From Desulforamulus putei DSM 12395 (lineage in GTDB: Bacteria; Bacillota; Desulfotomaculia; Desulfotomaculales; Desulfotomaculaceae), in NCBI RefSeq assembly GCF_900129195.1, contig NZ_FQUY01000005.1, positions 1 through 64,000 on the forward strand: a stretch of DNA of 64,000 nucleotides, read 5' to 3'. A model generated the notes under the pieces. It was not told the DNA's origin and ran no database searches. It saw only the letters and a list, made by a program, of their open reading frames with translations. Positions 1-64,000 of this stretch are shown here, one piece after another. Every line of letters begins with the position of its first letter. The stretch's first letter is position 1. A program made the translations under genes and the position numbers.

Positions 1-821
1 TCACCGCCGGCTGTTCCTGTGATGTCATTTATTGGGTTAGCTACGGTCGGTGCGTTGTTTGCAGGAGCAGGAGCAGCACTTACTACAATATCAAAGGTTG
101 TATTAACTTTACCGCCATTTCCATCATCAGCTGTTACTGTAATCGTTGCTGTACCTTCTGCCACGGGGGTAACAACTATGTCGGTTCCGTTTACTGTTAC
201 AGTCGCAATGCTTTCGTCAGAAGAGGCGGCGGTTAGAGTCAGGCTGTCCCCATCTTGATCCTCAAAGGTTCCACTGGCATCTATTGTTACAGCTTCACCG
301 CCGGCTGTTCCTGTGATGTCATTTATTGGGTTAGTTACGGTCGGTGCGTTGTTTGCATCCCCAGATTTATCATCCACAATGGCCACTTTAGCAGCAGTTG
401 CGCTTTCTCCTTCAGTATTCTTGGAGAATACGCCAATTTGGGTTGCTCCTGTCGGAATGGCTGTATCAACATTTATGGTTACGGAGTAGGTGCCCCCTTT
501 AGCCACTGTACCAATAGCTTCACCTACTTTTTGGTCACTGGCATTCAAGTAATATACTACGTAATCAGTGATATTGCTTTCATTTGCTGCAGCCTCCCAG
601 GTTACATTACCGGCAATCTGCCCACCATTGGTGTCCGTATCTGTAAATGCTACGTTCCGGGCCAGTTCTGTCGGTACAGCCGCCTCCGCCGCTCTAACCC
701 CAAACATCCCTGCCAGATCACTGTCCACCACCGGCATCATGGCAGGAACAATATTCATGCCCATGGCTCCGGCCACAATACCTGCAACAACCTTTTTGGT
801 TTTCTTATCGTTTAAATTCAC
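1..821 (-). CDS. Repeat-containing exported surface protein (N-terminal part; 3' end outside window)
   Basis: The reading frame runs open from a GTG at 821 to the window edge, giving at least 273 residues. A GGAGGG ribosome binding site lies just upstream (828-833). The first ten residues are rich in Lys/Asp and are followed by a hydrophobic stretch (about 11-29) and an AEA-A sequence near 45-48, which fits a long signal peptide. Residues about 50-150 look like a beta-sandwich module. From about residue 155 a 98-residue repeat begins, marked by NNAPTV and NPINDITGTAGG; the second copy starts at the left edge. The DNA repeats are nearly identical (295-357 versus 1-63, one mismatch), which suggests recent duplication. 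The repeats resemble cadherin-like or bacterial Ig-like domains, so an S-layer-associated or adhesive role is likely, but no anchor is visible. secA lies directly upstream on the same strand. Confidence 0.8.
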   Translation of the reverse strand, partial: MNLNDKKTKKVVAGIVAGAMGMNIVPAMMPVVDSDLAGMFGVRAAEAAVPTELARNVAFTDTDTNGGQIAGNVTWEAAANESNITDYVVYYLNASDQKVGEAIGTVAKGGTYSVTINVDTAIPTGATQIGVFSKNTEGESATAAKVAIVDDKSGDANNAPTVTNPINDITGTAGGEAVTIDASGTFEDQDGDSLTLTAASSDESIATVTVNGTDIVVTPVAEGTATITVTADDGNGGKVNTTFDIVVSAAPAPANNAPTVANPINDITGTAGG

Positions 822-965
822 TTAATACCCTCCTTTGTATGACCTAAGTAATTAACCAAAACTTACATCGAAGATAAATCGGAAAAATAAGTTTAAAACA
901 CAACTCCTTACCCAAAAGTTTTTATTTATTTAAAACCATCACCTCCAAAAAAGCTGATTAATTAG

Positions 966-3326
966 CTAACTCTTTAATGTAAACAGGGTCGTCACGGTTT
1001 CCAGTCGCACTTCCCCAAGCATTTGTTCAAATAACTCCCGGCTTTCACGCAAAAAGGCGTAGATGGGCTTGATCTGGCCGTAGGCCCGCATACCGATGCC
1101 TTGGCGCAGTTGATCCATGGCATCGATATGGTCTGTCCACTTACTGTCGATGATTTTAAGCATTACCTGCCGCTCCCTTTCACGCATGGCTTCATCTCCG
1201 GCCATGGTTTCTTTTTCCCGGTAAACAGCCAAAACCTGCTCCAGCAGTTCCTCGGTTAGCGCCAGTGGGGTCATGTTAGACAAATTCGTCAAGGCAAATT
1301 TTTTCGCCATGCGGAAATAGCGGTGCATGTTCAGCATTAACCCGATCAGGTCCCACTCACCTGGTTGGGTATCAGGGGATGTGTGCTTACCCACCAAATC
1401 TTCTACTGTTTCTTTAATCATGGCGTGAATATATTCCCGGAGGTTTTCACCGGCCAGGATTTTGTCCCGTTCGGCATAAATAAAATCCCGCTGCCGGTTC
1501 ATCACATCATCAAATTCCAATAACCATTTGCGAATGGTAAAATTTTTATTTTCTATCCTTTTCTGGGCTTTTTCCACCAGCAAGGTTAGTTTCTTATCTG
1601 CAACGGTTTCCTCACCGGAAAGTCCCGCTTGATCCAGTTCAGCCAGCAAATGTTCGGGTGTATGGTTACGAATCAGATCGTCTTCCATAGAGATGTAAAA
1701 ACAGGAAGAACCGGGGTCACCCTGGCGGCCTGCCCGGCCCCGGAGCTGGTCGTCGATGCGCCGGGCATCGTGGCGGGTGGTGCCGATGACGTGCAGACCG
1801 CCCAGTTCGGCTACCCCGTCCCCCAGCTTGATGTCTGTACCCCGGCCGGCCATGTTGGTGGCCACGGTCACCGCTCCCCGCTGCCCGGCCCGGGCAATGA
1901 TCTCTGCTTCCTGTTCCAGGCTTTTGGCGTTAAGAACCACATGGGGAATTCCTTCCTTTTGCAGCAGTTGGCTCATTTCTTCGGACTTCCAGATATTAAT
2001 TGTGCCCACCAGAACCGGGCGTCCCAGGCTGTATTTTTCCTTTACGTCTTTTACTATGGCCTTCCACTTAGCCTGTTCGGTGATAAAAACCTGATCCTCT
2101 AAATCCCGGCGGATTATCGGTTTGTTAGTGGGGATTTCTACCACATCCACACCGTAAATCTCCCGGAACTCCTTTGTTTCATGTACAAGGGTGCCGGACA
2201 TACCTGCCAGTTTCCGGTATTTACGGAAATAGTTCTGGAAGGTGATGGTGGCCACCACCTTGCTCTCTTTACGAATCTCCACCCCTTCTTTAGCCTCAAT
2301 GGCCTGGTGCAGGCCGTTGACATAACGGCGCCCGTGCATAAGGCGTCCTGTAAATTGGTCAACGATAACTACCTCCGGACCGTTTTTACCGGAGATAACA
2401 ACGTAATCCACGTCTTTTTTAAAGACCCAGTGGGCTTTGAGGGCCTGGATAAGGTGGTGGTAGATTTCCATGTTTTTAACGGTGGCCAGATTATCTAGTC
2501 CAAAGATTTCCTCACAGGCAGCAATACCTTCTTCGGTAAGAACTACGTTTTTCTCTTTTGGGTCAACTTCAAAATGAAGCTTTTCTTTCAGCCGGCGTAC
2601 TGCCCTATCTGCCTTTAAGTAAAGGTTTATGTTGGATAAGGTATCATCGGCAATAATCAAAGGAGTCCGGGCCTCGTCGATAAGGATGCTGTCCACTTCG
2701 TCAATTACAGCAAAACAAAGACCGCGCTGAACCTTTTTATTAATCCGGTTCACCAGGTTATCTCTAAGGTAATCAAAACCAAATTCGCTATTGGTTCCGT
2801 AAGTAATATCACATTGATAAGCCCGCTGTCTTTGCAGTTGGTTCATACGGCTTTGTATACAGCCCACTGACAGGCCCAAAAACCTGTAAACTTCACCCAT
2901 TTCCCCACTGTCCCGCCGGGCCAGGTATTCGTTTGTTGTAACCACATGAACCCCTTCACCGGTAAGTGCATTGAGATAAACAGGCATGGTTGCGGTAAGG
3001 GTTTTCCCTTCCCCGGTTTTCATTTCGATAAAATTGCCCCGGTGCAGAGCTATGCCACCAAGTACTTGAACAAAAAATGGTCTTAAGCCCAGTACCCGTG
3101 CGGCTGCCTCCCGAACAACCGAAAAGGCTTCCGGCAAAACAGAATCCAGGCTTTCCCCCCGCTGAATCCTATCCTTAAACTCTAGTGTTTTATTTTTTAA
3201 ATCTTCATCTTTTAACTGCTGGGTTTGTTCAGAATGTTTATCAACTAACCAGGCTATTTCTTTAAATTGGTCTATCTGCCCGTCATCTTTACCTATATTT
3301 AATAACTTCTTTAAGATGGATTTCAT
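966..3326 (-). CDS. secA: SecA-type preprotein translocase ATPase, short form
   Basis: SecA is the cytoplasmic ATPase that pushes unfolded precursors through SecYEG. The 786-residue product has Walker A MKTGEGKT at 102-109, Walker B DEVD at 209-212 with the family block ILIDEART after it, and the late helicase motif GRGTDIKLG. It ends soon after the helical scaffold (last residues TLFTLKS) and lacks the flexible linker and Cys-rich zinc tail that bind SecB and lipid in ordinary housekeeping SecA. It lies directly upstream of the repeat-rich surface protein on the same strand. I infer a dedicated accessory (SecA2-like) role, but a housekeeping SecA without the tail cannot be excluded from this window. 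No strong Shine-Dalgarno precedes the ATG. Confidence 0.9.
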   Translation of the reverse strand: MKSILKKLLNIGKDDGQIDQFKEIAWLVDKHSEQTQQLKDEDLKNKTLEFKDRIQRGESLDSVLPEAFSVVREAAARVLGLRPFFVQVLGGIALHRGNFIEMKTGEGKTLTATMPVYLNALTGEGVHVVTTNEYLARRDSGEMGEVYRFLGLSVGCIQSRMNQLQRQRAYQCDITYGTNSEFGFDYLRDNLVNRINKKVQRGLCFAVIDEVDSILIDEARTPLIIADDTLSNINLYLKADRAVRRLKEKLHFEVDPKEKNVVLTEEGIAACEEIFGLDNLATVKNMEIYHHLIQALKAHWVFKKDVDYVVISGKNGPEVVIVDQFTGRLMHGRRYVNGLHQAIEAKEGVEIRKESKVVATITFQNYFRKYRKLAGMSGTLVHETKEFREIYGVDVVEIPTNKPIIRRDLEDQVFITEQAKWKAIVKDVKEKYSLGRPVLVGTINIWKSEEMSQLLQKEGIPHVVLNAKSLEQEAEIIARAGQRGAVTVATNMAGRGTDIKLGDGVAELGGLHVIGTTRHDARRIDDQLRGRAGRQGDPGSSCFYISMEDDLIRNHTPEHLLAELDQAGLSGEETVADKKLTLLVEKAQKRIENKNFTIRKWLLEFDDVMNRQRDFIYAERDKILAGENLREYIHAMIKETVEDLVGKHTSPDTQPGEWDLIGLMLNMHRYFRMAKKFALTNLSNMTPLALTEELLEQVLAVYREKETMAGDEAMRERERQVMLKIIDSKWTDHIDAMDQLRQGIGMRAYGQIKPIYAFLRESRELFEQMLGEVRLETVTTLFTLKS

Positions 3327-3356
3327 TTACTTAGTCCCCGTTTCTAAATTCACGGC

Positions 3357-3400
3357 AATAAAAAAAGGGAGCACAACCATGAATAAACTTGGTTGCTCCC
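3357..3400 (-). terminator. Rho-independent terminator after the zinc-finger gene
   Basis: Read on the minus strand, GGGAGCAACCA pairs with TGGTTGTGCTCCC (one bulge) around a short A/T loop and is followed by a run of T. It separates the small zinc-finger gene at 3441-3617 from secA, so secA probably has its own promoter or depends on read-through. Confidence 0.75.
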
Positions 3401-3440
3401 TTCAATTGCCTCTATGGGCTTTAGTTGACTAGAAGCTGTA

Positions 3441-3617
3441 TTATGTGATTTGTATATCATCTATTCCTTTGGTAATAATCCTGATAAACCTCTTACATTT
3501 GTTACACTTTATTTCTATTACGTTGTTTTTGATTTCACAGATTAGCTTTTTACAAATACAACGTTGTTCTCCCAGCAGCAGGTTTTCATTTGGTTCACAG
3601 CTAATACATTCTTCCAT
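3441..3617 (-). CDS. Small Com-like zinc-finger protein (58 aa)
   Basis: An ATG at 3617 opens a 58-codon frame ending in TAA at 3441-3443, with AGGAGG about 13 bases upstream. The product has seven cysteines. Four lie in a zinc-ribbon-like pattern: RCICKKL at residues 19-25 and IKCNKCKRF at 36-44. This arrangement, with hydrophobic beta residues between the two Cys pairs, resembles the Com zinc-finger proteins known from Mu-like prophages and from isolated chromosomal copies. Com binds mRNA and regulates translation in phage Mu. No phage genes are nearby, so the role here is unknown. A strong terminator follows at once, so the gene seems to be its own transcription unit. Confidence 0.6.
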   Translation of the reverse strand: MEECISCEPNENLLLGEQRCICKKLICEIKNNVIEIKCNKCKRFIRIITKGIDDIQIT

Positions 3618-3924
3618 GATGTAACATTTTCCTCCTGTTTTATGTTTAGATATTTAACATCGTCTTATGCATATATTTGCAGCAAACGTTTTGAAATGTT
3701 TCCTAAGTAAATTATTTAAAAAAATATTTTAAAAAAAAAAAAAAAACCTGCAAAATAGTAACATATTTTTCCGACACTTTCTAACACAATACGACAAAAT
3801 TCCTAGTTCAATGTGACCTTAGACCCATCCAGTAGCTGTTAATAATGCTGAAGTGGGTTTCTACCCTGCTCATCTCAGGGGCTTCCCATATCTGTTTATT
3901 GACATAATCAGCATGTACCGCTGT
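3618..3924. other. Intergenic A/T-rich stretch
   Basis: About 300 bases without a gene. It contains a run of 16 adenines at 3731-3746 and several short T/A tracts, which on the minus strand would form the upstream region of the Com-like gene. No clear -35/-10 pair or terminator was identified. The part at 3840-3905 has short GGGG/CCCC complementary words but no defined hairpin with a T tract. Confidence 0.4.
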
Positions 3925-4479
3925 TTACCTAAAATAGAAGAACGGCCAGGGTACCGGAGGGGGATTCCTCTTTTCCTGGGCTACAGGTGCCGGTGATGGT
4001 TCTTCATTTCTTTCAGGTTGGCTTTTGACGGGTAATGTGCGGATAACCGAACGGCTTCTGCTCTTTTTCCCGGCAACCACTCCCGCCAGGGCAAGGCCAA
4101 AGGCCGCCACGCCGCCGCCTGCCACCAGTAAAGTCTTTGGTTTACCCAGTTTTTTCTTTAATTTAGACATTTTTTTCGTTACTGGTTCGTATTCTTTCAG
4201 TATATTATCAAATTCTTGCATCCAGTAGCCCATACCATCTCTGTCCGTGTCCCACGCCAGATCCTCCTCCAGGTTTTCCTCGTCCCTGTTGGAGTCTATC
4301 CCAATACCAGAGTCTGTCTCAACCTCATTTTGCCCTTCATCCTGCCCCTCTTCCAGCCCTTGCTTCCCGAGGCAATCAACCGACTGAACACCTACGGCTT
4401 CATCCTCCAAGACAGTGTCTGTTTTTTCGTCTACCGCCTCATTAACCATTTCACAAAGATCTTTAATGATCCCTTCCAA
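3925..4479 (-). CDS. Acidic single-TM hypothetical protein
   Basis: The 184-residue product is not recognised. Residues about 10-95 are strongly acidic and hydrophilic. A basic stretch near 103-113 (KKMSKLKKKLG) is followed by one hydrophobic segment at about 115-136 that is Gly/Ala/Val-rich, then KKSRSRS and a proline-rich tail. This suggests one transmembrane helix with flexible, oppositely charged regions on its two sides. The start is TTG at 4479 with AGGTGA upstream. It lies next to the IS607-type relic, on the same strand, and could be a passenger or the gene next to the insertion. No function is assigned. Confidence 0.55.
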   Translation of the reverse strand: MEGIIKDLCEMVNEAVDEKTDTVLEDEAVGVQSVDCLGKQGLEEGQDEGQNEVETDSGIGIDSNRDEENLEEDLAWDTDRDGMGYWMQEFDNILKEYEPVTKKMSKLKKKLGKPKTLLVAGGGVAAFGLALAGVVAGKKSRSRSVIRTLPVKSQPERNEEPSPAPVAQEKRNPPPVPWPFFYFR

Positions 4480-4519
4480 AGTATCACCTGGTTTCTAAAA
4501 GCTAAACATATCTGATTTA

Positions 4520-4760
4520 TACAGGATAATCCAGATTCATTTAGCTTTCTCTCCCGCCGACTAACGAGAGGCAGTGTCACAGGATTCAACTGCTGGGCCA
4601 TAAGCTCTCGCTTATGTTCCGGGTGGTTTACCTTGCGGTTCACCACCGTCAGCTTATGCTGTCCGTCCTGCCCGGAAAGGGTGTTACCCTTGCCTCGGTA
4701 GTTAACTTATGACAGCAGCCTTTCACAGCGTGTACTGCTGCCATAAAATAAAGTCTTATG
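4520..4760 (-). ncRNA. Structured 3' flank of tnpB, candidate omega (guide) RNA
   Basis: The sequence just downstream of the tnpB stop is non-coding and folds well on the minus strand. A seven-base-pair stem CATAAGC/GCTTATG closes a GAGA tetraloop (4599-4616). GGCAGCAG pairs with CTGCTGTC (4711-4742), and GGTGGT can pair with ACCACC. TnpB families carry their guide RNA at this position. The region is therefore a good candidate for an omega RNA or its remnant, but no family-level structure match could be run. Confidence 0.45.
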
Positions 4761-4771
4761 AGAATAGGGTT

Positions 4772-6217
4772 TTACCCTACACCTAACAGTTCTTTCCGGT
4801 GAACATGCCAGGAAACCAGGCTGTTCACCCCTTTCTTCTTTAGATGTTTTAATATTGCTTTCTTGATAGCAGACCACTGCTGCCAGTTATTTATCTTACT
4901 AAAGCCTTCTTTTGCTTTGATAAACCTGTCTACCAGTAATTTGGGAACTCTTTCAGAAACATGACCCAGACCCCTCCGGGCTATCACCAAGGCTGCTGCC
5001 TGGTGGTTTGATAACCCGTACTGGTGCTGGTATTTCAGAATTCCTATTACCGAGGTAAAGGCCGGCTTTACTTTGAACACCGGCACCCCTTCCCTTAAAG
5101 CCCTCCGTTCTGCATCTGCCAAAAACTTTGACCAGACAAAACCGTGACTCATACGGTTAAATTTAGCCGTTACGGACTTGTCGTGTTTAAACTTTAAGTC
5201 CTCTATCACCAGGGCGCTGCCTGTTTCCTTTACCAGAGCTACTACTTTCTTTACCGTTTCTCCAATAAGGTTATCCCTCCGGTTGCTTCTGGCATAAGTC
5301 CATTCCCCCTGTCTTAACCACTGACTGCCACGGTACTGCCCCAGGTAGTCCACCAGAGCCACCCCTAAGCCGTCAGGGTTGCTATCTACCCCAACAACAC
5401 TGTGGGCATGATAGGGAACCGGAATATCTTCTTCGATGGTGACATGAATATAGTACCTGCCGTCCTTACGGATTATTTCTACTTGATAGGCAGCGCCTGT
5501 TTTAAGATAATCCACTACCATCTGCCGGTAGTTCCGTCCGTTAATCTTACCCGTCTTTTTTGAGGGTTTATGGGCCAAGTAGACCGGCGCTGTAATCCGG
5601 TTATATCTGACAGATTTCTCCGTCTGCACCTGTTCCGCTGCTATATCAAGATAGATTTGACCATCAACTTCGTATAAGCGAGTGTTCAAGTTGCCGCCCT
5701 TGGTCTTGTCTCCCCGGGACAGGTAACGGTTGTTTCTTGCTTCCTGCCACTCTTTCCGGGTGATATTGCCTTTACATCTTTCCAGAAACAGTTTCTTGCC
5801 GCCGAAAACAACTGCCGGAAAGGTCTTGGCTTCCAGGTGTTTTTGCCAGTATGACAGCTTTCTTTGTTCTTTCTCCAGCCGTTTTTGCAGGTTGGCTTTT
5901 TTCCTGGACGATTTGGCTTTGGCTATGCGCTTTTGGGTAAATTCTACTTTGGCCAGAGTATTGGCGTAGTGTAACTTTACCAATTCATGTTGGCTTTTGA
6001 TGGTGCTTTGGGCATCATACACCGCATCGTTAGCCTGCCGGGAGTTGAGGTTAAACTTAACCTGTACGCTTTGGCGGATGTCCTGGATTCCTCTGCCTTC
6101 CAGCAATCTTTTAAAGCTCCACCTGACTGCTGCACAGTAACGGGCCATGAGATTATCGAGGTAGGCTTGCTGGGTTTCGGTGAGTTCAAGGATTATTCCC
6201 ATCACTGTCGTTTTCAC
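4772..6217 (-). CDS. tnpB: TnpB (IS200/IS605-IS607 OrfB) RNA-guided nuclease-like protein, atypical
   Basis: TnpB proteins are RuvC-type RNA-guided nucleases of insertion elements. I place the start at GTG 6217 (GAGGTGG upstream), giving 481 residues and an overlap with the tnpA remnant. The first RuvC acidic motif is GVDSNPDG (Asp near 278) and the second is ALVIEDLK (Glu near 339). The usual zinc ribbon with two CxxC pairs, expected before the third motif, is absent. The third motif, normally D-x-N-A-A, reads NHQAA near 404-408 with no Asp. This belongs to a divergent TnpB branch or a nuclease-impaired copy. A long basic coiled region lies at about 90-130. The structured RNA candidate is immediately downstream. 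Confidence 0.85.
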   Translation of the reverse strand: MKTTVMGIILELTETQQAYLDNLMARYCAAVRWSFKRLLEGRGIQDIRQSVQVKFNLNSRQANDAVYDAQSTIKSQHELVKLHYANTLAKVEFTQKRIAKAKSSRKKANLQKRLEKEQRKLSYWQKHLEAKTFPAVVFGGKKLFLERCKGNITRKEWQEARNNRYLSRGDKTKGGNLNTRLYEVDGQIYLDIAAEQVQTEKSVRYNRITAPVYLAHKPSKKTGKINGRNYRQMVVDYLKTGAAYQVEIIRKDGRYYIHVTIEEDIPVPYHAHSVVGVDSNPDGLGVALVDYLGQYRGSQWLRQGEWTYARSNRRDNLIGETVKKVVALVKETGSALVIEDLKFKHDKSVTAKFNRMSHGFVWSKFLADAERRALREGVPVFKVKPAFTSVIGILKYQHQYGLSNHQAAALVIARRGLGHVSERVPKLLVDRFIKAKEGFSKINNWQQWSAIKKAILKHLKKKGVNSLVSWHVHRKELLGVG

Positions 6218-6484
6218 CGGCAGCCACCTCGCTTTCAATGACCTGCACCAGCTTTTTTGCCACTCTGCCGCCGCGTTTCCCGTAAAGTCTGGCTGAAAAA
6301 CTGGTTACTATGGCTATCATGTCTTCTACCAGTTCTTCTTGTGGTAATTTATTTCTTTATAACGCCTGTGACCGCCGGGTGTGCGCAATGGTTTTAATTT
6401 CCCTTCTCTTTCCCAGCGGCGCAACGTGTGAGGCCATACGTTTAATAGCTTTGCTACCTGATGAGATGTTAGCATCTTTTCCAT
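6186..6484 (-). pseudogene. tnpA: IS607 TnpA serine recombinase, internally deleted and frameshifted
   Basis: Two parts of one IS607 TnpA gene are joined. From ATG 6484, 45 residues form a MerR-type winged helix (LTSHQVAKLL, LRRWEREGKL, RTPGGHRRY), after which the frame runs into a TAG at 6326-6328. In a different frame, 6347-6186 encodes the typical C-terminal end (EELVEDMIAIVTSFSARLYG). The roughly 100-residue resolvase domain with the catalytic serine between them is missing. The C-terminal piece overlaps the tnpB start, as in intact elements. A promoter lies upstream at 6505-6534, so the HTH peptide could still be made. Confidence 0.8.
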
Positions 6485-6504
6485 TGACACCACCACTTAC
6501 CATT

Positions 6505-6534
6505 ATTCTAATTAGAACGCTTGTTCGATGTCAA
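6505..6534 (-). promoter_or_regulatory. Sigma-A-type promoter of the IS607 relic
   Basis: On the minus strand TTGACA (6534-6529) and TAGAAT (6510-6505) are separated by 18 bases. They lie about 20 bases upstream of the tnpA start codon. Confidence 0.55.
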
Positions 6535-6639
6535 TGGATTATTGTTTTTTATTTACTTTTGTTTAATTAATCTGTAACTGTTACTTACCTCCAAAACTCG
6601 TTAGCTAATAAGACAACAATAATCGTTGCTAACATTCTA

Positions 6640-6831
6640 TTGGGCTGGCCATCAATCGGTGATAAGCGAGTAACAGCCAATTTTTTCATTAAGGTTTTAT
6701 CCGGACGGAAAGAAAACGGCAATGACGTCTGCACAGTGGATGAATTTATCTCCAAACTTTCCCCGGAAGTTCAACAGCTGTGCAAAGAGGCACAGCGGGT
6801 TATATCTTCTGCCGGGGTTTATCTTTACTAA
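6640..6831 (+). CDS. Small doubtful ORF, possible 3' remnant
   Basis: A 63-codon frame from TTG, without a convincing ribosome binding site. The last 40 residues (for example VDEFISKLSPEVQQL) have a plausible amphipathic composition, so this may be the end of a gene whose front was lost when the adjacent IS607-type element arrived or decayed. No family was recognised. Confidence 0.25.
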   Translation: MGWPSIGDKRVTANFFIKVLSGRKENGNDVCTVDEFISKLSPEVQQLCKEAQRVISSAGVYLY

Positions 6832-6900
6832 GAGGTAAATTTGTAGTTTAATGTAATTATTCATAAGGACATAATGTTAATATACTAGGAGGCCATTTTT

Positions 6901-8403
6901 ATGAAGTATGAAAGTACACGTGGAAATTCCCCTGCCGTTTTTTCCTCCGAAGCAATTAAAATGGGTATCGCTCCCGATGGCGGCCTGTTTGTGCCCCTGG
7001 AAAAAGTGATCTTTACGGACGGGCAACTGCAAAGCCTGACTTCCCTCTCTTATACCCAAAGGGCGGTATCGATTCTGAAGTCTTTCCTCACCGACTTTAC
7101 CTTAGAAGAATTAACCCGTTGTGTGGAAGCTGCCTACGGCGGAGACAAGTTTGACGCACCCGGGGTGGCCCCGGTCAAGTCCCTTACGCCGGATACTGCC
7201 GTGCTGGAACTGTGGCACGGCCCCACCTGTGCCTTTAAGGATATGGCCCTGCAGATTTTACCTCAGTTCCTGGTCAGGGCCATGCAGAAGACCGGGGAGA
7301 TTTCCGAGATTGTCATCCTGGTGGCCACCTCCGGTGATACCGGCAAGGCCGCCCTGGACGGTTTTGCGGACGTGCCCGGCACCAGCATTATCGTTTTCTT
7401 CCCTGAACAAGGGGTCAGTGAAGTACAAAGATTGCAAATGGTCACCCAGAAGGGAAAAAATGTCCATGTCATAGGTGTCCGCGGCAACTTTGACGATGCC
7501 CAGAGCGGCGTCAAGCAGGTCTTCGGGGACAAAGATCTCTCGCTGGTTTTAGCGGAAAAGGGCTACCGCCTCTCCTCCGCCAACTCCATCAACTGGGGTC
7601 GACTGGTTCCTCAAATAGTTTACTATTTCTCCGCCTATGCGGATTTGGTCAAGGCGGGAACGATCCAGGCGGGAGAAAAGATTAACTTTGTGGTTCCCAC
7701 CGGTAATTTCGGCAATATTTTGGCTGGTTTTTATGCCAAAGCAATGGGATTACCCGTCAACCGCCTGATCTGTGCCGCCAATGCCAACAATGTGCTGACG
7801 GATTTTATCCAAACCGGCCACTACGATCGCAACCGGAAGTTTTTCAAGACCCTGTCTCCCTCCATGGACATTTTAATTTCCAGCAACCTGGAGCGACTGC
7901 TATACGAATTAACCGGACGGCAGGCGGATAAAATCAACCGCTGGATGACCGAACTGAAAACCAGGGGGGCCTACACCGTTGATCAAGACACCCGGGAGAA
8001 AGTACGCGCCCACTTCTGGTCAGACTTTGCCGACGACCGGGAGACTCTGGACACCATCAAAGAAACCTGGGAGCAACACCGATACCTGCTGGATACCCAT
8101 ACCGCCGTGGCCGTCCGGGTATTGGGCAAATACCGTCAGGCCACCGGAGACACCACCTATAGCGTGGTTGCTTCTACCGCCAGCCCCTTTAAATTTAACG
8201 GCAGTGTGGCCAAAGCCCTTTTAGGGGATGAGGGTATTGCCGGCAAAAGTGAATTTGAGCTGCTAAATGACCTATCCGCCTTTACCGGTTGGCCCATTCC
8301 AAAGGGGCTGCGTAACCTGGATAAACGCCCGGTACTGCACAAAGGGGTAACCGACAAGGATAAAATTGATGAAGCCGTAAGAAATATTTTGCTCAGACCG
8401 TAA
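6901..8403 (+). CDS. thrC: Threonine synthase
   Basis: Catalyses the PLP-dependent conversion of O-phosphohomoserine to threonine, the last step of threonine synthesis. The 500-residue product begins with the family N-terminus (YESTRGN near residue 3) and carries the PLP lysine at about 113 in GPTCAFKD, followed by ATSGDTGKAAL, the phosphate-binding region. Length and motifs fit the long, fold-type II enzyme of the E. coli/yeast type. GGAGG lies 10 bases before the ATG. No homoserine kinase or dehydrogenase gene is adjacent. A strong terminator follows at 8447, so it appears monocistronic. Confidence 0.95.
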   Translation: MKYESTRGNSPAVFSSEAIKMGIAPDGGLFVPLEKVIFTDGQLQSLTSLSYTQRAVSILKSFLTDFTLEELTRCVEAAYGGDKFDAPGVAPVKSLTPDTAVLELWHGPTCAFKDMALQILPQFLVRAMQKTGEISEIVILVATSGDTGKAALDGFADVPGTSIIVFFPEQGVSEVQRLQMVTQKGKNVHVIGVRGNFDDAQSGVKQVFGDKDLSLVLAEKGYRLSSANSINWGRLVPQIVYYFSAYADLVKAGTIQAGEKINFVVPTGNFGNILAGFYAKAMGLPVNRLICAANANNVLTDFIQTGHYDRNRKFFKTLSPSMDILISSNLERLLYELTGRQADKINRWMTELKTRGAYTVDQDTREKVRAHFWSDFADDRETLDTIKETWEQHRYLLDTHTAVAVRVLGKYRQATGDTTYSVVASTASPFKFNGSVAKALLGDEGIAGKSEFELLNDLSAFTGWPIPKGLRNLDKRPVLHKGVTDKDKIDEAVRNILLRP

Positions 8404-8446
8404 CATTGAAAATTTTCGAAAACGGAAATAAGATGAAAAAATTTTT

Positions 8447-8480
8447 AACCCCCGTTTTGTCACATAAAACGGGGTTCTTA
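8447..8480 (+). terminator. Terminator after thrC
   Basis: CCCCGTTTT and AAAACGGGG form a perfect nine-base-pair stem around an eight-base loop and are followed by TTCTTAATTT. It lies about 45 bases after the thrC stop. Confidence 0.8.
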
Positions 8481-8585
8481 ATTTCCGGGATTAACAAATC
8501 AATGGGGTACTGAACAATATTTTTTACTATGAGGATTTCCTTTGATGAATGTATATTTATACATTTGTACAAAAATATTTTCATA

Positions 8586-8614
8586 TTGACGTTTTTACTT
8601 TAGTTAGTTAAAAT
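8586..8614 (+). promoter_or_regulatory. Promoter of the amino acid ABC transporter operon
   Basis: TTGACG (8586-8591) and TAAAAT (8609-8614) are spaced by exactly 17 bases, about 46 bases before the start codon of the binding-protein gene. The surrounding DNA is A/T rich. No operator or riboswitch was recognised in the short leader. Confidence 0.7.
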
Positions 8615-8660
8615 ATCAAAGAAGTGTTAAATTAATGCATAATGGGAGGAGAATGGTGAA

Positions 8661-9503
8661 GTGAAAAAGAAAAATTTATGGCTGGTGGTTCTCATGCTGT
8701 CCATCGCCCTGTTGGCAGTGGGATGCGGCAGCGCAGAAAAAGAAAAACCGGCAGCAACACCGGAACCGGCCAAGCAAGCTGAGAAAAATACCTGGGAACT
8801 GGTGAAAGAAAAGGGTGTGCTGGTGGCAGGCCTGGATGACACCTTTGCCCCCATGGGATACCGGGATGAAAAAACCAATGAATTAATCGGCTTTGACATT
8901 GATATGGCGGAAGAACTGGGCAAGCGCCTGGGCGTTAAAATACAATGGCAACCCACCCAGTGGGACGGTGTTATTCTGGCCCTGGATTCCAAGCGGTTTG
9001 ATGTTATCATCTCCGGTATGACTGTAACGGAAGAACGTAAAAAGTCCATTAATTTCTCTATCCCTTATATTAACGACGGTTTGGTCATGGTTGTCAAAAA
9101 GGGAACCACCGGTTTTAATACTGCAGAAGACCTCAAGGGCAAAGTGGTGGGTACCCAGGCCGGCAGTTCCGGTGAAGAGGCTTTAAAGAAAATGCAGGGC
9201 CTCAAGGAAACCAAACTCTATAAGACCTTTCCGGATGCCTTTAACGATTTGCAGATTGGCCGTATCCCCGTGGTGGTGGTAGACGCCATGACCGCCGGGC
9301 ACTACCTTAGCAAGCGTCCCGGTGTCTTTGAAGTGGTTGGCGAACAATTAACCAAAGAGCCAATGGCCATCGGTATCCGTAAGACCGATGTGGAGCTGAA
9401 AGAAGCCATTGACAAGGCCATTGCCGAAATGCAAAAAGACGGCACCTTAACCAGGATCTCCATGAAGTGGTTCCAGAAAGATATCACAACAAAGGCTGAA
9501 TAA
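8661..9503 (+). CDS. Polar amino acid ABC transporter, substrate-binding lipoprotein
   Basis: Extracellular receptor of an amino acid importer. The start is GTG with GGGAGGAG upstream. A lipoprotein signal ends in LLAVGCGS, with the lipid-anchored Cys near residue 22, followed by a Lys/Glu/Pro linker. The mature part shows the periplasmic-binding fold of the HisJ/GlnH family (GFDIDMAEELGKRLG, DVIISGMTVTEERK, GTQAGSSGEEAL). Length (280 aa) is standard. Permease and ATPase genes follow in the same operon. Substrate is probably a polar amino acid; glutamine, cystine or arginine cannot be told apart from sequence alone. Confidence 0.92.
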   Translation: MKKKNLWLVVLMLSIALLAVGCGSAEKEKPAATPEPAKQAEKNTWELVKEKGVLVAGLDDTFAPMGYRDEKTNELIGFDIDMAEELGKRLGVKIQWQPTQWDGVILALDSKRFDVIISGMTVTEERKKSINFSIPYINDGLVMVVKKGTTGFNTAEDLKGKVVGTQAGSSGEEALKKMQGLKETKLYKTFPDAFNDLQIGRIPVVVVDAMTAGHYLSKRPGVFEVVGEQLTKEPMAIGIRKTDVELKEAIDKAIAEMQKDGTLTRISMKWFQKDITTKAE

Positions 9504-9551
9504 ATTTATTAACCCACAAGAAACAGAGAATTTGCTAAGGTTGGTGACAAC

Positions 9552-10223
9552 ATGCAATTGGGCCCACTGGACATAAACTTTATTTTGCAGATACTGCCCA
9601 ATTTACTGTTGGGAGCGGTCATGACTATAAAACTCACTTTCTTCGCCATTGTCTTTGGGACACTAATTGGCTTGTTTGTCGCCCTGGCCAAAATTTCCGG
9701 TATCAAGATCCTGAGGTGGTTGGGGGGGCTTTATACCTGGGTCATCCGGGGGGTCCCCCTGCTCCTCCAGCTAATGTTTCTTTATTACGGTCTGGCCTTT
9801 GCCGGTATCGTACTGGAAGAGTTTACCGTGGCGGTCATCGGCCTTTCGGTGTGCGGCGGCGCCTATATCGCGGAGATTATCCGGGCCGGTATTCTTTCCA
9901 TTGACAAGGGTCAAATGGAAGCCGCCTTGTCCATGGGTATGACGTACAGTCAGGCCATGCGCCGGGTGATTCTACCCCAGGCTTACCGCAGGCTGCTCCC
10001 CCCCATGGGCAATGAATTCATCACCCTGATGAAGGACAGTGCCTTGGTGTCGGTGATTTGCATGACTGAATTGATGCGGGCAGCCATGCTGCTGCAGAAT
10101 GCCACTTTCAGGCCGGTGGAAATTTTTGTCACCGCCGGGTTGATGTACCTGATGATGACCACGGTCTTTACAACCATATTTGACCGGTTGGAAAGAAGAC
10201 TGGCCATTTCGGATGGTGATTAA
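9552..10223 (+). CDS. Polar amino acid ABC transporter, permease
   Basis: The 223-residue inner-membrane subunit has about five hydrophobic helices and the HisM/GlnP-type coupling loop EAALSMGMTYSQAMRRVILPQA near residues 122-143, which docks the ATPase. RGVPLLLQLMFLYYG near residue 66 is the characteristic His/Glu/Gln/Arg permease block. The ATPase gene follows 12 bases later. Such systems usually work as permease homodimers, which fits the single permease gene here. Confidence 0.93.
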   Translation: MQLGPLDINFILQILPNLLLGAVMTIKLTFFAIVFGTLIGLFVALAKISGIKILRWLGGLYTWVIRGVPLLLQLMFLYYGLAFAGIVLEEFTVAVIGLSVCGGAYIAEIIRAGILSIDKGQMEAALSMGMTYSQAMRRVILPQAYRRLLPPMGNEFITLMKDSALVSVICMTELMRAAMLLQNATFRPVEIFVTAGLMYLMMTTVFTTIFDRLERRLAISDGD

Positions 10224-10235
10224 GGAGGGATTCCT

Positions 10236-11027
10236 GTGGTAAAGGCGGAAAATGTGCGCAAGAGCTTTGGTAAACTGCAGGTTCTGAAAGGAGTCAGCCT
10301 GGAGGTCAAGCAAGGGGAAGTTGTTGTTATCATCGGCCCCAGCGGTTCCGGCAAGAGCACCTTTCTTCGCTGCATCAACCATCTGGAATCCATAGACAGC
10401 GGAAATGTTATTTTTGACGGACAACCGGTAGGATTTAAGCAGTTAGCCAACGGCAAGGTGATGCCGGTCAAAGGCAAGGAACTGTGTCAGTTGAGAAGCC
10501 GGATCGGTATGGTTTTTCAACGGTTTAACCTGTTCCCCCATATGACGGCCCTGGGTAATGTCATGGAAGGGCCTGTGACGGTTTTGGGCAAGTCCAAGGA
10601 GGAGGCCAGACATTTGGCGGAAGAACTGCTGGCCAAAGTTGGCCTGGCTGATAAAGCAGAGAGTTTCCCCAGTCAGCTCTCCGGGGGCCAGCAGCAACGG
10701 GTGGCCATCGCCCGGGCCCTGGCCATGAAACCGAAGCTCATGCTGTTCGACGAACCCACCAGCGCCCTAGACCCGGAGCTGGTCGGTGAAGTTCTCTCGG
10801 TCATCAAAAACCTGGCGTCCGAAGGCATGACCATGATCATCGTAACCCACGAGATGGGCTTTGCCAGGGAGGTGGCAGACCGGGTGGTGTTTATGGATGA
10901 AGGCAAAATCATTGAAACGGGGACGCCGGAGCAAATTTTCACCACTCCCAGGCACCCTAGGACCAGGGAATTTTTAAGCAGTGTTTTAAGAGGCTACGAA
11001 AAAGTACCCTATCCACAGGTTGGATAG
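10236..11027 (+). CDS. Polar amino acid ABC transporter, ATP-binding protein
   Basis: Cytoplasmic ATPase that powers the importer. The GTG start has TAAGGAGGG upstream. The 263-residue product shows Walker A GPSGSGKS near residue 32, signature [15 protein letters not shown] near 145, Walker [15 protein letters not shown] and the switch histidine in VTHEM. It belongs to the GlnQ/HisP family. A short insertion near residues 65-80 ([14 protein letters not shown]) precedes the Q-loop region. The stop codon lies inside the terminator hairpin that ends the operon. Confidence 0.94.
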
Positions 11028-11036
11028 GGTTTTTTG
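11007..11036 (+). terminator. Terminator of the amino acid ABC operon
   Basis: CCCTATCC pairs with GGATAGGG around the loop ACAGGTT, followed by seven T. The ATPase stop codon lies within the 3' half of the structure. Confidence 0.85.
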
Positions 11037-11083
11037 TCCTTATTCGCAGGGAATAACCATCCTGGATTTGGTTACATGATTGA

Positions 11084-11314
11084 ATAAAAAGATGTGATGA
11101 GGCCCGTTATCATGATTCCCAGTACCTTTATGCCAGGGTATTAAAAACCGGTCAGACCTTTGTTATTGAAGATGCCGCCTGTGACCATCTCTACGGTCCC
11201 CGGGACTTGGGAGAAATCGGTGAAATCTGTTGCGCCATCCGGTTGAGAGAGGAAATTATCGGCGTGCTGGCTCTGGTAGCCTCAATGAAACAGCACCGAC
11301 TTCATGAGAAGTAA
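11084..11314 (+). pseudogene. GAF-domain fragment of a lost sensor or regulator
   Basis: A 76-codon open frame without a usable start (bounded upstream by TGA at 11081-11083) ends in TAA at 11312-11314. It reads QYLYARVLKTGQTFVIEDAA and later IRLREEIIGVLALVAS, the closing strands of a GAF ligand-binding domain as found in sigma-54 activators and sensor kinases. Both the start of the domain and the expected output domain are missing, so this is a remnant. A purine-rich repeat starts at its 3' end. Confidence 0.55.
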
Positions 11315-11400
11315 GAGGTAAGATGAAAAAGATTTTAATGAAGGAATAGACAATGATCATATAGAATTACTTGTGAATATTTTTGAAAGGAAGTTGAGCA

Positions 11401-11748
11401 GTGGAGGAGATTTTAAAAGAAATCCTTGGTGAACTTAAGACCCTCAACAAACGTGTCGGAAAAATAGAAGAAGGTCAGGGAAGGTTAGAGGAAAACCAAA
11501 CCCGTTTGGAATCTAAAGTGGATAAGTTAGAATCTAAAGTTAATACGCTGGAATCTAAAGTTGATAAGCTAGAATCAAAAGTGGATAAATTAGAACTTCG
11601 CATGGAAAGTGAAGTTATTGATAGAATCCGTGCTCTCTTTGACGGTTGGCAGGAGCACGAAGATAAATTCATTGATATGGCCGAAAAGGTTGACTTGTTA
11701 AATATCAAATTTGATCGCCTGGATACAAAACTCAAGCAAGTTCCGTGA
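11401..11748 (+). CDS. Coiled-coil protein with heptad repeats, probably frameshifted at the 3' end
   Basis: The GTG start with GAAAGGAAG upstream gives 115 residues. The body is a coiled coil, with LESKVDK-type heptads repeated about five times at residues 37-70 (DNA unit 21 bases). A conserved-looking block follows (DRIRALFDGWQEHEDKF). The stop is immediately overlapped by a second frame from GTG 11745 to 11843 (KDHSEILDLLAARSIRQEAD) that looks like the natural C-terminus, so a one-base shift probably truncated the gene. The protein is small, cytosolic and of unknown role. The partial gene at the right edge of the window has a similar charged, Gln/Glu-rich start. Confidence 0.6.
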   Translation: MEEILKEILGELKTLNKRVGKIEEGQGRLEENQTRLESKVDKLESKVNTLESKVDKLESKVDKLELRMESEVIDRIRALFDGWQEHEDKFIDMAEKVDLLNIKFDRLDTKLKQVP

Positions 11749-11843
11749 TTCAGAAAGACCATTCGGAAATCTTGGACTTGCTGGCAGCCCGTTCAATCCG
11801 TCAAGAAGCAGACTTGCAGGGGCTTAAAAGAGTAAGACAGTAA
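11745..11843 (+). pseudogene. Out-of-frame C-terminus of the coiled-coil gene
   Basis: Thirty-two codons overlapping the stop of the preceding gene by a GTGA junction. Its sequence (KDHSEILDLLAARSIRQEAD) continues the heptad-like pattern of that gene. A separate translationally coupled mini-protein is the alternative reading. Confidence 0.4.
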
Positions 11844-11971
11844 GTACCTTCTAAACCGGCGTATGGTATAGCTTTTCTTTAGAAGGTTTTATGTTTTGTA
11901 TAATAGTTGCATAACGCCTGAAATTCAACCATTCCCAAAACAACAGACCCAGGGTTTCTTTTCCGCGTCCA

Positions 11972-12008
11972 AAAAACCAAGACACCCGCCCCGTGCAGGC
12001 AGGTGTCA
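11972..12008 (-). terminator. Terminator of the CAP-domain gene
   Basis: On the minus strand GACACCTGCC pairs with GCGGGTGTC (one bulge) and is followed by TTGGTTTTTTGG, nine bases after the CAP gene stop codon. Confidence 0.75.
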
Positions 12009-12016
12009 TTTAAGTT

Positions 12017-12673
12017 TTAACCGTTAAACATCTGGACAAACATCTTACCATAGGGTCCGCCGTTGACTACGCCGATACCGACTTTGGTATATTCAGGTTT
12101 CAAAATATTGGCTTTGTGGCCGGGAGAGTTCATTAAATTCTTGTGAGCTGTATTGACATCCGGCGCTCCAGCCAGGTTCTCCCCTGCATAACGGTACGTT
12201 ACGCCGGCGTTTTTCATCATATCGAAGGGTGAACCATAGGTGGGTGAAGTATGACTGAAATAGTTGTTTGTAATCATATCCTGGGCCTTTAAACGGGCCA
12301 GTTCAGTCAGTTTGGCATCATAGGCCAGGGGTTGCAACCCTGCGGCAGCCCGCTCCTTGTTAATCAAATCCAGCATGGCCTGCTCGTCCGCAACACTCAC
12401 ATTGGAAGGTTGGATAGCGGGCGGAGTGCCGGGTTGGGGTGCGGGCTGAGTCGGTGGTGCTGGTTGGGTCGGTGCCGGTTGAGTTGGCGCCGGTTTGTAA
12501 TATTTGTAATAATTGTAATAATTGGTATATTTTGTGTAGTTCACAGAGTTATATGTGCCATAATTATAGTAAGTGTAGGCTTCGGCGGAACCCGTGCCTA
12601 GTACAACCATTGCCAGCATAAAGACAAAGGCGCCAAGGACCAGACCAGCGAACATTTTTAATGCAGTTTTCAT
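12017..12673 (-). CDS. Secreted CAP/SCP-domain protein (YkwD-like)
   Basis: The start chosen is ATG 12673, which has GGAGAAGGGG just upstream; an in-frame upstream start would lack a site. The 218-residue product has a signal peptide (about 1-33, ending GSAEA). A Tyr/Asn-rich segment (about 34-60) and a Pro/Thr/Gln repeat linker (about 60-85) follow, then a C-terminal CAP domain (about 98-218) with HTSPTYGSPFDMM, GENLAGA and NSPGHKANIL. The CAP histidines are present. Related bacterial proteins are extracellular and often spore- or cell-wall-linked, but their activity is not established. Transcription is probably monocistronic. Confidence 0.88.
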   Translation of the reverse strand: MKTALKMFAGLVLGAFVFMLAMVVLGTGSAEAYTYYNYGTYNSVNYTKYTNYYNYYKYYKPAPTQPAPTQPAPPTQPAPQPGTPPAIQPSNVSVADEQAMLDLINKERAAAGLQPLAYDAKLTELARLKAQDMITNNYFSHTSPTYGSPFDMMKNAGVTYRYAGENLAGAPDVNTAHKNLMNSPGHKANILKPEYTKVGIGVVNGGPYGKMFVQMFNG

Positions 12674-13078
12674 AAGATTCCCCTTCTCCTGTTTTTGTGT
12701 GATGATGATCACTGATTAGTTACGCTACTTATAGTAGTATTTTTAAGTCAGAATGACAACTAAACAAATACTATCTGATCAAGGTTGTCATCCAATGAAC
12801 TTGAGATAGTTATAAAATAATTCTCTTTATGCCAAATAACTTACAAATGGAAAATTTTCGAGACTGGCGCAACCGGTACCAGGCGCCTGAGTTATTAACT
12901 TATTTTGAACAGCCACTATAAAAGCCGCCAGTCTCACAACTTGGCGGCTTTCTACGGTTATTCTGCCGGGACAGTACCTGTTTTCAGGGCTGCAGGGATC
13001 TCTTCAGGGAATATACCTGAAAACAAAGCCGTGGCCCGGCCCCTATGGCCTGCCACGGCTGTTAATATTCCTTATTCT
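12674..13078. other. Intergenic region with competing hairpins
   Basis: About 400 bases between the CAP gene and the permease. From the permease end it holds a terminator-like hairpin (13028-13062). It then has a ten-base-pair stem AAAGCCGCCA/TGGCGGCTTT (12921-12951) and, further on, the sequence GAGACTGGCG (12860-12869), which is fully complementary to CGCCAGTCTC (12926-12935) inside that stem. The last two structures cannot form together. The A/T-rich part at 12720-12840 probably contains the CAP gene promoter, but no clear consensus was found. Confidence 0.45.
13028..13062 (-). terminator. Terminator-like hairpin after the permease gene
   Basis: AGCCGTGGC and GCCACGGCT can pair around a GC-rich loop. 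On the minus strand the structure is followed by TTTGTTTTC. It lies just after the permease stop codon. Confidence 0.6.
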
Positions 13079-14524
13079 TCAGTATTTTACGAATACGTCC
13101 TCGTATTTTACACGACTGACATCTGTGGGCTTCAGTTTATAACCCCAGAGTTTATACCAGATAATGGGCAGGAGCAGCAGGGGCAGGCCGATGTATAACG
13201 AGATCCGGAGATCTTCGTTAAAAGCGATAATTCCCAGGCAGGCCACCTGCACCCAGATGGCAAAATGGGTTAAGTAAGGGAACAAAGGGGTACGGTATTT
13301 CAGTTTGCTGGTGTCGAAACCCTCCCTTTCCAGCTTGCGGCGGAAATTAAGCTGGGACCAGCAGATGGAAATCCAGGCGATGGCCCCCGCAAAGCCGGAC
13401 AGGGCCAGCAGGTAGGTATAAATGGTTTCACTGGTATCAAAGGTATAGGCCAGTACGCAGATCCAACAACCGGCAATGGAAAGCAGGGTGGCGTTTTGGG
13501 GGACACCCTTTTTGTTCAGCTTGCCCAAAAATCTTGGCGCCATCCCCTCACGGGCCAAGGCATAGACCGCCCTGGTGCAGCCGTAAAGGCCGGAGTTGGA
13601 ACAGGAAATGGCCGCCGTCAGCACCACAAAGGAGAACAAACCGCCGGCCCAGTGAAACCCGTAGGAATTGAGGGCAGCGGCAAAAGCGCTTTCCTGCAGG
13701 CCTGCCTCTCGCCACGGGAAGATACACACCAACAAAAACAAAGGGATGATATAGAGAGCAATGATACGCCAGGTCACATTCTTAATGGCCACGGGAATGG
13801 TCTTTTCCGGTTCTTTACTTTCCCCGGCGGCCAGCCCGATAATTTCCGAACCCTGGAAATTTACCAGGATAATGACCATGGTTAAAAGGATGGCCCAGGA
13901 TCCCTTGGGTGTGAACCCGCCGTCGCCCAGCAAGACGGCTGTGCCCTTAAACCCTTCTCCTCCGATAATGCCAAAGAAGATCAGGACAGCCAAAACCACA
14001 AACATGATAATGGCCAGAATCTTGATGATGGCCAGCCAAAATTCCAGTTCGCCAAAGGTTCCCACATAGGACAGATTAATGACGGTAATAATCAACCCAA
14101 ACCCGATGGCCCACCACACGGTATCCACAGCGGGGAAAAAGTTGTTCATGATAATACCCGCAGCTATCATTTCCGCCGGCACATAGAAAACCCAGGTGAG
14201 CCAGTAGGACCAGCCGACACCGCAGGCCCAGGCTGGCGAGATAAAGTCGTTGGCGTAGGTCACAAAGGAACTGGAAATGGGTATGGCCACCGCCAGCTCA
14301 CCCATGCAGAGCATCACACAAAGGACGATTAAACCGCCCAGCAGGTAAGCCAAACAGGCCGCCGGACCCGCCGAGTCAATGACATAACCGGTACCCAGAA
14401 AATAACCGCTGCCGATAATCCCTCCCAGGGCGATTAGCTGCAGGTGCCTTGACTTAAGTCCCCTTTGCAGTCCTTCCCCGGTAGCCGTACCCCCCGGCAA
14501 TAATTCGCTCTCTTTTACTGACAT
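13079..14524 (-). CDS. Amino acid permease (APC superfamily, AAT type)
   Basis: A 481-residue integral membrane transporter with about twelve hydrophobic helices. The N-terminal signature LKSRHLQLIALGGIIGSGYF (about 23-42) is the substrate-backbone-binding start of helix 1 in APC permeases, and GSEIIGLAAGESKEPEKTIP near 225-244 is the conserved loop after helix 6. It is the last gene of a minus-strand group consisting of an aminotransferase fragment, a broken AOR and a MoaD-like gene. This suggests uptake of an amino acid once degraded by those enzymes. It appears intact, with a start near GGAGAATG. Substrate is unknown. Confidence 0.9.
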   Translation of the reverse strand: MSVKESELLPGGTATGEGLQRGLKSRHLQLIALGGIIGSGYFLGTGYVIDSAGPAACLAYLLGGLIVLCVMLCMGELAVAIPISSSFVTYANDFISPAWACGVGWSYWLTWVFYVPAEMIAAGIIMNNFFPAVDTVWWAIGFGLIITVINLSYVGTFGELEFWLAIIKILAIIMFVVLAVLIFFGIIGGEGFKGTAVLLGDGGFTPKGSWAILLTMVIILVNFQGSEIIGLAAGESKEPEKTIPVAIKNVTWRIIALYIIPLFLLVCIFPWREAGLQESAFAAALNSYGFHWAGGLFSFVVLTAAISCSNSGLYGCTRAVYALAREGMAPRFLGKLNKKGVPQNATLLSIAGCWICVLAYTFDTSETIYTYLLALSGFAGAIAWISICWSQLNFRRKLEREGFDTSKLKYRTPLFPYLTHFAIWVQVACLGIIAFNEDLRISLYIGLPLLLLPIIWYKLWGYKLKPTDVSRVKYEDVFVKY

Positions 14525-14597
14525 CGTTCATTCTCCTTCCGTGGCCTGACCCCTTTGTCAGGCAGATCTTAATTTTTCGATATAACACCCCCGAATT

Positions 14598-14843
14598 TTA
14601 CCCGCCGGCCACCGGAGGAAAGAGAATAACATGATCTCCCTCCCCCAGCGGGGTAGACGGTTCTGCCTTTTTACCGTTTACAACCATCATACTTATATAC
14701 TCCCTGGCAATTCCCAATGAGCAAAGTATACTTCCAACGGTGGCATGTTCCGAAAGGTTAAACCAAATTGGCCCGCCCTGATGGTGGTCCGGTGCATAAC
14801 GGGTGAGCGGCCCCCGCAATTCCACCTTCACCGTTCCTTTCAT
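14598..14843 (-). CDS. MoaD/ThiS-like beta-grasp protein
   Basis: The 81-residue product has the ubiquitin-like fold pattern and ends in the diagnostic Gly-Gly (FPPVAGG). MoaD-type proteins carry the sulfur for molybdopterin; copies beside aldehyde ferredoxin oxidoreductase genes probably serve the tungstopterin. Its ATG lies two bases after the stop of the AOR pseudogene, so it was translationally coupled to it. With that partner broken the gene may be a leftover that is not yet degraded. A second MoaD-like gene sits beside the intact AOR at 47997. Confidence 0.8.
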   Translation of the reverse strand: MKGTVKVELRGPLTRYAPDHHQGGPIWFNLSEHATVGSILCSLGIAREYISMMVVNGKKAEPSTPLGEGDHVILFPPVAGG

Positions 14844-14847
14844 AGGC

Positions 14848-15962
14848 TCAGGCCAACCCCAGTTCTGCCAGTTTGGCAGCGGTGGGAACGCCGTTGTTAT
14901 CCCAATCTCTCAACTGGTAATATTGATACAGCATTTTTTTAAATTTTTCCTCGGACAACCGCTTGCCCTCGGAGACCCCGGAGGGCAAACAATCGTTAAA
15001 TATTCGACGCGGCAGCGTATCCTCCTGCTTGGAGAAGCCCTCTCTAAGATTAAAAAGTCGTGCCATGTTGAAAATGGCTTCGCCGGCCTTTTCCAGTTGG
15101 GAGGCTGTCACCTGTTCCCCGGTGGCAAAGCTGAGCAGTTCCGCCATGCGGTCAAAGGACAGGGCCCAGAAGTCGCATAGGATGAGGGAAAATTTTAAGG
15201 CATTATAATGCTGCAGTCCGATGACAAACTCCGCTTTGCTTTCAATAGTGAAAGCATCCCGGTCCCCGTAGGCTTCCTCGGCCACCGGCCAGGCGCTCAT
15301 GTGGCAGGCGCCCCGGGCCGAAGTGGCATAACCGAGTCCAACACCCTTTAAAATACGGGGATCATAACCAGCAGGTTCCATCCCCTTGACATGGACAGCC
15401 TCCTGCGCCATGCCCAGTTTGGCAGCCGCCGGGACAATACCATCCGATAAGGCAGCCCCGGCCCCTTCCCGGAGAGCCATTTCTTTCAGCAGCCGGGCGG
15501 CTCCGGAGGCATCTCCGTAAGAAACAGAAAGATCTGCTTTACCCCGGGCCGCTGCATCCATGGCCAGGGCCACCAGGTTGCCGGCGGTGATGGTGTCGAT
15601 GCCCAGGCGGTCACACAGGTCATTGAGGTAGATGATCTCATCCATATCAGTAATGCAGCACAGGCCGCCCAGGCAGGCAAAGCGCACCTGCTTCTCCCCC
15701 GCCGGCCCGATGACCACTGCCTGGGCGCCGGGCTCATTCACTTCCTTTAACAGGGTGTCCTCGGTCTGGAAGGTATCCCGGCCCCAGATATGGGCTGCCT
15801 CCTTAAAGGCAACACCCCGGTCTGAAATCTCCAAGTATACCGGCGTAGCGGAACATCCTTCAAGAACGATGGCATCATAGCCGGTGGCTTTAATGGCCTC
15901 GGCAGCTGATACCGCCGGTTTGTTAAATCAATGCGTAGCAGTTTGCCGTAAAACCCCTTCAC
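14848..15962 (-). pseudogene. Aldehyde ferredoxin oxidoreductase, twice deleted
   Basis: The gene begins normally with AGGAGGT and GTG 15962 encoding VKGFYGKLLRIDLTN. The sequence then jumps, with a frame change, to the part around TGYDAIVLEGCSATPVYLEI. Compared with the intact AOR at 48280-50196, about 80 residues are missing there. A second gap joins VRFACLGG to CCITDMDEII and removes about 145 residues, including the CxxCxxxC-type [4Fe-4S] ligand motif. The remainder runs in frame to the normal end. The largest open piece is 328 residues (from 15834). Cofactor binding is not possible as in the intact enzyme, so it should be inactive. Confidence 0.85.
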
Positions 15963-15972
15963 GCTGTTACCT

Positions 15973-16034
15973 CCTAATCTCACCTTCTCACTTCTAACCT
16001 CTTACTTCTCGATTCACTTTCCACTTTTACCTCT
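15973..16034. repeat. Purine-rich short repeat tract
   Basis: On the minus strand this stretch is almost purely purine, with the words GAGAAGTAAGAGG, TTAGAAGTGAGAAG and GGTGAGATTAGGAGG. The first 14 bases match 11306-11319, and a related word set occurs at 55273-55296. The tract separates two pseudogenes. Confidence 0.45.
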
Positions 16035-16236
16035 AGTTGACGGATGCTTCGAAGGCTTCTTCCAGAATATCCAGGGCTTCATTTAACTGGCCGTCAGTAA
16101 TCACCAGAGGAGGCAAAAATCTCAGAACATTGCTGAAAATACCCGCAGCCAGTACCACCAAGCCCTGTTTGTAACACTCTTCCACCAACCGCACCGTTAA
16201 ATCCTTGTGGGGTTCTTTGGATTGACGGTCCTTCTT
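16033..16236 (-). pseudogene. C-terminal fragment of a class III (GABA-type) aminotransferase
   Basis: The last 67 codons of this frame (KDRQSKEPHKDLTVRLVEE, then GLVVLAAGIFSNVLRFLPPL and ITDGQLNEALDILEEA) are the C-terminal end of 4-aminobutyrate-type aminotransferases. The open frame continues upstream to 16371, but that part is unrelated, so more than 350 residues of the enzyme are gone. It lies upstream of the broken AOR and the permease on the same strand, pointing to a former amino acid degradation operon. Confidence 0.65.
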
Positions 16237-16342
16237 CCTTATTATTTTTGGAGTTGCTTGTGCCAAATAGATATGCAAGGTGTATGCCAATAAGAAAGTC
16301 CTATAAAAGGGGGATTTACTGGTATTAATTCGGATGTAAACT

Positions 16343-16382
16343 AAAAAAGGCCTTATACCTTGATTTTTCAAGGCTAAGGCCT
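16343..16382 (-). terminator. Terminator of the etfB-etfA-dehydrogenase operon
   Basis: On the minus strand AGGCCTTA, then CCTTGA, pairs with TCAAGG, then TAAGGCCT, and is followed by TTTTTTAG. It lies about 60 bases after the dehydrogenase stop codon. Confidence 0.8.
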
Positions 16383-16438
16383 CACTTACTTGTTTAATAC
16401 AATCTACTCTTATACTTTTTAACTCCTACCCGTTAAAA

Positions 16439-17851
16439 CTATTGAAGAACCAGTACTTTACCGGGGTTCATAATGTTGTTGGGGTCCAGGGCTTTTTTAA
16501 TGGATCTCAAAACATTAAGCTGGGCTTCAGTCATATGTTTATGCATGGCCTCTGCCCGCTTGGCCCCGATGCCATGCTCCCCTGACAGGTTGCCGCCCAA
16601 TTGATAGACAACTTCATACAGTTCCCTTAAAACATTGTCCTTCAGTTCATGCCAGGCGTGGTCATCACGCCCTTCCCGGAGAATGGTTGCGTGAATGTTG
16701 CCGTCACCGGCATGCCCGCAGCTGGGGATCTTGCAGTCATATTTTTTAGAGATGCGCTCAATGGCCTCCAGGCACTTGGGTATTTCAGACACCGGCACAA
16801 CAATGTCTTCCATACAATAAACCGGGCTGAGCATGCGAATGGCTTCTGCATAACTCTTCCGCGCTTTCCAGATCCTTTCCTGGGTTGACTTGTTGTCTGC
16901 CACAAATACTTCCAGAGCGCCGTTTTCCTGGCACAATTTGCCTATTGTTTCGTAGTCGTCCTGCACCTGGGTTTCCGATGTTCCGTCCACCTCGCAGATA
17001 ATATAAGCCCCGGCATCACTGTAAGGAAGTTTTTTGTTCAGGTACATCTCGGCTGCTTTGATAGACAGGCTGTCCATAAATTCCAGGCAAGTCGGTATAA
17101 TGCCGGCTGTCATGATTTTCGGTACAACCTTTATTGCGGTCTGCATATCAGCAAAGGGAATCAGCAAATCCGCCACATATTTAGGCAGGGGCATTAATTT
17201 GAGCCATATTTTCGTTACGATGCCAAGTGTACCCTCGGAACCGACTATCAGGTGCACGATATCATAACCGGTTACGTCCTTCACGTTTTTACCGCCGAAG
17301 GTTACAATGTCGCCATTGGGCATAACAATTTCCAGTCCGTAAATATGACGGGTGGTTACGCCGTACTTAACCGCTTTGTTACCTCCGGCATTGGTTGCCA
17401 CGTTTCCGCCGATAAAGGAACTATCGGCAGAACATGGATCCCCGGCATAAAGCAACCCATGTTCCCGTGCAGTCTTTTGCACCTCTCCCGTGGTGACTCC
17501 CGGTTCAACAACCATGAACAAATTTTCCGTATCCACTTCCAGGATCCGGTTCATTTTCTCCAGGGATAAAACGATGCCACCGATCATTGGCACAGCGCCC
17601 GCAGCCAAACCGGTGCCGCCGCCCCTAGGGGTTATGGGCACCAGCTCGCGGTTGGCCAGTTTAACAATCTCACTTATTTGCAGAGCATTTTCAGGTTTTA
17701 CCACCACTTCGGGCATCTTTTCCCACAACTGGTCAGATACTTCGTCTCTGGCGTACATCTCCATCTTCTCATGCTCGGTGAGAACATTGGCTGCCCCTAC
17801 AATGGTTTTTAATTCTTCAATAATTCCATCATTCACTTTATTATATTGCAT
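16439..17851 (-). CDS. FAD-linked 2-hydroxyacid (lactate) dehydrogenase of an Etf complex
   Basis: The 470-residue flavoprotein belongs to the GlcD/D-lactate dehydrogenase family (PCMH-type FAD-binding domain at about 40-220, FAD-oxidase C domain at 220-465). Visible motifs are ITPRGGGTGLAAGAVP in the FAD loop near 74, ADSSFIGGNVATNAGG near 142 and CGHAGDGNIHATIL near 378; SGEHGIGAKRAE lies close to the end. It follows etfB and etfA in the same operon with a 13-base gap. This is the order of the lactate dehydrogenase/Etf complex of Acetobacterium woodii, which drives lactate oxidation with NAD by electron confurcation from reduced ferredoxin. Lactate as substrate is inferred from that analogy. 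Confidence 0.88.
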   Translation of the reverse strand: MQYNKVNDGIIEELKTIVGAANVLTEHEKMEMYARDEVSDQLWEKMPEVVVKPENALQISEIVKLANRELVPITPRGGGTGLAAGAVPMIGGIVLSLEKMNRILEVDTENLFMVVEPGVTTGEVQKTAREHGLLYAGDPCSADSSFIGGNVATNAGGNKAVKYGVTTRHIYGLEIVMPNGDIVTFGGKNVKDVTGYDIVHLIVGSEGTLGIVTKIWLKLMPLPKYVADLLIPFADMQTAIKVVPKIMTAGIIPTCLEFMDSLSIKAAEMYLNKKLPYSDAGAYIICEVDGTSETQVQDDYETIGKLCQENGALEVFVADNKSTQERIWKARKSYAEAIRMLSPVYCMEDIVVPVSEIPKCLEAIERISKKYDCKIPSCGHAGDGNIHATILREGRDDHAWHELKDNVLRELYEVVYQLGGNLSGEHGIGAKRAEAMHKHMTEAQLNVLRSIKKALDPNNIMNPGKVLVLQ

Positions 17852-17864
17852 TCCTCTTCCCCCC

Positions 17865-18881
17865 TTATGCAGTGGCCTTTATTTTCTTAATAGCTTCAAT
17901 CAGCATGGGAACAACTTCAAATACATCTCCCACGATACCAAAGTCCGCCACTTTAAAAATTTGGGCTTCGGGGTCTTTATTGATGGCTACGATAACCTCG
18001 GAGGTCTGCATGCCTGCCATATGCTGAATTTTTCCGGATAATCCCAGGGCAATGTAGAGCTTGGGGGAGACGGTTTTGCCGGAAAGCCCGATCTGATGCG
18101 GGTAGGTGGTCCATCCCAGTTCAACGGCATCCCGGGTGGCTCCCACACCGGCCCCCAGTACTTCGGCCAGTTCTTCAACCAGTCTAAACCCTTCGGCGCT
18201 TTTCATCCCTTTGCCGCCGGCTACGATAATATCAGCATCTTCAATATTGACCTGTTGGGTGGTATCCTTGACGAACCGGAGGAACTTTTCAGGGGTCATA
18301 AAGACTGCCCCATCGTATTCCTTCACAATGATTTCACCTGTACGGGTGGGGTCCGCCGGAGCCGGCTTGGCCGATTTGGGACGTACTGTGGCCATTTGGG
18401 GACGGTGGTTGGGTGTCTTAATGGTAGCCATAATGTTGCCGCCAATGGCCGGACGGGTCTGCAACAGGATCCTGGTCTCCGGGTCAATGGTTAGCTCGGT
18501 GCAGTCAGCCGTTAAACCGGTATTCAGCCGGGCTGCCACCAGGGGCATAATGGTGCGTCCTGTGGTGGTGGCTGCCGCAACAATGATCTCGGGTTTTTCT
18601 TCTTCAACTAACCGGCAAATGGCGTTTCGGTAAGGGCGGGGAAGAAAATTCTTAAGAGCAGGGCTCTTAATATGGAAGACTTTATCCGCTCCCCGGTAAA
18701 TGACTTCCTGTACATTTTCAATTTCATCGCCCAGTAACACACAACTCAACTGGCAGCCCAGGTCATCGGCCAGGGCACGTCCCCTGGTAAGTAATTCATA
18801 GGTCACTGAATGTATTTTGCCATCCCTTTGTTCACCGATGACAAAAACTCCTTTATAGTTGGACAGGTCCATCGTTGGCAC
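17865..18881 (-). CDS. etfA: Electron transfer flavoprotein alpha subunit
   Basis: EtfA binds FAD and shuttles electrons between the paired dehydrogenase and its acceptors. The 338-residue product shows the FAD-binding domain near the end (GLSGKIQHMAGMQTSEVIVA, then INKDPEAQIF and ADFGIVGD). It lacks the N-terminal ferredoxin domain present in FixB at 37971 and in the A. woodii lactate EtfA. A GTG start with AAGGGGG upstream is used here; ATG nine bases later, after AGGTG, is possible. It is sandwiched between etfB and the dehydrogenase gene, with gaps of 16 and 13 bases. Confidence 0.92.
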   Translation of the reverse strand: MPTMDLSNYKGVFVIGEQRDGKIHSVTYELLTRGRALADDLGCQLSCVLLGDEIENVQEVIYRGADKVFHIKSPALKNFLPRPYRNAICRLVEEEKPEIIVAAATTTGRTIMPLVAARLNTGLTADCTELTIDPETRILLQTRPAIGGNIMATIKTPNHRPQMATVRPKSAKPAPADPTRTGEIIVKEYDGAVFMTPEKFLRFVKDTTQQVNIEDADIIVAGGKGMKSAEGFRLVEELAEVLGAGVGATRDAVELGWTTYPHQIGLSGKTVSPKLYIALGLSGKIQHMAGMQTSEVIVAINKDPEAQIFKVADFGIVGDVFEVVPMLIEAIKKIKATA

Positions 18882-18897
18882 CTGGAATTCCCCCTTC

Positions 18898-19686
18898 CTA
18901 TAAAACTTCTTTACCGGTCAGGAACTGAATTAGTTCATCCACCGGTCCGGTAGTGCCGTCCGCTTTTCTCATAATGGTGTCCCGGGAAAGTTTCGGGCTG
19001 AATACTTTCACCACTCTGGTAGGGGAACCGCCTAAACCTAATACGCTTTTATCCAAACCCAGTTCTTCATTTCCCCAGACAGGAATCTCCACCTGCTTGG
19101 CCTTTAGTTTACCGTCAAGGGTCGGAAATCCCGGTTCATTGATGTCTTTGTTTACCGTTACCAAAACCGGGAAGGGTACCTCTACATATTCAAACCCGCC
19201 TTCAACAGTACGTTTTACAATGACACTGTTATCTTTAACTTCCAGAGCTGATACATAGGTCTGTACGGGGATGTCCAGGAACTCGGCAATCATGGCGCCG
19301 GTCTGCCCTGTTTCGCCGTCCGTGGCACGCTCGCCGCAAATGATCAAATCCACCTGTCCTAACTTTTTAATGGCGGCGGACAGCGCTCGCCCGGTGGCAA
19401 TGGTATCTGAGCCCGCAAACACCCTGCCGGAAAGCAAGATCCCCGCATCGGCGCCCATGGCCACGGCTTCTTTCAGCGCTTTCATAGCGGATTCGGGACC
19501 CATACTGATTGCCGTAAGCTTCACATCATCCCTGGAATTTTTGATGCGGACCGCTTCTGCCAGTGCATTTTCATCCAGGGGATTAATGATGGTGTCTTTG
19601 CCGCTGCGAATCATGACACCGGTCTCGGGATCCATTTTGACGTTGTCTGTGCCGGGAACTTGTTTGATGAGCACAACAATGTTCAA
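18898..19686 (-). CDS. etfB: Electron transfer flavoprotein beta subunit
   Basis: EtfB forms the heterodimer with EtfA and in bifurcating forms carries the FAD that splits electron pairs. The 262-residue sequence begins MNIVVLIKQVPGTDNVKMDP and contains CGERATDGETGQTG near residue 116. The TTG start is supported by CAGGAGGTG nine bases upstream. It is the first gene of the operon; a GntR/FadR-type operator palindrome lies about 100 bases upstream at 19789-19799. Confidence 0.92.
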   Translation of the reverse strand: MNIVVLIKQVPGTDNVKMDPETGVMIRSGKDTIINPLDENALAEAVRIKNSRDDVKLTAISMGPESAMKALKEAVAMGADAGILLSGRVFAGSDTIATGRALSAAIKKLGQVDLIICGERATDGETGQTGAMIAEFLDIPVQTYVSALEVKDNSVIVKRTVEGGFEYVEVPFPVLVTVNKDINEPGFPTLDGKLKAKQVEIPVWGNEELGLDKSVLGLGGSPTRVVKVFSPKLSRDTIMRKADGTTGPVDELIQFLTGKEVL

Positions 19687-20138
19687 AATTTTGCACCTCC
19701 TGAGTATTTTTTATGCAAAAACACTTTATATAATATGCAATCATATAATCAGCTAATGTATTAATGGCCAATTGATATGATGATCTTGTGGTATGACCAG
19801 AAGCCATAGAAAACTCACATTCTTTCGGTATTATTTACTCGTTCACATATAGTATAGACAAAAGGTTTAGTTAAATCAATAATTTCGAACTATTCTGCTA
19901 ATATAATATACATATTGCAAAGAAATAGTAAAATAAAGTTAGCGAAAAACACGTCTGCCAGTCTCAGGCCAGAACAAATATGCCCATCCGGGCGGATAAT
20001 AATGAAATAACATAAGGCCGGGTACTAAATTTCAAGTTATTATGTATAGTCAGAAGGACCAATATCTGCCCGATACGTTGTTAACAGTTTACAAGGCACC
20101 CGCGGCAAGACCCCGGGTGCCGTACTGTATTGATCTTT
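19687..20138. promoter_or_regulatory. Upstream region of etfB with a GntR/FadR-type operator
   Basis: About 450 A/T-rich bases. TGGTATGACCA at 19789-19799 is a perfect match to the TGGTnnnACCA palindrome of FadR-subfamily GntR regulators such as LldR and PdhR. TATAAT-like words lie at 19729-19734 and 19899-19906. A GGCACCCG/CGGGTGCC hairpin (20095-20121) near the right end probably terminates glcF. The rest shows no gene. Confidence 0.55.
20095..20121 (-). terminator. Terminator-like hairpin after glcF
   Basis: GGCACCCG pairs with CGGGTGCC around a ten-base loop, 18 bases after the glcF stop. No strong T tract follows, so termination may be inefficient. Confidence 0.5.
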
Positions 20139-21485
20139 TTAACTGGCTTTTTTGGTCTTTCCGCTCTTTTGGGAAGCTTTGGTCTGTTCTTTATTAGCAG
20201 TAGCCGCAGGCTTTTCTTTGGCATTTTGATATGCCATTTGTACCACTTCAATCACGTGCATAACCTTGTGCGGCATTTTTTCCTGGGCCAGCCCGTCTTC
20301 CAACTGCATCCGGCAGGAACCGCAGCCGGTTACCACCACGTTGGTATTGGTGCCCTGGATATCAGCCATTTTTTTCTTAAGGATTTGGTAAGATACGTCA
20401 TAGTTAGTTAAACTAAATGAACCGGCGCCACCACAGCAGCGGTTGGGCTGTTTCATGGGCTTGTAGGTAATGCCCGGAATCTTGGTAAGCATTTCCAGGG
20501 GCTGGCGGGTTAAGCCCATGCCCCTGCCGATGTGGCAGGGTTCGTGGTAGGTGAAGGAGATGGGAACACTGCCCAGCTTGGCGAAATTTACCTTCAGGTC
20601 ATCCACCAGATATTCGGAAATATCGCGGATCTTCCGGGCTACCGCCCTGGCCTTCGCCTCATAGACCGGGTCGTCAGCCAGCAGTTCCACATATTTTTGT
20701 TCAAAGGTGCCGCCACAGGTGCCGCATACGGTAATAATGGCATCAACATCATATTTGCTGAAAATATCTACGTGAGATTTGGCCATTGCTTTACCGGTTT
20801 CAATATCCCCGTTAATGATGGCCGGGGCGCCGCAGCAGTGCTGTTCCTTCGGAATAATGACATCTACACCGTTATGGTTCAGTACATCCACCACGGCTTT
20901 GCCGACGGAGGTATAAATATAGTTGGTTACACAACCGGTAAAGAAAGCTACTTTCTTACGGGAGTTCGGCGCCTTGTTTACCTCCGGCAGTTCGGAACGC
21001 AGGGGTTTGTCCGCCAGAGCAGGCACAACCCGGCGCATTTCCAAACCGATGGGGAAACGGGGGCTCATGCCGGAGGCATTTTTCCGGAATGCCAGGCCCT
21101 GGAAGGTACTCCCCAAACGGAGACCAAAATCAAACAAACCAGGTTTCTTCAGGATATTAAAAGCTGCTTTTTTCGCAAAGGGCAGCATATTTTGTCTGGC
21201 TAACTCTGCCCTCGCTGCCATAATAATCTTATGGGCCTTCACACCGCAGGGACAGTTGGCGCTACAGGCCTGGCACTGCAGGCAAAGGTCAAACTTTTTA
21301 TAAAGTTCCGGGGTGTATTTGGCTTCCCCTTTTAGAATTTTCGCGGCCAGCTGGATTTTACCCCTGGCGACCCCGGACTCTGAAAGGGTCTCTTTATAAA
21401 CGGGGCATACAGCCTGGCAGTTACCGCATTTCATACATTTGATAATTTCTTCTTCAATTCCCTTAATGTTATCGTAAACAGCCAT
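20139..21485 (-). CDS. glcF: Fe-S oxidoreductase, GlcF/HdrD type (CCG domains)
   Basis: The 448-residue partner of the FAD oxidase upstream. The N-terminus has two [4Fe-4S] motifs (CMKCGNCQAVCPVY near 17 and CLQCQACSANCPCG near 67). The second half has two CCG domains (CCGAPAIINGD near 216 and CHIGRGMG with RCCGGAGSF near 350). CCG domains can hold a special [4Fe-4S] cluster, as in heterodisulfide reductase, and mediate electron transfer to a membrane or soluble carrier. The C-terminus is a Lys/Thr-rich tail. Together with GlcD it should form a 2-hydroxyacid (glycolate or lactate) dehydrogenase. It starts 15 bases after glcD. Confidence 0.9.
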   Translation of the reverse strand: MAVYDNIKGIEEEIIKCMKCGNCQAVCPVYKETLSESGVARGKIQLAAKILKGEAKYTPELYKKFDLCLQCQACSANCPCGVKAHKIIMAARAELARQNMLPFAKKAAFNILKKPGLFDFGLRLGSTFQGLAFRKNASGMSPRFPIGLEMRRVVPALADKPLRSELPEVNKAPNSRKKVAFFTGCVTNYIYTSVGKAVVDVLNHNGVDVIIPKEQHCCGAPAIINGDIETGKAMAKSHVDIFSKYDVDAIITVCGTCGGTFEQKYVELLADDPVYEAKARAVARKIRDISEYLVDDLKVNFAKLGSVPISFTYHEPCHIGRGMGLTRQPLEMLTKIPGITYKPMKQPNRCCGGAGSFSLTNYDVSYQILKKKMADIQGTNTNVVVTGCGSCRMQLEDGLAQEKMPHKVMHVIEVVQMAYQNAKEKPAATANKEQTKASQKSGKTKKAS

Positions 21486-21500
21486 GAAAACTGCCCTCCT

Positions 21501-22880
21501 TTAGCCCATCATTTTTCCGGGGTTCAGTAAGTTTTCGGGATCCAGTGCCCTCTTTATTTTACGCATAATTTCAACACCCTGCTCACCAAACTCCATGGGC
21601 AGGTACTTGGCCTTGGCCATACCGATACCATGCTCGCCACTAATGGTGCCGCCCAGTTCCAGAGCAGTCTTAAAGATTTCATCCACTGCCTGGTGTACCC
21701 TCTTCATTTCTTCGGTGTTGCGTTCATCCGTCAGGATGGTGGGGTGCAGGTTACCGTCTCCGGCGTGACCGAAGGTACCAATCATTAAATCATATTTCTT
21801 GGCAATGTTCTGCAGGGCCACCAGCATATCGGTCAGCCTGCTGCGGGGAACCGTGGCGTCTTCCAGAACGGTAGTGGGTTTCATCTGGGCCAGGGCAGGC
21901 AGTGCGGCACGGCGGGCAGCCCACAGGCCGTCACGCTCTTTATCATCCTTGGCCACTTTAATATTACCGTTATTCTTTTCCACCACCTTAACCACAGTGG
22001 CCGCTTCACGCTCTACCACTTCGGGGATGCCGTCTACTTCAATCAGCAATACTGCTTCCGCATCGGTGGGCAGGCCCACTTTGGCAAAATTTTCTACGGT
22101 ACGGATGGTTACCTGGTCCATGATTTCCATGGTGGCGGGAATCACCTTGCTGCGAACGATCTCAGTAACGGTATTGCCGGCATCTTCCAGTTTGTTGAAA
22201 ACAGCCAGCATGGACTTTTTGGCTTCCGGAGCGGGGATCAGTTTAACAGTGATTTCAGTAATGATGCCTAGGGTACCTTCTGCGCCGGTGAACAGCTTAA
22301 CCATGTCATAGGCGGTAACATTTTTAACGGTTTTGCCGCCAAAGCTGGCCACGGTACCATCAACCATCACCACTTCCAGACCCATGACGTAGTGTTTGGT
22401 TACACCGTATTTAAGGCCTCTCAGACCGCCGGAGCATTCGGAAACACTGCCGCCCATGGTTGCGGTGGCAACGGTACCAGGGTCCGGTGGGTAAATCAAA
22501 CCAAAGGGAGCCACGGCAGTATTTAAATCGTTAATGACAACACCGGGCTGTACCACAGCCACCAGGTTATCTGCGTCTATCTCAATAATTTTGTTCATTT
22601 TTTGGGTTCTTAAGACAATGCCGCCCTTCAAAGGGATGGTGTCTCCACACAGGTTGGTGCCGGAACCCCTGGGATATACAGGCATCTTATACTGATTTGC
22701 CACCTTCATAATTTCTACCACATCATCGGTGCTCCGGGGTGTTACCACAACATCAGGCAACTGACTGGGCATATCCGCGGTAGCATCAAAGGAATAACAA
22801 ACCAATTCCTCATGCTCGGTAATAACGTTCTCTTTGCCGATTGCCTTGATTAGTGCTTCAATTGCTTGTGCCTTGGACAT
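21501..22880 (-). CDS. glcD: FAD-linked 2-hydroxyacid oxidase subunit GlcD
   Basis: A 459-residue flavoprotein of the same family as the dehydrogenase at 16439 but clearly distinct in sequence. FAD-loop motif YPRGSGTNLCGDTIPLKGG lies near 74, TATMGGSVSECSGGLRG near 143, FGHAGDGNLHPTIL near 370 and SGEHGIGMAKAKYLP near 410. It is the first gene of glcD-glcF, starts with ATG after GGAGGG, and has a GntR/FadR-type operator about 100 bases upstream. Substrate is probably lactate or glycolate. Having two such dehydrogenases with different electron partners suggests alternative routes, one coupled to Etf and one to an Fe-S chain. Confidence 0.9.
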   Translation of the reverse strand: MSKAQAIEALIKAIGKENVITEHEELVCYSFDATADMPSQLPDVVVTPRSTDDVVEIMKVANQYKMPVYPRGSGTNLCGDTIPLKGGIVLRTQKMNKIIEIDADNLVAVVQPGVVINDLNTAVAPFGLIYPPDPGTVATATMGGSVSECSGGLRGLKYGVTKHYVMGLEVVMVDGTVASFGGKTVKNVTAYDMVKLFTGAEGTLGIITEITVKLIPAPEAKKSMLAVFNKLEDAGNTVTEIVRSKVIPATMEIMDQVTIRTVENFAKVGLPTDAEAVLLIEVDGIPEVVEREAATVVKVVEKNNGNIKVAKDDKERDGLWAARRAALPALAQMKPTTVLEDATVPRSRLTDMLVALQNIAKKYDLMIGTFGHAGDGNLHPTILTDERNTEEMKRVHQAVDEIFKTALELGGTISGEHGIGMAKAKYLPMEFGEQGVEIMRKIKRALDPENLLNPGKMMG

Positions 22881-23204
22881 TTAAGATCCCTCCATTGTTG
22901 TATATTTATATTTGGGTATCATTTACTAAATTATTTGATGCCATCAACTCTCACCCCCCACCTTCGCGGTATGGTGGTCAGACCGGCGCAATCATTAAAA
23001 AATTCGACATTGCGAGACAATAGTTCGACAAAAATTTCTGAATTCCCTTCTGAGTTTCGTATTTAGGCTAAAAATTTTTTTGCGAAATAATTAACTATTA
23101 TAATTATTTCTTGGTTGCCTTAATCTTTGCTATTTTCAGAATTATGTTAGCATGCCGGAACATAAAAAACCAGTTTCAAAAAATGTAAATAGATGTAAAT
23201 ATTG
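22881..23204. promoter_or_regulatory. Upstream region of glcD with a GntR/FadR-type operator
   Basis: About 320 bases, A/T-rich in its right half. TGGTCAGACCG at 22975-22985 fits the GntR/FadR palindrome TGGTnnnACCA with one mismatch at the edge, matching the site ahead of etfB. Runs such as AAAAATTTTTTT lie near 23071-23082. No gene is visible. Confidence 0.5.
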
Positions 23205-23669
23205 CTAAGGACAGCCGCCCGGTTTGTTGTTCATTTCTTCAATAAGTTTTCTTAACTGGGCCTCAAAGCGAAGGTCGTCCTCTATGGTACGCTTGCGGGG
23301 ACCCCTGGTTCGTCCGCCGGCCCTGCGGTGCCTGGCTTTCATTTCTCTTTCTTCCAGCATAAAATCGATGGTACTCTCCCGGAAGATCTTGCCCCAGGGG
23401 GAGATGGCCCCCGCCCCTTTGGAGAGTATGATGGCGGCCAAGCCCCAATCCTGTGTAATAACAATATCGCCCCGCCGGGTCAGATTCATAATCTGAATGT
23501 CCGCTTCCTGCGCGGCGTTGCCCACGACAATATGACGCTGCGAAGAAATATTGTGTTCAAAGCTGGCAACCGTCCACAGTTCCAGTAAGAACTCGTCACA
23601 AATCCTGGTGGCAATGGATAACACTGTTTTGGGACAGGCGTCCGCATCTATGAGGATTTTGGCCGGCAT
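23205..23669 (-). CDS. YaiI/YqxD family protein (DUF188)
   Basis: A 154-residue cytoplasmic protein recognised by ILIDADACP at the start and by DIVITQDWGLAA with GAGAISPWG in the middle. These Asp residues are shared with PIN-type nucleases, but the family has no agreed function. The C-terminus is rich in Arg (HRRAGGRTRGPRKR), which could bind nucleic acid. Length is typical. It stands alone between the glcD region and the FtsA-like gene. Confidence 0.88.
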   Translation of the reverse strand: MPAKILIDADACPKTVLSIATRICDEFLLELWTVASFEHNISSQRHIVVGNAAQEADIQIMNLTRRGDIVITQDWGLAAIILSKGAGAISPWGKIFRESTIDFMLEEREMKARHRRAGGRTRGPRKRTIEDDLRFEAQLRKLIEEMNNKPGGCP

Positions 23670-23805
23670 ACGTTCTTCTCATACCTTTCTGTCTAATGGC
23701 CCTTTGAACAGGACTTTCCGGCATCATGGCCGCAAGGGCGGGATAAGCCTGTGTTGTTTGCAAGGGGTTCTCCAATCCTTCTATATATTAAATTATTAAA
23801 TGTAC

Positions 23806-25734
23806 TTACCAGGAAATCTCAATGACATCGCCGTCCTGCAGAACTTCCGTATACTCTGCATCATGGCCGTTTCTCTTAATGCTAACCATACCCTTCGATT
23901 GGGTTATATCAAGATCATAGTAGTTAAAGATATCGATTAAAATATATTCATTTTTCCCTTCCATTATAATGGATTGGCCGTTCACAATCACTGCAATGGC
24001 CTGCACTGCCGGACCGGGCCCCGGGGAAGGATTGGCTGCGGATGTCCCTGACAGCGGTGTTCCCGGTAGGTCTCCCTTTGCTGAATCATCCTCCGGGGAG
24101 ATTGCTTCAGGACGGTTGTCCTCCGACGGGGAAATAATTATCTCCAGCACATCCCCCGACGAGACAGGCTGTTCCAAGTCCGCCGGTTTACCGTTGAGGA
24201 GACAAAGGGGGTGGGAATTCATCGTAACATTCTCCAGGAAGTCCCCTACTTTGGCAACGGCATCTTTGCCGTTGACGGCTTTTTCCACCCGGATAATGTC
24301 ACCGTCTTGAATCACGGTCTTTAAATTGGCAGGGCGACCGTTTACGGTGATCACCGCCGGTTTGGCCAGTTCGCCATAGACAGTTTTGGGTTTTCCGTTT
24401 AAAGTAAAATGCAGGTCTTTACCGTTGCGCCCCAATAATTCTCTGGGATTAAAATCCAGCAGGCCGAGGGCCTGCAGCACAGTGAGCTGCTGGGTGTTAA
24501 ACAAAGTAAAGGGCTGCCCGTTCACCGTTACCGTAATAAAATTTTGCCCCCGCTTTTTGGCAGCCACAGCAGCAATTCCCACCACCGTTACTCCCTCGGG
24601 ACCTGCCAGGTCCTTTTTCCTGGCATCCGCCAGATTGTTGATGTTGGACCGGTTGCGGATGACCACTCGCTGTTGCAGCAGCCCCAGCTTTTGTGCGATT
24701 CTGTCCACCAGGGAGGGCACTTGGGAACCTCCACCCACACACATAACAGACTTGGGCGGCACTTGACCGTTCAATTCCAGGATGTGCCGAACAATTTCAT
24801 TGGCCAGGTTTTCCACGGCGGGCTCAATGATCTGCATGATTTCTTCACAGGTAACAGTAACTTCCATTCCCAGGACATCCTGATACCGGATGTCCCGGCC
24901 CCGGCAAAGACTGCGTTTAATTTGCTCGGCCGTCATAAAGTCCACCATCAGGGCTTCCACAATCAACTCAGTGATTTCATCACCCGCTGTAGGTACCATG
25001 CCGTAGGCAGTGATGGTACCGTCCCGGGAAATGGCAATGTCGGAGGTTCCTGCCCCCACATCCACCAGTGCCAGGTTCAGTAACCGTAATTGTTCAGGGA
25101 TAATGACTTCACTGGCAGCAATGGGCTCAAGGGTTAAGTAAAGGGGTTCCAGGCCAACCCTGGCCAGTACGGCATGCAGGCTGTTAACCACCGATGCCGG
25201 CAAAAAGGTAGCCAGCACTTCGGCACCGATTTTTTTACCCCGGTGGCCTTCCAGGTTGGCGATGGGATAATCATTTAAATAATACCCCACTACACTGTGG
25301 CCGACACAAAAGAATTTTTCCTTTTCTTCCCCCTGCCGGGTTTCCTGTTCCAGAAGTTCCTGGGCCCTTTGCACACCCAGCAGTTCCAGGGTGTGAATCA
25401 TCATAGGATCGATTTCCAAATCTTCAATCAGTTCCTGGTCCACCCGGCACCGGCGGGTTTTCAGTGAACGGCCCGCTGCAGCGATGGCCACTTTTTTCAG
25501 GGGTGTTTTAAGCTTTTTCTCCAACTCCGCCTTTACCCTTTGTACCGCCTCAGCCACCCGGGGAATATCGTGGATCTGCCCGTCCAGCATGGCCCTGCTT
25601 TGATGTTCCACCATGGCCTGGGCCAAAACTTTCATATGTCCTCCGGCGGTGGAGACCACGGTGCCGATGACCGTCCTGGTTCCTATGTCTAAAGCAAATA
25701 CGGCATTGTTTTCATCAAAGGTTATTTTGGCCAT
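23806..25734 (-). CDS. FtsA-like actin-family ATPase with C-terminal beta-grasp repeats
   Basis: I use ATG 25734, preceded by GAGGT; a longer frame starts further upstream. The 642-residue product begins with an actin-type nucleotide fold: ALDIGTRTVIGTVV near 13, LALVDVGAGTSDIAI near 220 and MCVGGGSQVPSLVDRI near 328. That arrangement matches FtsA/PilM. After about residue 400 come three or four short modules of the type VTVNGQPFTLFN, ITVNGRPANLKTVIQDGD and CLLNGKPADLEQPVSSGD. An acidic Pro/Ser linker follows, then a last module ending EVLQDGDVIEISW. These look like beta-grasp (ThiS/SLBB-like) domains. It could be a second FtsA-type membrane-linked filament protein rather than the division FtsA. 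No ftsZ is nearby. Confidence 0.75.
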   Translation of the reverse strand: MAKITFDENNAVFALDIGTRTVIGTVVSTAGGHMKVLAQAMVEHQSRAMLDGQIHDIPRVAEAVQRVKAELEKKLKTPLKKVAIAAAGRSLKTRRCRVDQELIEDLEIDPMMIHTLELLGVQRAQELLEQETRQGEEKEKFFCVGHSVVGYYLNDYPIANLEGHRGKKIGAEVLATFLPASVVNSLHAVLARVGLEPLYLTLEPIAASEVIIPEQLRLLNLALVDVGAGTSDIAISRDGTITAYGMVPTAGDEITELIVEALMVDFMTAEQIKRSLCRGRDIRYQDVLGMEVTVTCEEIMQIIEPAVENLANEIVRHILELNGQVPPKSVMCVGGGSQVPSLVDRIAQKLGLLQQRVVIRNRSNINNLADARKKDLAGPEGVTVVGIAAVAAKKRGQNFITVTVNGQPFTLFNTQQLTVLQALGLLDFNPRELLGRNGKDLHFTLNGKPKTVYGELAKPAVITVNGRPANLKTVIQDGDIIRVEKAVNGKDAVAKVGDFLENVTMNSHPLCLLNGKPADLEQPVSSGDVLEIIISPSEDNRPEAISPEDDSAKGDLPGTPLSGTSAANPSPGPGPAVQAIAVIVNGQSIIMEGKNEYILIDIFNYYDLDITQSKGMVSIKRNGHDAEYTEVLQDGDVIEISW

Positions 25735-25815
25735 AGAACAACCTCGCATTGTTTCTTTTATGGTGTTGTTCGACAATTTTTCAGATTATCCCTTCTCTTC
25801 CCCTGCTAAACATCA

Positions 25816-25848
25816 CTTAAAAAAATAAGGACTCCTGTGAAGAGTCCC
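25816..25848 (-). terminator. Terminator of ridA
   Basis: On the minus strand GGGACTC pairs with GAGTCC around a seven-base loop and is followed by TTATTTTTTTAAG, about 50 bases after the ridA stop. Confidence 0.75.
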
Positions 25849-25895
25849 TTTATGTGATCTTCCGTTTATTTGGTGGCTGGCTACCGAAACAGAGA

Positions 25896-26279
25896 TTATT
25901 TAACGAATACAATTGCTTCGATTTCAACCAGAACATTTTTCGGTAAGCAAGATACTTCCACACAGGCCCGGGCCGGTGGTTCCGCGTTGAAAAATTGCGC
26001 ATAGACTTCATTGACCCTGGCAAACTGGTTCATGTCTTTGATGAAAACAGAAGTTTTAACAATATCTCTCAGGCTTGCCCCGGCGGCTTCGCAAATGGCC
26101 TGCAGGTTTTTAATGCACTGCCGGGTCTGTTCCTGAATATCTCCTTCCACCACATTGCCGGTGGCGGGATCAATGGGAATTTGCCCTGAAATAAACATGA
26201 AATTGCCGACCTTTACAGCCTGTGAGTAAGGCCCGATGGCTGCAGGAGCCTTTTCGGTACAAATGATCGTCTTGTCCAA
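25896..26279 (-). CDS. ridA: RidA family enamine/imine deaminase
   Basis: RidA hydrolyses reactive 2-aminoacrylate and related imines that leak from PLP enzymes such as threonine dehydratase. The 127-residue product has [20 protein letters not shown] near 11 and [12 protein letters not shown] near 31. It ends with the classic [20 protein letters not shown], which contains the catalytic Arg near 104 and Glu near 120. The start is TTG with GGGAGGG upstream. A terminator follows. A roughly 20-codon open frame lies in the leader (26304-26363), but its significance is unclear. Confidence 0.93.
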
Positions 26280-26513
26280 AGTAAAACCCTCCCAGATATA
26301 AATTTATTGTCTCAACAATGGAACAACAGGCGGTAACCCGGTCTGGATTATACTTTTCGACATCAAACAAAAATCACCTCTTTGTTTATTAAAATTTTTT
26401 AGTACTTATTACAAAAAAATTTTAATCTCCATTAGCTTGGATAAATAGAAAAAAGAAAGGTTGTTATAAAAAGCCGAGTCTATTGGGTATGTAATGCCAG
26501 TTTAAAAGATGAA

Positions 26514-26543
26514 GGAGGAGAGCGGCATTAACCGATCTCCTCC
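26514..26543 (-). terminator. Terminator of hcp
   Basis: GGAGGAGA pairs perfectly with TCTCCTCC around a fourteen-base loop, immediately after the hcp stop; on the minus strand TTCATCTTTTAA follows. Confidence 0.65.
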
Positions 26544-26554
26544 CTTTGGGATTC

Positions 26555-28183
26555 CTATTTGTTTAAGATGGCAGCCAGGTCTTCATCGGGGGTGGTAATG
26601 GGTTTAATATCAAAGGTTTTCACCAGCACCTCCAGCACATTGGGCGATACAAAGGCGGGCAGGCTGGGACCTAGGCGGATGTTTTTAATTCCCAGGTGCA
26701 GCAGGGTAAGCAGGATGGCCACCGCCTTTTGCTCGTACCAGGACAGCACCATGGAGAGTGGCAGATCATTGACACCGCATTGGAAGGCATTGGCCAGGGC
26801 TACGGCAATCTGGATGGCGGAGTAAGCGTCGTTGCACTGGCCGATGTCCAGCAACCGCGGGATGCCGCCGATATCACCCAGTTTCTTGTCAAAGAAACGG
26901 AACTTACCGCAGGCCAGGGTTAAGATAACGGTATCCCCGGGGGCCTTCTCCACAAACTCAGTGTAGTAGTTACGGCCGGTTTTTGCGCCGTCGCAGCCTG
27001 CCACCAGGAAGAAGTGCTTGATGTCGCCGTTCTTAACGCCTTCTATCACCTTATCGGCCACACTCATAACAGTGTTACGGGCAAATCCCACTATGACGCT
27101 GCCCTTGTCTTCGTCAGCCTCAAATCCGGGCATGGCCAGGGCCCTTTCGATTACGGGGCCAAAATCTCCGTTCTGAACATGCTGCACGCCGGGCCAACCA
27201 ACCCGTCCGGTGGTAAAGATGTTGTCCATATAGGCCTGGGGATCCTGAATGCAGTTGGTGGTCATGAGAATGGCGCCGGGGAAAGCGGCAAATTCTTTCT
27301 TCTGGTTTTGCCAGGCTGTACCGTAATGTCCGTAGAAATGTTTGTACTTTTTCAGTTCGGGATAACCGTGGGCCGGCAGCATTTCACCGTGGGTGTAAAC
27401 GTAAATACCCTTGCCCTCGGTTTGTTCCAGTAAATCTGCCAGGTCTTGCAGGTCGTGACCGGATACCAGGATGCATTTGCCGGCCTTATGACCCAGGGGA
27501 ACCTCGGTGGGGACCGGGTGGCCGAACTTACCGGTATTGGCGGCATCCAGCAATTCCATTACGCGGAGGTTTACTTCACCGCACTTGAGAACAAGAGCGA
27601 CCCAGTCATTCAGACCAAGGTCTTTATTGGTCAGGGCTGCCATTCCCTCGTAAATAAAGCCATAGACCTTGTCGTCTTCCTGGCCAAGGATGGCGGCATG
27701 GTCGGCATAGGCAGAGATCCCTTTAAGGCCGTAAACCAAAATCTGCTGCAGGGATTGGATATCGGCATCGGCGGTATGGTCGTTCACCATCCCCACTTCC
27801 TCACCCTGCTTAATCAGGCCTGCCAGGTCCGCAGCCGGTTGGAAGCCGGCAGAGGGGTCAGAGAAAGAAACATTGCCGCCGGCTGCTGCCACCTTGTCTT
27901 TTAATGCTTCCCTGTATTGTACGCACTGGTTAATGAGGGAAACAAACCGGGCGGCGTCGAAGTTTACGTTGGTCAGGGTGGTAAACATGGCGCCTACAGT
28001 AAAGCGGTCGATTTCCGGGTCCGCCACACCCACTTTACGACCTTCACTGGCATAGAGGGACAGCCCCTTCAAGGCGTGCAGCAACAAATCCTGCAAAGCT
28101 GCCACTTCGGGCTTCTTACCGCACACACCTACCACTGTACAACCGGTTCCTTTTGCTGTTTGTTCACACTGGTTACAAAACAT
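26555..28183 (-). CDS. hcp: Hybrid cluster protein (hydroxylamine/NO reductase)
   Basis: Hcp reduces hydroxylamine in vitro and acts in defence against nitric oxide. The 542-residue product has the N-terminal cluster cysteines at residues 3, 6, 15 and 21 (CNQCEQTAKGTGC, then GVCGK), the spacing seen in strict anaerobes such as Desulfovibrio. Hybrid-cluster ligands fall in VSGHDLQDL, MTTNCIQDP, LACGKFR and LDIGQCNDAYS. No hcr reductase gene follows, as is common in anaerobes. The start has AAAGGAGGT upstream. A CRP/FNR-type palindrome lies about 250 bases upstream, and a terminator follows the stop. Confidence 0.95.
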   Translation of the reverse strand: MFCNQCEQTAKGTGCTVVGVCGKKPEVAALQDLLLHALKGLSLYASEGRKVGVADPEIDRFTVGAMFTTLTNVNFDAARFVSLINQCVQYREALKDKVAAAGGNVSFSDPSAGFQPAADLAGLIKQGEEVGMVNDHTADADIQSLQQILVYGLKGISAYADHAAILGQEDDKVYGFIYEGMAALTNKDLGLNDWVALVLKCGEVNLRVMELLDAANTGKFGHPVPTEVPLGHKAGKCILVSGHDLQDLADLLEQTEGKGIYVYTHGEMLPAHGYPELKKYKHFYGHYGTAWQNQKKEFAAFPGAILMTTNCIQDPQAYMDNIFTTGRVGWPGVQHVQNGDFGPVIERALAMPGFEADEDKGSVIVGFARNTVMSVADKVIEGVKNGDIKHFFLVAGCDGAKTGRNYYTEFVEKAPGDTVILTLACGKFRFFDKKLGDIGGIPRLLDIGQCNDAYSAIQIAVALANAFQCGVNDLPLSMVLSWYEQKAVAILLTLLHLGIKNIRLGPSLPAFVSPNVLEVLVKTFDIKPITTPDEDLAAILNK

Positions 28184-28700
28184 TCATCATGACCTCCTTT
28201 AGATTTTTAACTAAATAATCGGTTTATGTACCTCTGGCATAAAACCACTGGCCAAAAGTGACTTGAATTGAGAATCAGTGTTTGTATTCTTAGGTTTGGC
28301 GTACACTCCCGTTTAAAAAAGAATGAATTTTCTTGCATTTCTATTAACTTCCTGCAATACGACATTATAGCTGTAATAGTTGTCTTTGCCATACTTGTAT
28401 TGTACAGTGAAGCCCATATAAAAAAAGTGACCTATATCACACAAGAGGTGAAAAAAGGTCACTTTGTAATAAACGCCCGTTATTGGACAAAGGAACATGC
28501 ACTGCCTAGTCTACGGGGCCTTTGGTCTTTCTTGCTGCCTCGGACAGTCTGGCTCCAATATTTCTATGACACCTGTTTCGGTCTAATCTGGCTTTTTCTG
28601 AGGCTGCATTATGTTCTCTTGGATAAAATAAGGATTCGTTCAGCAGACCCTAAATAGGTGTGAGAGGACGGTAGTTAGACACCCCCTCCTACTCGATTAA
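28184..28700. promoter_or_regulatory. hcp upstream region with CRP/FNR-type palindrome
   Basis: GTGACCTATATCAC (28427-28440) matches the TGTGAnnnnnnTCACA type of CRP/FNR-family operators. It overlaps a larger nine-base inverted repeat AAAGTGACC/GGTCACTTT (28424-28432 and 28457-28465). A minus-strand TATAAT at 28369-28364 lies about 65 bases downstream of the palindrome and could be the hcp -10 element. A 129-codon plus-strand frame crosses the region but lacks a ribosome binding site and was not called. Confidence 0.5.
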
Positions 28701-28859
28701 TTATAATTTAAACTTTTCAATAGCTACCTGCAAATCACCAGCAAGAGAGGCCAATGATTGTGCAGAGCTTCCAAACTGTTGTACTGTTGCGTTTGTCTCT
28801 TCAATGGCGGCGGCTACATTTTGAGTAGCGGACATAGCTTGATTAGAGATTTGATCCAT
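28701..28859 (-). pseudogene. C-terminal fragment of a methyl-accepting chemotaxis protein
   Basis: Fifty-two codons from ATG 28859 to TAA 28701 read QISNQAMSATQNVAAAIEET and later SAQSLASLAGDLQVAIEKFK, the standard last helix of the chemotaxis receptor signalling domain. The receptor, signalling tip and membrane parts are absent, and the upstream frame is unrelated, so this is a remnant. Confidence 0.7.
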
Positions 28860-28886
28860 TTGCCTTATCGAAATAAAAAATTCCGA

Positions 28887-29102
28887 TCACATGTGGGATG
28901 CCAGGGCCGGGGGTCTTAATATTGATGCTGGTTTTGTTATGCCATTAACTGCATTTGATACCGTACTTTTTCTTTTAGTAAAGGCGAGGATTGCTCCTAG
29001 GGCGATTGATAAAAACGCAGCGGAATATTGAAATTCAGGAATAAAAATCAAATCGGTTTTTGTCGTAAATCCCTGGTATAATAAACTAGGTAAAAAAATC
29101 AT
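28887..29102 (-). CDS. Short ORF with a PEF-like sorting-signal segment, doubtful
   Basis: A 71-codon frame from ATG 29102. Residues 21-24 read IPEF, followed by a hydrophobic helix and TKRKS. This is the plan of PEP/PEF-CTERM sorting signals (motif, membrane helix, basic tail). No signal peptide is seen, and 24 residues continue past the basic cluster, so it may be the truncated and read-through end of a former surface protein. It overlaps the butyrate kinase promoter region on the other strand. Treat it as a remnant unless expression is shown. Confidence 0.25.
   Translation of the reverse strand: MIFLPSLLYQGFTTKTDLIFIPEFQYSAAFLSIALGAILAFTKRKSTVSNAVNGITKPASILRPPALASHM
29074..29082 (+). promoter_or_regulatory. 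Extended -10 promoter element ahead of buk
   Basis: TGGTATAAT at 29074-29082 is an extended -10 element (TGn before TATAAT), about 65 bases before the butyrate kinase start. No good -35 match was found. Confidence 0.45.
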
Positions 29103-29146
29103 CCCCTACCCCGGTTTAGAGTAAGCCATAAACGGAGTGATCTACA

Positions 29147-30208
29147 ATGCAAATTCTGGCCATTAACCCTGGTTCAACTTCCACAAAGATCGCAGTATTT
29201 CAAGATGAGACCTGCCTCTGGAAGGAGGTTATCAACCACCCCGATCAAGACATCCGAGCCTTTGCCAAAATCGGCGACCAGTACAGTTACCGTATGGATA
29301 CCATTTTAAATACCCTGCAGGAAAAGGGCTGCCAGCTGGAACAATTCAGCGCTATTGTGGGCCGGGGAGGCTTACTGAAGCCCCTGTCCGGCGGTACCTA
29401 TCTGGTGGATGAATACCTGGTGCAGGAATCTCATAATGCCCCCGGCGGGGAACATGCTTCCAACCTGGGCGCCATCATCGCCTATCACCTGGCCCAAAGG
29501 GTCAATATTCCGGCCTATATTGTAGACCCGGTGGCGGTGGACGAAATGGAACCGGTGGCCCGCCTGTCCGGTCACCCGGAACTGCCGAGGATCAGCCTGT
29601 CCCACGCCTTAAATATGAAAGCGGTGGCCCGCAAGGTGGCCCGGGACTTGGGTAAGACCTATCAGGAAGTCAACCTGGTAATTGCCCACCTTGGAGGCGG
29701 CATTTCGGTGGCTCCTCACCGCAGGGGAAAAATGATTGATGTCAATAACGCCAACAATGAAGGCCCCTTCTCACCGGAACGCTGCGGTACGCTGCCGTCG
29801 GCCCAGTTGGTGAAACTGTGTTATTCCGGCAAGTATACTGAAAAGGAAATGCTCACCGGCATCCTTAAGGAAGGTGGTATGTATGCTTACCTGGGTACCA
29901 AGGATGCCAGGGAAGCGGAAAGAAGAATGAACGAGGGAGATGAACAGGCAAGGCTTGTGCTGGAAGCCATGTGCTATCAGGTGGCCAAAGAAATTGGGGC
30001 CATGTCCACAGTGCTGTGTGGGGAAGTGGACCGCATTGTCTTAACAGGCGGCCTGGCACATTCCGCCTTTATAACCGGGGAAATTACCCGGCGTGTTTCC
30101 TTCATTGCACCGGTGGCACTGATTCCCGGTGAAGAAGAAATGGAATCCCTGGCCCTGGGGGCGCTCAGGGTATTAAGACAAGAGGAGCAAGCGCTTATAT
30201 ATCGTTAA
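29147..30208 (+). CDS. buk: Butyrate kinase (acyl kinase)
   Basis: Converts butyryl- or branched acyl-phosphate plus ADP to the free acid and ATP. The 353-residue protein belongs to the acetate/butyrate kinase (ASKHA) superfamily: ILAINPGSTSTKIAVF at residue 3, VIAHLGGGISVAPHRRG near 181, and RIVLTGGLAHSAF near 297. Length fits Buk and is shorter than acetate kinase. The phosphotransacylase gene follows about 85 bases later and the 2-oxoacid:ferredoxin oxidoreductase genes after that. This supports isobutyrate, isovalerate or butyrate formation with ATP gain. Confidence 0.94.
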   Translation: MQILAINPGSTSTKIAVFQDETCLWKEVINHPDQDIRAFAKIGDQYSYRMDTILNTLQEKGCQLEQFSAIVGRGGLLKPLSGGTYLVDEYLVQESHNAPGGEHASNLGAIIAYHLAQRVNIPAYIVDPVAVDEMEPVARLSGHPELPRISLSHALNMKAVARKVARDLGKTYQEVNLVIAHLGGGISVAPHRRGKMIDVNNANNEGPFSPERCGTLPSAQLVKLCYSGKYTEKEMLTGILKEGGMYAYLGTKDAREAERRMNEGDEQARLVLEAMCYQVAKEIGAMSTVLCGEVDRIVLTGGLAHSAFITGEITRRVSFIAPVALIPGEEEMESLALGALRVLRQEEQALIYR

Positions 30209-30293
30209 AGTAACCCGATGCCGAATACGGAGAGAATACAGAAGGTACAAGATGGCTACAAAACACTCAATTTTGACGCGAGGAGTGTTCATT

Positions 30294-31241
30294 ATGCAGT
30301 TTAAGAACTTTGCTCAGGTTTTAGAAGTGGTAAAAGGGCTGCCCAAGGTGCGGGTCAGTGTGGCCAATGCCCAGGACGAAAAGGTTCTGCTGGCCCTTAA
30401 AAAAGCGATGCAGGAGGGCTTTGTGGAACCTGTTCTGGTGGGCTCCCGCAGCGAAATCGAGCGGGTGGCCTGGGATGTTGACTTTGATCTGAACGGAGTG
30501 GAAATTTTCGAGGCCGATGCACTGGCAGCCCCCGAACTGGCTATCAAGCTGGTAATGGGCGGCAACTGCCAGGTGCTTATGAAGGGCCTGGTAAACAGCA
30601 GCACCTTCCTGAAGGCGGTGCTGAACGGGGAATGGGGCCTGCGCACAGGTAAAATTCTCAGTCACATCGCTGTTTACGAAGTACCAGGCTACGACCGCCT
30701 CATCTTTTTAACCGACGGAGGCCTCAATATTGCTCCCGATATTGAAATGAAGAAACAAATTTGCCAGAATGCCATTGACTTTGCCCATTCCCTGGGCATT
30801 ACCCTGCCGAAAGTTGCCGTACTGTCTGCCAATGAGCAGGTGAGCCCCAAAATGCCGGTGACCCTGGAGGCCCAGCAGTTGGCCCAGATGGCCAAAAAAG
30901 GAGAAATCACCGGCGCCCTGGTGGACGGCCCCCTGGCCCTGGATATCGCCATTAACAAGGATGCTGCCGAACATAAGGGAATCAAAAGCCCGGTGGCGGG
31001 TCAGGCGGATATCCTGCTGGTGCCCAATATTGAAGCAGGCAATATTCTGGGTAAGTCCATCTTGTACTTTGCCGGCGGCGTGATGGCGGGACTTGTTTTG
31101 GGCGCTGCGGCTCCGGTGGTACTGCCCTCCCGGGCGGACACACCCCAGGGCAAACTGATGTCTCTGGCCCTAGCCTGCCTGGCAGGACACGGCATGAACA
31201 GAAAGGACCAAAACTTTCGATGGGAACAAATAACCGGGTAA
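30294..31241 (+). CDS. ptb: Phosphate butyryltransferase
   Basis: Transfers an acyl group from CoA to phosphate, giving the acyl-phosphate used by Buk. The start chosen is ATG 30294, with GCGAGGAG upstream, giving 315 residues; a longer frame has no site. Family signatures are VLMKGLVNSSTFLKAVLN near 94, ILSHIAVYEVPGYDRLIFLT near 119, TDGGLNIAP, and PNIEAGNILGKSILYFAGG near 256. Length matches the phosphate acetyl/butyryl transferase family. Its end overlaps the next gene by 22 bases, so the two are co-translated. Confidence 0.94.
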   Translation: MQFKNFAQVLEVVKGLPKVRVSVANAQDEKVLLALKKAMQEGFVEPVLVGSRSEIERVAWDVDFDLNGVEIFEADALAAPELAIKLVMGGNCQVLMKGLVNSSTFLKAVLNGEWGLRTGKILSHIAVYEVPGYDRLIFLTDGGLNIAPDIEMKKQICQNAIDFAHSLGITLPKVAVLSANEQVSPKMPVTLEAQQLAQMAKKGEITGALVDGPLALDIAINKDAAEHKGIKSPVAGQADILLVPNIEAGNILGKSILYFAGGVMAGLVLGAAAPVVLPSRADTPQGKLMSLALACLAGHGMNRKDQNFRWEQITG

Positions 31242-31900
31242 CCGTTTTTGTCGGCAACTACGGCAGCGGTAAAACAGAATTATCCATAAATTATGCCCTA
31301 GACCTGGCCCGGCAGGGCCAACAGGTGGCGTTGGTGGATCTGGATATCATCAACCCTTATTTTCGCAGTCGGGAAAAGGCTGATCTGCTGGAAAGCCAGG
31401 GGGTCCATGTGGTCCTGCCACCGGCGGAGTACGTGATGTCGGAGGTTCCCGCCATGCCGCCGGAGGTCGCGGGCTTCATCGCTAATAAGGATTACCACGT
31501 GGTAATCGATGTGGGTGGCGACAATACCGGGGCCACCGCCCTGGGCCGGTTTGCTGATTTAATCAAAAATACCGGCTACCGCATGTTGATGGTGGTCAAC
31601 ACCAACCGGCCCGATACCGCTTCTCCGGCAGGAATTATTACTGTTATGCACAGTATCGAGGCCGCCGGCGGCCTGTCCGTGACCGCTCTGGTCAGCAACA
31701 CAAATCTGGCCTGGGAAACCGACCTGGAACTGGTACAACAGGGTCAGAAAATACTGGAACAGGTGTCTTTACAGACCGGCTTGCCCATCGATTTTATCGT
31801 GGTGGAACGATCCCTGTACGAACAAGTGAAAGAACATTTTCCCCACCGGCAGGTTTTCCCCATAGATATCATGATGCGCCTGCAGTGGGCGCAGACTTAA
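31220..31900 (+). CDS. P-loop ATPase of MinD/ArsA type, unknown role
   Basis: The 226-residue protein starts with a Walker A motif (VGNYGSGKTE near residue 11) and has ALVDLDIINPYFRSR near 42, a deviant-Walker region in which the DLDIINPYF segment is typical of SIMIBI-class GTPases/ATPases. VVIDVGGDNTGATALGRF near 94 is the Walker B segment. It resembles small nucleotide-binding proteins linked to metallocentre insertion or enzyme maturation. It sits between ptb and the ferredoxin of the 2-oxoacid oxidoreductase in one operon, with overlap on one side and a 16-base gap on the other. Inferred but unproven role: assembly or activation of the oxidoreductase. Confidence 0.75.
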   Translation: MGTNNRVTVFVGNYGSGKTELSINYALDLARQGQQVALVDLDIINPYFRSREKADLLESQGVHVVLPPAEYVMSEVPAMPPEVAGFIANKDYHVVIDVGGDNTGATALGRFADLIKNTGYRMLMVVNTNRPDTASPAGIITVMHSIEAAGGLSVTALVSNTNLAWETDLELVQQGQKILEQVSLQTGLPIDFIVVERSLYEQVKEHFPHRQVFPIDIMMRLQWAQT

Positions 31901-31916
31901 CAGGAGGTAGACAAGC

Positions 31917-32141
31917 ATGGCTAAGGGAACCGTTGAAGTTGACAAGCTGCGCTGCAAAGGCTGCAGCATCTGTGTAGAAGTGTGCCCCCAAAAAGTGTTA
32001 AACCTTTCCAAAGAGCCCAACCCCAAAGGCTACTATTATGCCCGGCAGGCAGACCCGGACAATTGCACCGGTTGTGCCATGTGCGCCCTGATGTGCCCCG
32101 ATGTGGCCATTCGGATATGGCGCCAGGCCTCCGGAAATTAA
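31917..32141 (+). CDS. 2-oxoacid:ferredoxin oxidoreductase, delta (ferredoxin) subunit
   Basis: A 74-residue two-[4Fe-4S] ferredoxin with cysteine motifs CKGCSICVEVCP near 13 and CTGCAMCALMCP near 51. It starts with ATG after AGGAGGTAG and lies 49 bases before the alpha subunit gene. In four-subunit 2-oxoacid oxidoreductases this subunit passes electrons to external ferredoxin. Confidence 0.92.
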   Translation: MAKGTVEVDKLRCKGCSICVEVCPQKVLNLSKEPNPKGYYYARQADPDNCTGCAMCALMCPDVAIRIWRQASGN

Positions 32142-32189
32142 CAATTCAACTTGAATTCGACTTGAATTTGTTAATAAACTAGAAAGCGA

Positions 32190-33266
32190 GTGGTTGCTTT
32201 GAAAAAATATTTACTCAAAGGAAACGAAGCTATTGCCGAGGCAGCCGTCAGGGCCGGCTGCCGGTTGTTTTTCGGTTATCCCATTACCCCTTCCACCGAG
32301 ATTATTGAGTACATGGCCAAGCACCTGCCGGCGGTGAACGGCACCTTTGTCCAGGCCGAAAGTGAAGTGAGCGCCATCAACATGTGCTTTGGCGCTGCGG
32401 GGGCCGGTGTCAGGGTGATGACCGCCTCCTCCAGCCCCGGCATCAGCCTGATGCAGGAAGGACTTTCCTATATCGCGGCCAATGAACTGCCCGTGGTGGT
32501 TGTCAACATCGTGCGTGCCGGCCCGGGCCTGGGCGGCCTTGGTCCCTCCCAGGCGGACTATTTCCAGGCCACCAAGGGTGGCGGCCACGGCGATTACCGC
32601 TTGATCGTGCTGGCACCCAGCACCGTGCAGGAACTGGTGAACCTTACCCAGGACGCCTTTGACCTGGCAGACCTCTACCGCAACCCGGTGATGATTATGG
32701 CGGACGGTATTCTGGGTCAAATGATGGAACCGGTGGTCTTTCAGGAGCGGGAAACCCGGCAGCTGCCTGCCAAGGACTGGGCCACCACCGGTGCGGAGGG
32801 TCGTCCCCGCAATACCATCACCAGCTACTCCCTGCAAAACGAGATCGGCGAGGCCAACTGCCTGCGCTGGGAAGCCAAGTACAGGTCCATTGCCGCCGCC
32901 GAGCAGCGCTGGGAACAGTATATGACCGACGATGCGGCATATTTAATGGTGGCTTACGGCACCACCGCCCGTATTGCCAAAGCCGCCGTCCAGATGGCCC
33001 GCAAGGAAGGCATCAAGGTGGGCCTGCTGCGTCCCATCACCCTGTGGCCCTTCCCGGTGGACGGCTTCAAGTCCCTGCAGGGCCAAATCAAGGGTTACCT
33101 GTCGGTGGAACTGAGCGCCGGCCAGATGATTGAGGATGTGCGCCTGGCCACAAATTGCAGCGCTCCGGTGCATTTATGCAACCGTCAGGGCGGTATGGTT
33201 CCCGCACCGGAAGAAGTGCTGGAGCGTTTTAAAGAAGTCTTTCCGGCCGCAGCGGCCGCCGTTTAA
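32190..33266 (+). CDS. vorB: 2-oxoacid:ferredoxin oxidoreductase, alpha subunit (VorB type)
   Basis: Part of the enzyme that oxidatively decarboxylates a 2-oxoacid to acyl-CoA with reduction of ferredoxin. The 358-residue product shows the pyrimidine-domain start LLKGNEAIAEAAVRAGCRLF near 8 and GYPITPSTEI near 29. AESEVSAINMCFGAAGAGVR near 56, ASSSPGISLMQEG near 79 and the C-terminal domain with LRPITLWPFP near 274 also fit. It is closest in character to VorB, the 2-oxoisovalerate type. GTG 32190 is used; TTG nine bases later is possible. Coupling with ptb-buk points to branched-chain acid production. Confidence 0.92.
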   Translation: MVALKKYLLKGNEAIAEAAVRAGCRLFFGYPITPSTEIIEYMAKHLPAVNGTFVQAESEVSAINMCFGAAGAGVRVMTASSSPGISLMQEGLSYIAANELPVVVVNIVRAGPGLGGLGPSQADYFQATKGGGHGDYRLIVLAPSTVQELVNLTQDAFDLADLYRNPVMIMADGILGQMMEPVVFQERETRQLPAKDWATTGAEGRPRNTITSYSLQNEIGEANCLRWEAKYRSIAAAEQRWEQYMTDDAAYLMVAYGTTARIAKAAVQMARKEGIKVGLLRPITLWPFPVDGFKSLQGQIKGYLSVELSAGQMIEDVRLATNCSAPVHLCNRQGGMVPAPEEVLERFKEVFPAAAAAV

Positions 33267-33272
33267 GGAGGT

Positions 33273-34025
33273 GTGTTAGCATTGAAAGAAGTATTTAAGC
33301 GTACCGGTGCGCTGACCGATGCACCTTTTCACTACTGCCCTGGCTGCACCCACGGCATCATTCACCGGTTGGTTGCAGAAAATCTGGAAGAACTGAATTT
33401 GCTGGGCAAAGCCATTGGCGTAACACCTGTGGGCTGCGCCGGTTTCTGCCAGCAGTATTTTAATATCGACATGCAGGGCGCCGCCCACGGCCGGGCTCCG
33501 GCGGTGGCCACCGGCATCAAAAGGGCCCTGCCGGACAGATTTGTCTTTACCTATCAAGGGGACGGTGACCTGGCTTCCATTGGCATTGCGGAAGTGATGC
33601 ATGCCGCCGCCAGGGGTGAAAATATCACCACCATCTTTGTCAATAACGCCATTTACGGTATGACCGGCGGCCAGATGGCTCCCACCACCCTGCCCGGCCA
33701 GAAGACCTCCACTTCACCCTTCGGCCGTGAACCCAGTGTGGCCGGTTACCCGCTGGACATGCCCAAAATCATTGCCCAGATCCAGGGAGCTGCCTACGTG
33801 GCTTCGGTTTCGGTGGACAGTCCCAAAAATGTCCTGCAGGCCAAAAAAGCCATACGCCAGGCCTTTGAGTATCAGTTGGCCGGCCGCGGTTTCACCTTTG
33901 TCAGTGTTCTCTCCACCTGTCCCACCAACTGGGGGATGTCCCCGGTGAAGGCGCTGGAGTGGCTGCGGGAAAACATGATGAAAAATTACACCCTGGGCGT
34001 GCTGAAAGATGCTGCTGCCCAGTAA
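33273..34025 (+). CDS. 2-oxoacid:ferredoxin oxidoreductase, beta (TPP-binding) subunit
   Basis: Carries the thiamine diphosphate site. The 250-residue protein has HYCPGCTHGIIHRL near 21 and GVTPVGCAGFCQQYF near 49. The Mg/TPP motif starts GDGDLASIG near 96 and closes with NNAIYGMTGGQ near 123. The start is given at GTG 33273, but TTG 33282, better spaced from GGAGG, is an equal choice. It lies six bases after the alpha gene and overlaps the gamma region only if an early start is used there. Confidence 0.92.
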   Translation: MLALKEVFKRTGALTDAPFHYCPGCTHGIIHRLVAENLEELNLLGKAIGVTPVGCAGFCQQYFNIDMQGAAHGRAPAVATGIKRALPDRFVFTYQGDGDLASIGIAEVMHAAARGENITTIFVNNAIYGMTGGQMAPTTLPGQKTSTSPFGREPSVAGYPLDMPKIIAQIQGAAYVASVSVDSPKNVLQAKKAIRQAFEYQLAGRGFTFVSVLSTCPTNWGMSPVKALEWLRENMMKNYTLGVLKDAAAQ

Positions 34026-34038
34026 AGGAGAAATGGCA

Positions 34039-34590
34039 ATGACTGAAAAAATGATCATTTCGGGTTTTGGCGGCCAGGGTGTTATGTTTATGGGTAAAAT
34101 TCTGGCCTATGCCGGTATGCTTACTAATAAAGAAGTCAGTTGGATCCCTTCCTACGGTCCGGAGATGCGGGGCGGCACCGCCAACTGCTCGGTAATCGTC
34201 TCCGACGAAGAAATCAACTGCCCGGTGGTCAATAAACCCAGCCTGGTGGTAGCCATGAACGGCCCCTCCCTGGAAAAGTTTCTCCCTGCCTTGATTCCGG
34301 GAGGTCTGCTGGTGGTCAACAGCTCCATTGTAAAAAATGATGTTACCAGGGACGACGTGCGGGTCCTGAAAATACCTGCCCAGGAACTGGCCGCCGAAAA
34401 GGTGGGCAAAGCAAACCTGGCCAACGTGGTGGTCCTGGGAGCTATGCTGGCGAAAACGGATGTCTTGACCCTGGACGATGTTGTAGCTGCCCTGAAGGAA
34501 GTGGTGGCCTCCAAGCGCCCGGAAATGCTGGCCATTAACAGGCAGGCTCTGGAAGTGGGCATGAATTATGTAAAGGAAAATCAGTTGTAA
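34039..34590 (+). CDS. 2-oxoacid:ferredoxin oxidoreductase, gamma subunit
   Basis: The 183-residue subunit (start ATG 34039 after AAAGGAGA) begins KMIISGFGGQGVMFMGKILA and contains PSYGPEMRGGTANCSVIVSD near 43, both diagnostic of the gamma domain that binds CoA. Longer frames exist but lie inside the preceding gene. It ends the operon; a convergent terminator follows. Confidence 0.92.
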   Translation: MTEKMIISGFGGQGVMFMGKILAYAGMLTNKEVSWIPSYGPEMRGGTANCSVIVSDEEINCPVVNKPSLVVAMNGPSLEKFLPALIPGGLLVVNSSIVKNDVTRDDVRVLKIPAQELAAEKVGKANLANVVVLGAMLAKTDVLTLDDVVAALKEVVASKRPEMLAINRQALEVGMNYVKENQL

Positions 34591-34605
34591 AACCCAAGTC
34601 CCGAT

Positions 34606-34632
34606 GGGGCACTCTGTTAGGCCGGGGTGCCC
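34606..34632. terminator. Bidirectional terminator between converging genes
   Basis: GGGCAC pairs with GTGCCC around a fourteen-base loop between the gamma subunit stop and the deacetylase stop. T-rich sequence lies on both sides in the proper orientation. Confidence 0.6.
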
Positions 34633-34633
34633 A

Positions 34634-35452
34634 TTATACTTTCCCTTTACTATTACCATTATTTACTTTAACAACCTCGGATAGAGGCACTAGCTTAATA
34701 CCCTCTTGCTCAATGTAAGGAATGGCCTCTTTAACCGTCTGGGCCGTAACATTGCCCCCCTGTCCCACGTGGCCTATGGCCACGGCGTAGCCCTGTTGCT
34801 TCGCCACCTGGCAGGCTTTCTTAATTTGTTTGGTAATATGCTTCTTGCTTTTTACATCATCCAAAAATACATCCCGTTTCACCCAGGGTATGTGCATATT
34901 TTTTGCCACCGGCACAATATGGGATTTATAAGAGGTACAACTATCCAGTACATATAGCCCCTTGCTTTTGGCCACTGCCAGCATGGGCGTAATTTTTTCT
35001 TTACTGCTGGTTATTTTCGAGCCGGTATGATTATTAAAACCAGTGGCATGGGGGACGGATTTCAGGTTTTGGGTAAAGGTATCCTGAATTTCCTGGGCGC
35101 TCATATAGGAAAAAATGGCTCCGGGTCCCAACCAAGAAGCCTTGCCGTGTATGGGCTCCATTGGTTGATGCAAAATCACCTCATGTCCCCGCCGATGGGC
35201 TTCTTCGGCGTGGGCGGTGGAATAAATTAAATTTGGCATCACCGCTGCTGTAATGGGTCGGTCAAGGGCCATAAATTCCGCTACCCCACAATTGTCGGGA
35301 CCTCCGAAATCATCAATGACAATGGCCAGTATGGGCTGGGCCGGGATTGTCGCAGGCTTAGATGTAAAAACAGCGTTCCCCAGGGTTAGATAGCTTAAAA
35401 TTGTTATCATACTGATCAGGACAATCATAAAGGTCCATCGCTTACGCTGCAT
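34634..35452 (-). CDS. Divergent polysaccharide deacetylase family protein (YibQ-like)
   Basis: A 272-residue exported protein with an uncleaved or cleaved hydrophobic N-terminus (about 8-30). The domain shows LAIVIDDFGGPDNCG near 43 and RRGHEVILHQPMEP near 88. GFNNHTGSKITS near 138 and GYAVAIGHVGQGGNVT near 222 complete the pattern of the divergent deacetylase family (pfam DUF610). The conserved Asp and His residues suggest a metal site related to peptidoglycan or polysaccharide deacetylases. The catalytic function is not established. It shares the strand with the amidase gene 55 bases upstream, so a cell-envelope role fits. Confidence 0.82.
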   Translation of the reverse strand: MQRKRWTFMIVLISMITILSYLTLGNAVFTSKPATIPAQPILAIVIDDFGGPDNCGVAEFMALDRPITAAVMPNLIYSTAHAEEAHRRGHEVILHQPMEPIHGKASWLGPGAIFSYMSAQEIQDTFTQNLKSVPHATGFNNHTGSKITSSKEKITPMLAVAKSKGLYVLDSCTSYKSHIVPVAKNMHIPWVKRDVFLDDVKSKKHITKQIKKACQVAKQQGYAVAIGHVGQGGNVTAQTVKEAIPYIEQEGIKLVPLSEVVKVNNGNSKGKV

Positions 35453-35507
35453 GTTAACTCACCCTTTGCGGTAAATTTTCCCAATATATGGGATTTTTCA
35501 AAAACAT

Positions 35508-36170
35508 TTATATTTTTTCAGACTCCTTATCCTTCACCTGCAAGTAATTGATTACCCCTTTGGCAATGGCCCGGGCCAACATCTGCTGATATTTTTTATC
35601 CAGGAGCTTTTCCCTTTCTTGGGGGTTGTTGAGAAAACCTGTTTCCACGATGACACAGGGCATCTCGGTACGCCTTAAGATATAATAGCTGCCCGTCTTT
35701 ACCACCCGCTTATTAATATACGGTATACCTGAAAGCTCCCTTTGGATGCTCTCCGCCAGCAATTTGCCCCGGAGCGATTGTCTGTGATAGAAAGTCTCAG
35801 CGCCGGAACACTTTCGGCGTCCCACATTAACATGAATACTGACCACTGCATCAGCACCAAATTTTTGGGCCAGTTCGATGCGCCGCTCAATGTCGTACCT
35901 TTTGGCATCCCGACCGTGTAGACCGGGAACCGCAAGGTTGTAATCGCCATCTCTGGTCAACCGAACCTGGACATGGTTTTCTTTCAGTATTTTACCTATC
36001 TCCTGAGCAATGGCCAGGTTGATATGTTTCTCCATTACCCCCTTGCGGATGGCGCCAGGATCATAGCCACCGTGTCCAGGGTCAATCACAACCTTTCCCA
36101 ATGTATCACCAGCCCAGGAAATTTTAGGACAAAGCAGCCAAAGCAAAAGAAACATCACCCGTAATACCAC
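35508..36170 (-). CDS. N-acetylmuramoyl-L-alanine amidase (CwlD-like, Amidase_3)
   Basis: Cleaves the amide bond between muramic acid and L-alanine of peptidoglycan. The 220-residue product has a signal peptide (about 1-20, WAGDT). The catalytic domain shows the zinc ligands in VVIDPGHGGYDPGA near 27, Glu in GVMEKHINLA near 44 and His in VVSIHVN near 110, plus the catalytic Glu in PCVIVETGFLNNP near 175. Length and arrangement fit CwlD, which makes muramic lactam in spore cortex. The genome is therefore probably from a spore former. Confidence 0.88.
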   Translation of the reverse strand: MVLRVMFLLLWLLCPKISWAGDTLGKVVIDPGHGGYDPGAIRKGVMEKHINLAIAQEIGKILKENHVQVRLTRDGDYNLAVPGLHGRDAKRYDIERRIELAQKFGADAVVSIHVNVGRRKCSGAETFYHRQSLRGKLLAESIQRELSGIPYINKRVVKTGSYYILRRTEMPCVIVETGFLNNPQEREKLLDKKYQQMLARAIAKGVINYLQVKDKESEKI

Positions 36171-36312
36171 ATGCTCACCTCACATTCAAAGTTATTTTGC
36201 CAAAAGAGGGCATATAATAACCTCATCAAATAAAATGGGTTCAGGAAAGTTTTTTTTATCAGTATTAAGCATAAAGAACCTAATGGAAATAAATCCTGAG
36301 CTTTAAAAATGA

Positions 36313-36350
36313 AACACCCACTCCCCGGCATAACCGGCAAAGTGGGTGTT
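36313..36350. terminator. Bidirectional terminator after fixX
   Basis: AACACCCACT pairs perfectly with AGTGGGTGTT around an eighteen-base loop that is itself partly paired (CCGG/CCGG). T tracts lie on both sides. It ends the fixABCX operon on the minus strand. Confidence 0.75.
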
Positions 36351-36362
36351 TTTTCTTAATCC

Positions 36363-36683
36363 TTAGGCCAATCTAAACTGAACCCCGTAACCGCCCCGGG
36401 GATAGCGCCAGCGGATGTTGCCGTGCGGGCAGCCGATGCGGCAAGCGCCGCATTCCAGGCAGCCCTCATAGCCTACGGCAATGCGGCCATCCCTCCATTC
36501 ATAGACCCTGGCGGGACAAAAGACGGTGCAGTCCTTCCCTTCACATTTTTCCGCGCATACGGCAGGGTCGATGATTTCCAGGTGAGATTGGTGGTCCGGT
36601 TTCCAGCGGTTTAAATATAGTTTATCGTCGATATTAACTTCGGTTTTCACATATTTCATTCGTTTATCCAACTTGTTTTCCAT
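36363..36683 (-). CDS. fixX: FixX ferredoxin-like protein
   Basis: A 106-residue Fe-S protein whose ATG overlaps the fixC stop (TAATG). It contains CAEKCEGKDCTVFCP near 43 and CLECGACRIGCPHGNI near 74, the FixX arrangement of ferredoxin cysteines. FixX is the partner of FixC in a quinone-reducing branch of the FixABCX bifurcating complex. Translational coupling and operon position support the assignment. Confidence 0.93.
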   Translation of the reverse strand: MENKLDKRMKYVKTEVNIDDKLYLNRWKPDHQSHLEIIDPAVCAEKCEGKDCTVFCPARVYEWRDGRIAVGYEGCLECGACRIGCPHGNIRWRYPRGGYGVQFRLA

Positions 36684-37978
36684 TATTTCACCGCCCTCCA
36701 AGCCTGATAGAGGTCTTTGCCCAGAGAGTACAGAGAACTGCCGTTTAACAGCCTTTGCAGGATAAGTTTTTGCTTGTCTTTCTTGCTGACACCGTCCACC
36801 GTCAGCATTTCGTGCAGGGCCATATTGGTGGCCGGAATGTACTTGTTAAAGTATTGAGGATTCACCTCAAACAGGTGAGAGGTATTCTTGTATTTTTTCA
36901 AGTCTTCGATGACAAAACTGTTCCGTAATTGTTCTTCGTAATGGGACAGGGACCTTTCATTGAATTCACCCATCCGGTGTGCCCGGATAATGGCTTCCGC
37001 GGCCAGCCGGCCGGAGGTCATGGCCAGGTTACTGCCTTCCCGGTGAATCCCGTTCACCAGTTGGGCCGCATCCCCTACCACCACCACACCGTTGCCCACC
37101 AACCTGGGGATGGCATTGTACCCTCCTTCGGGAATTAAATGGGCGTAATATTCCACCGGTTCCCCTTGGCGAATCAGCGGGCGAACCATGGGGTGGTTTT
37201 TCAGGTTTTCCAGCAGGTCGTAGGGACGTACTTTCATCTGCCTGATCTGGGACAGCAAGGCGCCCACACCAATGGAGATATGCTCCTTGTTGGTGTAAAT
37301 GAAGGCGGTACCCACCAGGCCCAGGGTGCCGCTGCCGAAGATTTCAATGGTGGCTCCCATACCCGGCTCCAAATTAAACCGTTCTTCAATGACCTCGGAG
37401 GGCAATTTGAGTTCTTCCATCACCGCCAGGGCCACCTGCTGGGGCTTCCACTCATCATGAAAACCCAACTGCTTGCTTAAAAGGGAGTTGACCCCGTCGG
37501 CCAGCACCACTACGTTGGCATACAGGTCGCCGTCCGGGCGGTTGGTTCTGACGCCGACAACCCTTTCATTCTCCACGATGCAGGACTCAACCACCGTTTC
37601 ATTGATAATGACGGCCCCGGCTTCGGTACACTTGCGGGCAAACCACTGGTCAAACTGCCCCCGGAAAACCGTAAAACAGTTATATGGCTCCCGGGCCCAC
37701 TGCTGTCCCTTATAGCCGGTGGTGACCACCGATTCTTCGTCCATCAGCCAGAACCTTTGCTCCACCACCGGTCTTTGCAAGGGCGCTTCCTTCCAGAATT
37801 CAGGGATGATCTCTTCCATCATGGCCCGGTAAAGGACGCCGCCCATCACGTTTTTGGCGCCGGGATAGTCCCCCCGCTCAATCACTATAACGGACAGGCC
37901 TTCTTTGGCCAGCTTATAGGCTGCGGCCAGACCGGCCACGCCGGCCCCCACCACAATCACATCAAATTTCTCAGGCAC
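36683..37978 (-). CDS. fixC: FixC-type FAD-dependent oxidoreductase
   Basis: The 431-residue flavoprotein is related to electron-transfer-flavoprotein:quinone oxidoreductase. It opens with a dinucleotide-binding fold DVIVVGAGVAGLAAAYKLA near 5 and shows GDYPGAKNVMGG near 37, VLADGVNSLL near 158, VVVGDAAQLVNGIHREGSNLA near 297 and the C-terminal helix. With FixABX it takes electrons from NADH, passing some to ferredoxin and some to quinone. It overlaps fixB by eight bases. Confidence 0.93.
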   Translation of the reverse strand: MPEKFDVIVVGAGVAGLAAAYKLAKEGLSVIVIERGDYPGAKNVMGGVLYRAMMEEIIPEFWKEAPLQRPVVEQRFWLMDEESVVTTGYKGQQWAREPYNCFTVFRGQFDQWFARKCTEAGAVIINETVVESCIVENERVVGVRTNRPDGDLYANVVVLADGVNSLLSKQLGFHDEWKPQQVALAVMEELKLPSEVIEERFNLEPGMGATIEIFGSGTLGLVGTAFIYTNKEHISIGVGALLSQIRQMKVRPYDLLENLKNHPMVRPLIRQGEPVEYYAHLIPEGGYNAIPRLVGNGVVVVGDAAQLVNGIHREGSNLAMTSGRLAAEAIIRAHRMGEFNERSLSHYEEQLRNSFVIEDLKKYKNTSHLFEVNPQYFNKYIPATNMALHEMLTVDGVSKKDKQKLILQRLLNGSSLYSLGKDLYQAWRAVK

Positions 37979-39323
37979 AGTGAATCCCCCCTTTGCCTGT
38001 CATTTTTTCGCTGTCACGTTTATGCTTGGACAATAACTCCTTGAGAGGTTCAATTAAGGCCGGAACAACTTGAAAGACATCCCCGACAATGCCATAGGTA
38101 CATTCTTTAAAGATGGGTGCATCGGGGTCTGTATTGACGGCAATGATGATATCGGAACCCCGGATGCCTACCAGGTGCTGGATGGCGCCGGAAATCCCCA
38201 GGGCAAAATAGATTTTCGGCGCCACAGTGACACCTGTTTGCCCCACCTGATATTTTTGTTCAATCCAGCCCGCCTCAACGGCAGCCCGGGAGGCCCCCAC
38301 CCTGGCGCCGATGGCTTCGGCCAGCCCGAAGCATATTTTACGAAAACCCTCCCGGTCTCCCAATCCGCGACCGCCGGCCACGATGATCTCCGCTTCCTGC
38401 AGATTTACCTGTTCCCCGCGCTCCTTAACAATTTCCACCACCCGGGTTAACAGGTCCTCTTCTTTGAGATCAACCTGCCAGGTTACCAGTTGACCCCGAC
38501 GCCCCGGCACAGGCTTCGCCATTTTCATCACCTTGGGACGTACCGTTGCCATTTGGGGACGGTGGTTTTTGCAGACAATGGTGGCCATGATATTGCCGCC
38601 AAAGGCAGGCCGAGTGGCCAGCAGCAAACGCTGTTTGGGATCGATATCCAGGACGGTACAATCCGCCGTTAAGCCGGTGCTCAACTCGGTTGCCACAGCC
38701 CCGGCCAGATCCCGCCCGGTGGTGGTGGCCCCCATTAAGATGATTTCCGGCAGGTATTGTTGAACCAGCTTGACAAAAACCTTCATGTAGGTCTCGGTGC
38801 GATAGTATCGCAGCACCGGGTGATCTGCCAGGTAAACCTTATCAGCGCCGTACTCGTAAAGCCTGTCCGACAAACCGCAGACTTTGTCCCCCAGCAGCAC
38901 ACCGGCCAGCTCTACCCCCAGTTTATCCGCCAGTTGACGGCCAGCTCCCAGCAGTTCCAAGGACACAGGGACAATTTCCCCTTCTCTTTGCTCAATAAAC
39001 ACCCAGACGCCCCGGTAACGGGCCAGGTCTCCGGTCAACTCTGCAGCCACTTCTACAGGGGCTTCCCCTTTGCTTTCAGAATCCGGAAAACCTGTTTCTT
39101 TTAGCTGGGTTTTACCCGCAGTTGCTCCGGTATCCACCGTCTTTTGTGCAGAAGGCAAATTGATGGCACTGACCGGACAAACTTCAATACATTCGCCGCA
39201 TTCTACGCATTTTTCCGGCAACACCTGGCACAAACCTTCTTCATTTATATAAAGGGCTTCGTATGGACAGGCAGGAATACATGCCTGGCAGCCCATACAG
39301 GTGGAGGATACATTTACCGCCAT
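37971..39323 (-). CDS. fixB: EtfA/FixB with N-terminal ferredoxin domain
   Basis: The 450-residue alpha subunit is longer than a plain EtfA. An N-terminal module carries two [4Fe-4S] motifs ([12 protein letters not shown] near 9 and [12 protein letters not shown] near 39), followed by a Ser/Thr/Lys linker (about 60-95). The ETF alpha fold begins near residue 100 and ends with the FAD-binding part ([14 protein letters not shown], then [16 protein letters not shown]). EtfA fused to ferredoxin is known from acetogen Etf complexes (CarE, LctC). It may add a ferredoxin entry or exit to FixABCX. It overlaps fixC and follows fixA by 17 bases. Confidence 0.93.
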
Positions 39324-39340
39324 ATCTTATCACCCCTGTC

Positions 39341-40150
39341 TTAATTGTTCTGTGAAATCTTTGTTGACAACTTGTCAATCAGTTGGCTAACCACCTGCGA
39401 AACATCTCCCTTAAGCACTTCCCCTTGCCCCCGCTGGGTGGGAGCAAATATCCTTGTCACGGAAGTAGGAGAACCCTTAAGACCCATCATGGCCGCATCC
39501 GCCTCCAGGTCCGCAGCCCCAAGAACTCCGGGCTGATAACGGGCCGCCCGAATCATGTCGGGAAGGGAAGCATATCTTAGTTCGTTGATTTCCTTCTCCA
39601 CCGTAATCAAACAGGGTAGTTTCGCTATCACCACTTCGTAAGCATCATCCAATTTACGGTGGACCTTGATCTCTCCCTTGTCCGGCTCCACCTCCGCCAC
39701 TTTGTTGACATAGGTTAACTGGGGCAGCCCCAATCTCCTGGCAATGCCCGGCCCCACCTGGGCAGTATCACCGTCAATGGCCTGCTTGCCGCACAAAATC
39801 AAATCAATGGGTTCCCGGCGGCTAATGATCTCAATGCCCTTGGCCAGGATATAACTGGTGGCCAGGGTATCGGAGCCGGCAAACATCCTGTCACTTAACA
39901 GGTATCCCTCGTCAGCGCCCATGGTTATGCATCTCTTGATAACTTCTGCCGCATTGGGAGGTCCCATGGAGATGACGGTTACTTTGCCGCCAAATTGCTC
40001 TTTAATCCTGACCGCCTCTTCCACGGCATGGCTGTCGTAGGGATTGATAATGGCCGGTGCACTGGAGCGGTCCAAAGTATTGGTCGCCGGATCAATCCTG
40101 ACTTCGGTTGTATCGGGGACTTGTTTTACGCATACAAGAATATGCACCAC
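39341..40150 (-). CDS. fixA: EtfB/FixA electron transfer flavoprotein beta subunit
   Basis: A 269-residue beta subunit with the N-terminus HILVCVKQVPDTTEVRIDPA and CGKQAIDGDTAQVGPGIA near 116, typical of bifurcating FixA. The start is GTG with AGAGGTGATGA upstream. It is the first gene of fixABCX. About 220 A/T-rich bases lie between it and the glucan phosphorylase terminator; no operator was recognised there. Confidence 0.93.
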   Translation of the reverse strand: MVHILVCVKQVPDTTEVRIDPATNTLDRSSAPAIINPYDSHAVEEAVRIKEQFGGKVTVISMGPPNAAEVIKRCITMGADEGYLLSDRMFAGSDTLATSYILAKGIEIISRREPIDLILCGKQAIDGDTAQVGPGIARRLGLPQLTYVNKVAEVEPDKGEIKVHRKLDDAYEVVIAKLPCLITVEKEINELRYASLPDMIRAARYQPGVLGAADLEADAAMMGLKGSPTSVTRIFAPTQRGQGEVLKGDVSQVVSQLIDKLSTKISQNN

Positions 40151-40334
40151 TCATCACCTCTCACACTATCTGGTTTAATATTTTAGAAAACTACAAAAAC
40201 ACATTATTAACTTATATAAAACTTAAAATACTCGATATAGATTATATCAAATTTTCCTGTAGTTGCTGTAAGAAAAATTACGAATGTAAGGTTTTTTTAA
40301 TACCATACCCACCAGATATTTGAAAATAAAATTT

Positions 40335-40370
40335 CAAAACCCGCCGTCAAAACATGTTACGGCGGGTCTA
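40335..40370 (-). terminator. Terminator of the glucan phosphorylase gene
   Basis: On the minus strand ACCCGCCGT pairs with ACGGCGGGT around an eleven-base loop, followed by TTTTGAAATTTTATTTT. The stem starts about ten bases after the stop. Confidence 0.75.
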
Positions 40371-40378
40371 AGGGTTCT

Positions 40379-42928
40379 TTAAAAATTATGCGCCCAGCTT
40401 GCCAGCGGCAGTTCAAACTTGGTGGCAAACAAGGGATGTTCCGGTCTGATCCTTACGGTAAAACCGCAGGTGCCCTGGTCAAGGGTAAACCCTCCCCGGT
40501 AGTGATAGATTCCCTCCCCCTTTTGGCCTGCCACCTTGAGGGGAGTGGCTTTAATTCCCACCAGGGTGTGGTCTCCTTCACATCCATGCACCACTTCTAC
40601 CACCACGTTGTCCGGGGCAATGGGCCCCAGGTAAACATCCGCAGCCAACTCCAAAGTTTCCCCTGCCTTTAATTCTTTCCCTTTAACCGCGTTTGCATCA
40701 ACGTGCTTGACTGCCACATGGTGCCAGTTATCCTTCATATACCGCTTGAAATCCTGCACTTGGCTGGCAACATGAAAGTGATTGGAGGCAAATTGCTCAC
40801 CCCTGCGGACAGCTTCGCTGTAAAAACGGTCGGTATACTCCTTGACCATGCGTTCGGTGCTGAAGGCCGGCGCAATGGTCTTGATGCAGTTTTTCATCAT
40901 TTTAATCCAGCGGCGGGGATAACCGTTGTCCTGATCATAATAGGCAGGGATGATTTGTTCTTCCAACAGGGAATACAGGTGATAGGCGTCGTCCCTATCC
41001 TGTTCTTCATCACTTCGATAACCGGTTTCCCGGCCGACAGCGTAACCATTTTCACCATTGTATCCCTCCGGCCACCAGCCATCCAGGACACTGCAGTTAA
41101 TGACCCCGTTGGTTGCCGCTTTCATGCCGCTGGTACCGCTGGCCTCCATGGGCCAGCGGGGCGTATTGAGCCACATGTCTACCCCCTGTACCATATGCCT
41201 GGCCACATTCATGTCGTAGTTTTCAATAAAAATGATTTTTCCCCGGAAGGGTTCCTGTTGAGATATTTCATAAATCCTTTTGATTAAATCCTGTCCCGGG
41301 CGGTCCGCCGGGTGAGCCTTGCCCGCGAAAATAATTTGCACAGGCCGCTCCGGGTCGCTGAACAGCCTGGCCAGCCTCTCCATGTCCCTAAACAGCAGGG
41401 TTGCCCGTTTGTAGGTAGCAAACCGTCTGGCAAAACCGATGGTGAAGGCCTCGGGGTTAAGGTACTCATCCACTTCGGCAATGTGTTCAGCAGGTTCCTG
41501 ATTGCGGTATTTGTGCTTTCTTACAGATTCGCGGAAGAAGTAAATGGCTTTCTTTTTTAGGGATCTGTGGACATCCCAAAGTTCTTCGTCCGGAATGTTG
41601 TCGATGGACTGCCACAGGTTGGCATCACAGATACGGGAAGTCCAGCCGGGGCTCAGGTAAGCATTAAATAACTCCGCCAGTTCTTTGGACAACCAGGTTA
41701 ACGTGTGAATACCGTTGGTCACCGAAAAAATCGGCACTTCTTCTATAGGGATATGTTCATAGAGGTAGTGAAACATTTTGCGGGAAACTTCCCCGTGCAG
41801 CTTGCTGACACCGTTGCAGTAGGCGGCAAAATTCATGGCCAGAATGGTCATGTTAAAGTTGTTTTTCCGAGAGTCCCAACCAAAACTCATAAAGCCGTTG
41901 CGATCCACACCCAGGGCTCCGTAATAACGGTTTAGATAGTAATCTACCTTATCAGCGTCAAAAACATCATGGCCGGCCGGTACCGGCGTGTGTGTGGTAA
42001 ACAAGGTGTTGGCCCTGACAGCCTCCCTGGCGGTGGCCAGGGGTACGCCTGCCTGTACCAGTTCCTGTAAACGTTCCAAACAAAGGAAAGCCGCGTGTCC
42101 TTCGTTGATATGCCAGGCCACGGGGTGAATGCCCAATTGTCTGAGGGCCCTGACACCGCCGATACCCAGCAGCATTTCCTGGGAGATCCGGGTGTCCTTG
42201 TCTCCCCCGTAGAGCTGTGCGGTTAACTGCCTGTCATGATCGTTGTTCAGAGTGATGTCCGCATCCATAAGGTAGATTTTAATCCTGCCCACTTGCACCT
42301 GCCATACCTTCAGGTGAACGGTTCTGCCGGGCAACTCCACCGGAATAATAATTTCCCGTCCTTCTTCATTAAGCGCCGGCTTCACGGGCATTTCGTTGTA
42401 GTTTTGGAACGGGTAATGGGCTTCCTGCCAGCCTTCCCGGTTAATTCTCTGGGTAAAATAGCCCTGCTTGTACAGCAGCCCAACACCTACCAGAGGCAAA
42501 CCGATGTCGCTGGCGGCCTTGCAGTGGTCCCCGGCCAGCACACCCAACCCTCCGGAGTAAATGGGTAAAGACTCGTGAAGACCGAATTCGGCAGAAAAAT
42601 AAGCGATGGGCTTATCCGCTAAATGAGGATATTTGTTTTTAAACCAGGTATCGGCATTCATATAACGATCCAGGTCCGCCAGCACTTTATCATACAGCGC
42701 CAGGTAGTCCGGGTCGGCGGCGGCCCTTTGCAGGCTGTCGTTATTTACTTGCAACAGCATTTTCACCGGATTGTGATTTAACTCTTCCCATTTTGGCTCA
42801 TCCATTCGCCTGAAAAGTTCCAGCGCCTCCGGATGCCAACTGAACCAAAGGTTATAGGATAATTCCTTCAGCCTGCCAATCCTCTCCGGTATAGATGGGC
42901 TTACTGTGACAGTGCGAAAATAAAACAT
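40379..42928 (-). CDS. glgP: Alpha-glucan phosphorylase
   Basis: Releases glucose 1-phosphate from glycogen or maltodextrin using PLP. The 849-residue protein belongs to the TIGR02094-type glucan phosphorylases, which are distinct from the animal-type enzyme. It starts with an N-terminal alpha-helical domain (about 1-110), followed by the glycosyltransferase-like part with YFSAEFGLHESLPIYSGGLG near 109. The PLP-lysine motif EASGTSGMKAATNG is near 600. No other glycogen genes are adjacent. It could mobilise stored glycogen, for example during sporulation or starvation. Start is ATG after GGAGGGAAAGCC. Confidence 0.92.
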   Translation of the reverse strand: MFYFRTVTVSPSIPERIGRLKELSYNLWFSWHPEALELFRRMDEPKWEELNHNPVKMLLQVNNDSLQRAAADPDYLALYDKVLADLDRYMNADTWFKNKYPHLADKPIAYFSAEFGLHESLPIYSGGLGVLAGDHCKAASDIGLPLVGVGLLYKQGYFTQRINREGWQEAHYPFQNYNEMPVKPALNEEGREIIIPVELPGRTVHLKVWQVQVGRIKIYLMDADITLNNDHDRQLTAQLYGGDKDTRISQEMLLGIGGVRALRQLGIHPVAWHINEGHAAFLCLERLQELVQAGVPLATAREAVRANTLFTTHTPVPAGHDVFDADKVDYYLNRYYGALGVDRNGFMSFGWDSRKNNFNMTILAMNFAAYCNGVSKLHGEVSRKMFHYLYEHIPIEEVPIFSVTNGIHTLTWLSKELAELFNAYLSPGWTSRICDANLWQSIDNIPDEELWDVHRSLKKKAIYFFRESVRKHKYRNQEPAEHIAEVDEYLNPEAFTIGFARRFATYKRATLLFRDMERLARLFSDPERPVQIIFAGKAHPADRPGQDLIKRIYEISQQEPFRGKIIFIENYDMNVARHMVQGVDMWLNTPRWPMEASGTSGMKAATNGVINCSVLDGWWPEGYNGENGYAVGRETGYRSDEEQDRDDAYHLYSLLEEQIIPAYYDQDNGYPRRWIKMMKNCIKTIAPAFSTERMVKEYTDRFYSEAVRRGEQFASNHFHVASQVQDFKRYMKDNWHHVAVKHVDANAVKGKELKAGETLELAADVYLGPIAPDNVVVEVVHGCEGDHTLVGIKATPLKVAGQKGEGIYHYRGGFTLDQGTCGFTVRIRPEHPLFATKFELPLASWAHNF

Positions 42929-43227
42929 GGCTTTCCCTCCAACCTTGTTAGAACGTCAGGTTTGTCCAACGAAAGAAAAAAATACTGCTGTCACATCATC
43001 TTTGAAACCAGCATTCCAGTCAGATCTATACCTAGTTTGCCAAACAATGCCCTGCAGCTATGCGTAAAACGAAAAACTTACTCTATTCTGCAGGCTTTTG
43101 ACAATTTCAGATATTTTTTTCAAACCCTGGTTTTTTGAGAGGATTTAAGGCAATATATGACGTATTTTAATATTTCGTAATGAATTGGCGAGGATTTTAC
43201 ATAATAAACGGAAAACGGAGGATTTCA
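42929..43227. other. Intergenic region upstream of the TPR gene
   Basis: About 300 bases between two divergent genes. A/T-rich with TTGACA-like TTGACAATTT at 43098 but no well-spaced -10. Runs of T lie at 43113-43120. No RNA or small gene was recognised. Confidence 0.3.
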
Positions 43228-44418
43228 ATGTGGGTTTACTGGCTTACCCTCGGATCCTTATCCATCGTACTTTATTTTCCCTATAAAAAATTTTTTACCA
43301 AGCCTGTGGCCCTCCGGGCTTCTATTGCTACCTTCATTATTGGTATGATTTATCCCCTGCTGCAGGTTAAGCTTTCGGTAGCACAAACATTTTTTTCCAT
43401 AGGATTGCTGCTGCTGTTTTTAGGGGTTACCATTGCAAGAAATCACCCATACTGGGACGCCGAAGAACCTGAAGAAACGAGTCAAACCAACCGGTCGCCG
43501 GATACTACGGGTAATGAATGGGTCGGCAGCGGGATGCCGGACATGCAACACCCCGTCGTGCAAGAAGAAACGGTACCGGAAGAAATCAAGGGCAGAGAAA
43601 CAGTTTGCGGTACCGGCGAATTGACAGTAAAGTCTGAGGAACAGGCCGAACCGGTTGCACCTGGGGAATCCCATGAAGAGATGAAGCCTTGTAAACAACA
43701 AGCGGTTGTCTCACCTGAAGAAGAGCCGTCGGAAATTGTTATGGTTGGTGGGGAAGATAACCTGCCAACGGTGGTTGCCGAGGAATCTGCTCCCTCAAGG
43801 GATGTTCTTGAACCGGATGTTCCTGAACCGTTGCAGACCTCGGACTACATTTCCGGGGATACCCGGGATCCGGAAGATGTTTCCCGGGAAGACAGTCTCC
43901 TGATACAAACTCTACAAGAGACTGAACACACACCGGATACCTCTTTGAAGACAGACATTGCCGAGGACGCTTCTCAAACTTCCGGTCTTGCGGAAGATTT
44001 GCCCGCGGCTTCGACAACCGGGGAAAGCAGTCAATCTCCTAAATCTCTGCTGGTCGAAGGTTTGCGCCTGGCCAAGTGCAAGCAGTATGCCCAGGCCGTC
44101 CGCCACCTCAACAAGGTGGTTGCTTACGGGGCCGACCCGGAACTGTTATACCTGGCCATCAGCGAGTTAAGTTCCATCTACCAGCATCTCGGCCTCTACC
44201 CGATGGCCTTGGAGATCATCAACGCCTTTGCCGAACACCCGTCTCTCAAGGAACATCCGGGCATGGCCAACCTAAAGCAAAAGGCAAGATTTATCCGGTG
44301 CCTGATGGATTTGCTGAGCAGGGACCGTTACGGTCATATTCCCTATGAACAGGTTCCTGAAGCAGTACGAAGAGAGGCCTTTGACAACTCTCTTAATATA
44401 AAACATTTAATTTCATAA
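43228..44418 (+). CDS. Membrane protein with acidic linker and TPR-like domain
   Basis: The start is ATG 43228 (GGAGGATTTC upstream), giving 396 residues. Three hydrophobic segments lie in the first 85 residues, then a long acidic, Glu/Pro/Ser-rich region (about 85-270) of low complexity, then a C-terminal domain of helix pairs (LLVEGLRLAKCKQYAQAVRHL, then LAISELSSIYQHLGLYP and MALEIINAFAE) that looks like TPR repeats. It may be a scaffold at the cell membrane. It is followed by a PRC-barrel gene 18 bases later and a VanW gene, so envelope assembly is a reasonable guess. No family name is certain. Confidence 0.65.
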   Translation: MWVYWLTLGSLSIVLYFPYKKFFTKPVALRASIATFIIGMIYPLLQVKLSVAQTFFSIGLLLLFLGVTIARNHPYWDAEEPEETSQTNRSPDTTGNEWVGSGMPDMQHPVVQEETVPEEIKGRETVCGTGELTVKSEEQAEPVAPGESHEEMKPCKQQAVVSPEEEPSEIVMVGGEDNLPTVVAEESAPSRDVLEPDVPEPLQTSDYISGDTRDPEDVSREDSLLIQTLQETEHTPDTSLKTDIAEDASQTSGLAEDLPAASTTGESSQSPKSLLVEGLRLAKCKQYAQAVRHLNKVVAYGADPELLYLAISELSSIYQHLGLYPMALEIINAFAEHPSLKEHPGMANLKQKARFIRCLMDLLSRDRYGHIPYEQVPEAVRREAFDNSLNIKHLIS

Positions 44419-44436
44419 ACGGAAGGGGTTATTTAC

Positions 44437-45180
44437 GTGAAGTTAAAAAGCCAAATTGTAGGTTTGCCTGTCATAAGCATTGTTGAGGTAGCCTCACTGG
44501 GAAAGGTTGAGGATCTGGTCATTAACCCGGATACCGGGTCTGTGGATTTTCTCATTGTTGAACCCGAACAGTGGTACATGGAACGCAGGCTGATTGCCAT
44601 TCAGGATGTCGCCGGTATTGGCGAAGATGCCCTGACTACGGAAACCAGGACCAATGTTGTCAACATCACCTCGGTGCCGGCTGCCATTGAATTGTTAAAA
44701 AAGGAAGTTAAAGTTGTGGGCTCCCAGGTTATCACCAAAAAGGGCCGCCTGAACGGATCCATTGACGAGATCCTGGTGGATGAGCAAACAGGCAAAATTT
44801 CCGCCTGCCGCTGGGTAGCCGGGGATGGCGCCAAAACCGGCCTCATTCCTGCCAATCTGGTGGTTACCTTTGGTAAAGGAATGCTGGTGGTGGAGGAAGA
44901 CTTCGATGCTGCCCTGGTAGAAAACGCTTCCCAAATTCACACAGATGCTGTACATAAACCTGTGGTGGAAAAGGCAACGGCACAGGGTCCTCAGGATCCT
45001 TTACAGTTCTTTGAAGATAAACAAAAACAATATTTAATCGGTCGTACCGTAACCACCGACATTCTGTCAGATGACGGAGAGATTATCGCTGAACAGGGCC
45101 AAAAGGTTACCCAGGAAATGGTGGACAAGGCTGTGGCTGCGGATAAGTTTGTGGAGCTGACCCTGAACACCCGTGAATAA
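44437..45180 (+). CDS. Double PRC-barrel domain protein
   Basis: The 247-residue product (GTG start with GAAGGGG upstream) has two PRC-barrel domains: residues about 5-80 (IVGLPVISIVEVASLGKVED) and about 85-160 (GSQVITKKGRLNGSIDEILV). A C-terminal part begins near 190 (QKQYLIGRTVTTDILSDDGE) and may form another small domain. PRC barrels occur in photosynthetic reaction-centre H subunits and in RimM, and in bacteria often mediate protein contact or membrane association. The stop overlaps the VanW start, so the genes are coupled. Confidence 0.8.
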   Translation: MKLKSQIVGLPVISIVEVASLGKVEDLVINPDTGSVDFLIVEPEQWYMERRLIAIQDVAGIGEDALTTETRTNVVNITSVPAAIELLKKEVKVVGSQVITKKGRLNGSIDEILVDEQTGKISACRWVAGDGAKTGLIPANLVVTFGKGMLVVEEDFDAALVENASQIHTDAVHKPVVEKATAQGPQDPLQFFEDKQKQYLIGRTVTTDILSDDGEIIAEQGQKVTQEMVDKAVAADKFVELTLNTRE

Positions 45181-46540
45181 AGCCAGGCTGACCTTTTATG
45201 TTACCCTTGCCCTAGGTCTTCAACTTTTGGTTAGCGTCGGCCTGTCCAGTGCGGCAATCACCTTTTATTACCGGGACACCGTTTTACCGGGAACCTCTGT
45301 CCAAGGCGTTGATATCGGCGGGTTAAAGGCTGATGAGGCCGAGAAGGTTTTAAGGGACGCTCTGCCCTGGCCCAGTCCGGAAAGTCTTTTAATGCTGGTG
45401 GACCCGGAGGGACAACCCACCCATATCCGTTATGGTGATATTGACTACCGGGCCGATTATCATGTAACCGTAAAGGAAGCCTTGCGGCACAGCCAAAAAA
45501 CTGCCGCCTGGAACAATATTGGCGCCTTGTTTGGCGCCATGCACCATGGCTGTGACTTGCCTCTGGTCAAAACTTTTGATAACGTTGCCTTTACCAGAAT
45601 TCTTGACAAATTATCGGACAAGTACAATGTCCCGGCCCGGAACGCCCAGTTTGCGTTCAATGGAAATAATGTCATATTATTTCAGGACAGCAAAGGCAGA
45701 CAACTGGACACTGAAGGGACCGTCAAGCAGTTGATGGACCTTCCTGTTGACGAACACCGGTTGGTACTCCGGTTCAAGACCGTTGAGCCTGACATTCGCA
45801 TCTCCGATTTTAACGGAATTAATTCCAGATTGTCCATCTTTGTAACCCAATTCGACCCCACCAACAGGGCCCGTTCCCATAATATTGAACTGGCCAGTAA
45901 ATTAATTAACAATGTGATTGTACCACCCAAACAAGTATTTTCTCTTAATAAGGTTTTGGGTCCCCGTAACCGGGAAAGGGGCTACCTCCAGGCGCCGGTG
46001 ATCATAAACAATAAGTTAACCAGCGATTTTGGCGGCGGCGTCTGCCAGGTGGCTACCACCCTGTATAATGCCGTGTCACTGGCAGGTTTGACGGTGGTGG
46101 AACGGGTCCCCCATTCCCTGCCGGTTCCCTATGCTCCGGCAGGAAAGGACGCCACCATCGCCGGTGATTTCATCGATTTTAAGTTTCTTAACAATACCGA
46201 TTTTCCCGTCTTAATAAGCAGTCAAGTGCAGCAGGGAAAGCTCCTGGTTAGCATTTTTGGCCACCGGCAAGGGGCCTCGGCCCGGTTAATTAAGATTGAA
46301 ACAGAACGGTTGATCACCAAACCCACTCGAAAATATGTGCAAGAGGAGGGGCTGGTCCCCGGTCAGGTGGTGGTTCGCCGACCGGGACGGGACGGTTATC
46401 AATTGAAAACCTACGAAGTCATTTTTGAAAATGACAAAGAAGTGGAGCGGCGCCTGATTTCCCAAACCGTTGTGGACCCGGAACCTGAAGTCATCGCCGT
46501 GGGCCCCGGGGTTCATACCAAGGGCCTGGTAAAAAAATAA
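45173..46540 (+). CDS. VanW family exported protein with peptidoglycan-binding-like domain
   Basis: The 455-residue protein starts at GTG 45173 and has a hydrophobic anchor (about 7-29). An N-terminal YoaR-like (putative peptidoglycan-binding) domain starts near VLPGTSVQGVDIGG at 38. A VanW domain follows (SLNKVLGPRNRERGYLQAPV near 254, FGGGVCQVATTLYNAVSLAG near 284). A G5-like end module shows YQLKTYEVIFENDKEVERRL. VanW domains are common in Firmicutes and found in vancomycin-resistance clusters, but their biochemical role is unknown. A resistance function should not be assumed here; no van genes are present. A terminator follows. Confidence 0.88.
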   Translation: MNKARLTFYVTLALGLQLLVSVGLSSAAITFYYRDTVLPGTSVQGVDIGGLKADEAEKVLRDALPWPSPESLLMLVDPEGQPTHIRYGDIDYRADYHVTVKEALRHSQKTAAWNNIGALFGAMHHGCDLPLVKTFDNVAFTRILDKLSDKYNVPARNAQFAFNGNNVILFQDSKGRQLDTEGTVKQLMDLPVDEHRLVLRFKTVEPDIRISDFNGINSRLSIFVTQFDPTNRARSHNIELASKLINNVIVPPKQVFSLNKVLGPRNRERGYLQAPVIINNKLTSDFGGGVCQVATTLYNAVSLAGLTVVERVPHSLPVPYAPAGKDATIAGDFIDFKFLNNTDFPVLISSQVQQGKLLVSIFGHRQGASARLIKIETERLITKPTRKYVQEEGLVPGQVVVRRPGRDGYQLKTYEVIFENDKEVERRLISQTVVDPEPEVIAVGPGVHTKGLVKK

Positions 46541-46573
46541 AGTCCCCGGCAAAGATATTTGCCGAGGACTTTA
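46540..46573. terminator. Bidirectional terminator between vanW gene and the selenoprotein gene
   Basis: AAAGTCC and GGCAAA pair with TTTGCC and GGACTTT around a short loop, with T-rich sequence on the plus-strand side. Confidence 0.7.
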
Positions 46574-46813
46574 TTATAGCCCCAGTTTGGCTGTAATTTC
46601 CTCCGTTTCGGGAAATCTGCCCAGTTCTTTTTTGGAAAAAATCAATTCCCCGTTTTTCCTTACCTCAAAGACTCCCCCGCCGGAAGGGATCAGCTCAAAG
46701 GAAGAAATCTTATTTTTGTACGTCCGCAACAAGGTTTCGGCCAGACCGGCCGCTTTCGGCAGGTAGCCTCAAGCAGTGCAGTACTCAATGGACAATTTTA
46801 CTTCTCCAGCCAT
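46574..46813 (-). CDS. SelW/Rdx-type selenoprotein with in-frame UGA
   Basis: ATG 46813 (GGGAGG upstream) opens an 80-codon frame that reads through one TGA at codon 15 (46769-46771) to TAA at 46574-46576. The product is a thioredoxin-fold SelT/SelW/SelH (Rdx) protein: KLSIEYCTAUGYLPKA at the N-terminus has the CxxU redox motif, and SGGGVFEVRKNGELIFSKKE follows in the middle. The length of 79 residues fits SelW. Just after the TGA, CGGCC pairs with GGCCG around GGTCT, a plausible bacterial SECIS with the guanine-rich apical loop about 20 bases downstream. Treating the TGA as stop would give a 14-residue peptide, so Sec insertion is the better reading. Confidence 0.85.
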
Positions 46814-46972
46814 TTGACAACCTCCCATAAATTCTAGTTTATTTTTCCAATATATATTATATCACTTATGTTATGCAAAAACAAAATTGGTACCTGGCCA
46901 TTGGCCTTGGCCCTTGGCTTTTGTCCTTCAGCTTTAGGCACCACAGACTAAAGGCCAATGGCCAAAACGGCC

Positions 46973-47923
46973 TTATTTAAACAGGTCAGTGCTCAGGTAT
47001 CTCATACCGCCGTCACAAAGGATCGTAACAATCCTCGCCCCGGGGTCACACCAGCCGGCCAGTCTCAGGGCCGCGGCCACATTGCCCCCGGAGGTATAAC
47101 CGCAGAGCAGTCCTTCTTCGGTGGCCAAGCGGCGGGCCGCCCGGATGGCCTCCCCGTCGGTGACCGTTATATAGCCGTCACACACCCGGGGCTGCCACAG
47201 GTCCGGTATTTTTGCATAGCTGGAGCCCTGCAGAACGTGCTTTGGATTGGTCACCGGCTTGCCGGCCAGCACCGGAGCGGTGGCCGGCTCCACCGCCCAG
47301 CATTGGATGTTGGGATCCTTTTCTTTGAGGGCGGTGGCGATGCCGGTAAAGGTGCCGGAGGTGCCCACCACATCGAGAAAATAATCGATCTTGCCATCCA
47401 TCTGCCGCCAGATCTCCTGGGCGGTGGTCTCATAGTGTGCCGCACAGTTGCCGGGGTTATGAAATTGATTCACCCAAAAGGCGCCCAATTCTTTCTGCAG
47501 TTCTCTGGCCCTTTCTTCCACCAGAGCCAGGTCTTCACCGGTAACTTGCCCCGGTTTGCCCCCCTCCGCCTGGGGTACCAATTCCACCCTGGCCCCCATG
47601 GCCTGTAAAACCTGCCGCCGTTCGGGACTGTTTCCCTCGGACATGACAGCCACAAAACGATAGCCCTTAATGGCGCATACCATGGCCAGGCCAATACCGG
47701 TATTGCCGCTGGTTTCTTCCAAAACGATGCTGCCCGGTTTCAGTTTCCCTTCCTTTTCAGCATCCTCAATCATTTTCAGGGCAATTCTGTCTTTCATACT
47801 ACCGCTGGGGTTCATAAACTCCGCTTTGGCAAATATTTTGCCCGGCAAATCCTTGCCTATCCTTGCCAGTTCGATCAAGGGGGTATTGCCAATGGCTTCC
47901 AGTACGGACGAACAGGTTTTCAA
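46973..47923 (-). CDS. cysK: Cysteine synthase (O-acetylserine sulfhydrylase)
   Basis: PLP enzyme that makes cysteine from O-acetylserine and sulfide. A TTG start at 47923 with GTGGAGGG upstream gives 316 residues; an earlier in-frame start lies within the site. IGNTPLIELARIG lies near 11, the PLP lysine in NPSGSMKDR near 39, ETSGNTGIGLAM near 66, GTSGTFTG near 173 and GYTSGGNVAAAL near 280. Length and motifs match CysK/CysM. A terminator separates it from the MoaD-like gene upstream, so it is transcribed separately. Confidence 0.92.
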   Translation of the reverse strand: MKTCSSVLEAIGNTPLIELARIGKDLPGKIFAKAEFMNPSGSMKDRIALKMIEDAEKEGKLKPGSIVLEETSGNTGIGLAMVCAIKGYRFVAVMSEGNSPERRQVLQAMGARVELVPQAEGGKPGQVTGEDLALVEERARELQKELGAFWVNQFHNPGNCAAHYETTAQEIWRQMDGKIDYFLDVVGTSGTFTGIATALKEKDPNIQCWAVEPATAPVLAGKPVTNPKHVLQGSSYAKIPDLWQPRVCDGYITVTDGEAIRAARRLATEEGLLCGYTSGGNVAAALRLAGWCDPGARIVTILCDGGMRYLSTDLFK

Positions 47924-47982
47924 GACATTTTCCCTCCACAAGGTTTTTCCTGATCACAGGGCACATTCCCTGTTTATGTACC

Positions 47983-48008
47983 AAAAAAACCGGGCATTAT
48001 CCCCCGGT
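47983..48008 (-). terminator. Terminator after the intact AOR operon
   Basis: On the minus strand ACCGGG pairs with CCCGGT around an eight-base loop, followed by seven T. The MoaD-like stop codon lies within it. Confidence 0.75.
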
Positions 48009-48293
48009 GACGGGGGTTACCACGGTTAGACAATGGCCGTCTTCCAACATTTGCCCCTCATCGCCGGGCATCGCTAAAACAACACCCGGCGCCCCCGGCC
48101 GGGGCGAGAGGAGCAAGGACTGGCGTTGTATCTCTTGATAGACTTCCCCTGGTAACAGCGCTTTTAACCTGGATAAGATTGCCGCAACGGTAACCGGCCC
48201 GGTGAATACCAGCACATCTTCCCGGCGCCCGGACATCAGGCGCACAACACCCAGGTAGCGTACTGTAACCCTGACTTTGTCAGGCTTCGTCAT
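47997..48293 (-). CDS. MoaD/ThiS-like beta-grasp protein of the AOR operon
   Basis: The start ATG 48293 (AAGGAGCG upstream) overlaps the AOR stop, giving 98 residues. The C-terminus is Gly-Gly (VVTPVTGG), needed for thiocarboxylate formation. It is slightly longer than ordinary MoaD, with an extension around residues 45-70 (LSPRPGAPGVV). Sulfur carrier for the tungstopterin of the neighbouring AOR is the likely role. Confidence 0.8.
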   Translation of the reverse strand: MTKPDKVRVTVRYLGVVRLMSGRREDVLVFTGPVTVAAILSRLKALLPGEVYQEIQRQSLLLSPRPGAPGVVLAMPGDEGQMLEDGHCLTVVTPVTGG

Positions 48294-50196
48294 GAATGAG
48301 GCCACGCTCCTTCAATTCCCGAGCCTCTTTTTCCAGGCCCAGTTCTCTGAGCTTGCTGAAGGTGGGAATTCCCGTGGCAGTATCCCACCCTCTGGCCTGG
48401 TAATATTCATCCAGCATGGGCTGTAATTCTACCACACTGCCGGCGGACGGCCCGGCATCCTGCGGCAGCGGCTCATCAGTAAAGCGCCTGGGTAATGTAT
48501 CATCCTTCCTGGTGAGACCCTCCCTGGTGTTAAAAGCCCTTTCCAGATTCACCACTCTCTCGCAAATGGCCTGCACTTCCTCCCTGTCAATATCCCAGCC
48601 GGTTACTGTTCTCATCAGTTTGGCTGCCATGGCAAAATCCACGATCTCCATATTGACGATGGTATTTTTGCAGGCCTCCAAACAATCAGCCAGTGCGGAC
48701 CACTCTTCATAATGCTTAACCACCCGGCCCTTACCCTTATATTTTAAGCGGAAGGCAGCGTCGGGATGACCGTACATTCTTTGCCCGGCTGCCGCATCGC
48801 CGCTGAACTCAAAGGAGGGTTCCGAGCGAAGGTGGTCCCCACCCCGGCTGGCCACAGCGTAACCCAGAGCATAGGCCTTTAGTCCCCGGGGATCTGCCTG
48901 GAACAGCTCCAGACCCTTGACATGGAAAGCATATTCTTCAGAACCGCGGCCAATCTTCTGTGCTGCCGCCTTTACCCCGTCCGCCAGGACATCGCCAAAG
49001 CCTTCCCGCCGGTTAATCTTCTCTATGAGGGTCAGAACGGTATCCACATTGCCCCAGGTCAAATCAAGTCCGTCGGCCTCAGCCCGGGAGAGGATTCCCC
49101 TCTGGTACAGTTCCATGGCAAAGGAAATTACTTCGGAAGTGGTAATTACATCCAACCCGTAACGGTTGCACAAATCGACTCCCTTCAGGGCTGCGGCCAG
49201 GTCCGCAACCCCCACCCGGGAACTGAAACCGGCCAGTCCTTCAAATTCCGGACCCTCACTCTTAAGACCCGCAAAGGGCCCCCGGGATATTTGGAAAAAC
49301 CGGCTGCAGGGGATGGTGCAGCCAAAGCAGGACTTGGACTTTACCTTTACCGTTTCGGCCAGGACCTCGCCGCTGACAGCTTCCGCCCCTTCAAAACGCC
49401 CGGTCTGAAAATGGCGGGTGGCCAGACAGCCGGCCTCATTGAGGGCATGCACCAGTTTGGTGGTACCCATAAGGGCCCGGGCGGGATATTCACGGTGTTC
49501 ATAAATGGCGCGGTCAATCTCCCGCATCAATCCGGCAAACCCTGCGTGGTCCGCCACCCTCACCGGCTGATTCCCCCTCACTGCAATGGCTTTCAGGTTT
49601 TTCAATGCCATAACCGTACCCATACCGGTTCGGGCAGCAGCCCGCACCAGGTTGGCAAATACGCCGGCAAAACGAACGCCGTTCTCCGCTGCGGTGCCCA
49701 CAGCCGCCACCTGAACCCTGGCATCCCTTAATTCCTGGAGGATGGCTGATTGGGTGGCCCAGACATCCTGCCCCCATAGGTGCTGCGCATCCCTTATTTC
49801 AATCCTGTCATTACAAATAAAAAGATAAACCGGTTTTGGCGCCTTGCCTTCGATAATTAACTGATCGTAACCGGCAAATTTTAATTCCGGCCCGAAAAAA
49901 CCACCGGCATTGGAGTCCCCCAGAATTCCCGTTTGGGGGGATTTGGCGCTGACGTTAAATCTGGCGGCCCCGGGAAAGAAGGTGCCCACCAGCGGCCCCA
50001 CAGAGAAAAATAGCTTATTCTCAGGACTCAAACCATCCAAGTTAGGGGGGATTTCGTCGTAAAGTCTTCTCATGTTAAAGCCCCGGCCGCCTAAATAGTT
50101 CCTGGCCAGCTGCTGTTCCAACGGCTCAACGGTAACCTTGCCGGTGGTTAAATTCACCCTTGCTACCTTGCCTGCATAGCCACAGGTCATGTTCAT
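48280..50196 (-). CDS. Tungsten aldehyde ferredoxin oxidoreductase
   Basis: Oxidises aldehydes to acids (or acids to aldehydes) with ferredoxin, using tungstopterin and a [4Fe-4S] cluster. The start ATG 50196 with GGGGGG upstream gives 638 residues; a longer frame reads back through the Fe-S gene. AGKVARVNLTTGKVTVEPLE near 7 and YLGGRGFNMRRLYDEIP near 31 are pterin-domain starts. FFGPELKFAGYD near 98 and the cluster-ligand segment SCFGCTIPC near 295 follow. EGPEFEGLAGFSSRVG and later CLEACKN also fit. It is coupled to the Fe-S protein upstream and the MoaD-like protein downstream, and is the intact counterpart of the pseudogene at 14848. Confidence 0.92.
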   Translation of the reverse strand: MNMTCGYAGKVARVNLTTGKVTVEPLEQQLARNYLGGRGFNMRRLYDEIPPNLDGLSPENKLFFSVGPLVGTFFPGAARFNVSAKSPQTGILGDSNAGGFFGPELKFAGYDQLIIEGKAPKPVYLFICNDRIEIRDAQHLWGQDVWATQSAILQELRDARVQVAAVGTAAENGVRFAGVFANLVRAAARTGMGTVMALKNLKAIAVRGNQPVRVADHAGFAGLMREIDRAIYEHREYPARALMGTTKLVHALNEAGCLATRHFQTGRFEGAEAVSGEVLAETVKVKSKSCFGCTIPCSRFFQISRGPFAGLKSEGPEFEGLAGFSSRVGVADLAAALKGVDLCNRYGLDVITTSEVISFAMELYQRGILSRAEADGLDLTWGNVDTVLTLIEKINRREGFGDVLADGVKAAAQKIGRGSEEYAFHVKGLELFQADPRGLKAYALGYAVASRGGDHLRSEPSFEFSGDAAAGQRMYGHPDAAFRLKYKGKGRVVKHYEEWSALADCLEACKNTIVNMEIVDFAMAAKLMRTVTGWDIDREEVQAICERVVNLERAFNTREGLTRKDDTLPRRFTDEPLPQDAGPSAGSVVELQPMLDEYYQARGWDTATGIPTFSKLRELGLEKEARELKERGLIHDEA

Positions 50197-50999
50197 CTGC
50201 CCCCCTTTATGGCTGCTCTGGGGCCGCCCTTGAGGGGCGGCTCTCCGGCCCTGCCATAGCGCAGGGCGCCGGTGGCGCAACGCTCGATACACCGGGGGTC
50301 CCCGCCGCAAAGATCACAAAACAGGGGTTTACCCTCCCGGAAATGGACGGAACCAAAGGGACAAGCCTCGGCACAGGCCCCGCATCCTGTACAAACCTCA
50401 GCATACAGCCTCACTGCATGAGTTTCCGGGTGACGGTCCAAGGCCCCGGCCGGGCAAGCCTGGACACAACGGGCATTGCCGCACTGGCGGCAAACCAGGG
50501 GGCGATCCATGCCGTTCACTTCATCTTTGGCCACCCGGATGCTGGCCTCGTCAACAGAAAACAAACCTGTTTTGTAAAAACTGCAGGCCAGTTCACAGGA
50601 CCGGCAACCGGAACAAACCTTTTCGTCAACTAACATGCGTGGAAAGGGTTTATTCTCCCTGTCATCAACCTCTTTTGTGCTTACTTTAGGACCCCTGTTA
50701 TCGCCGGCAGGAATCCTCTCAATACGATAAATCACCATCCCGTTGGGATCGGGACAGCACATGTGCCGGGTGCTGGGCAGCCAGTCGTTTTCCTCGTCTA
50801 TTTTTCTCTGCTTGGCGGGAAACATCGGCAACATGGCAGCCAGGGCCCACATGCAGATATGCTTGCCCTGGGGAATGGTAATTCTCCCACCCTTAACCTC
50901 GAAGTAATCTCCGGGACGCATGGGTAAATCGCAAAACCCACGGACTTCCTCCACGACAACCCGTAAATCAAACACCTTCGCAACGCTCCTTAAATTCAT
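50193..50999 (-). CDS. Fe-S electron carrier with N-terminal TIGR04076-like domain
   Basis: The 268-residue product (start ATG 50999) seems to fuse two modules. Residues about 1-90 match the small TIGR04076-type domain (VFDLRVVVEEVRGFCDLPM, then PQGKHICMWALAAMLPMFP). Residues about 125-250 are a polyferredoxin with CSGCRSCELACSF near 128, CRQCGNARCVQACP near 168, CTGCGACAEACPFG near 202 and CDLCGGDPRCIERC near 227, enough for four clusters. Such Fe-S proteins next to AOR genes carry electrons to or from the enzyme. The AOR start overlaps its stop. The combination with TIGR04076 is uncommon in my knowledge; the domain function is unknown. Confidence 0.8.
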   Translation of the reverse strand: MNLRSVAKVFDLRVVVEEVRGFCDLPMRPGDYFEVKGGRITIPQGKHICMWALAAMLPMFPAKQRKIDEENDWLPSTRHMCCPDPNGMVIYRIERIPAGDNRGPKVSTKEVDDRENKPFPRMLVDEKVCSGCRSCELACSFYKTGLFSVDEASIRVAKDEVNGMDRPLVCRQCGNARCVQACPAGALDRHPETHAVRLYAEVCTGCGACAEACPFGSVHFREGKPLFCDLCGGDPRCIERCATGALRYGRAGEPPLKGGPRAAIKGGR

Positions 51000-51362
51000 T
51001 TTAAAAACCACCTTTTATAATGGTAACGGAAAGGCCAATCTTTTGTAAATGTAAAATCTTCCAGATTTTTTTTACTGGCAGGATTTTAAAAATCCATGTA
51101 TAATAAGCTTTAGCAAGAGTTTAGCAGAGGGTTCCCAAAAAATATAGTAGAAGAGAGGAGATGAGTTGAGCCGAGAGAAGCGCAGTGTCAGCTGATCTCC
51201 GCCAGAGGACGGAATTTTTATTTTCTGAGCAGAGGGCATTATTTATAAAAACAAATACATGAGCATAGTTGAGGATAGTTGAGAATAGCTGAGGGGAGTT
51301 AGCGTTGGCAATTCTCCGCCTTGGAGCGGTTTTTTTATATTTAGGTGAGAGGAGTAGAGAAA
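51000..51362 (+). promoter_or_regulatory. Leader of the amino acid permease with tandem attenuator-like units
   Basis: A TATAAT at 51099-51104 is the likely -10. After it come two similar units. Unit 1 has GGAGATGAGTTGA (51157-51169) pairing with TCAGCTGATCTCC (51188-51200), then CCGCCAGAGGACGG and T5. Unit 2 has GGGGAGTT pairing with AATTCTCC (51294-51318), then CCGCCTTGGAGCGG and T7. In each, CTCC can pair either upstream or with the downstream GGA(G). A tandem ten-base repeat ATAGTTGAGG/A occurs three times at 51265-51294. No known riboswitch core was recognised. Confidence 0.5.
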
Positions 51363-52754
51363 GTGAGCAAAATTGATGTGGTGGAAAGAGAACAGGGGCT
51401 GCACAGGGAGCTTTCCCAAAGACAGCTGACCATGATCGCCCTTGGCAGCGCCATTGGCACCGGGCTATTCTTTGGCAGCGGCTTTGCCGTCAGTCTGGCC
51501 GGCCCCGGTGTGATCCTGAGTTATGTGATTGCGGCCATTTGTGCCCTGATTATGATGGGCTGTTTATCTGAAATGGCGGTGGCGCACCCCACAGCCGGGT
51601 CCTTTGGAGCCTATGCGGAGATGTACATCGGTCCCTTTGCGGGATGGTCCGTTCGTTACACCTATTGGGCCTGCCAGGTCATTGCCATTGGCGGAGAGGT
51701 TGTAGCGGCAGCTATTTACATGCAGTACTGGTTCCCCGATGTCCCCAGTTGGGTCTGGATGGTGGCCTTTTCCGCAGCCATGGTCTATATTAACGCTCGC
51801 TCGGTGGCCAATTTCGGCGCCTTTGAATACTGGTTTGCTTTAATTAAAGTAACCGCCATTGTCTTCTTCATTATCACCGGCGCCGCCGTTCTGTTCGGCA
51901 TCGGCACCGAGCCCATCGGCTTCTCCAATTTAACCAAACACGACGGTTTCCTGCCCCTGGGCCTTAAGGGGGTTTGGATGGGTGTCATGATGGCAATCTT
52001 CAGTTTCATCGGTGTTGAAGTGGTGGCCGTAACTTCCGGTGAGGCCAGGGAACCCGAAAAGGCTGTTCCCAGAGCCATGAGAACCATGGTGATTCGCCTG
52101 ATTCTGTTCTACCTGTTAAGCCTTGTCATCATGCTCTGCGTGGTTCCCTGGGTGGAGGCAGGCGGTAAGGTAAGTCCCTTTGTTAAAGTGTTTAGCGCCA
52201 TCGGCATTCCTTACGCTGCCGGCATCATGAACTTTGTAGTGTTAACCGCCGCCCTTTCCAGCATGAATGCCAACTTGTATCTGACCTCCAGGATGATGTT
52301 TTCTCTGGCCCGTGGTCAATACGCCCCGTCCTTCCTGGGTAAATTGAGCAAAGCCGGTACCCCTGTCAATGCCCTGCTGGCATCCACCGGCGGTATCGCC
52401 CTAGCTGTACTGCTGCAAACCCTAGGGGATGAACAAGCATATCTTTATACCTTCGGCATTGCCTTGTTTGGCGCGCTGTTTGTCTGGGCCATGGTGATTG
52501 TTACCTTCTTCTTCTTCCGGGCTGCCCGGGAACGGGAAGGCGGCAAACCGCTGCCCACCAGAATGCCACTGCACCCCGTTCTACCGGGTATTGGCTTGGC
52601 GCTGCTGGTTGCCATCATGATCACCTTCTACTTCCATGATTTCTTCCGGGTCGGTTTATACAGCGGCGCAGGCTGGCTGGCTCTGATGTTTATCTCCTAC
52701 TGCTTGTTTGGCAGGTCCGCAGTGAAAAATGAAAAGGCTGTCATCGGCAACTAA
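51363..52754 (+). CDS. Amino acid permease (APC superfamily, AAT type)
   Basis: A 463-residue transporter with about twelve helices and the APC start QLTMIALGSAIGTGLFFGSG near 22-41. FIGVEVVAVTSGEAREPEKA near 213 is the conserved internal loop. The start GTG 51363 has GAGAGGAG upstream; an earlier in-frame start lies within the site. It is divergent from the AOR operon and related to, but not a recent copy of, the permease at 13079. The tandem hairpin leader suggests regulation by attenuation. It probably imports an amino acid or small amine; substrate unknown. A strong terminator follows. Confidence 0.9.
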   Translation: MSKIDVVEREQGLHRELSQRQLTMIALGSAIGTGLFFGSGFAVSLAGPGVILSYVIAAICALIMMGCLSEMAVAHPTAGSFGAYAEMYIGPFAGWSVRYTYWACQVIAIGGEVVAAAIYMQYWFPDVPSWVWMVAFSAAMVYINARSVANFGAFEYWFALIKVTAIVFFIITGAAVLFGIGTEPIGFSNLTKHDGFLPLGLKGVWMGVMMAIFSFIGVEVVAVTSGEAREPEKAVPRAMRTMVIRLILFYLLSLVIMLCVVPWVEAGGKVSPFVKVFSAIGIPYAAGIMNFVVLTAALSSMNANLYLTSRMMFSLARGQYAPSFLGKLSKAGTPVNALLASTGGIALAVLLQTLGDEQAYLYTFGIALFGALFVWAMVIVTFFFFRAAREREGGKPLPTRMPLHPVLPGIGLALLVAIMITFYFHDFFRVGLYSGAGWLALMFISYCLFGRSAVKNEKAVIGN

Positions 52755-52779
52755 AAACGGCCTCTTTGGAGGCCGTTTT
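52754..52779. terminator. Bidirectional terminator between permease and Lon-like protease
   Basis: AAAACGGCCTC pairs perfectly with GAGGCCGTTTT around a four-base loop. T runs lie on both strands, so both converging genes can use it. Confidence 0.85.
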
Positions 52780-52780
52780 C

Positions 52781-55159
52781 TTATTTGTCAAAGTGGCATA
52801 ACCCATCGGCATAATGCTGCAGTTTTTTATCCACCAGATGAAAAATGGTTCCCTCCGGGTACCCGCCGTCTTCCTGACGTTCACCGGCCGGTACCCCGGT
52901 TAATAATTCAATGCCCTCTTCCACCCTGGAGATGGCATAAATATGAAACATTCCCTGCTCCACAGCCTCCACCACCTCGTGACTTAACATCAGGTTGTCA
53001 ACATTTTGTACAGGGATGATGACCCCCTGTTCCCCGGTGAGGCCCCTGGCCTGGCAGACCCCGAAGAAACCCTCGATTTTTTCCGTAACGCCGCCAATGG
53101 GCTGAATTTCCCCGTTCTGGTTCACGGAACCGGTCACCGCCAGGCACTGTTTGACAGGGACCCCGGACAAACTGGAGAGCAGCGCGTAGAGTTCCGCACT
53201 GGAAGCGCTATCCCCCTCAACCCCTTCATAGAGCTGTTCAAAGGTGATGCGGGCCGATAAGGTGAGGGGTTTATTTTGGGCAAACATGCTGCCCAGATAA
53301 CCGGTTAGCGTAAGAACGCCCTTGGAGTGAATACTGCCGCTCATTTCGGTTTCCCGTTCAATATTCACCAGTCCCTCATGCCCCATGTAGGTTTTGGCAG
53401 TAATGCGGGAGGGCTTGCCAAAGGCGTAGTTACCCACATCCAAGACAGCCAGGCCGTTCACCTGTCCCACCACAGCCCCCTCGGTATCCACCAGGATCTT
53501 GCCCCGCAAAATAAGCTCCTGTAACCGTTCCTCCACCCGGCGGCAGCGGTAGATCTTTTCATTGATGGCCTGGCGGACATGTTCAGCCCCTACCAGTTCT
53601 GCTCCTGCCGCCTGGGCCCAGGCAGCTGCTTCCAGGATCACTTCCACCACTTCATTAAACTGAGTGGAAAGCTTATTCTGGTTGCCGGACAGCCGGGAGC
53701 CGTATTCAATGATCTCACCCAGGCCTGACTTGTCAAAATGAGGCAGGTTTTCACGGCGGCACACCGAACCCACAAAGGCAACATAATTCCTTAAATTTTC
53801 CGGGGTACGGGGCATCACCACTTCAAAATCCACCATGACCTTAAAGAGCTTGCCAAAGTCTTCGTCCAACTGTTGTAACAGGTGGTAAATCCTCTGTGAT
53901 CCAATCAGGATGACCTTGACATTCAACGGTATGGGTTCCGGTTTCAAGCTGATGGTGGGTACAGACCGGTAATGTTCCCCGATATTTTCCACAATAACCT
54001 GTCGGTTCTTTAACGCCTTTTTTAACGTTTCCCAGGCATTGGCGTCCGCTAGAAGGTCCTTGGCCTGCAGGATCAGATACCCCCCGTTGGCCCGGTGCAT
54101 GGCGCCGGGTTTAATCATGGTAAAGTCGGTGTTTACAGTACCCAACTGGCTGCGGTATTCGACTTTGCCAAACAGGTTATAGTAATGCGGGTTGGTTTCC
54201 ACCACCACCGGCGCCCCTGTGGTGTCAGCATTGTTTACCAGCAGGTGAACACGGTAGTTTTTGTACGGGTCATCCGTAGGCTTCTCCTGATCCTGACCTT
54301 CCATTCCGGTAAGGCAGTCAATGTTGTTCGTTATGTCTTCTACCAGGTCATTGAGGTAAGCAACAATTTTCCCATGCTCCTTGTACTGCTCCTGCACATT
54401 TTTCACCAAAGGAACAATGGTTTCCAGGATCAGTTGTTTATCCAGGTCCTTTATCACCCGGTCCGCTTCTTTTTCCATCAACTTGCCGTTAAAGGCCAGT
54501 TCCTCTGTGCATCCTTGCAGTTTCTTTAAACTTTCTTCAAGGACCTGTCGTTCTTCGGTTGATAACTCATCATACTGTTCTTTGGAAAGGGGTTTGCCCT
54601 CTTTAACGGGAATAAAAAAGATTCCCTGTTCGGACACTTTCATAACAAAACCTGCCGCATTGGCATCTTCCTTCAATTGCTCCAGGTCACGATCCAATTT
54701 TTGCTGCAGCTCTTGCAGAATAGCGCTTTTTCTCTGGCTGTATTCCTTTCCCTCAAACAGCCTGGAAATGGCGTTTTTCATTTCAGTAGTTAAATTTGCC
54801 ATATCCCTTTGGAATTTGCTCCCCCATCCCGGCGGCAGGCTTACCGCTTGGGGAACATCGGGATTGTGAAAATTATAAAGCAGGCACCAGTCCCCGGGGG
54901 TTTTTTCTCTGGCTGCGGCCTGGGCCACGACGGTTTGGGTATAGGTGGTTTTACCGGTGCCGGCGGGTCCCGCCACAAAAATGTTATACCCGAAGGCCTT
55001 CATGGTAAGGCCGAACTGCATGGCCCGCACCGCCCTTTCCTGACCGATAAAATCATGCAGCGGCGGCACATCTGCCGAGGTGCAGCAAAAATCCAATTCG
55101 GCCGCATCACACCGGCGTCGCAAACGGTGGATATCAACACGTGTTTTCTTAAGATCCAT
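52781..55159 (-). CDS. Lon-like ATP-dependent protease (AAA_32/Lon-C type)
   Basis: The start ATG 55159 with GGAGGAAAC upstream gives 792 residues. An N-terminal region (about 1-50) precedes the AAA module with Walker A FVAGPAGTGKTT near 60. A coiled-coil insertion (about 125-250) follows, and the C-terminal protease domain has the catalytic Ser in EGDSASSAEL near 670 and Lys in GGVTEKIEGFF near 715. It belongs to the Lon-like proteases without the Lon N-domain, common in spore formers and sulfate reducers. It probably degrades misfolded proteins in the cytoplasm; a membrane anchor is not obvious. Confidence 0.88.
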   Translation of the reverse strand: MDLKKTRVDIHRLRRRCDAAELDFCCTSADVPPLHDFIGQERAVRAMQFGLTMKAFGYNIFVAGPAGTGKTTYTQTVVAQAAAREKTPGDWCLLYNFHNPDVPQAVSLPPGWGSKFQRDMANLTTEMKNAISRLFEGKEYSQRKSAILQELQQKLDRDLEQLKEDANAAGFVMKVSEQGIFFIPVKEGKPLSKEQYDELSTEERQVLEESLKKLQGCTEELAFNGKLMEKEADRVIKDLDKQLILETIVPLVKNVQEQYKEHGKIVAYLNDLVEDITNNIDCLTGMEGQDQEKPTDDPYKNYRVHLLVNNADTTGAPVVVETNPHYYNLFGKVEYRSQLGTVNTDFTMIKPGAMHRANGGYLILQAKDLLADANAWETLKKALKNRQVIVENIGEHYRSVPTISLKPEPIPLNVKVILIGSQRIYHLLQQLDEDFGKLFKVMVDFEVVMPRTPENLRNYVAFVGSVCRRENLPHFDKSGLGEIIEYGSRLSGNQNKLSTQFNEVVEVILEAAAWAQAAGAELVGAEHVRQAINEKIYRCRRVEERLQELILRGKILVDTEGAVVGQVNGLAVLDVGNYAFGKPSRITAKTYMGHEGLVNIERETEMSGSIHSKGVLTLTGYLGSMFAQNKPLTLSARITFEQLYEGVEGDSASSAELYALLSSLSGVPVKQCLAVTGSVNQNGEIQPIGGVTEKIEGFFGVCQARGLTGEQGVIIPVQNVDNLMLSHEVVEAVEQGMFHIYAISRVEEGIELLTGVPAGERQEDGGYPEGTIFHLVDKKLQHYADGLCHFDK

Positions 55160-55272
55160 AGTTTCCTCCGCAAGGCTTTTTGTATATATACTATTAAAGT
55201 AACGCAGCTCCTGCCTTAAAGGACATTTTTTAAAAAGTTGTTCGGAACAGTTTACCTGTGCTATTATGAAAT

Positions 55273-55342
55273 GTGAGATGTTAGAAGTAAGGTAAGCCAA
55301 TAAAAAGGCCATTGGTCATTGGCTATTGGCCATTGGCCTTTG
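55273..55342. repeat. Short repeats between protease and radical SAM genes
   Basis: GTGAGATGTTAGAAGTAAGG resembles the purine-rich tract at 15973. It is followed by tandem near-copies of GGCCATTGG (GGCCATTGGTCATTGGCTATTGGCCATTGGCC across 55308-55338). Similar GGCCATTGG/GGCCAATGG words lie at 46898-46970. Confidence 0.45.
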
Positions 55343-55371
55343 AAAGATGGTGTAATGTTGAGGGATGCAGC

Positions 55372-56334
55372 ATGTTTGAGAAATCAACCCGTTACCGCCA
55401 GTATTCCGATCATCTAACGGAAAAGTTTGGTCAGAAGGTCTATAAACTTCCTGTGAATCTTCCCGGCACCTGTCCCAACCGGGACGGCACCGTAGGCCGG
55501 GGCGGCTGTATTTTCTGTGATGAAGATGGGGCCGGCTTTGAATGCCTTCCCAACACCATGAGTGTGAAACAGCAAATTCAAACAAACCGGGAGTTTTTTA
55601 TCCGCCGGTTTAACGCCAAAAAGTTTATCATATATTTTCAGGCCTTTACCAATACGTATTTGCCCCTAGAGCAATTTAAGGAAAATATTCTGGCCGCAGC
55701 AGATGAAGAGGATGTGGTGGGCATCTCGATTTCCACCCGACCGGACTGCATTAACGACGCCTGCCTGGACTTCCTGCAGGAACTGCAGGCCCGGCGAGGG
55801 CTGGATATCAACATTGAACTGGGGCTGCAGACCGTTAATTACCATACGCTGGTGAAGGTAAACCGCGGTCATACCCTGGCAGAATTTATTGATGCCGTAC
55901 AGCGCATTCAAAAAAGAAACTTTGAAATCTGCGTTCACATCATCTTGAACTTACCCTGGGATAACAGCCTTGACGTCATTGAAAACGCCAAAATCCTCTC
56001 GGCCCTGGGGGTCCATTATGTTAAACTCCATTCCCTCTATGTGGTAAAGGGTACGGTGCTGGCAGACATGTATCAAAGGGAAGAATTTCACATCATCCCC
56101 TTGGAGGAATACATCAACCGGGTGGTCACCTTCCTGGAATATCTGGACCCCCGCATCGTGATCCAGCGGTTGGTGGGCAAGGGCCCGCAGGACAACCAGT
56201 TGTTCTCCAACTGGAACACCAGTTGGTGGAAAATTAAGCAGACCGTTGAGAAAACACTGGTGGAAAGGGACACCTGGCAGGGCAAGAAATGTGACTACTT
56301 AAACGGCAAAGCCTTGAGGTTTTACCCCCGGTAA
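55372..56334 (+). CDS. Radical SAM protein, TIGR01212 (YhcC-like) family
   Basis: The start ATG 55372 gives 320 residues; the upstream extension contains the repeat region and has no site. The radical SAM cluster cysteines are at about 34, 46 and 49 (CPNRDGTVGRGGCIFC). This CX11CX2C spacing is typical of the TIGR01212 family and unlike the usual CX3CX2C. SISTRPDCIN near 122 and HIILNLPWD near 190 also fit. The reaction is unknown; the family is related to Elp3-type radical SAM proteins. A strong terminator follows. Confidence 0.9.
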   Translation: MFEKSTRYRQYSDHLTEKFGQKVYKLPVNLPGTCPNRDGTVGRGGCIFCDEDGAGFECLPNTMSVKQQIQTNREFFIRRFNAKKFIIYFQAFTNTYLPLEQFKENILAAADEEDVVGISISTRPDCINDACLDFLQELQARRGLDINIELGLQTVNYHTLVKVNRGHTLAEFIDAVQRIQKRNFEICVHIILNLPWDNSLDVIENAKILSALGVHYVKLHSLYVVKGTVLADMYQREEFHIIPLEEYINRVVTFLEYLDPRIVIQRLVGKGPQDNQLFSNWNTSWWKIKQTVEKTLVERDTWQGKKCDYLNGKALRFYPR

Positions 56335-56427
56335 GGAACGGTAAAGGTCCTATCCGGCGGGCGCCACCTTTCTGTTCTTTTTCAATGGTACATTTTACTG
56401 CTGTCTCCTGAGTTCAGATGAGCACAA

Positions 56428-56466
56428 GAGGGTCACCTGGAGATCATTAGGTGACCCTCTTTTTTA
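56428..56466. terminator. Terminator after the radical SAM gene
   Basis: GAGGGTCACCT pairs perfectly with AGGTGACCCTC around a ten-base loop, followed by six T on the plus strand. It may also stop minus-strand transcription of the ABC operon. Confidence 0.85.
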
Positions 56467-56482
56467 TTTCTCAGCCATGCTG

Positions 56483-57334
56483 TTACCTGAACAGCTTCCG
56501 ATTATGATTCATGGGATTCAGCTTCCAGCCGCTCCAGAGAATTAAGAGAACGCTAAGAACAATACAGGTTACGGCATAGGTTCCCCAGTAGGGCAGCCAC
56601 ATGTCCCGGCCGGGGCCGAAGGTGGCTTGTTCGCCGAGGATTCTCAGCATCACCATCACCGGATTGGTGTCCTGCAGCAACTGCACGATGAAGGGTGTTT
56701 CCTGCAGGTTGGTCATGGCCATGCGGGCCTGGTGCTGGTAGAGTTCGTAGATAAAGCCCCCCAGGAAGCCGGTGCCGACCACCAGGAAAAAGACAATGCC
56801 GTAGGATGTTACGGTACTGACGCCGGTTCTTTTAAAATAGGTGGAGCAACTGACACCAATGGCAGCGTACAAAAGCATGGAAACCAGAAAGAAAGCCAGA
56901 ACCCCCAGGATTTGAACGGGCGCCAGACCGCCGTACATAAACACCAGGCTGTACAGGGGCAAACTGGCAAACAGGAGTAAAGCTGTAAAGGAACAGGCGG
57001 CAACCATCTTACTCACCACAATGCTCAGGGGACTTAGTTCGGTGGTTAATAAAACATTTAAGGTTTGCCGTTCCCTCTCCCCGCTGATCACCCCGGCGGT
57101 CAGGCCGGGCACCACGAAGGCCAGCAGTCCCAACTGGGCCATGCTTAATACCGTAAAGATTTCTTTACTGCTGCCGGGTTGAAAAAAGGCCGGTGCGCTG
57201 CGCCAGCGCAGGTAAATAAATCCCAGGGAAAAGCCGCCCAACACCATCAGGTAAAGCACTACCACCAGGGGAGAACGATAAGAGCGAAATCTCTGCCGCA
57301 GTTCCTTGAGCAATACAGGGTTTAATTCCCTCAT
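56483..57334 (-). CDS. ABC-2 type transporter permease
   Basis: The 283-residue membrane protein has about six hydrophobic helices and the sequence GLTAGVISGERERQTLNVLL near 80-99, the typical cytoplasmic loop of Gld/NatB-type ABC-2 permeases. The first residues NPVLLKELRQRFRSYRSPL are the amphipathic entry helix. It follows the ATPase gene with a one-base gap and is the last gene of the sigma-factor operon, so it is probably an efflux or envelope-remodelling pump. Substrate unknown. Confidence 0.87.
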   Translation of the reverse strand: MRELNPVLLKELRQRFRSYRSPLVVVLYLMVLGGFSLGFIYLRWRSAPAFFQPGSSKEIFTVLSMAQLGLLAFVVPGLTAGVISGERERQTLNVLLTTELSPLSIVVSKMVAACSFTALLLFASLPLYSLVFMYGGLAPVQILGVLAFFLVSMLLYAAIGVSCSTYFKRTGVSTVTSYGIVFFLVVGTGFLGGFIYELYQHQARMAMTNLQETPFIVQLLQDTNPVMVMLRILGEQATFGPGRDMWLPYWGTYAVTCIVLSVLLILWSGWKLNPMNHNRKLFR

Positions 57335-57335
57335 T

Positions 57336-58265
57336 TTATTCCACCTCCCCGGTCATGGCCATAAAGGCGTCTTCCAGGTTTCCTTTGATCTCTGCAAACT
57401 CCAGGACAGTCCAGCCCCGGTCCATAATGTCACGCAGCAGTTGGCCCTGGGCTGTTTTATTTCCGGTGAAGGAAATCCTGGCCCAGCCCGGTTCTCCGTC
57501 TACGCTGGCCACACCGGGCCGGTTGTTAAGAAACTCGATTAGTTCGGTTAATTTTTCCGCCACGTCGATCTTTAAGATCCTGGCTCCCTGCCGGGCGGCG
57601 GTGACCTCTTCCACCGTGCCGTTGGCCACCAGCCGCCCCTGTTCCAGGATGGCAATGTTGTCGCACATCTCGGCCAGTTCCGGCAGAATGTGGGAACTGA
57701 TTAAAATGGTCTTATTCATCCTGCGCAGTTGGCGGATAACTTCCTTCATTTCCGCCCGGGCCCTGGGATCCAGGCCGGAGGCCGGTTCATCCAGGATCAG
57801 AACGGCGGGGTCATGGACCAGGCAGCGGGCCAGGGCCAGCCGCTGCTTCATGCCCCGGGAAAGCAAATCCACATAGGTATCTGTTTTATCGGCGAGGTTC
57901 ACCAGTTCCAGCAAATCACGGGTTAACCGGGGGCGCTCCCCCGCCGGTATGCGGTAGGCAGCGGCATAAAATTCCAGGTATTCACTTGCTTTGAGCCCGT
58001 CATAAACGCCAAAGAAGTCCGGCATATAGCCAATCAACCGGCGAACCGCCGCGGGTTCTTTCACCACATCGTACCCCCCCACGGTGGCGGTTCCCCCGTC
58101 CGGGGCCAGCAATGTGGCCAGGATGGACATGGCGGTTGTTTTACCGGCCCCGTTGGGGCCGATTAAACCGTAGACCCGCCCCGCTTCAATGTTGAGGGTA
58201 AATTCCCGCAAAGCGTAGTTGGTGCCATAGACCTTGGTCAAGGATTTTATTTCAATTGCATTCAC
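57336..58265 (-). CDS. ABC transporter ATP-binding protein
   Basis: The 309-residue ATPase has Walker A GLIGPNGAGKTT near 35, the signature LLSRGMKQRLALARCLVHDP near 130 (LSRG instead of LSGG) and Walker B VLILDEPASGLDPRA near 155. A C-terminal domain of about 75 residues follows (about 235-309). It belongs to the CcmA/NatA type with ABC-2 permeases. Its start overlaps the stop of the large exported protein gene by four bases. Confidence 0.92.
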   Translation of the reverse strand: MNAIEIKSLTKVYGTNYALREFTLNIEAGRVYGLIGPNGAGKTTAMSILATLLAPDGGTATVGGYDVVKEPAAVRRLIGYMPDFFGVYDGLKASEYLEFYAAAYRIPAGERPRLTRDLLELVNLADKTDTYVDLLSRGMKQRLALARCLVHDPAVLILDEPASGLDPRARAEMKEVIRQLRRMNKTILISSHILPELAEMCDNIAILEQGRLVANGTVEEVTAARQGARILKIDVAEKLTELIEFLNNRPGVASVDGEPGWARISFTGNKTAQGQLLRDIMDRGWTVLEFAEIKGNLEDAFMAMTGEVE

Positions 58266-60604
58266 CGGCTCACCACTCCTTCCACGGCCACTGCGGGAAG
58301 GTCTACCTTGTCAGGCCGACCAAGACCGGTTGTTTTTTCAACCTGGAACCGGCATTCTCCTGACGGTGAACCGTAGCGCTTGAGTTTTTCCGGGCCGATC
58401 TTTAAACCGGAGGACGGCACATCGATCCACTTCTCTTCCTGCCAATCATAAATTCGCATGGCCACATTTTTGTTTTCCTGGGGCGGGAATTCGATGGAAA
58501 CCACCTTAAAGTTTCGATTATTCAGTGGCCGCAGCAAGTCAATCCCCAGGGTTATCTTGCCTTCATAAAGGGTGTACCCCAGGGGTGTTTGATTAAAGGC
58601 ACCCCTGCTCTCAATCACTTTCGGCATATACATACCAGGGGCCAGTTGGACAACCTTGCCGATAGGAAGATGCAACTGCAGTTCCTGGGTCACCAGCGCC
58701 AGGTTATAGTCCCGGACATTCTTTTGGTTCGATAGTATTTTAAACATGCCCAGGGAATCGTCGGTCCAACCGAAGAAGACCGGTTGGTTGCCGGGGTCAT
58801 TCATCCTCGGCCCCAATACAACATCCACCATTTGTCTTTCCCTAACATAAATGTCATTTTCACCCGGTCTCACCGGCGGCACCAGCAGGTCTCTGAATTC
58901 GTTAGGTCCCAGACTGCCCGGCCCTTTGGCCAGGGACTGGTTCACCTCAACACTGCCGCCGGCCGGGATCCGGTTCAGGGCAATGGACCGTCCGCCCAGT
59001 AAAATCCGGCAGTCCCGCAAGTCCATTTTGGTATGGTTGGCAATTTCACCTTTGATGTAGCCGTTTTCCAACACCAGGCTGCCGCTGATCTGGCCCACAT
59101 CGTGTTTAATTGCCGTGGCCCGAGCCTGGCGCATGGACCAGTACTCCACATCCGGGAAGGAGATTCTGGGACCGGCCTCGGCATCATACTGAATGATGGG
59201 TGACTTTTGTCTGGGGGAATAATAGTTATTGGAAGGCCAGAGAACCGCCCCTGGGGAACCCTCCACATTTAAGGTGCCCCCGTAGGGACTGATAAAGGCC
59301 GCAGTGGCATTCACTTCCGCCCTCTCACTGTCCATGATCTCAACCACCGCCAGGGTCTGACTGATGGGAGCATGAATCCGCTGGGCCGGTGACATAAAAT
59401 AAACCACGCCGGCAGTAATGACAGCGCCGACGGGAATCATCCACCACATCCAATCCCGGCGGTCATAACGTCTTAATAGAAGATAGAGTCCCGGACCTAC
59501 CACCAGAACGTAGATCACCCAGGCAACGGCCACCCGGGGCACCGGCGGCGTCTTTAACTGGGGCAGGTAGGTGGCGGCGTGCCCCAGCATGTCGTTGTTG
59601 TATTGTCTTTTTTCCCTCATTTTGCCATCCAAGCTGTTGGGGCCGTATATCTGTCCAAACACCAGCGGCCAGATGGCAGCTGATTCGGATGTAAGGTTTT
59701 CCAGGGGAATGCCGCTGTACACCACACGTCCCTTGCCATAATCCCGGGCTGCCACCACAATCACCCCGTTCACCCTGGCCAGAACTTCCCCATCGGTTAA
59801 CGGGCCGGTAGTCACGGCCATGGTTCCTTTCACCACCCGAAGTCCGCCCATGTCTGCGGAAACCACCTGCCGGCCTGCAGCTGTCACAGGGGAAAGTTCA
59901 GTCAGCGGCCCGCCGGGTGAAGTTCCTGCTCCCCCGGAAATCAGCAGCATGCCCCCCAGCGATACCCAATCCTTTAACAGACGGATCTGTTCCTTACTCA
60001 GCCGGGCCACAGAAACATCGTCCACGATAATGATGTCGGCTACCGATAGTTCCAGAGGATCTCCGGGCAGATAGGCAGGCGGAAGAAATTTAATGGCTGT
60101 TTGCCCGCCAAAGGTTTGATCCAGCCAGGCGCTGACACCCCCTTTCAGGGGCTTTTCACCCAGACTCAGGGCGATGAAACCACCGTTCACCGCCGTCCCT
60201 TGAACGGAGCTGGCTGCCACAGGGGTCCCGTCCACCAGGAGCACTGCCCTGGCCCCGTTGTTTACCAGTTCACTGGGAACCATCAAGGTGGTTGTTACCA
60301 AACTCCTGGCAGGCACTTTAACAGTTTTCTGGTACCGTGTGCTCTGGCTGGGACGCTCCGGAAAATTATCAACGGGCTCCACCACCAGCAGGCCTTTGAA
60401 TGCTTCATCCTGGTTGGAGATGGTGATGGTAAGCCATGCAGGAAGGCCCAACTTGTAGATGCCGCTCAGGCCAGGCTGGACGGCCAATCGAACCGGCGCG
60501 GTGTCTGCTGCAGAAGCCGCTGCAGGCAACGCAAAGGTTATAAGTAACAGTACTGATATGATCAGCCACGGGATAACAGTGTTTCTCTTCCCTCTCACTT
60601 GCAT
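58262..60604 (-). CDS. Large exported membrane protein of the ECF sigma operon
   Basis: A 780-residue protein with a signal peptide (about 11-33). An extracellular part (about 34-350) includes a beta-sandwich and a GATase/Rossmann-like region (VADIIIVDDVSVARLSKEQI near 187, WVSLGGMLLISGGAG near 212). Two adjacent transmembrane helices lie at about 362-385 and 393-412, joined by RRYDRRDWMWW. A second extracellular beta-rich part follows (about 415-780). The layout resembles membrane components encoded beside ABC-2 exporters in Firmicutes, but no family was identified with certainty. It overlaps the ATPase gene by four bases. Probable start ATG 60604 with GGAGAGGG upstream. Confidence 0.65.
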   Translation of the reverse strand: MQVRGKRNTVIPWLIISVLLLITFALPAAASAADTAPVRLAVQPGLSGIYKLGLPAWLTITISNQDEAFKGLLVVEPVDNFPERPSQSTRYQKTVKVPARSLVTTTLMVPSELVNNGARAVLLVDGTPVAASSVQGTAVNGGFIALSLGEKPLKGGVSAWLDQTFGGQTAIKFLPPAYLPGDPLELSVADIIIVDDVSVARLSKEQIRLLKDWVSLGGMLLISGGAGTSPGGPLTELSPVTAAGRQVVSADMGGLRVVKGTMAVTTGPLTDGEVLARVNGVIVVAARDYGKGRVVYSGIPLENLTSESAAIWPLVFGQIYGPNSLDGKMREKRQYNNDMLGHAATYLPQLKTPPVPRVAVAWVIYVLVVGPGLYLLLRRYDRRDWMWWMIPVGAVITAGVVYFMSPAQRIHAPISQTLAVVEIMDSERAEVNATAAFISPYGGTLNVEGSPGAVLWPSNNYYSPRQKSPIIQYDAEAGPRISFPDVEYWSMRQARATAIKHDVGQISGSLVLENGYIKGEIANHTKMDLRDCRILLGGRSIALNRIPAGGSVEVNQSLAKGPGSLGPNEFRDLLVPPVRPGENDIYVRERQMVDVVLGPRMNDPGNQPVFFGWTDDSLGMFKILSNQKNVRDYNLALVTQELQLHLPIGKVVQLAPGMYMPKVIESRGAFNQTPLGYTLYEGKITLGIDLLRPLNNRNFKVVSIEFPPQENKNVAMRIYDWQEEKWIDVPSSGLKIGPEKLKRYGSPSGECRFQVEKTTGLGRPDKVDLPAVAVEGVVSR

Positions 60605-60607
60605 ATC

Positions 60608-62077
60608 TTAGTCCCTCTCCTTTTCCCACCGTTCCTCCAGCCTCAACTTGAGCAAAGCCACGGTGTCGCCGTCCCGGCGAGCAAACAATAACCATTTGCC
60701 CTCGGGGCCAAAAACTTGACCCTCACATTTTTGGACCTCATTCAACACCAGTGTTTTCGGTCCGCGGGAACCGCTTAACTCCTGCTGTCTCAGCCAGTTG
60801 ATCTCCAGCCCGCTAATACGGTTTTCCGGCGCCACCAGCAGATGACTGTTGGCCAGCCAACCCACATCTTCTTTCAATTTCTTTAATGCCGGGGCGCCGT
60901 CTTTACCCAGGTAAGCCACCCGTATTTCCGCCGCCTGCTGGCGCACGCTGTACTGGGGCTCACCGTTGGACAGAAAGGTTAGGATCCGTTCCTGGGCCTT
61001 TTCGGTGCAAAAGGCCAGGTAACCGTTGTTACTCCAAACCGGGTTTTCCCCCTGGCCCAACAGGTCGGCCCCGCCGGTTTCGATATTCACCAGCCAGAGT
61101 TCATAACTGCCGGACCTGCCGGGTCTTTGCACCACCAGGTGTTTGCCGTCCGGCGACCAGGTAGGAGCATCCCCTTCGGTGATTCGTCTGTCCTCACCGT
61201 TGGGAAAACGGATCCATACCTCGGAAGTTTTTCCCATGGAACTCACCACGTAGGCCAGACCTTTACCGTCCGGCGCATAGACCAGATGGGAATAGTACTT
61301 CGTTTTACCGCGAGCCGACATCCTTTGGTCTCCGCCATCGCCGGCCCTTTGCCCATCCGCCATGGTTAAACCTTTTTCTTCTTTGGCGGCAGGACCCGCC
61401 TGCTGAAAAGTCAAGGTTTTAGATTTGGCAGATGAAAGAAGTTCTTCGGCCGGTATTTGTTTTATCTCCTCAGTACTTTCCGTGCTCAAGACAAAGGAAA
61501 CCTGCCGGCCGTCAGGGGACCAGCTGGGAGAACGGAAGGCTGCTCCTTCAGGGGGGGCCAGGTAGGCTAGTTGAACGCCTGTTTCCGAAAGAAGGACCAG
61601 TCCGCCGCCCCGCACCACTAATATTTTGCTGCCATCAGGGCTGACAGCCGGTTGGAGGGGCATCGCTTCGGTCCAGAACCTGGTAAGCTCCTGGGGTGAT
61701 CCGGCAGCTTCCAGGTGAACAACGCCGTTGGTGTAACGCCATAGACCTGTGACAGCAAACAGTACCAGGATTACCGCTGCCACTCCCAGGAACGGGGTTA
61801 ACCAGGGGCGCCATTTATTTGTCAACTTTTGTTCGTCTCTCGTCGGTGCAGCCTGGAAGTTGGCCTGGTTATTACGGCTCCGGAGTTCCTTCTGACGTTC
61901 CAGCAGCTTTTTACGCAACTCAACCTGCAGGCGGCGGTTTACCGGCACTGCTTCCCTGACCTGCCGCATATGGTTTAATAATTGAGAAATGCCGTCTTCC
62001 CCTTCTTCCCGGGCCTTGAGATACGCCTCAATGGGAAGAACCTTGTTCTCCTGATCATTGAACCTCTCTTCACTCAT
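60608..62077 (-). CDS. One-TM protein with PD40/TolB-like propeller, likely anti-sigma factor
   Basis: The 489-residue protein has an N-terminal cytoplasmic part (about 1-92), a transmembrane helix (about 96-116, PFLGVAAVILVLFAVTGLW) and an extracellular beta-propeller of PD40/TolB type with repeated xxSPDGxx units (SWSPDGRQVSFVLS, YAPDGKGLAYVVS, TWSPDGKHLVVQRPG). Its ATG overlaps the sigma factor stop (TGATG). An anti-sigma factor that senses an envelope signal through the propeller is the best reading, but a ZAS or RsgI motif is not visible. Confidence 0.75.
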   Translation of the reverse strand: MSEERFNDQENKVLPIEAYLKAREEGEDGISQLLNHMRQVREAVPVNRRLQVELRKKLLERQKELRSRNNQANFQAAPTRDEQKLTNKWRPWLTPFLGVAAVILVLFAVTGLWRYTNGVVHLEAAGSPQELTRFWTEAMPLQPAVSPDGSKILVVRGGGLVLLSETGVQLAYLAPPEGAAFRSPSWSPDGRQVSFVLSTESTEEIKQIPAEELLSSAKSKTLTFQQAGPAAKEEKGLTMADGQRAGDGGDQRMSARGKTKYYSHLVYAPDGKGLAYVVSSMGKTSEVWIRFPNGEDRRITEGDAPTWSPDGKHLVVQRPGRSGSYELWLVNIETGGADLLGQGENPVWSNNGYLAFCTEKAQERILTFLSNGEPQYSVRQQAAEIRVAYLGKDGAPALKKLKEDVGWLANSHLLVAPENRISGLEINWLRQQELSGSRGPKTLVLNEVQKCEGQVFGPEGKWLLFARRDGDTVALLKLRLEERWEKERD

Positions 62078-62613
62078 CAGGCGCTTCCCCCTTCCCGAAC
62101 ATATTTCTGCCTGAGTTGTTTAAGGGCCCGGTGATGCAGCATGCGGACGGCGGATTCTGTTTTGCCCAGAACCTCGGCAATTTGACCAAAGCGTAAATCG
62201 CCGGCATAACGCAACGCCACCACATCCCGGTAATCCGGGGCCAAACCCTTCAATAACCGGCGAAGTTTTTTAACCTCTTCACCCTGCAGGACAGCCTCTT
62301 CGGGACCGTCATCGGAACCCGCGACCAGTTCCAGCATGACATCCTGGGTAGCGTACTCTCGGCGGCCTCGCATGTAGTCCACGTATACATTGTGGGCTAT
62401 ACGAAAGATCCAGGCCGCAAAGGGCCCATCGGCCCGGTATTTGCTAAAATTTTCCAGCGCCTTCATAAAGACGGCGGTGGTCAGATCGTCAGCATCCCAG
62501 GTATTGTCCACCCGGTAGCGGAGATACCGGTTCACCGGTTCAAAGTAACGGTCATAGAGTTCTTCAAAGGGTAAATCCCCGTCCGGATGACGCTGGTTGG
62601 TTGCTGGGGTCAT
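62077..62613 (-). CDS. ECF-type RNA polymerase sigma factor
   Basis: The 178-residue sigma-70 family factor has region 2 (FEELYDRYFEPVNRYLRYRV near 17, DADDLTTAVFMKALENF near 40, WIFRIAHNVYVDYMR near 68) and region 4 (LLKGLAPDYRDVVALRY near 119, IAEVLGKTESAVRMLHHRAL near 145). It heads an operon with the PD40 protein, the exported protein and the ABC-2 exporter, so it probably drives its own operon. No autoregulated promoter could be identified upstream, where the consensus is unknown. Confidence 0.93.
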   Translation of the reverse strand: MTPATNQRHPDGDLPFEELYDRYFEPVNRYLRYRVDNTWDADDLTTAVFMKALENFSKYRADGPFAAWIFRIAHNVYVDYMRGRREYATQDVMLELVAGSDDGPEEAVLQGEEVKKLRRLLKGLAPDYRDVVALRYAGDLRFGQIAEVLGKTESAVRMLHHRALKQLRQKYVREGGSA

Positions 62614-62700
62614 TTTTCTACCTCATTTCGCGGTTGTACGGTATTTTTGAGTACTCAACCATAAAGACGGCAGATGTCAAATAAATGTAACGCCTGGAAC

Positions 62701-62730
62701 AGAAAAGGCCGCCACAATTTGCGGCGGACC
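62701..62730 (-). terminator. Terminator of glpX
   Basis: On the minus strand CCGCC pairs with GGCGG around an eight-base loop, followed by CTTTTCT. It lies about 20 bases after the glpX stop codon. Confidence 0.65.
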
Positions 62731-62746
62731 TTCTCCGGTTATCAAA

Positions 62747-63715
62747 TTACTCCATTACTAAATGAGGCTTATTGGGAATGCAGTGCAAGGCCCTAATCCA
62801 GCGGACGGTTTTGGTGCGGGCCCGCATAACGATGGAGTGGGTTTCCGCCCGGTCGTTACCCACAAACCGGACACCCCTGAGGAGTTCCCCGTCGGTGACA
62901 CCGGTGGCGGCAAAGATGGCGTCTTCCCCCCGTACCATGTCATCCATCATCAGGATCTGCCTGGGATCCTTCAGACCCATTTTTACGCAGCGATCATATT
63001 CTTCCTGATTGGCCGGGGCCAGGCGTCCCTGCATTTCGCCGCCCAGAGCCTTAATGGCGGCGGCGGAGATGACACCCTCCGGTGCTCCCCCGGTGCCGAT
63101 ATAAAGATCAATACCGGTTTCCTCAAAGCAGGTGGCAATGGCAGCCCCCACATCCCCGTCACTGAATAATCTAACCCTGGCGCCGGTACGGCGTACCGCC
63201 TCAATAATTTGGGCGTGTCTCTCCCGCTCCAAAATCATTACGGTGCAATCCTGAATTCTCTTGCGGTTGGCCCGGGCAACAATCTCCAGGGTTCTGGGAA
63301 TGGGGTCGTCGATATGAATCAACCCGGCGGCCCTGGGCCCTACGGCAATTTTCTCCATATACATATCCGGGGCATGCAGCAGGTTGCCCTTGTCGGAAAT
63401 AGCCACCACCGCCAGGGCGTTGTTCAGGCCCTTGGCCACAATGTTGGTGCCTTCCAGGGGATCCACAGCCACGTCAACTTCCGGTCCCTGGCCGGTACCG
63501 ACCTTTTCACCGATATAGAGCATCGGGGCTTCGTCCATCTCCCCTTCCCCTATGACTACGGTGCCATTTATATTGACGGAATCAAACATCGCCCTCATGG
63601 CACTGGTGGCCGCCTGGTCCGCCTCATGTTTCTTGCCTCTTCCCATCCAGCGGGAAGAGGCAAGGGCTGCCACCTCCGTGACCCTGACAATCTCCAGAGC
63701 AAGCTCTCTATCCAC
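62747..63715 (-). CDS. glpX: Fructose-1,6-bisphosphatase, class II (GlpX)
   Basis: Converts fructose 1,6-bisphosphate to fructose 6-phosphate in gluconeogenesis. The GTG start at 63715 is preceded by AAGGAGG; a longer frame reaches 63805 but has no site. The 322-residue product shows [16 protein letters not shown] near 51, [10 protein letters not shown] near 83 (metal-binding Asp and Glu), [19 protein letters not shown] near 204 and [20 protein letters not shown] near 257. Length fits the family. A TATAAT on the minus strand (63762-63757) may be its -10. Confidence 0.94.
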
Positions 63716-63796
63716 AATAAAGACCTCCTTAGAAATTGAACACTCTTTTGTTACTATTATAGCACCCCCGGAACAAGATAGAACGAATTTTTTCAC

Positions 63797-63825
63797 TTGA
63801 CACAAATACCGATATTATCTAAACT
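63797..63825 (+). promoter_or_regulatory. Promoter of the small gene at the right edge
   Basis: TTGACA at 63797-63802 and TAAACT at 63820-63825 are spaced by 17 bases, about 70 bases before the start codon at 63895. Confidence 0.5.
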
Positions 63826-63894
63826 TAACCCAATATTAATTCCAAATTCATTTTAAGGTGGTAATATAGAAGCAAAGGAAAGGAGGCATCAGAT

Positions 63895-64000
63895 ATGTCC
63901 GAAAAGGAAAAAGCCATTCAGGCGCTCACTCAAATTATTGCGCAGAACGAAGCGCGTCAAGAGAAACAGCAGGAGTTGAAGGATTGGTTCACCCGCTTGA
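63895..64000 (+). CDS. Partial CDS, charged helical protein
   Basis: An ATG at 63895 with AAAGGAGG upstream opens a frame that continues past the window. The visible 35 residues (EKEKAIQALTQIIAQNEA, then RQEKQQELKDWFTRL) are Gln/Glu/Lys-rich and helical. The composition resembles the start of the coiled-coil gene at 11401, but homology cannot be judged from this length. Confidence 0.6.
   Translation, partial: MSEKEKAIQALTQIIAQNEARQEKQQELKDWFTRL

Follow-up and report, generated by a model that had tools for sequence, protein, structure and literature searches.

A probable SelW-like selenoprotein gene with an in-frame UGA and a putative SECIS hairpin in Desulforamulus putei DSM 12395

The selW-like locus and its neighbours

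The window, meaning the whole stretch of 64,000 nucleotides that was analysed, carries on its minus strand a small gene with an internal TGA, together with the following features:

46973..47941, minus strand: open reading frame of a PALP-family pyridoxal-phosphate enzyme, upstream of selW
46820..46826, minus strand: GGGAGGT, a Shine-Dalgarno-like stretch 6 nt ahead of the start codon, from inspection of the sequence
46574..46813, minus strand: selW-like selenoprotein gene, ATG to TAA, 79 residues, Sec at residue 15
46769..46771, minus strand: in-frame TGA, the Sec codon of C12-T-A-U15 (CxxU), from the translation and its retention in 9/9 genus genomes
46738..46752, minus strand: putative bacterial SECIS apical hairpin with a 5-bp stem and a GGUCU loop, from its fold, cross-species pairing and the criteria of PMC13188914
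46536..46575, minus strand: intrinsic-terminator-like hairpin of 18 pairs with a T run, overlapping the selW stop codon and lying between selW and the VanW-like gene

Translated directly, minus-strand positions 46813→46574 give a frame of 79 residues with a single in-frame TGA, MAGEVKLSIEYCTAUGYLPKAAG...AKLGL*, in which U15 is the TGA at 46771→46769. C12 lies three residues ahead of U15, and CTAU is a CxxU motif near the N-terminus. Under translation table 11 the same frame yields just a 52-residue ORF that starts at a TTG after the TGA (46732→46574; ORFs of at least 50 aa), and the N-terminus or the whole gene would therefore be lost to standard calling. An earlier reading, made from the sequence only, had proposed a complete 79-residue Rdx-family protein with Sec at this TGA and a CxxU motif with U at position 15, dropped by ordinary ORF calling; the frame and the motif are as it described them, on the minus strand, which it had left unstated, and only the TTG-started fragment past the TGA is left to a standard gene caller.

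The Rdx family has a thioredoxin-like fold. In the family search that the sequence-only reading had suggested, the window protein exceeded the curated cut-offs of all three family models, namely Pfam Rdx (PF10262; 2.6e-23, 82.4 bits, cut-off 22.6), NCBIfam NF041051, 'SelT/SelW/SelH family (seleno)protein' (2.3e-28, 98.2 bits, cut-off 88), and TIGR02174 (1.2e-18, 67.2 bits, cut-off 34.2), which places it among the SelW-like/Rdx proteins. Sequence matches to solved homologues comprise eight distinct PDB sequences, the best being 2fa8 at 2.3e-13; 2npb, 'Selenoprotein W', matches at 4.2e-4. The presence of a real selW-like gene at 46813→46574 is thus confirmed.

The PALP-family ORF, which we take to be the cysteine synthase gene cysK, is separated from selW by 159 bases. 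A cysK-like gene stands directly upstream of selW, in the same orientation and within 1.5 kb, in 5/9 genus genomes, and some members of the genus may transcribe the two genes together. The VanW-family ORF is convergent with selW in the window, and a VanW-like gene is found near selW in five of the nine genus genomes (within 1.5 kb; in G007 the contig ends there). Neither gene was found within 3 kb on each side in the relatives L002 and L003. Two terminator-like sites were found in the region, against 1.1 expected from shuffles. Between the cysK-like gene and selW, at 46880-46985 of the window, lies an intergenic inverted repeat, TGGCCATTGGCC...GGCCAATGGCCA; the genome has partial matches to it at three other places, two of them overlapping on contig 42 and one on contig 12.

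The window was also scanned for frames with a single in-frame TGA, which gave 66 candidates; eight were left, the selW-like gene among them, after removal of those overlapped by at least 30% by another long ORF. A Lon-protease-like ORF at 52781-55585 was rejected as a selenoprotein, its TGA probably lying in an untranslated leader, because all matched domains follow the TGA. The candidate at 28701-29102 had no Pfam match, and the five others have only 11-26 codons ahead of the TGA. The selW-like gene illustrates that recoding can be picked up in raw sequence.

Conservation of the UGA and of the hairpin behind it

Forty-one genomes, its own and those of 40 relatives, were searched for the gene; TGA stands at the motif position in all 15 with a match, the other 26 having none, and within the genus it is present in 9/9 genomes examined, own included. 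Were the codon a true stop, orthologues should end there, as the sequence-only reading had itself pointed out; those of the eight other genus genomes, 72-89% identical, retain the TGA and read on past it. Among 81 loci (best 80 of 140 relatives) the Sec position is occupied by TGA in 80, by the Cys codon TGC in one, L049, and by no other codon, and the motif is CxxU in 79, CxxC in one and UxxU in one. The loci with the TGA read span several phyla. Since the best 80 of 140 relatives were used, the count of 80/81 leans towards near kin, and distant Cys forms are under-represented in it. Very few or no Cys homologues of SelW-like proteins are reported among Sec-using organisms (PMC1794560).

Past the TGA, the comparison of the gene with that of G003 gave dN 0.09 and dS 0.58, a figure that takes in one codon beyond the G003 stop, and with that of G008 dN 0.10 with dS saturated. 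Purifying selection acts on the portion of selW beyond the TGA.

In bacteria, selenocysteine is inserted at a UGA by way of an mRNA hairpin just past that codon, to which SelB binds with its Sec-tRNA(Sec) cargo. The model of the bacterial SECIS in PMC13188914 has a loop of 3-9 nt with a G in its first two positions, a stem of 4-16 bp, a distance of 16-37 nt from the UGA to the loop and an energy of at most -7.5 kcal/mol. The sequence-only reading had pointed to a CGGCC/GGCCG hairpin with a GGTCT loop about 20 bases past the TGA as a plausible SECIS. This hairpin, CGGCC-GGUCU-GGCCG at 46752→46738, was recovered; its stem starts 16 nt past the UGA and its loop 21 nt past it, and with a 5-nt loop, 5 bp and -8.2 kcal/mol it falls within the model on every point. 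Whereas eukaryotic SECIS elements are placed in the 3' UTR (PMC1088965), the putative element of the window lies within the coding region.

Taken singly, the hairpin is unexceptional. Synonymous recodings score equally well in 10% of cases, the 66-nt fold around it is average (z -0.10), and in a 37-nt fragment a different fold beats it; when the hairpin alone is scored in the nine genus sequences, its own, L107 and L108 reach -7.5 kcal/mol and the other six lie at -4.0 to -6.7 kcal/mol. Support for the hairpin comes from comparison across species. Of 95 regions 93 were compared, L049 (Cys) and L058 (which has an N) being dropped, and these reduced to 88 distinct sequences for the pairing test. 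Against synonymous recoding the 93 TGA rows have a mean z of -2.2, with 40/93 at or under 0.05.

All five pairs form in each of the nine genus members, which bears out the suggestion of a plausible SECIS, and registers slid by 1-3 in the genus alignment yield no full stem. At the second pair (21-33), where both bases are third codon positions, five genus sequences have A-U and four have G-C; this is the compensatory change looked for in a bacterial SECIS, the two arms switching together between A-U and G-C by synonymous substitution (shared descent ignored). When codons were permuted with the amino acids preserved, the observed pairing was reached in 28/2000 permutations for the nine genus rows, in 0/2000 for 29 distinct homologues of at least 60% identity and in 0/2000 for the 88 distinct sequences, statistics that likewise ignore shared descent. 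In the wide set 40/88 distinct sequences hold all five pairs in exact register, and some others make a shifted hairpin. A search of 46540-46900 against Rfam gave four weak, sub-threshold matches and no SECIS family; a general bacterial SECIS model is perhaps absent from Rfam.

Selenocysteine machinery and reading of the UGA

A selenocysteine pathway, implied by the sequence-only reading, was looked for in the genome (3.1 Mb, 65 contigs, completeness 100), and selA, selB, selC and selD are all present; the absence of selB or selC, which would have spoken against that reading, was not encountered. On contig 30, selA (624 bits, cut-off 268) ends as a match 44 bases before the match of selB (378 bits, cut-off 242), and the same contig holds a match to the tRNA-Sec model (70.9, cut-off 47) that ARAGORN calls tRNA-SeC with anticodon tca. 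In 14 control genomes the cut-offs were passed by selB in two, selA in one, selD in two and the tRNA-Sec model in five, and a second place above the tRNA-Sec cut-off in the genome itself, L097, is tRNA-Ser by ARAGORN; because of these tRNA-Sec passes the assignment of selC rests on the ARAGORN call as well as on the model.

The selD match (409 bits, cut-off 125) contains a TGA, which in the gene L091 (G000:C31:16587-17510) is in frame near the N-terminus. Because its gene carries this codon, SelD of this genome is probably also a selenoprotein; SelD is listed among the selenoproteins of Desulfotomaculum reducens (PMC1794560).

The computed evidence consists of family membership, TGA conservation, a compensated hairpin and a complete Sec machinery. 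The internal UGA of the selW-like gene is very probably read as selenocysteine, and we are close to certain that the gene is a functional member of the Rdx family in which UGA15 is read as Sec via the hairpin and Cys12/Sec15 is the redox pair. Sec-tRNA(Sec) would be produced by SelA and SelD on selC, SelB carrying it would bind the putative hairpin right after UGA15, and UGA15 would thus be decoded as selenocysteine. The Cys12/Sec15 pair of the small Rdx protein would then serve as its redox centre. Actual Sec insertion at UGA15, the binding of SelB and the redox role are what we infer, and the product probably acts in thiol redox or peroxide handling.

The codon might instead be suppressed by Trp or another near-cognate tRNA, or translation might restart at TTG 46732 to give a 52-residue protein, for which a downstream table-11 ORF with that start (46732→46574) is indeed available. 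With a restart the product would lack the CxxU motif, which is present in 79/81 loci (best 80 of 140 relatives; the others CxxC and UxxU), and the genome has the Sec machinery along with a SECIS-like hairpin that covaries, which makes suppression or restart very unlikely. Less likely still is a pseudogene, with a decaying frame and a TGA that arose by mutation of a Cys codon (TGC/TGT). In one genome by itself, that is how a lone TGA at a motif of Cys type would appear, but the TGA is kept in 9/9 genus genomes and 80/81 loci (best 80 of 140 relatives) of several phyla, the part after it is under purifying selection and the genome has the full Sec machinery. That both the open frame and the hairpin arose by chance can be dismissed, for although the hairpin alone falls within the range of synonymous recodings, the Rdx E-value is 2.6e-23 and orthologues 72-89% identical occur in eight other genus genomes.

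The selenocysteine-containing SelW-like product that we favour belongs to a long-known bacterial family already described in the genus. A SelW-like selenoprotein was listed in 2006 for Desulfotomaculum reducens (PMC1794560), which in current NCBI taxonomy is Desulforamulus reducens, of the window's genus, and because both the family and its occurrence in the genus are already published there, the novelty of the gene is small. With bacterial SelW-like selenoproteins such as that of D. reducens (PMC1794560) it has in common the family scores, CxxU, the place of Sec and a SECIS-like hairpin after the UGA; only the sequence of this species differs, and no difference in kind was found. SelW genes entirely missed by genome annotation have been reported (PMC4607533), and Campylobacter jejuni SelW (CJnc60; PMC11955535, PMC4607533) is a comparable SelW selenoprotein, of 80 residues, that annotation missed and that is read past its UGA, translation past that codon having been shown by ribosome profiling and proteomics (PMC11955535). 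That organism is of another phylum, and the window gene is known from sequence alone. Eukaryotic selenoprotein W (e.g. 2npb) is of a common family by sequence and has the CxxU motif (PMC7539508), but is remote (E 4.2e-4). The gain is a correct call of a gene that standard stop-codon rules lose, and one more species for a known selenoprotein family.

Putative UxxU paralogues in Bacilli

Outside the window, Ammoniphilus sp. YIM 78166 (G041) has a SelW-like gene, L045 3001-3237 (= L129), whose Cys and Sec positions are both TGA, and G044, a second genome of that family of Bacilli, has another, L130 829-1047, with the two TGA codons likewise placed. The motif of the UxxU copy reads EY-U-TG-U-GFLPK, with the UGAs nine bases apart. 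The two UxxU proteins are identical in 63/81 residues (dN 0.14 against dS 1.6), and that of G041 matches Rdx at 3.3e-22. Ordinary CNMU copies also occur in both genomes (L133, L134), and selB is present in G041, which the selB search covered.

Two wider, overlapping draws of genomes were searched with the UxxU paralogue as query, TGA being counted anywhere in the match. In the paralogue's class 55/398 genomes had a match, and 56/59 matches contain TGA at any position; in the window's phylum 27/398 genomes had a match, and 24/27 matches contain TGA at any position. The only two-TGA matches among the 59 are the G041 and G044 UxxU genes, and the only one among the 27 is that of G003, which was rejected as UxxU: its motif is CTAU, and its second TGA stands at the protein end and is read as an ordinary stop.

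The bacterial SelW-like motif is listed as CxxU (PMC13188914, PMC9312934), with one Sec (PMC13188914), and UxxU is not among the motifs given for bacterial SelW-like proteins in the accessible text of these two reviews. UxxU SELENOW is described in amphioxus and the alga Ostreococcus lucimarinus (PMC7539508), so that only the bacterial case would be new. We consider it likely that one branch of the bacterial SelW-like family carries two selenocysteines. If so, both UGAs, nine bases from each other, would share a single hairpin. The paralogues, if real, would offer a natural test of whether one SECIS can act on a close pair of UGAs and would widen the range of motifs listed for SelW-like proteins of bacteria.

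On viral contigs 18 stretches matched a pattern, and none encoded a relative; among plasmids, 45 records have homologues, at an identity under 60%.
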